A stretch of DNA of 14,178 bases. Origin: Anaerolineales bacterium (lineage in GTDB: Bacteria > Chloroflexota > Anaerolineae > 4572-78 > J111). The notes under the pieces were generated by a model, which saw only the letters and a list, made by a program, of their open reading frames with translations, was not told the origin of the DNA and did no database searches. Made by a program: the position numbers and the translations under genes. Below, piece by piece: positions 1 through 14,178 of this stretch (position 1 is the first letter of the stretch; every line of letters begins with the position of its first letter). The stretch lies in contig JAAUSP010000146.1 of NCBI GenBank assembly GCA_012032575.1, positions 1 through 14,178 on the forward strand, written 5' to 3'.

Positions 1-1
1 C

Positions 2-1837
2 AGCATCTTCCCCATTGACCCCGGCGACACCCGCCGCGTCGAAATCGAATACAGCGAAATATTGCCGCTCGAAAACGGCCTGGTCCACTATGTTTATCCC
101 CTCAGCACCGAGCGCTTTTCGGCCCGCCCCCTGGAAGATGTCTCGGTGACGGTCAACATCCAATCCAACGAGGCCATCAAAGCCGTTTACTCCTCCAGCC
201 ACCCGGTCAGCGTCAACCGCGAGGGCCGCTTCGGGGCTATCGTCGGCTGGGAAGACGCCAATGTGCTGCCCAGTACCGATTTCAGCCTCTACTACACCGT
301 CTCCCAGGATGACATCGGGGTGAACCTGCTCAGCTACAAAGCTCAAAATGAAGACGGCTTCTTTGTTCTGCTGGTCGCGCCCAATGTGGACGCCGAGCAG
401 GTGGTAGACAAAGATGTAATCCTGGTCCTCGACGTGTCCGGCTCGATGGAAGGCGAAAAAATGGAGCAGGCCCGCGACGCCTTGCTGTATGTGCTCGACC
501 ACCTCAACCAGGGCGACCGGTTCAACGTGATTTCGTTCAGCACCGGCGTGAGCAGCTTCTCCGGCAAACCCGAACCCCTGTCCGCTCTGCCCGAAGCCCG
601 CCGTTTTGTTGAGGAACTGCGGCCCGAAGGCAGCACCGACATCAACCGCGCCCTGCTCGAAGCGATTGGCGGAGCCGACCCGGAACGCCCGACCATCATT
701 ATCTTTTTGACCGACGGCCTGCCCACCAGCGGCGTGGTCGAGACGCCCCAGATTTTAGCCAACGTCGAGGGCGCGGCCAGCCCCAACCTGCGCATCTTCC
801 CCTTTGGGGTGGGTGATGACGTGGACACGGTTCTGCTCGACACCCTGGCCCAGGAGCAGCGCGGAGCCAGCGCTTATGTCCGCCCCGGCGAAAATGTAAC
901 CGAACAGGTCGGCGGCTTTTACGCCAAAGTCAGCACCCCGGTTCTGGCGGACCTGACCCTCAGCGTGGACGGCGTGACCCTCGAAGATACCTATCCCTAC
1001 CCCCTGCCCGACCTGTTTGCCGGAACGCAGCTCATTGTGACCGGGCGCTACCGCGACGGCGGCCCGGCTACGGTCAGCCTGACCGGCCAGATCAACGGCC
1101 AGGAGCGCACCTTCCGCTTTGACGATTTGAGTTTTGCCAGCGGCCCCGGCACCACCAACCGCAGCGCCGAGTTCATTCCGCGCCTGTGGGCGACCCGCAA
1201 AGTGGGTTATCTGCTCAACCAGATTCGGCTGCACGGCGAGAACCGCGAAATGATTGATGAGATTGTCAACCTGAGCGTGCGCTACGGTATCATCACCCCC
1301 TACACCTCGTTCCTGGTCGAAGAGCCGGAGCTGGCTCTCAGCCAGGAAGGGCGGCAGCAGATTGCCGAAGACGAGTATGCCGCCGCCCAATCCGCCCCCG
1401 CCGCTGAAGTGTCCGGCGATGCCGCCGTCAACAAAGCCGTGGAACAAAATGCCCTGGCCGGCGCCCCGATGGCTGCTCCCCTGGCCACCGCCATCCCCGG
1501 CGCGGACGGCGCACCGGGTCTCAGCAGCGCTGTGACCGCTGTGGGCGACAAAGCCTTTGTGCTCAAAGACGGCGTCTGGACCGACACCACCTTCGACCCG
1601 ACGACGATGACCACCACCCCACTGCCCTTCCCGTCGGACCTGTTCCTGGAATTTCTGGGCGACCATCCCGACGCCGGCAAATATTTCGCCCTGGGCGAGC
1701 GGGTGATTGTGGTGCTAGATGGGGTGGCGTTTGAAACTGTTACCGATGGAGAGGCTGAGGCTAAGGCTGAGGCTGAGGCAGTATCTATGGCTCAGTCTTC
1801 GCCTCAGCCTGACTCACCCTCCCCTCAGCCTTTTTAA
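2..1837 (+). CDS. VIT and vWA domain surface protein, 5' end outside window
   Basis: Open reading frame already open at the left edge, so the TTG at 62 is not a real start: codons from position 2 read SIFPIDPGDTRRVEIEY, the end of a VIT (vault/inter-alpha-trypsin) domain. Numbering from 62, a vWA domain spans about residues 118-290 with a complete MIDAS: DVSGS 124-128, T192 in GSTDI and D218 in LTDG, so divalent-metal-dependent ligand binding is plausible. A beta-rich region follows, then a conserved-looking segment around FVLKDGVWTD and YFALGERVIVVLDGV. The last 30 residues are low complexity (Glu/Ala then Ser/Pro/Gln) encoded by a microrepeat, ending in TAA at 1835-1837. Such proteins are usually extracytoplasmic and act in adhesion or protein interaction. 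The partner ORF at 1846, carrying a PKD domain and membrane anchor, is probably its true C terminus. Domain calls are firm; the ligand is unknown. Confidence 0.88.
   Translation, partial: SIFPIDPGDTRRVEIEYSEILPLENGLVHYVYPLSTERFSARPLEDVSVTVNIQSNEAIKAVYSSSHPVSVNREGRFGAIVGWEDANVLPSTDFSLYYTVSQDDIGVNLLSYKAQNEDGFFVLLVAPNVDAEQVVDKDVILVLDVSGSMEGEKMEQARDALLYVLDHLNQGDRFNVISFSTGVSSFSGKPEPLSALPEARRFVEELRPEGSTDINRALLEAIGGADPERPTIIIFLTDGLPTSGVVETPQILANVEGAASPNLRIFPFGVGDDVDTVLLDTLAQEQRGASAYVRPGENVTEQVGGFYAKVSTPVLADLTLSVDGVTLEDTYPYPLPDLFAGTQLIVTGRYRDGGPATVSLTGQINGQERTFRFDDLSFASGPGTTNRSAEFIPRLWATRKVGYLLNQIRLHGENREMIDEIVNLSVRYGIITPYTSFLVEEPELALSQEGRQQIAEDEYAAAQSAPAAEVSGDAAVNKAVEQNALAGAPMAAPLATAIPGADGAPGLSSAVTAVGDKAFVLKDGVWTDTTFDPTTMTTTPLPFPSDLFLEFLGDHPDAGKYFALGERVIVVLDGVAFETVTDGEAEAKAEAEAVSMAQSSPQPDSPSPQPF
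1751..1831 (+). repeat. GGCTGA microrepeat with inverted arms, terminator-like
   Basis: The left half is a run of GAGGCT/AAGGCT units (1751-1779). The right half carries the complement: 1770-1779 pairs perfectly with 1801-1810 (10 bp) and 1752-1760 with 1823-1831 (9 bp). A run of five T (1831-1835) follows at once, so the segment resembles an intrinsic terminator, yet it is translated as the C-terminal tail of the vWA ORF and covers the point where the frame is lost. Confidence 0.7.
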
Positions 1838-1845
1838 CTGCCGAC

Positions 1846-2352
1846 GTGATCGAAGGTGTCGCGCCGTTGGAAGTCAATTTTACCGGAACCCTGCCTAACG
1901 AGTCAGGTGAGAACAGGGAAAATGCCTGCCAGGAGGGGCGGTTTGAGTTTGGAGACGGCAATTCGTTATCAGTGACGGCTGCCACGTGCGATCCTGAAAA
2001 GAAACGCGGCGACGTTGCCAATTACGTTTATGACGAACCGGGCGAGTATCAGGCCACTTATGCTGTCGGTCGCTTGAAGTCGGAGCCTTTGACGATCATC
2101 GTCAGAGGGTCAGGCGACACCCCCAGTCCCACCGACACCGCTACGACCATCGCAGTGCAGCCGACCACAATTGCCCCGCAGCCGACCGAAGCCCCGCTTG
2201 CCGAGGCTACGCCTGTCTCGCCTACCCCAACCCCCGCTGCGTCAAAAGTTGAGACTTCCGGCGCTTCCCTCTTCAACGTCTGGACGCTGCTTTTATTGCC
2301 CCTGCTGGGTCTGGCCGTTGGCTGGTTTATCTGGGGACGGGGAAGAAATTAA
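1846..2352 (+). CDS. PKD-like domain, Thr/Pro stalk and C-terminal membrane anchor, probably the detached end of the vWA gene
   Basis: Residues from the GTG at 1846: PKD-like beta-sandwich at about 1-85 (APLEVNFTG, FEFGDGNS, YVYDEPGEYQATY), with C28 and C48 as a possible disulfide; a Thr/Pro-rich stalk at about 90-135; a hydrophobic helix at 143-163 followed by WGRGRN. This is the layout of the C-terminal anchor of an exported protein, yet there is no signal peptide. No Shine-Dalgarno precedes the GTG. The frame is open back to 1813, and reading upstream gives LTADVIEGVAPLEVNF, an entry into the PKD fold that the GTG start would cut off. It therefore most likely continues the upstream vWA protein, joined if one more T were present in the T5 tract at 1831-1835. 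A genuine separate small gene is less likely. Confidence 0.7.
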   Translation: MIEGVAPLEVNFTGTLPNESGENRENACQEGRFEFGDGNSLSVTAATCDPEKKRGDVANYVYDEPGEYQATYAVGRLKSEPLTIIVRGSGDTPSPTDTATTIAVQPTTIAPQPTEAPLAEATPVSPTPTPAASKVETSGASLFNVWTLLLLPLLGLAVGWFIWGRGRN

Positions 2353-2383
2353 GGTGGTTCCAAGAAAATAGTTACTCAATATT

Positions 2384-2428
2384 CGTGTTGCGTGAGAAAA
2401 GCAGACGGAACACACAACACGCAACACG
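2384..2428. repeat. Inverted repeat between convergent genes, possible bidirectional terminator
   Basis: Arms 2384-2394 and 2418-2428 are perfect 11-bp complements (CGTGTTGCGTG) around a 23-nt loop. An outer pair, 2357-2365 with 2445-2453 (9 bp), encloses it. The right side is made of ACACAAC/ACGCAAC-type microrepeat units. It fills the 108-bp gap between the PKD ORF (+) and the oxidoreductase (-). It may end transcription from both sides, but neither flank has a good T-tract. Confidence 0.6.
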
Positions 2429-2460
2429 CTTTGGTTAATTTAAATCTTGGAACTGCCTGA

Positions 2461-4536
2461 TCATCCTTCTGACTTTCGGAGCCAGACCCGATTGCTATGA
2501 AACGTACTCTGACCGGCCAAATCGGCCAGGGCGTCGGGAGTGGTCCAGTTGACATTGCGCCCGCCATCGAGTTTGGACCAGTAGCCCTTGGGCGAGGCCA
2601 GTACGCCGGGCCGCACCGCCTCGGTGACGACGGCCCGCAGGGTACACCCGCCCCGTTCATTCTCGACCACCACCGTATCACCGTCGGCAATGCAGCGGGC
2701 AGAGGCGTCGGCGGGGTTGATTTCCACAAACGGCGTTCCCTCTCGCTCTAACAGGCTGGGCTGATTAGCCATACTGCTGGTTACAAAGTGGTGGGCGGCC
2801 CCACTAATCAAGGTTAAACTCTCCCCTGCGCCCCTGCGCCCCTGCGCCCCTGTGTCAAACAACTCAACCTCCGCCGGATCGGACCAGCCGGGCAGCGGGT
2901 CGTGTCCCGCCTCGGCCAGGCGTTGGGAGAACAGCTCCACCTTGCCGCTGGCGGTCGGGAAATGTAAATCGGCAAAGGGGGTCGGCGAGTCAAGGGCCAG
3001 GGGCACAGCCTGACCTGCCTTGAGTTGTGCCAGGCTAATCCCATGAAAAGCCGGGGTATGTTCGGCCGAAGCAGTCAAAATTTCCTCAATCACTTCGTCA
3101 ACACTCTGGTGCAGCCAGGGGTCGTCAAAGCCGAGCGCCTCGGCCAGTAAAGTCATGACCTCCCAATTGTTTTTGCTCTCGCCCAGCGGCGGAATGGCCG
3201 GATGATTGTAGGTCAGCATGGTGTGACCGTAGGCTTTGTGCAGGTCGGCGTGCTCAAGCTGCGAGGTGGCGGGCAGGACAATGTCGGCGTAGTCGGCGGT
3301 GTCGGTCATGAACAGTTCGTGGACCACCGTAAAAAGGTCCTCCCGCCGCAGCCCCTCGACAATTTTGCCGGCGTTGGGGGCAATCGCCGCCGGGTTGGAG
3401 CCAAACACGTACAGCGACATGATCGGCGGGTCGGTGATTTCGCCGGTCAGCGCCGCGCCCAGACGGTTCATGTTGACGCTGCGGGGGGGCGGTGGGCAGT
3501 TTTCCAGATGGTTGACCCCGGCCCATTTGAAGTAGCCGCTGGTGCTGTAAGCCAGGCCGCCGCCGCGCACCCCGTACTGGCCGGTCAGCGCCGGCAAAGT
3601 CAGCAGGGCGCGGACGGTCTGCCCCCCGTGCTGATGGCGCTGCAAGCCGTCGGCAAATTTGATCAGGGCCGGCTGGGTAGTGGCGTAGAGTCGAGCCAGG
3701 TCAATGATGGCTGTTTCCGGCAGGCCGGTGATCGCGGCGACGCGGGCCGGTTCGTAAGCAGCCAGGCGCTCCCGGAGCTGCGGCCAGCCGACTGTGTGGG
3801 TTTCCAGCCAGGCCTCGTTGTGCAAGTTTTCGGCCACGATGATGTGGGCCAGCCCCAGCGCCAGCACGCCATCGGTGTTGGGCAGGGGAGCCAGGTGCCA
3901 ATCGGCGCCGCGAGCGGTGCGGCTGCGGCGCGGGTCAATGACCACGACCCGGCAGCCGTTGCGCTGGGCATTTGTGAGGTGCGGCATAAAATGGGGGGCC
4001 GTGCTAACCGGGTTATGGCCCCAAATGATGATCAGGCGGCTGTGGGCCACATCCTCGTAAGGCTGGCTGTGCCTGGCCCCCAGCGTGGCTTCGACGGCGA
4101 GTTCGGCGGCGGACCCGCAAATGCTGCGCTGCAACTGGCTGGCCCCCAGCCGATTCCACAGCCGGTTGTTGGTAACTGTCATCTGGACCAGTCCCAGGGT
4201 GCCGCTATAACTGTAGGGCAAAATGGCGGCTGCGCCATACTGAGCTATAATTTCCTGCCAGCGCCCGGCAATTTCGGCGATGGCCTCAGCCCAGGTGATC
4301 CGCGCCCATTGGCCGCTGCCTTTGGGGCCGACCCGGCGGAGCGGATATTGCAAACGGTCGGGGTGGTAAACCCGTTCCAGATAGGGCCGTACTTTGGCGC
4401 ACAGCCAGCCCCCGGTGATGGGATGCTCCGGGTCGGCGTAAAAATTGATGGCCCGATTGTTTTCCACTTCGGTGACAATGCCGCAGGTGTCCGGGCAGTC
4501 GTGGGGACAGGCCCCGTGGATGCGTTGAATGGTCAT
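2461..4536 (-). CDS. Molybdopterin-dependent oxidoreductase with 4Fe-4S cluster (DMSO reductase family, COG0243-like)
   Basis: A 691-residue cytoplasmic-type MopB enzyme: no Tat or Sec signal precedes the iron-sulfur motif. The N-terminal cluster motif is C10-x3-C14-x3-C18-x27-C46 (CPHDCPDTC, then GGWLCAK). C140 in RSICGSAA sits where the family places the Mo ligand and is the candidate. Mo/W-bis-MGD binding regions include IIIWGHNPVSTAP, VVVIDPRRSRTA and YVFGSNPAAIAPN; the C-terminal dinucleotide-binding barrel runs from about residue 575 (FVEINPADA, GDTVVVENERGG). The start ATG at 4536 has an AAGGGGG ribosome site 5 nt upstream. No electron-transfer partner or chaperone gene lies nearby, so substrate and redox partner cannot be read. 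A microrepeat-coded insert (DTGAQGRRGAGES) lies in the linker before the C-terminal domain. Convergent with the vWA/PKD gene and divergent from the beta-helix gene. Confidence 0.9.
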   Translation of the reverse strand: MTIQRIHGACPHDCPDTCGIVTEVENNRAINFYADPEHPITGGWLCAKVRPYLERVYHPDRLQYPLRRVGPKGSGQWARITWAEAIAEIAGRWQEIIAQYGAAAILPYSYSGTLGLVQMTVTNNRLWNRLGASQLQRSICGSAAELAVEATLGARHSQPYEDVAHSRLIIIWGHNPVSTAPHFMPHLTNAQRNGCRVVVIDPRRSRTARGADWHLAPLPNTDGVLALGLAHIIVAENLHNEAWLETHTVGWPQLRERLAAYEPARVAAITGLPETAIIDLARLYATTQPALIKFADGLQRHQHGGQTVRALLTLPALTGQYGVRGGGLAYSTSGYFKWAGVNHLENCPPPPRSVNMNRLGAALTGEITDPPIMSLYVFGSNPAAIAPNAGKIVEGLRREDLFTVVHELFMTDTADYADIVLPATSQLEHADLHKAYGHTMLTYNHPAIPPLGESKNNWEVMTLLAEALGFDDPWLHQSVDEVIEEILTASAEHTPAFHGISLAQLKAGQAVPLALDSPTPFADLHFPTASGKVELFSQRLAEAGHDPLPGWSDPAEVELFDTGAQGRRGAGESLTLISGAAHHFVTSSMANQPSLLEREGTPFVEINPADASARCIADGDTVVVENERGGCTLRAVVTEAVRPGVLASPKGYWSKLDGGRNVNWTTPDALADLAGQSTFHSNRVWLRKSEG
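2823..2852. repeat. CCCCTGCG octamer tandem repeat (3.75 copies) inside the oxidoreductase gene
   Basis: Units at 2823-2830, 2831-2838, 2839-2846 and a partial 2847-2852. In the minus-strand protein it encodes the Gly/Ala/Arg-rich linker AQGRRGAGES. The 30-bp length keeps frame, so the enzyme is not broken. Confidence 0.85.
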
Positions 4537-4831
4537 GGTTTCCCCCTTATTTCATCTGTCCTAACTTTTTTCCTATTTCATTTAGGCTTAAATGATATTA
4601 TTTTAAGTATACTCATTCTGTTGTTAATTTGTCCAATCCTGTCTACTTCAGTTTCTACTTGTTTTTCGCTGCCCCTTTTGACTAACTTGCCAGTGTAGGC
4701 TCAATACCAGCCCCTCTCACCTTTATTATTAATAAGCTTAATTGATTTCTCTTTAGTGACAATAAACCGCTTTGGTTTTCTGTTCAATGATAGATATGAA
4801 AAGTGTAATTGTTTGGCAAAGGAGAACACAA
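4537..4831. other. Low-GC divergent intergenic region
   Basis: This 295-bp AT-rich spacer separates the oxidoreductase (-) from the beta-helix gene (+) and must hold both promoters. A TATACT at 4608-4613 could be a plus-strand -10 box, without a convincing -35. A small dyad (CTTAAA 4587-4592, TTTAAG 4602-4607) lies just before it. An in-frame ATG at 4790 and an apparent earlier start at 4772 lack ribosome sites. No RNA gene or repeat was seen. Confidence 0.5.
4818..4824 (+). promoter_or_regulatory. Ribosome binding site AAAGGAG that sets the beta-helix protein start
   Basis: AAAGGAG lies 7 nt before the ATG at 4832. It decides against the longer in-frame start at 4772 and places a normal signal peptide at the N terminus. 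Confidence 0.75.
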
Positions 4832-5773
4832 ATGTCGAAATGTCGTCGGCTGCAAGTAAGTTTAAACCGGGTTGGGTTAGTTATAGTTGCGGCGCTACTT
4901 ATATCAATGGTTAGTTTGACCTTATTGGTGATGAATGCCGAGGCCAAACGTTCGAAAGGAGGGCCAGGGTGTGGAGGTGATTTAGCCAGTCTATTAGACC
5001 AGGTAGAAGATGGAGATGTTGTTGAGGTTTTAACAGGACCTACCGCCTGGGACTCAAACGGGGCTATCCTGACGAAGAATATCACTATTGAAGGTGGATG
5101 GCAGCTAATTACTACTACCTGTGTCAGTTCTGATACCAGCGGCTCTTCTTTTGAATGGCCGGCGGAACGTTCAATTATTGGAGATTACCCGCTGGACTCA
5201 ATAATCAGAATTAATCCACCACTCATCTCAACAACGATGCGCTATTTGGATATTGTTCAGGTAGCCGGGGGGGTGGCTCAAGGCGGCGCAATAAGTGGGG
5301 TCATTTCTGACGGGGCGCGCCTCTTATTGGACAATGTACTCATCACCAATAGCAGTGCTGATAGGGGCGGTGGGTTATATCTGGAGGTACGAGGCAACTC
5401 TCAACTCATATTGTCGGACACTGATTTCACTTTCAATACAGCCCAAAACACGGGGGGCGGTTTTGAGATTCATGTTTTCAACAATAGTCAAGTTACAATT
5501 ATTAATAGTCAGGTCTCTACCAATACTGCTACCAATGGGAATGGCGGCGGTGGCCGGATTGTGATTCATAGTGGTTCGGTCACTATTGCTAATAGCTCTT
5601 TCTTTGATAATCAAGCGAACGGGAGCGGTAAAGGACTATTAGTTGAAGGGGTGGGTAGCGGACCTGCTTACCTGATATTGCAGAATAATGTTTTTAGTTC
5701 CAGTTTGCAGATCAGTGGCACTGTCACTGTGCTAGATAAACAGACATTTCTGCCGATTGTCTTCAAGAAATGA
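4832..5773 (+). CDS. Secreted right-handed beta-helix protein with FLPIVFK C terminus
   Basis: A 313-residue exported protein. The N terminus has Lys/Arg (MSKCRRLQ), a hydrophobic core at about residues 14-34 and a likely signal peptidase I site after NAEA. After a short conserved-looking segment (GDLASLLDQVEDGDVVEV, ITIEGGW) come beta-helix coils with Pmp-like GGAI/GGGL/GGGF and F-x-x-N elements (GGAISG, FTFNTA, FFDNQA). It has pectin-lyase fold character but no identifiable catalytic set, so a surface or adhesive role is more likely than an enzyme. The C terminus, KQTFLPIVFKK, resembles the short hydrophobic LPxxxK/R endings I recall on many secreted Chloroflexota proteins. Low GC relative to the flanking core genes. 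Its stop at 5771-5773 is 8 nt from the end of the convergent giant gene. Function unknown. Confidence 0.75.
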   Translation: MSKCRRLQVSLNRVGLVIVAALLISMVSLTLLVMNAEAKRSKGGPGCGGDLASLLDQVEDGDVVEVLTGPTAWDSNGAILTKNITIEGGWQLITTTCVSSDTSGSSFEWPAERSIIGDYPLDSIIRINPPLISTTMRYLDIVQVAGGVAQGGAISGVISDGARLLLDNVLITNSSADRGGGLYLEVRGNSQLILSDTDFTFNTAQNTGGGFEIHVFNNSQVTIINSQVSTNTATNGNGGGGRIVIHSGSVTIANSSFFDNQANGSGKGLLVEGVGSGPAYLILQNNVFSSSLQISGTVTVLDKQTFLPIVFKK

Positions 5774-5781
5774 TGAATAGT

Positions 5782-7878
5782 TTATATTGCCCGGATATTC
5801 TTGAACTTAAAAGTGCCGCCGCGAATGACTCGACCTGATCCCTCCCAGGTAAAACCGGGGTTTAGCAACCCATACCCTTGCCGGTAATAAAGAGGAACAA
5901 CGGCCGTGTCTTCGGCGACTAAAATTCTATCAGCTTGATGGTAAAGTGCTAAACGGGCAGCATAGTTAGTCAAGCGAGCCGCCTGTTCCACAGCCTGGTC
6001 AAATTGTTGATTCTGCCAGCCAAGATAATTGTTAGGGCTGGCGCTGTGGAAAAGAACCCGCAGAATATCATCAGGATCAGGGTAATCTACGTCCCAGTTT
6101 GATAATGATAATTGTGCTACTCCCTGTTTCATCATTGCTGCGATTTCTTCAATTGAAACACCTTCTATAACTTGGACATGCGCCTCTAGGTGCTCACGCC
6201 AGCTTGACTGCAAAAAATTTGGCGTGGTGTCAAAACCAGGGGACAGGACAAGGGTCAGGGGAGGTAGGTCAGCTCCTGAATTGAAGCCCGCCTGTCGTAA
6301 AAGATTGCGGGCGGCAATAGGATCAAAGTTTAAACCTATTTCGGGTGAATGACCCGACATACCGGGTGGCACCACTCCACCTGAGGCTGCTCTTTGCCCA
6401 TTGGCCCAAACTTCTCGCATCAGCTCATCCAGATTAATCGCTCTGGCGAACGCTTGGCGCACTAACTTTTGGTTAAATGGCGGGAATTTACAGGCAAACT
6501 CCAAAAAAAATGTACCGAGATACTGCACCAAATATGTTTCATCAGGCCGATGCCTCAATAATTCGGGGGGCTTCCATAGGGGACACCAGTCAATCCTATT
6601 TGCCAGGTAATCATCTAAATTGGGTACATCAATAAAAAGCAATAAGGCCTGTTCCAGGTTGCCAGGAATATAACCATGATAGGCTGCACTCCTTGTCAAC
6701 AACATCTCTCGACCTGGCTGCCACTGTTCCACTCTAAAAGGGCCGTTACAAACCAAATTTTCCAGCTTCATCCAACCGGCTTCGTTAACCTGAACGATAT
6801 GGGCTGGCTGCGGAAAAGTAATAGAGGTTGCCAGGAGATAGGGAAAATAAGGGGTCGGTGCTGTTAAGGTAATTTCCAGGGTTAAATCATCTAAGGCTCT
6901 GATAGCTATAGAGGCAGGGTCGCTCCTCCGGCCTTGATGAAAATCCTCAGCACCCTGCACCACGTAAAGCTGCTGGGCAAAAGCGGCGACTGTGTCGGGA
7001 TGTAAGTTACGACGCCAGGCGAAAACAAAATCGTGAGCGGTCAGGGGGGTCCCATCGCTCCATTTGAGGCCAGAACGTAGTTCAAATTGGTAGTTTTGAC
7101 CGGTTTCATCAACGTGCCAACGTCGAGCTACGGCTGGAATAATGTTCAACTCCGTATCTAATTCGGTTAACCCCTCGAATAAATTTTTGATAATTTCTTC
7201 ATCATCCGTCGTGTCAATTAACCCCGGATCGAGCGTAGTTGGTTCGAACACGCCCACTCGAAATAGAGGCTTGCTATTCCCCGGAGTATCAAATGTTGGA
7301 GGTGTGTCTCGCTCCACCTGCTCCAACAACTCAAACGCCCGATCATAAAACTCCTGCGCCCCTTCAAAATCCAGTTGATTGGCCCGCACCTGGGCCAGTT
7401 TGAGATAGGTCTTGGCCCGGCGTTCCGAGTTGGGAAAGCCGCCGGCGGCCTCCTGCTCGTCGAGCAGCTTCAAAACGCGCTGGTACAGCATTTCGGCTTC
7501 TTCGTTGGCGTAGAGCAGGCGGGCCTGGTCGGCGGTTTGGAGGTGATAGTAGATGGCCTGCTCAAAATCGCTGGCCCGCTCGTAGTGGTAGGCCAGCAGG
7601 CCGGACTGCTCGGCGATACGGCCGGGAAAGAAGCGCTCCAAAGATTCGGCCACCTGGCGATGATAAGCCCGGCGGCGCTCGTAGAGCAGGGTGCTGTAGG
7701 CGCTCTCCTGGATCAGGCTGTGGCGAAAAGCGTAAGTCGGGCCGAGGTCGGTGGTAGCGCCGGGCAGCACGTAGCGGTCGGCTTCGAGGGTGGCCATCTG
7801 GCGCGACAAATCCTCCTCCCCGGCAGTCAGCACGGCCAAAACCTGGGTAAAAAAGGTCTCGCCGATGACCGACGCCAT
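5782..7878 (-). CDS. C-terminal half of giant cyclase protein: TPR region plus SBP_bac_5 solute-binding domain
   Basis: Numbering from the ATG at 7878: residues 1-60 finish the winged-helix part of the STAND ATPase (MASVIGETF, YAFRHSLIQESAYSTLL). Residues 65-190 are helical TPR-like (AIYYHLQTADQARLLYANEEAEMLYQRVLKLL, QEFYDRAFELLEQV). From about 205 to the end is a complete family-5 solute-binding domain of OppA/DppA type (RVGVFEPTTLDPG, FEGLTELD, SGLKWSDGTPLTAHDFVFAW, NGPFRVEQW, VRQAFARAIN). The TPR joins the binding domain through a short Pro/Thr linker, with no signal peptide or membrane helix, so the binding domain should be cytoplasmic. The ATG is internal to the motif TLQMASVIGETF and has no ribosome site, so this ORF is almost certainly the frameshifted continuation of 10178-7890 rather than its own gene. 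DNA for the SBP part (below about 7310) is clearly lower in GC than the TPR part. No ABC permease or ATPase gene is nearby. Confidence 0.85.
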   Translation of the reverse strand: MASVIGETFFTQVLAVLTAGEEDLSRQMATLEADRYVLPGATTDLGPTYAFRHSLIQESAYSTLLYERRRAYHRQVAESLERFFPGRIAEQSGLLAYHYERASDFEQAIYYHLQTADQARLLYANEEAEMLYQRVLKLLDEQEAAGGFPNSERRAKTYLKLAQVRANQLDFEGAQEFYDRAFELLEQVERDTPPTFDTPGNSKPLFRVGVFEPTTLDPGLIDTTDDEEIIKNLFEGLTELDTELNIIPAVARRWHVDETGQNYQFELRSGLKWSDGTPLTAHDFVFAWRRNLHPDTVAAFAQQLYVVQGAEDFHQGRRSDPASIAIRALDDLTLEITLTAPTPYFPYLLATSITFPQPAHIVQVNEAGWMKLENLVCNGPFRVEQWQPGREMLLTRSAAYHGYIPGNLEQALLLFIDVPNLDDYLANRIDWCPLWKPPELLRHRPDETYLVQYLGTFFLEFACKFPPFNQKLVRQAFARAINLDELMREVWANGQRAASGGVVPPGMSGHSPEIGLNFDPIAARNLLRQAGFNSGADLPPLTLVLSPGFDTTPNFLQSSWREHLEAHVQVIEGVSIEEIAAMMKQGVAQLSLSNWDVDYPDPDDILRVLFHSASPNNYLGWQNQQFDQAVEQAARLTNYAARLALYHQADRILVAEDTAVVPLYYRQGYGLLNPGFTWEGSGRVIRGGTFKFKNIRAI

Positions 7879-10178
7879 TTGCAGGGTATGACGGCTTCGA
7901 TGGCCAGGCGGTCAATCTGGGCCAATAACAAGCCGTGAACCGAATCGGGGATATTGAGCGATTCCAGGGTTATTTCATTCAGGTCAATATCGCCGGACAG
8001 GAAACCCTGGCTGCGCAGGGAGCGGATCATCTCGACCAGGAACAGCGGGTTGCCGCCGCTCTTCTCGACCAGGTAAGCCACCAGGCGCTCCGGCAAATCG
8101 GGGGCGGTATGGGCCACCAGCGCCGCCGCCGAGGCCGGCTCCAGACTGTCGAGGGTCAGGTCCAGCAGTTCGGGCGAATCGGGCTGCTCCAGCAGGTATT
8201 GGCGCAGCGCCCACACCCGGCTGTCACGCTCCGGGCGCATGGCCAAAAGCAGGATGATCGGGTGGCGGGTGGTCAAGGGCAGGATGGTTTCAATCAGTTG
8301 CAGTGAGGTCGGGTCGGCCCACTGCAAATCGTCCAGGGCCAGGGCCAGGGCGTGGCGGTGCGACAACTGCACCAGCAAATCGCGCGTTACCTCAAAAAGC
8401 TGCCAGCGAAAACTCTCGCCCGAAAGCCCTTCCAGCCGGCGGGCCAGCTCGTCGTCGAGGGGCAGGCCCATAAAGCGGGCCAGGTAGGGATAGGTAGCTT
8501 CCAGCCGGGCCGGGCCAAACAAATTGGCGCAAAAAGTCCGCAGGTGACGGCTGGACTCGTCAGGCCCGGCTCCGCTGGGCAGGTCCATCAGATCGCGCAG
8601 CACGCTGATGAACAGGTAGCCGCTGAGAGCCGAGCCGTAAGCCAGGCTGATGCCGCCGGCCCAGGCGGTTTCGGTTTCGGTGCGGAAGCGCAGAAAATCG
8701 AGAAAGTGGGTTTTACCCATGCCCACCTCGCCAATCAGAGTGATAACGCCGCCCTGACCGGCCGCCAGTTTTTCCAGGTTCCGTTGCAGTTGGGCCATTT
8801 CACGCTCACGGCCAAAAATCGGCCTGACCCTCCGGAAGCGGCGCGGTTCCGACTCGCCCAGCCCTGTCCGCACCGCCAGCGCGGCAAATACGGGGATGGG
8901 TTGGGCTTTGCCTTTGACCCGAATCGTCCCCAGGTCAGCCAGGTCAAATTCCGGCCCTAACACGTCCCGCACCCCTTTTTCCAGTAGAATCTGGTCGTCG
9001 GCGGCGTTTTGCATCAGCCGGGCCGACAGGTTGATCGAGTCGCCCATGGTGGTGTAATCACGGCGATCAGGCGAGCCAATTGGCCCGGCAAAAACCCGCC
9101 CACTGGTCACGCCGATGCGCTGCATGGCAATGAAGGGCAAGCCGCCACACTCGGCCTGCAAATCCAGGGCGCAGCGGATGGCCCGCGTCTCCTGCTCCTC
9201 GACCGACCGGGGCGCGCCGAAAATGACGTGGATCAAACTGCCTTTGTCGCCGGTAATCAACCGGTTGACCCGCCCGCCATAGCGCACTGCCGCTTGTTGG
9301 GCCGTGCTGAAGTAAGTCTGGAGTTTGGGACCAATTTCAGGGTCGGCGTCGTAATCCAGTCCGTGAAATTGCACAAACAAGCTGACCACCGGCTTGAGTT
9401 CGGCCACCTGAGCGCGGCCAGCGGCCAGAGTTTCGTAAATCTGGGGCGGCACATAGGGGATCAGCCGTTCCACCAGCGCCTTTTCCGCGCGGGGATGCCA
9501 TTGGAGCGGGGGCCAGGGTTTGGGCCGCGCCGGACGCAGTAACCGGCCCACTACCGCAAAATCGTCGCGCCACTCGGCGACAGTTATGGCTTCGGGCAGG
9601 GCGGCCAATGTTGCCCGGTCGAGCATAATATCGCCCGAATTGGCGTGGTGTTCAGCCTCGGCCATGCGGTCGAGCGTGGCTCCACCCAGCACATCTTCAT
9701 AGCCGTACTGAGGCAGGCCCAGGTTGAAGCGTTTGATCGAACCGTAGGTCAGGCCGATCTTCATTTTGAGGGTGATAATGCCGATGGGGGTCGGCACCTG
9801 GCCGTGAATCCGGATGGCCTGCTGCATGCGCCAGGCCGAGGTCAGCGCCCGCCGGATGACCGCCGCCCGCCGCACCCCGCGCTCGCGGGGATACCAGACA
9901 ATCAGGGCGTCGCCGCCAAATTTGATAACGCTGCCGCGAAACGCCTCAATTTCGGCAATGAGCGGGGTGAAGACGCCGCTGAGGGCGCGGGTCAACTCTT
10001 CCGCCCCCTGATCGGGGCTGAGGCCCTGGGTCAGGGCTTCGGTCAGCGGGGTAAAGCCGGAGATGTCGGCAATCAGGGCAACGCCCTCTTCGGGCAGCAG
10101 GGTATCGGGCCGGAGGATGTGCTCCACCCGGTCACGGGGAATATAAGCAGCCAGGGCAGGGAGAAGGGCAACGGTCAT
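7827..10178 (-). CDS. N-terminal half of giant protein: tandem soluble-adenylyl-cyclase-like domains plus AAA/STAND ATPase
   Basis: Numbering from the ATG at 10178. Cyclase domain C1 (about 30-215) has both metal Asp (D38 in ADISGF, D90 in KFGGD). C2 (about 262-435) lacks the first Asp (Q270) but keeps K312 (TGDKGS), T376, N383 and R387 (DYTTMGDSINLSARLM). This is the pseudo-heterodimer of soluble adenylyl cyclase, with one expected ATP-to-cAMP site. An AAA_16/NB-ARC-like ATPase starts at GRERE (456): Walker A GEVGMGKT 483-490, Walker B ALALDDLQWAD with D616/D617. No signal peptide or membrane segment. Real homology ends near residue 763 (DRLAIEAV); the last 20 residues after it look like out-of-frame read-through. 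Adding one base near 7889 restores AV-H-TLQMASVIGETF and a protein of about 1,465 residues with the following ORF. Last gene of the tsaE-tsaB-rimI-udg run; its ribosome site lies inside a palindrome. Confidence 0.88.
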   Translation of the reverse strand: MTVALLPALAAYIPRDRVEHILRPDTLLPEEGVALIADISGFTPLTEALTQGLSPDQGAEELTRALSGVFTPLIAEIEAFRGSVIKFGGDALIVWYPRERGVRRAAVIRRALTSAWRMQQAIRIHGQVPTPIGIITLKMKIGLTYGSIKRFNLGLPQYGYEDVLGGATLDRMAEAEHHANSGDIMLDRATLAALPEAITVAEWRDDFAVVGRLLRPARPKPWPPLQWHPRAEKALVERLIPYVPPQIYETLAAGRAQVAELKPVVSLFVQFHGLDYDADPEIGPKLQTYFSTAQQAAVRYGGRVNRLITGDKGSLIHVIFGAPRSVEEQETRAIRCALDLQAECGGLPFIAMQRIGVTSGRVFAGPIGSPDRRDYTTMGDSINLSARLMQNAADDQILLEKGVRDVLGPEFDLADLGTIRVKGKAQPIPVFAALAVRTGLGESEPRRFRRVRPIFGREREMAQLQRNLEKLAAGQGGVITLIGEVGMGKTHFLDFLRFRTETETAWAGGISLAYGSALSGYLFISVLRDLMDLPSGAGPDESSRHLRTFCANLFGPARLEATYPYLARFMGLPLDDELARRLEGLSGESFRWQLFEVTRDLLVQLSHRHALALALDDLQWADPTSLQLIETILPLTTRHPIILLLAMRPERDSRVWALRQYLLEQPDSPELLDLTLDSLEPASAAALVAHTAPDLPERLVAYLVEKSGGNPLFLVEMIRSLRSQGFLSGDIDLNEITLESLNIPDSVHGLLLAQIDRLAIEAVIPCKWRRSSARPFLPRFWPC

Positions 10179-10204
10179 AATTTGGTCTCCTCTACGACCA
10201 AATT
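10179..10204 (-). promoter_or_regulatory. Perfect palindrome enclosing the cyclase ribosome binding site
   Basis: On the minus strand AATTTGGTC, 8 nt, then GACCAAATT, directly followed by ATG. Arms 10179-10187 and 10196-10204 are perfect 9-bp complements. The Shine-Dalgarno AGAGGAG lies mostly in the loop (10188-10195), 8 nt from the start. It could be a repressor operator overlapping the start region or an mRNA hairpin that gates translation. Confidence 0.7.
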
Positions 10205-10237
10205 ACACCGATTTTGGCCCTGGCGCAATAGGCTTTG
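10205..10237. other. Remainder of the udg-cyclase spacer
   Basis: These 33 bp finish the 59-bp gap. A weak minus-strand TTGCGC/TGTAAT pair with only 15-nt spacing is the best promoter-like match, so separate transcription of the cyclase is possible but not shown. No T-tract terminator follows the udg stop. Confidence 0.3.
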
Positions 10238-11224
10238 TTACCCTATAGCCATTTTCAAAACCGGATGATGCGTTGGAAACTGGAGTCCAAGGCTTGCTTT
10301 GAAAGAGACAAAGCAAGCTTTGGACTCCAATCTTTTAAATTGCCCGTATTTAAGCGCTAAATCCGGGTTAAAAAGGTTCAGTTGGGTCGCACTTGACGGG
10401 GCTGCTTCTTTGGGCCGGCTAAAAGCGGCGGCTTCCTGGATGAATTGGGGCAGTTTTTGGAAATCTTCAATCAATAAGGGCCGCCATTTGGGTTGGTGCA
10501 GCGCCGCCGCCGGGTGGAACATCGGCACAATCAGCCGATGGCCGATCTGTTGGGCCTGACCGTGAATTTTGGTGATTGAAGCGCCGGGGAAATAGCGGTA
10601 CATAGAGAAGCGGCCCAGGGTGACAATGACCTTGGGATCAATCAGCTCCACCTGCCGGTCGAGATAGCCTTTGCAGGCGGCCAATTCGTCGGCTTCGGGA
10701 TCGCGGTTGTTGGGCGGGCGGCACTTGACCACGTTGGTAATGAAAACTTCGTCACGCTTGAAGCCGATGCCGTGCAGCAGCTCCTCCAGGAATTGGCCCG
10801 CCGCGCCGACAAAGGGCCGGCCCTGTTTGTCTTCGTTGAAGCCCGGCCCCTCACCGATGAACATGATCTGGGCATTGGCCGGTCCTTCGCCGGGCACAGC
10901 GCGGCTGCGGCCCTGGTGGAGCGGGCAGCGCGTGCAGTCGTGTACCGTGCGGGCAATCTGGCGCAAATCCATCCGGGGCACAGGAGGCAGGGTGGCCGGG
11001 TCAATCAGCGGCAGAGGATAATCGCGGACCCAACTGTCGCTGCCCCTGGCTTTGCGAAACCAGTCGCCTTTGGGGCTGAGCATCCAGACATCGCCCCAGA
11101 CTTCGTCGGGCAGGCGCATCTGGCGCAGGATGGCGTCACGCTCGGCTTCGGCGATTTCACCACCGGCGCAACGGGCTTTGACCGCTTCGACCTGATTTTG
11201 AAACTCAACAAACTTGTTGGGCAT
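10238..11224 (-). CDS. Family-4 (4Fe-4S) uracil-DNA glycosylase with N-terminal SHOCT/WW-like module
   Basis: Removes uracil from DNA in base excision repair. The catalytic core is about residues 85-265: cluster cysteines C97, C100, C168 and C184 (CTRCPLHQGR, TNVVKCRPPNNRDP, ELAACKGYL), uracil-pocket motif GEGPGFNED 124-132 and C-terminal motif HPAAAL 237-242. Usual length is about 190-220 residues; here it is 328. The extra N terminus (about 5-70) has a helical SHOCT-like part (QVEAVKARCAGGEIAEAERDAIL) followed by an aromatic part (DVWMLSPKGDWFRKARGSDSWV). I recall this combination on diverse Chloroflexota proteins, where it may bind a partner or sense something. The C-terminal tail beyond about residue 299 is coded by an inverted repeat and is probably non-functional. 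ATG at 11224 follows the rimI stop by 3 nt, suggesting translational coupling. Confidence 0.9.
   Translation of the reverse strand: MPNKFVEFQNQVEAVKARCAGGEIAEAERDAILRQMRLPDEVWGDVWMLSPKGDWFRKARGSDSWVRDYPLPLIDPATLPPVPRMDLRQIARTVHDCTRCPLHQGRSRAVPGEGPANAQIMFIGEGPGFNEDKQGRPFVGAAGQFLEELLHGIGFKRDEVFITNVVKCRPPNNRDPEADELAACKGYLDRQVELIDPKVIVTLGRFSMYRYFPGASITKIHGQAQQIGHRLIVPMFHPAAALHQPKWRPLLIEDFQKLPQFIQEAAAFSRPKEAAPSSATQLNLFNPDLALKYGQFKRLESKACFVSFKASLGLQFPTHHPVLKMAIG
10281..10329. repeat. 21-bp inverted repeat within the udg 3' coding end
   Basis: Arms 10281-10301 and 10309-10329 are complementary over 21 bp with one mismatch (position 10291), loop AAAGAGA (10302-10308). It codes for residues about 299-315 of the UDG, past the conserved fold. 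No T-tract follows on the minus strand, so it is not a standard terminator. It may be a small mobile palindrome that landed near the old stop codon. Confidence 0.8.
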
Positions 11225-11227
11225 AGC

Positions 11228-11860
11228 TTAAATTTTAGCCAGGCGTTGGAAAAGCGCAACCTTGTGCCGGGCCAGCATGGCCTGATAATCCGGCAGTGCG
11301 AGCGCCGGTGTGGTTAAAATAAGGGCATCTTCGTCGTTGTCGCTGTAGTAACGGGGGCGACGCCCCACCTGCTCAAAGCCGTATTTTTGATACAGGGCCA
11401 GGGCCGGGTGGTTGGAGGGACGCACTTCCAGGGTAGCTACGGCTGCCCCCAACGCCTGACTCGTCTCGAGCAGGTGCAATAACAGCCATTCGCCCAGGCC
11501 CAGGCCACGCCAATCAGGCTGAACGGCGATGGTGCTGACGTGGGCTTCGTCGGCCATGAGCCAGAAACCGGCCAGACCAATGATAATAGAGGTTTCAGCG
11601 GCAGTAAGACCGGGGACCGGAGACTGAGGACCGGGTTGAGGGTTGTCTGCTAGTTGTGAGGATGAGGGTCCAAGAGGAGGGTGGGGTAGAGAAGTGTGCA
11701 GGACAAAATAGTGGGCGAATTGGTTGTACTGGAGTTCGTATTCAAAGGCATGCATAGGCCAGTTCATGGCGTAGGAGGCCCGTTCAATGGCGATGACGGC
11801 GGGAAGGTCGGCCAGGGTCATCGGTTCAATTGTGAAGGGTAAAGCGGACTGCTCAGGCAC
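11228..11860 (-). CDS. rimI: RimI-type GNAT N-acetyltransferase with internal Pro-rich insert
   Basis: Acetyl-CoA-dependent N-alpha-acetyltransferase, in most bacteria acting on ribosomal protein S18 and found beside tsaB. The GNAT fold is clear: N-terminal IEPMTLADLPAVIAIERASY, MADEAHVSTIAVQP (beta 4), acetyl-CoA loop DWRGLGLGEWLL (116-127), LEVRPSNHPALALYQKYGFEQVGRRPRYY and the closing EDALIL typical of RimI. Length is 210 residues against the usual 150 or so: about 34 Pro/Ser-rich residues (57-90) sit between YFVLHTS and SIIIGLAGFW, where relatives have a short turn, and they are coded by microrepeat DNA. The GTG start at 11860 shares one base with the tsaB TAG stop, so the genes are translationally coupled. 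The family call is firm; the exact substrate is inferred from context. Confidence 0.9.
   Translation of the reverse strand: MPEQSALPFTIEPMTLADLPAVIAIERASYAMNWPMHAFEYELQYNQFAHYFVLHTSLPHPPLGPSSSQLADNPQPGPQSPVPGLTAAETSIIIGLAGFWLMADEAHVSTIAVQPDWRGLGLGEWLLLHLLETSQALGAAVATLEVRPSNHPALALYQKYGFEQVGRRPRYYSDNDEDALILTTPALALPDYQAMLARHKVALFQRLAKI
11608..11635. repeat. ACCGG microrepeat inside rimI
   Basis: Direct GACCGGGGACCGG-type units with a degenerate GGAGACTGAGG middle. They code for part of the extra Pro-rich loop of RimI (NPQPGPQSPVPG). The look is like the short tandem repeats known from cyanobacteria. Confidence 0.6.
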
Positions 11861-12528
11861 TACGCACTCACCGAGGGCGAGGGTAAATAAATGGGGGCCA
11901 GGGCGTCGGGGTCATCCTGGTCGCCGGCTTCGAGGCGTTGGGCGGCAATTTCGGCCAAATAACCGGCGCGGCGCAGACGGTTAGCCGGGGAGGCGATCAG
12001 CGCTTTGTGGTCCGAACTCCGCTGCAATATTTGCGCGGCCTGGGCGTCAATCTCGCCGGTGCAGAGGGCGGGCTGGTTGATCTGTCCGGCCAGGGTTTCG
12101 ACTGTGGTCAAATGAGGTTCGATCAAAAACTGCCAATTTTCTTCGCCCTGACCATAACAGGCGGCGATGATGCGTCCTCGCCCGGCCTGAAGAATGACCC
12201 AGATGGGCAGACTTTGAGATTGCAACGGGTAGGCAGCTATTTCGAGGGTAGAGACGCCGATGACCGGCAGTTTGTGGGGCAGAGCCAGACCTTTGGCCGC
12301 GGCCAGGCTGATCCGCACCCCGGTAAAGGAACCCGGCCCCAGCGATACGGCCAGCGCCGTCACATCGGCAATTTTTAGACTGGCCTGGGCCAGCATGCGG
12401 ACCAGCCGGGGCATCACTTCGACGGTGTGGTTGCGGCCGGAAAACCAACTCTCTTCGGCCAGCACGCCATCCGGGTGGTACAGGGCCAGGCTGGCGTATT
12501 GGGTGGCGGTGTCAATGGCGAGAATCAT
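11860..12528 (-). CDS. tsaB: TsaB, tRNA t6A37 threonylcarbamoyltransferase complex subunit
   Basis: TsaB is the inactive ASKHA-fold partner that binds TsaD and TsaE in the cytoplasmic complex making N6-threonylcarbamoyladenosine at tRNA position 37. The 222-residue protein has a typical length and signatures: MILAIDTATQ start, SGRNHTVEVMPRL (30-42), GPGSFTGVRISLAAAKGLA (64-82) and ISTLE-like GVSTLEIAAY (91-100). ATG at 12528 is fixed by the MILAIDT motif. No ribosome site lies directly upstream; the nearest AAAGGA (minus strand, 12595-12590) is 61 nt away, separated by a microrepeat hairpin. The gene sits between tsaE and rimI, a common order. tsaC and tsaD are not in the window. Confidence 0.95.
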   Translation of the reverse strand: MILAIDTATQYASLALYHPDGVLAEESWFSGRNHTVEVMPRLVRMLAQASLKIADVTALAVSLGPGSFTGVRISLAAAKGLALPHKLPVIGVSTLEIAAYPLQSQSLPIWVILQAGRGRIIAACYGQGEENWQFLIEPHLTTVETLAGQINQPALCTGEIDAQAAQILQRSSDHKALIASPANRLRRAGYLAEIAAQRLEAGDQDDPDALAPIYLPSPSVSA

Positions 12529-12532
12529 AAAT

Positions 12533-12584
12533 CGAATGGCGAATGGCGAATGGCGAATAAAAATTATTCGCCATTCGCCATTCG
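12533..12584. repeat. CGAATGG microrepeat hairpin between tsaB ribosome site and start
   Basis: Tandem CGAATGG units on the left (12533-12558) and their complements on the right (12566-12584) form a perfect 21-bp stem (12538/12540-12560 with 12564-12584) and a 3-nt AAA loop. The element begins 5 bases beyond the tsaB start. If 12533-12584 were absent, AAAGGA would stand 9 nt from the ATG, a normal spacing. Confidence 0.9.
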
Positions 12585-12652
12585 TTTATTCCTTTCGGCA
12601 GGGCTTTTTACCTATTGGCTTCGCCCGTAAAGTAGGGCAAAATTATAATAAT
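12585..12652 (-). promoter_or_regulatory. tsaE-tsaB spacer with displaced AAAGGA ribosome site
   Basis: On the minus strand AAAGGA (12595-12590) looks like the original tsaB Shine-Dalgarno. A small GCCC/GGGC stem (12623-12626, 12635-12638) and a TATAAT (12647-12642) without a -35 partner also occur; neither is convincing alone. Confidence 0.45.
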
Positions 12653-13159
12653 CTACGGCTGGCGCTGCTGGGCAAAGGTGGCGTGTTTAAAGGCGTCGAG
12701 CAGGGTCAAAAAACGCTGACCGTGTGGACGCAGAACCACCCGGCGCTTGGTTTCTTCCAGGTGATACAGTTCGATGGTCAAATGTTCGATGGGCAGCAAG
12801 GTTTTGGCCCGGTCGGCCCACTCGATGATGGTTATGCCGGAGCCGTACAAATAATCTTCCAGGCCGAAGGTGGCCGTTTCGGCGGCGTCGGCCAAACGAT
12901 ACAGGTCAATGTGATACACCGGGCAAAGCCCCTGGTATTCGTTGACCAGGGTAAAGGTGGGCGAAATCACCGGGTCGGTGACGCTCAGGCCGGCGCACAC
13001 CCCCTGCACCCAGCGAGTCTTGCCGCTGCCCAAATCGCCTACCAGGGCCAGCACATCACCCGGCTTGAGATAGGCTGCCAGACGCGCACCTAACCGACGA
13101 GTTTGGGCTTCGCTGTGGCTGATAAAATCCAGGGTGTTGGGTTCAAGTATGGGCGGCAC
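12653..13159 (-). CDS. tsaE: TsaE, ATPase of the tRNA t6A synthesis complex
   Basis: P-loop ATPase that resets the TsaB-TsaD complex during tRNA t6A formation. In 168 residues the family signatures are all visible: Walker A GDLGSGKT 41-48, SPTFTLVNEY (66-75) including the switch region, HIDLYRL (83-89) and IIEWADR (111-117) with the conserved EW. The first 12 residues (MPPILEPNTLDF) are slightly longer than usual. The GTG start at 13159 is supported by AAGGAG 9 nt upstream (13174-13169, minus strand). First gene of the minus-strand run, with its own promoter facing that of the phosphoesterase. C-terminal FKHATFAQQRQP is unremarkable. Confidence 0.95.
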   Translation of the reverse strand: MPPILEPNTLDFISHSEAQTRRLGARLAAYLKPGDVLALVGDLGSGKTRWVQGVCAGLSVTDPVISPTFTLVNEYQGLCPVYHIDLYRLADAAETATFGLEDYLYGSGITIIEWADRAKTLLPIEHLTIELYHLEETKRRVVLRPHGQRFLTLLDAFKHATFAQQRQP

Positions 13160-13180
13160 TCGCAGACACTCCTTGCCAGC

Positions 13181-13209
13181 ATTATACCCCCATTATTGGA
13201 GAGGTACAA
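13181..13209 (-). promoter_or_regulatory. Putative sigma-70 promoter of tsaE
   Basis: Minus strand: perfect TATAAT (13186-13181), 17-nt spacer, weak TTGTAC (13209-13204). A start 6-7 nt beyond the -10 would fall at the ribosome site, giving a very short leader. Confidence 0.5.
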
Positions 13210-13214
13210 AGCCT

Positions 13215-13244
13215 TTGGCAGATTTATCTAACTTATGGTATGAT
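13215..13244 (+). promoter_or_regulatory. Putative sigma-70 promoter of the phosphoesterase gene
   Basis: TTGGCA (13215-13220), 18-nt spacer, TATGAT (13239-13244). The -10 lies in a short palindrome GGTAT-G-ATACC (13237-13247), a possible operator. AAAAGGA (13262-13268) then stands 6 nt before the ATG. Confidence 0.5.
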
Positions 13245-13274
13245 ACCACCAGATTTTGATTAAAAGGATTTTCT

Positions 13275-14015
13275 ATGCGCTATCTCCTCATCTCAGATAT
13301 TCACGCCAACCTGGCCGCGTTTGAATCCGTTCTGGAAGATGCCGAGGGCTTGTACGATAAAGTGTGGTGTTTGGGGGATATGGTCGGCTATGGGCCGGAC
13401 CCGAACGAATGTGTCGAACTGCTTTTAACCCTCGATCACCTGTGCATTGCCGGCAACCATGATTGGGCGGTGTTGGGCAAACTGGATATTGACGATTTTA
13501 ATCCTGATGCCCGCTTTGCTTCGTTGTGGACCCGCGAGCAGTTGAGCGACAAAGTGCGTGATTATCTGGATAATTTACCCATTGCTTTAGTCGAAGAAAA
13601 ACTGTATACCCTGGTTCACGGCAGCCCCCGTCACCCGATCTGGGAATACATTCTCTCTCCGACCATTGCTCAACCCAACTTTAAACAGTTTAACACGCCC
13701 TACTGCTTTGTGGGACATACCCACAGCCCGGTTATCTTTCAAGAGGCGCTGCAAGCCAATGCTATGTGCGAACCGGTGGCAGCGGAGTTCAACAACGGCC
13801 CCATGCACCTGGGCGAGCGCCGGCTCATTATCAACCCCGGCAGTGTGGGCCAGCCCCGCGATGGCGACGCCCGGGCCTCTTATGGAATTTTGAATATTGA
13901 GGCGCGGTCTTTTGAATACCGGCGCACCTCTTACCCGGTGAGTGTCACCCAGGAAAAGATGAAAGCCTATGATTTTCCGGCCCGTTTGTGGAATCGGCTG
14001 GCTTTTGGCTGGTAA
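13275..14015 (+). CDS. Calcineurin-like metallophosphoesterase, YfcE/MJ0936 type
   Basis: A 246-residue cytoplasmic protein with the full set of two-metal ligands: D8 and H10 (SDIHAN), D35 (CLGDMVGYGPDP), N61-H62 (GNHD), H115 (VHGSP), H148 and H150 (GHTHSP). The GDMVGYGPDPNECVE stretch and the late NPGSVGQPRDGD motif are typical of the YfcE/MJ0936-like branch, which includes phosphodiesterases active on model esters and sometimes cyclic nucleotides. The natural substrate cannot be told. A cyclic-nucleotide role would fit the nearby cyclase, but that is only a suggestion. A good promoter and ribosome site precede it, and a strong intrinsic terminator follows 15 nt after the stop, so it is a single-gene unit. 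Confidence 0.93.
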   Translation: MRYLLISDIHANLAAFESVLEDAEGLYDKVWCLGDMVGYGPDPNECVELLLTLDHLCIAGNHDWAVLGKLDIDDFNPDARFASLWTREQLSDKVRDYLDNLPIALVEEKLYTLVHGSPRHPIWEYILSPTIAQPNFKQFNTPYCFVGHTHSPVIFQEALQANAMCEPVAAEFNNGPMHLGERRLIINPGSVGQPRDGDARASYGILNIEARSFEYRRTSYPVSVTQEKMKAYDFPARLWNRLAFGW

Positions 14016-14029
14016 GGAACTAAAATGAC

Positions 14030-14062
14030 AACTCTCACGTCTATAAAGCGTGAGAGTTTTTT
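14030..14062 (+). terminator. Rho-independent terminator after the phosphoesterase gene
   Basis: Stem AACTCTCACG (14030-14039) with CGTGAGAGTT (14049-14058), 9-nt loop, then six T (14057-14062) and a further T-rich stretch. This is the clearest intrinsic terminator in the window. Confidence 0.92.
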
Positions 14063-14089
14063 ATTTTAGTCCAAAGGATGGAGGTTTTG

Positions 14090-14178
14090 ATGAAAACCCG
14101 TTCAACGTGCAATCCAATTTCTTACCTGGCCCTGATTTTTTGCTTTTTACCATGCTGACCGCCTGCGGAGCCGCTCGC
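14090..14178 (+). pseudogene. Start of a lipoprotein gene, apparent frameshift, 3' end outside window
   Basis: GGAGG (14080-14084) stands 5 nt before ATG 14090. The frame reads a basic start and hydrophobic core (MKTRSTCNPISYLALIF) but stops at TGA 14156-14158. One extra T in the T6 run at 14136-14141 would instead give ALIFLLFTMLTACGAAR, a textbook lipoprotein signal with lipobox LTAC. So the gene is probably a lipoprotein precursor with a one-base deletion, from assembly error or true mutation. The mature protein lies beyond the window and cannot be named. Confidence 0.7.

What the first reader, a model, noticed from the sequence alone, without database searches (positions are those of the whole stretch)
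5782..10178. sAC-like cyclase, STAND ATPase, TPR and solute-binding domain in one polypeptide
Seen: two cyclase domains, Walker A/B ATPase, TPR helices and a complete SBP_bac_5 domain in one minus-strand gene once one base is restored. Known: C1-C2-NTPase-TPR is the layout of soluble adenylyl cyclase; SBP_bac_5 is normally a secreted ABC-transporter lipoprotein, but SgrR of enteric bacteria uses it as a cytoplasmic sensor. Inferred: no signal or membrane helix, so the binding domain sits in the cytoplasm and may gate cAMP production in response to a peptide, sugar or similar ligand. I do not know a described system of this exact make-up.
Basis: partly seen in the sequence, partly recalled or inferred. 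Interest (0 to 1): 0.82.

Follow-up and report, generated by a model that had tools for sequence, protein, structure and literature searches.

The report
Cyclase receptor with swappable sensor cassette
A bacterial gene encodes an intracellular receptor that joins a human-sAC-like cyclase, an ATPase switch and a peptide-binding-type sensor, and among close relatives the sensor end is exchanged together with a neighbouring secreted-protein gene, much as in bacterial loci where a signal and its receptor change together.

Summary
The minus-strand gene (5782-10178) encodes two class III cyclase domains, a STAND ATPase, TPR helices and a full OppA-type SBP_bac_5 domain. The single frameshift is a lesion of this copy or its assembly; unbroken ~1460-aa relatives exist. 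Key cyclase and STAND residues are invariant in 36 of 36 rows. No signal peptide or membrane helix is apparent. Fused SBPs form one clade apart from 58 unfused ones; the two-cyclase class is one clade within it, other outputs interchange.

The SBP end of the gene plus the convergent secreted beta-helix gene form one sharply bounded variable block (4658-7309). Against a relative about 90% identical in most flanking DNA it falls to 53-66%, with silent sites near saturation. Of 33 close pairs, 28 carry different SBP types, 5 the same, none intermediate. In a second lineage SBP and beta-helix switch together. 12 of 12 assessable related loci keep the beta-helix; 0 of 21 loci of other output classes do. 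Best reading: a cytoplasmic receptor whose specificity cassette is exchanged as alleles, pherotype-like. Ligand, cAMP output and cognate signalling are inferred; strict pairing is not shown.

The parts
9474..10103 (-). cyclase domain C1 (residues 26-235 of the joined protein); metal Asp38 and Asp90, Lys86
   Evidence: aligned to ADCY10 C1; Asp38 and Asp90 36/36, Lys86 35/36 rows
8865..9416 (-). cyclase domain C2 (255-438); Lys312, Thr376, Asn383, Arg387 at the sAC K334/T405/N412/R416 places (sAC numbers recalled)
   Evidence: Pfam PF00211, alignment to ADCY10, each 36/36
8250..8819 (-). STAND NTPase (AAA_16, residues 454-643): Walker A GEVGMGKT, Walker B LALDD; Arg648 and the GNP motif 709-711 follow it
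   Evidence: tested residues 36/36
7827..7896 (-). overlap of the two ORFs with a one-base frameshift; intact copies exist
   Evidence: unbroken relatives
7294..7878 (-). arm and TPR-type helices
   Evidence: model md4997180895a, helices 92-191 of ORF2
5785..7278 (-). OppA-type SBP (SBP_bac_5) sensor domain without signal peptide; Asp1365 aligns with OppA Asp419 (role recalled)
4832..5773 (+). secreted right-handed beta-helix protein, tail-to-tail with the receptor gene (8 bp apart)
   Evidence: PF13229 just under cut-off; signal-like N-terminus ending AEA; model pLDDT 90.1; linked in 12 of 12 assessable related loci
4658..7309 (.). variable block: SBP-coding end of the receptor gene plus the beta-helix gene, 53-66% DNA identity to L001 against mostly 81-95% outside
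   Evidence: 250-base profile; changepoints; silent sites

Best explanation
The gene makes a soluble one-piece receptor. In the resting state the STAND ATPase is held closed by its arm/TPR/SBP end; when the cytoplasmic OppA-fold domain closes on a small ligand (most likely a peptide or other amine-bearing compound), the STAND opens, exchanges ADP for ATP and multimerises, and the sAC-like C1-C2 pair makes cAMP for the many cNMP-binding proteins of such hosts. The SBP domain and the convergent secreted beta-helix gene form one exchangeable specificity cassette: alleles of both are replaced together between conserved flanks, so the secreted protein is probably the source, carrier or processor of the ligand, or a surface partner, that the cognate SBP type reports on (pherotype- or kin-recognition-like). 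Shown by computation: domains, intact residues, one-clade origin of the fused SBPs in this sample, conserved gene pair, joint replacement. Inferred: ligand binding, STAND switching, cAMP output, cognate function.
For: Domains and residues. One clade of fused SBPs, two-cyclase class one clade in it. cNMP-binding domains in 8 of 8 relatives' genomes, 15-33 matches each. Gene pair. Variable block with sharp edges. Discrete types: 33 close pairs, 5 at SBP >=80%, 0 between, 28 at 47-67%, in five lineages. Joint switch: L004b-L005 cyclase 94, STAND/TPR 88, SBP 47, beta-helix 60, while L005-L008 are 93/90/87/91 and L003-L005 78/79/78/79. Near-identical strain: window-P0008 STAND/TPR 98%, SBP 58%, beta-helix 48% (partner P0257 assigned by equal contig length). 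Core topology is rejected for both SBP and beta-helix data, and each fits the other's tree better than the core tree, by 112 and 101 log units. Control: in other output classes, 3 of 3 pairs >=85% before the SBP keep a like SBP (82-94%).
Against: Over 17 loci the partial correlation of SBP and beta-helix identity given core is about zero (0.02; 2036 of 5000 permutations as high); most pairs are distant and near the floor. SBP and beta-helix trees are not the same: the SBP topology is rejected for beta-helix data (234 log units) and the beta-helix topology weakly for SBP data (AU p 0.0225); P0008's beta-helix groups with L002's with full support while its SBP does not. So pairing is not strict. 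The control has only 3 pairs, and one weaker other-class pair (P0095-P0116, 79% before, 45% in the SBP) does show a mosaic. One lineage (P0064/P0066) breaks inside the SBP. The amine-binding Asp is kept in only 31 of 68 two-cyclase rows. No ligand, assay or import route shown. The window's own copy is frameshifted.
Confidence: 0.5

Rival explanations
1. Nutrient sensing: the SBP reports on an imported nutrient (peptide or sugar), the beta-helix protein is a secreted glycan- or polymer-active protein whose product is sensed, and allele exchange tracks local food.
For: Beta-helix folds are common in polysaccharide lyases (recalled); weak PDB matches include PL6 alginate lyases. Relatives' genomes carry 12-33 SBP_bac_5 matches.
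Against: No enzyme family recognised, best PDB matches at TM 0.3-0.5 and rmsd about 10; no transporter family among the window ORFs scanned; many discrete types inside one close lineage are more usual for recognition loci (judgement).
Confidence: 0.2
2. Selection acts only on the secreted beta-helix (phage or grazer target, serotype-like) and the SBP is dragged along.
For: The genes touch tail-to-tail (-46 to +72 bp in the 11 loci with both ends printed), so one exchange easily carries both; in window-L001 the beta-helix is more diverged than the SBP (37 against 60%), though in L004-L005 less (60 against 47%).
Against: Break points in four of five lineages sit at the last TPR/SBP junction (residues 897-958) and not at scattered places; the gene pair is absent from the 21 loci of other classes.
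Confidence: 0.12
3. Immune/defence receptor: the SBP end is a fast-exchanged invader sensor, cAMP the alarm.
For: STAND architecture; cyclases and kinases recur as parts of diversifying conflict systems (passages of PMC7159879).
Against: An OppA-type small-molecule binder and a secreted partner do not fit a usual defence locus; no effector recognised among the scanned neighbours (the PADLOC library was not searched).
Confidence: 0.08
4. The SBP is a ligand-free scaffold whose drift is relaxed.
For: The OppA Asp419 position is Asp in only 31 of 68 two-cyclase rows.
Against: Full high-confidence fold; discrete types and not a continuum; over 12 different-type pairs the lobe that does not touch ligand in OppA (domain II, boundaries recalled) is 59-75% kept, against 24-61% for domain I-b and 43-64% for domain III.
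Confidence: 0.07

Closest known systems
Mammalian soluble adenylyl cyclase (ADCY10)
   Same: C1 with metal Asp, C2 with Lys/Thr/Asn/Arg set, no TM; NTPase and TPR-like remainder (recalled)
   Different: has no SBP domain (recalled); bicarbonate site not settled here
STAND regulators with TPR sensor (MalT, PH0952; abstract of PMC6468293 read)
   Same: STAND core plus TPR, small inducer expected
   Different: output is a cyclase pair; an OppA fold follows the TPRs
SgrR / DsvR transcription factors (passages of PMC13060122)
   Same: C-terminal SBP_bac_5 in a transcription factor, i.e. in the cytoplasm
   Different: they have an N-terminal HTH and no STAND, TPR or cyclase
comQXPA pherotype loci (passages of PMC4408185)
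   Same: signal-side and receptor-side genes polymorphic together, coexisting types within a species
   Different: there a membrane histidine kinase and a small modified peptide (recalled); here a cytoplasmic STAND-cyclase and a 313-aa secreted beta-helix in convergent genes
Polymorphic toxin / CDI loci (listing of PMC3482391; otherwise recalled)
   Same: constant N-terminus, variable C-terminus plus variable neighbour
   Different: no toxin domain, neighbour is secreted and convergent
TIGR03903 TOMM kinase/cyclase fusion
   Same: cyclase-STAND-TPR stretch aligns
   Different: 110.7 bits against a cut-off of 705.75; no kinase found, extra SBP

Membership tests
sAC-like class III adenylyl cyclase | complementary C1/C2 with metal Asp in C1 and adenine/transition-state residues in C2 | tested here: met
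sAC-like class III adenylyl cyclase | bicarbonate-binding Lys95 and Arg176 (recalled) | tested here: inconclusive
   Lys86 matches Lys95 (35/36); an Arg lies near but not exactly at Arg176 in the alignment
sAC-like class III adenylyl cyclase | makes cAMP | not testable with these tools
   needs enzyme assay
STAND NTPase | Walker A, Walker B, sensor Arg, GNP motif, C-terminal superstructure sensor | tested here: met
STAND NTPase | ADP/ATP switch and multimerisation | not testable with these tools
   needs biochemistry
OppA/DppE-type SBP | full OppA-type fold | tested here: met
OppA/DppE-type SBP | export signal and role in an ABC importer | tested here: not met
   no signal, fused to cytoplasmic domains, no transporter family among the window ORFs scanned
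SgrR family | N-terminal HTH | tested here: not met
   no HTH family
pherotype-type polymorphic locus | variable receptor part and variable adjacent secreted partner between conserved flanks | tested here: met
pherotype-type polymorphic locus | cognate alleles strictly co-inherited | tested here: inconclusive
   joint switches, shared discordance, but partial correlation near zero and P0008/L002 mismatch
pherotype-type polymorphic locus | secreted partner activates only the cognate receptor | not testable with these tools
   needs assay
TIGR03903 | score over curated cut-off | tested here: not met

The most novel reading that the evidence does not exclude
A new kind of bacterial self-recognition or communication locus: a secreted beta-helix protein is read, through fragments taken up by the cell, by an internalised OppA-type domain on a STAND-sAC receptor, and populations keep many exchangeable sensor/partner alleles, so that cAMP signalling is strain-specific.
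Probability: 0.3. Interest if true: 0.93.

Novelty: new variant of a known kind. Interest (0 to 1): 0.83.

Why it matters
It shows a transport-type binding domain captured inside the cell as an exchangeable sensor for a STAND switch, with cyclase, kinase or transcription-factor outputs in front, and it links the layout of mammalian sAC, whose longer isoforms carry presumptive regulatory domains not yet characterised (abstract of PMC12802110), to a bacterial version with a definable ligand domain. The variable sensor-plus-secreted-protein cassette gives a direct, testable lead on how these Chloroflexota might tell strains or conditions apart.

Tried and rejected
Own genome: none held (an error); relatives' genomes were searched through locus handles instead. 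Assembly chimera as the cause of the variable block: rejected because it recurs in separate assemblies (window, P0008, P0010, L001; L004 against L005/L008; P0023/P0026; P0004 against P0015) and, where DNA is held, at one syntenic place, with one orthologue per genome at the thresholds used. Fast amino-acid evolution alone: rejected, fourfold sites fall too (window-L001 77% to 35%; L005-L004b 84% to 42%; against 81% to 73% for same-type L005-L008). Gene conversion from a paralogue: not likely, the next best match in G001 and G002 is about 36% identical. Partial Mantel test: negative. Beta-helix as a named enzyme or anchor family: no NCBIfam hit, Pfam only Beta_helix near its cut-off. A DNA edge for L008-L004 on the far side ran into unaligned sequence and is not used. 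Labels: my first labelling counted six one-cyclase proteins as two-cyclase; correct this (63 instead of 69 of the listed 120; 68 rows instead of 74; 19 tree changes instead of 20); the 33 close pairs are unchanged. Paper searches: searches returned none; others listed no paper whose title or abstract start describes this architecture or locus; only open PMC papers were covered.

Papers: passages read of PMC13060122, PMC7159879, PMC4408185, PMC9602780; abstract of PMC6468293; abstract and opening of PMC12802110; PMC3482391 seen only in listings. OppA Asp419, OppA domain boundaries and sAC residue numbers are recalled and mapped through.

Full report
WHAT IS THERE. On the minus strand, ORF1 7827-10178 (783 aa) and ORF2 5782-7878 (698 aa) are two halves of one gene separated by a single frameshift. 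Read through, the protein has 1465 residues: C1 26-235, C2 255-438, STAND from about 450, arm and TPR to about 955, SBP 968-1462 (profile matches). Pfam finds Guanylate_cyc (C2), AAA_16 and SBP_bac_5; C1 is found through human ADCY10. ORF2 models at pLDDT 91.8 as helices and a full SBP, closest to B. subtilis DppE and OppA, with the pheromone receptor PrgZ also in the list. There is no strongly hydrophobic stretch.

THE FUSION IS REAL. A search with residues 960-1465 among proteins of 0.55-1.75 times the full length gave 300 hits at E<=1e-3, the best 120 listed (only the 7993 candidates sharing most words were scored). All 120 match both an SBP and a STAND profile. By output they are: 63 two-cyclase, 15 one-cyclase, 10 kinase, 15 BTAD/SARP, 7 BTAD+kinase, 10 with no recognised output or partial. 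The nearest, P0001, is 1462 aa, unbroken and 87% identical over the SBP. The window's break is therefore a defect of this copy or its assembly.

INTACT MACHINERY. In 36 aligned rows (window and 35 close relatives) the C1 Asp38 and Asp90, C2 Lys312, Thr376, Asn383, Arg387, the tested Walker A and B residues and Arg648 are invariant; Lys86 is 35 of 36. This predicts an active sAC-type adenylyl cyclase and a working STAND switch. The Asp that in OppA binds the peptide amine (recalled, mapped) is present in the window but varies: Asp in 31 of 68 two-cyclase rows, Glu in 15. Eight relatives' genomes have 15-33 cNMP-binding matches each (8 of 8) and 12-33 SBP_bac_5 matches (8 of 8).

ORIGIN. In a 171-row SBP tree (113 rows from fused proteins, 58 unfused SBPs chosen out of 98 unfused rows, fragments and rows lacking the N-terminal part dropped; 55 of the 58 have a signal-like hydrophobic N-terminus), the 58 unfused rows are one side of one branch (100*), so the fused SBPs come from one capture in this sample. 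The 63 two-cyclase rows are one side of one branch too (99*): this class kept its SBP clade. The other outputs interchange; all labels together need at least 19 changes against a possible minimum of 6 (which corrects; quick LG+G4 tree, 53 of 168 inner branches weakly supported; truncated proteins may inflate the count).

THE SECOND GENE. A secreted beta-helix protein (4832-5773, plus strand) runs tail-to-tail into the receptor gene, 8 bp apart. Of 16 genome loci, ten keep the receptor with its SBP end (L001-L009, L013) and all ten have the beta-helix there (L003 cut by the contig end). L010 and L016 are cut off by contig ends and cannot be judged; L011, L012, L014 and L015 are distant or partial matches. 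Two more relatives (L057, two-cyclase; L079, cut before the cyclases and placed by its STAND and SBP scores) have it too, so 12 of 12 assessable. Of 21 loci of other output classes (none with two separate cyclase domains, 2.1-9.8 kb held beyond the receptor stop), 0 have it (profile E<=1e-4). The linked copy is the genome's best hit in 7 of 8 genomes; in the eighth (G003) the best hit lies on another contig and the gene may be split over contig ends. All 16 complete partners out of 17 start with a hydrophobic, signal-like stretch. Fold: beta-helix model pLDDT 90.1, weak PDB matches only, no NCBIfam family.

THE VARIABLE BLOCK. Window against L001 (Anaerolineales bacterium H5_CFX5): 250-base bins outside the block are mostly 81-95% identical (lowest 69-78%: an intergenic stretch, one bin in rimI, one in the molybdopterin gene, and 1679-2428), but 53-66% from 7178 down to 4679, and 83-90% again just beyond. 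Changepoints: 7309 and 4658, that is, from the TPR/SBP junction to just before the beta-helix gene. A second lineage shows the same: L005 against L004 is 85-97% over the receptor core, 50-68% over SBP plus beta-helix, 90-94% over the next 2.4 kb. Silent fourfold sites fall from 77% to 35% and from 84% to 42%; for the same-type pair L005-L008 only from 81% to 73%. This is allele replacement, not just fast protein change.

DISCRETE TYPES. Among 68 two-cyclase rows (six duplicates of genome loci and six mislabelled one-cyclase rows dropped), 33 pairs are >=85% identical in STAND/TPR. Their SBPs are >=80% identical in 5 pairs, in between in 0, and 47-67% in 28, in five lineages. In the window's lineage there are six types among seven members. 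P0008 is 100% and 98% identical to the window in cyclase and STAND/TPR, yet 58% in the SBP. Break points fall at residues 897-958 in four lineages and at 1072, inside the SBP, in the fifth. In other output classes (47 proteins) 3 of 3 pairs >=85% before the SBP keep a like SBP (82-94%); one weaker pair (P0095-P0116, 79/45) does not.

DO SENSOR AND PARTNER SWITCH TOGETHER? In the L003/L004/L005/L008 group, yes: L003, L005 and L008 share both SBP (78-87%) and beta-helix (79-91%; for L003 over 162 residues), L004 differs in both (46-47%, 60-61%) although it is 93-94% identical to L005 and L008 in the cyclases and 88-90% in STAND/TPR. For protein-only relatives the partner was assigned by equal contig length and source (P0005-P0251, P0008-P0257, P0011-P0274, P0017-P0279), an inference. 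Tree tests on 16 loci (L003 left out; with it the outcome is the same): SBP data reject the core topology by 145 log units and the beta-helix topology by only 33 (AU p 0.0225); beta-helix data reject core by 335 and SBP by 234. Window+P0005 and L001+P0011 are grouped by both SBP and beta-helix and not by core (L001+P0011 only weakly in the SBP tree, support 45). Against: partial correlation 0.02 over 17 loci, and P0008's beta-helix sits with L002's while its SBP does not. So linkage is frequent but not strict.

HOW IT MOST LIKELY WORKS. STAND regulators with TPR sensors are held closed and open on inducer binding (abstract of PMC6468293). Here the inducer site is most likely the OppA-type cleft; opening and multimerisation would bring the C1-C2 pair into its active state. 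Between types the lobe that does not touch ligand in OppA is better kept (59-75%) than domain I-b (24-61%) or III (43-64%; 12 different-type pairs; boundaries recalled), as expected if ligand choice is what changes. The conserved secreted partner that changes with the sensor makes a specificity pair (pherotype- or kin-recognition-like) the best reading; nutrient sensing is the main rival. None of these functional steps has been tested.

KNOWN OR NEW. The parts are known kinds; databases already name such fusions automatically (JGI names), and SBP profiles are known to match sensor domains of signalling proteins (passages of PMC9602780). I found no description of this architecture, or of the joint sensor/beta-helix polymorphism, in what ten searches of open papers listed; subscription papers were not covered.

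Noticed in passing
P0002 (1991 aa): STAND remnant followed by three SBP_bac_5 domains in tandem; its N-terminus seems to be missing.
   Followed up: partly
P0069-P0120: The same STAND-TPR-SBP chassis carries kinase, SARP/BTAD, kinase+BTAD, one-cyclase or zinc-ribbon+cyclase outputs.
   Followed up: partly
L004:4879-9552: A second 1557-aa ORF directly upstream of the receptor in the same direction, only about 20% identical to it.
   Followed up: no
window 4832-5773 and L004, L005, L006, L008, L009, L013, L057: Partners end either in FLPIV-type tails or in a longer C-terminal part with a GNCxxLP-like end; two forms of the same secreted family.
   Followed up: no
window 1846-2352: Unassigned 168-aa ORF, in the next most variable stretch against L001 (69-73% DNA identity).
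   Followed up: no
window 10238-12528: tsaB, rimI and a type-4 uracil-DNA glycosylase run in the same direction just upstream of the receptor; kept in L001 but not seen in L002.
   Followed up: partly
P0095, P0116: A one-cyclase pair with the same kind of mosaic (79% before, 45% in the SBP).
   Followed up: no
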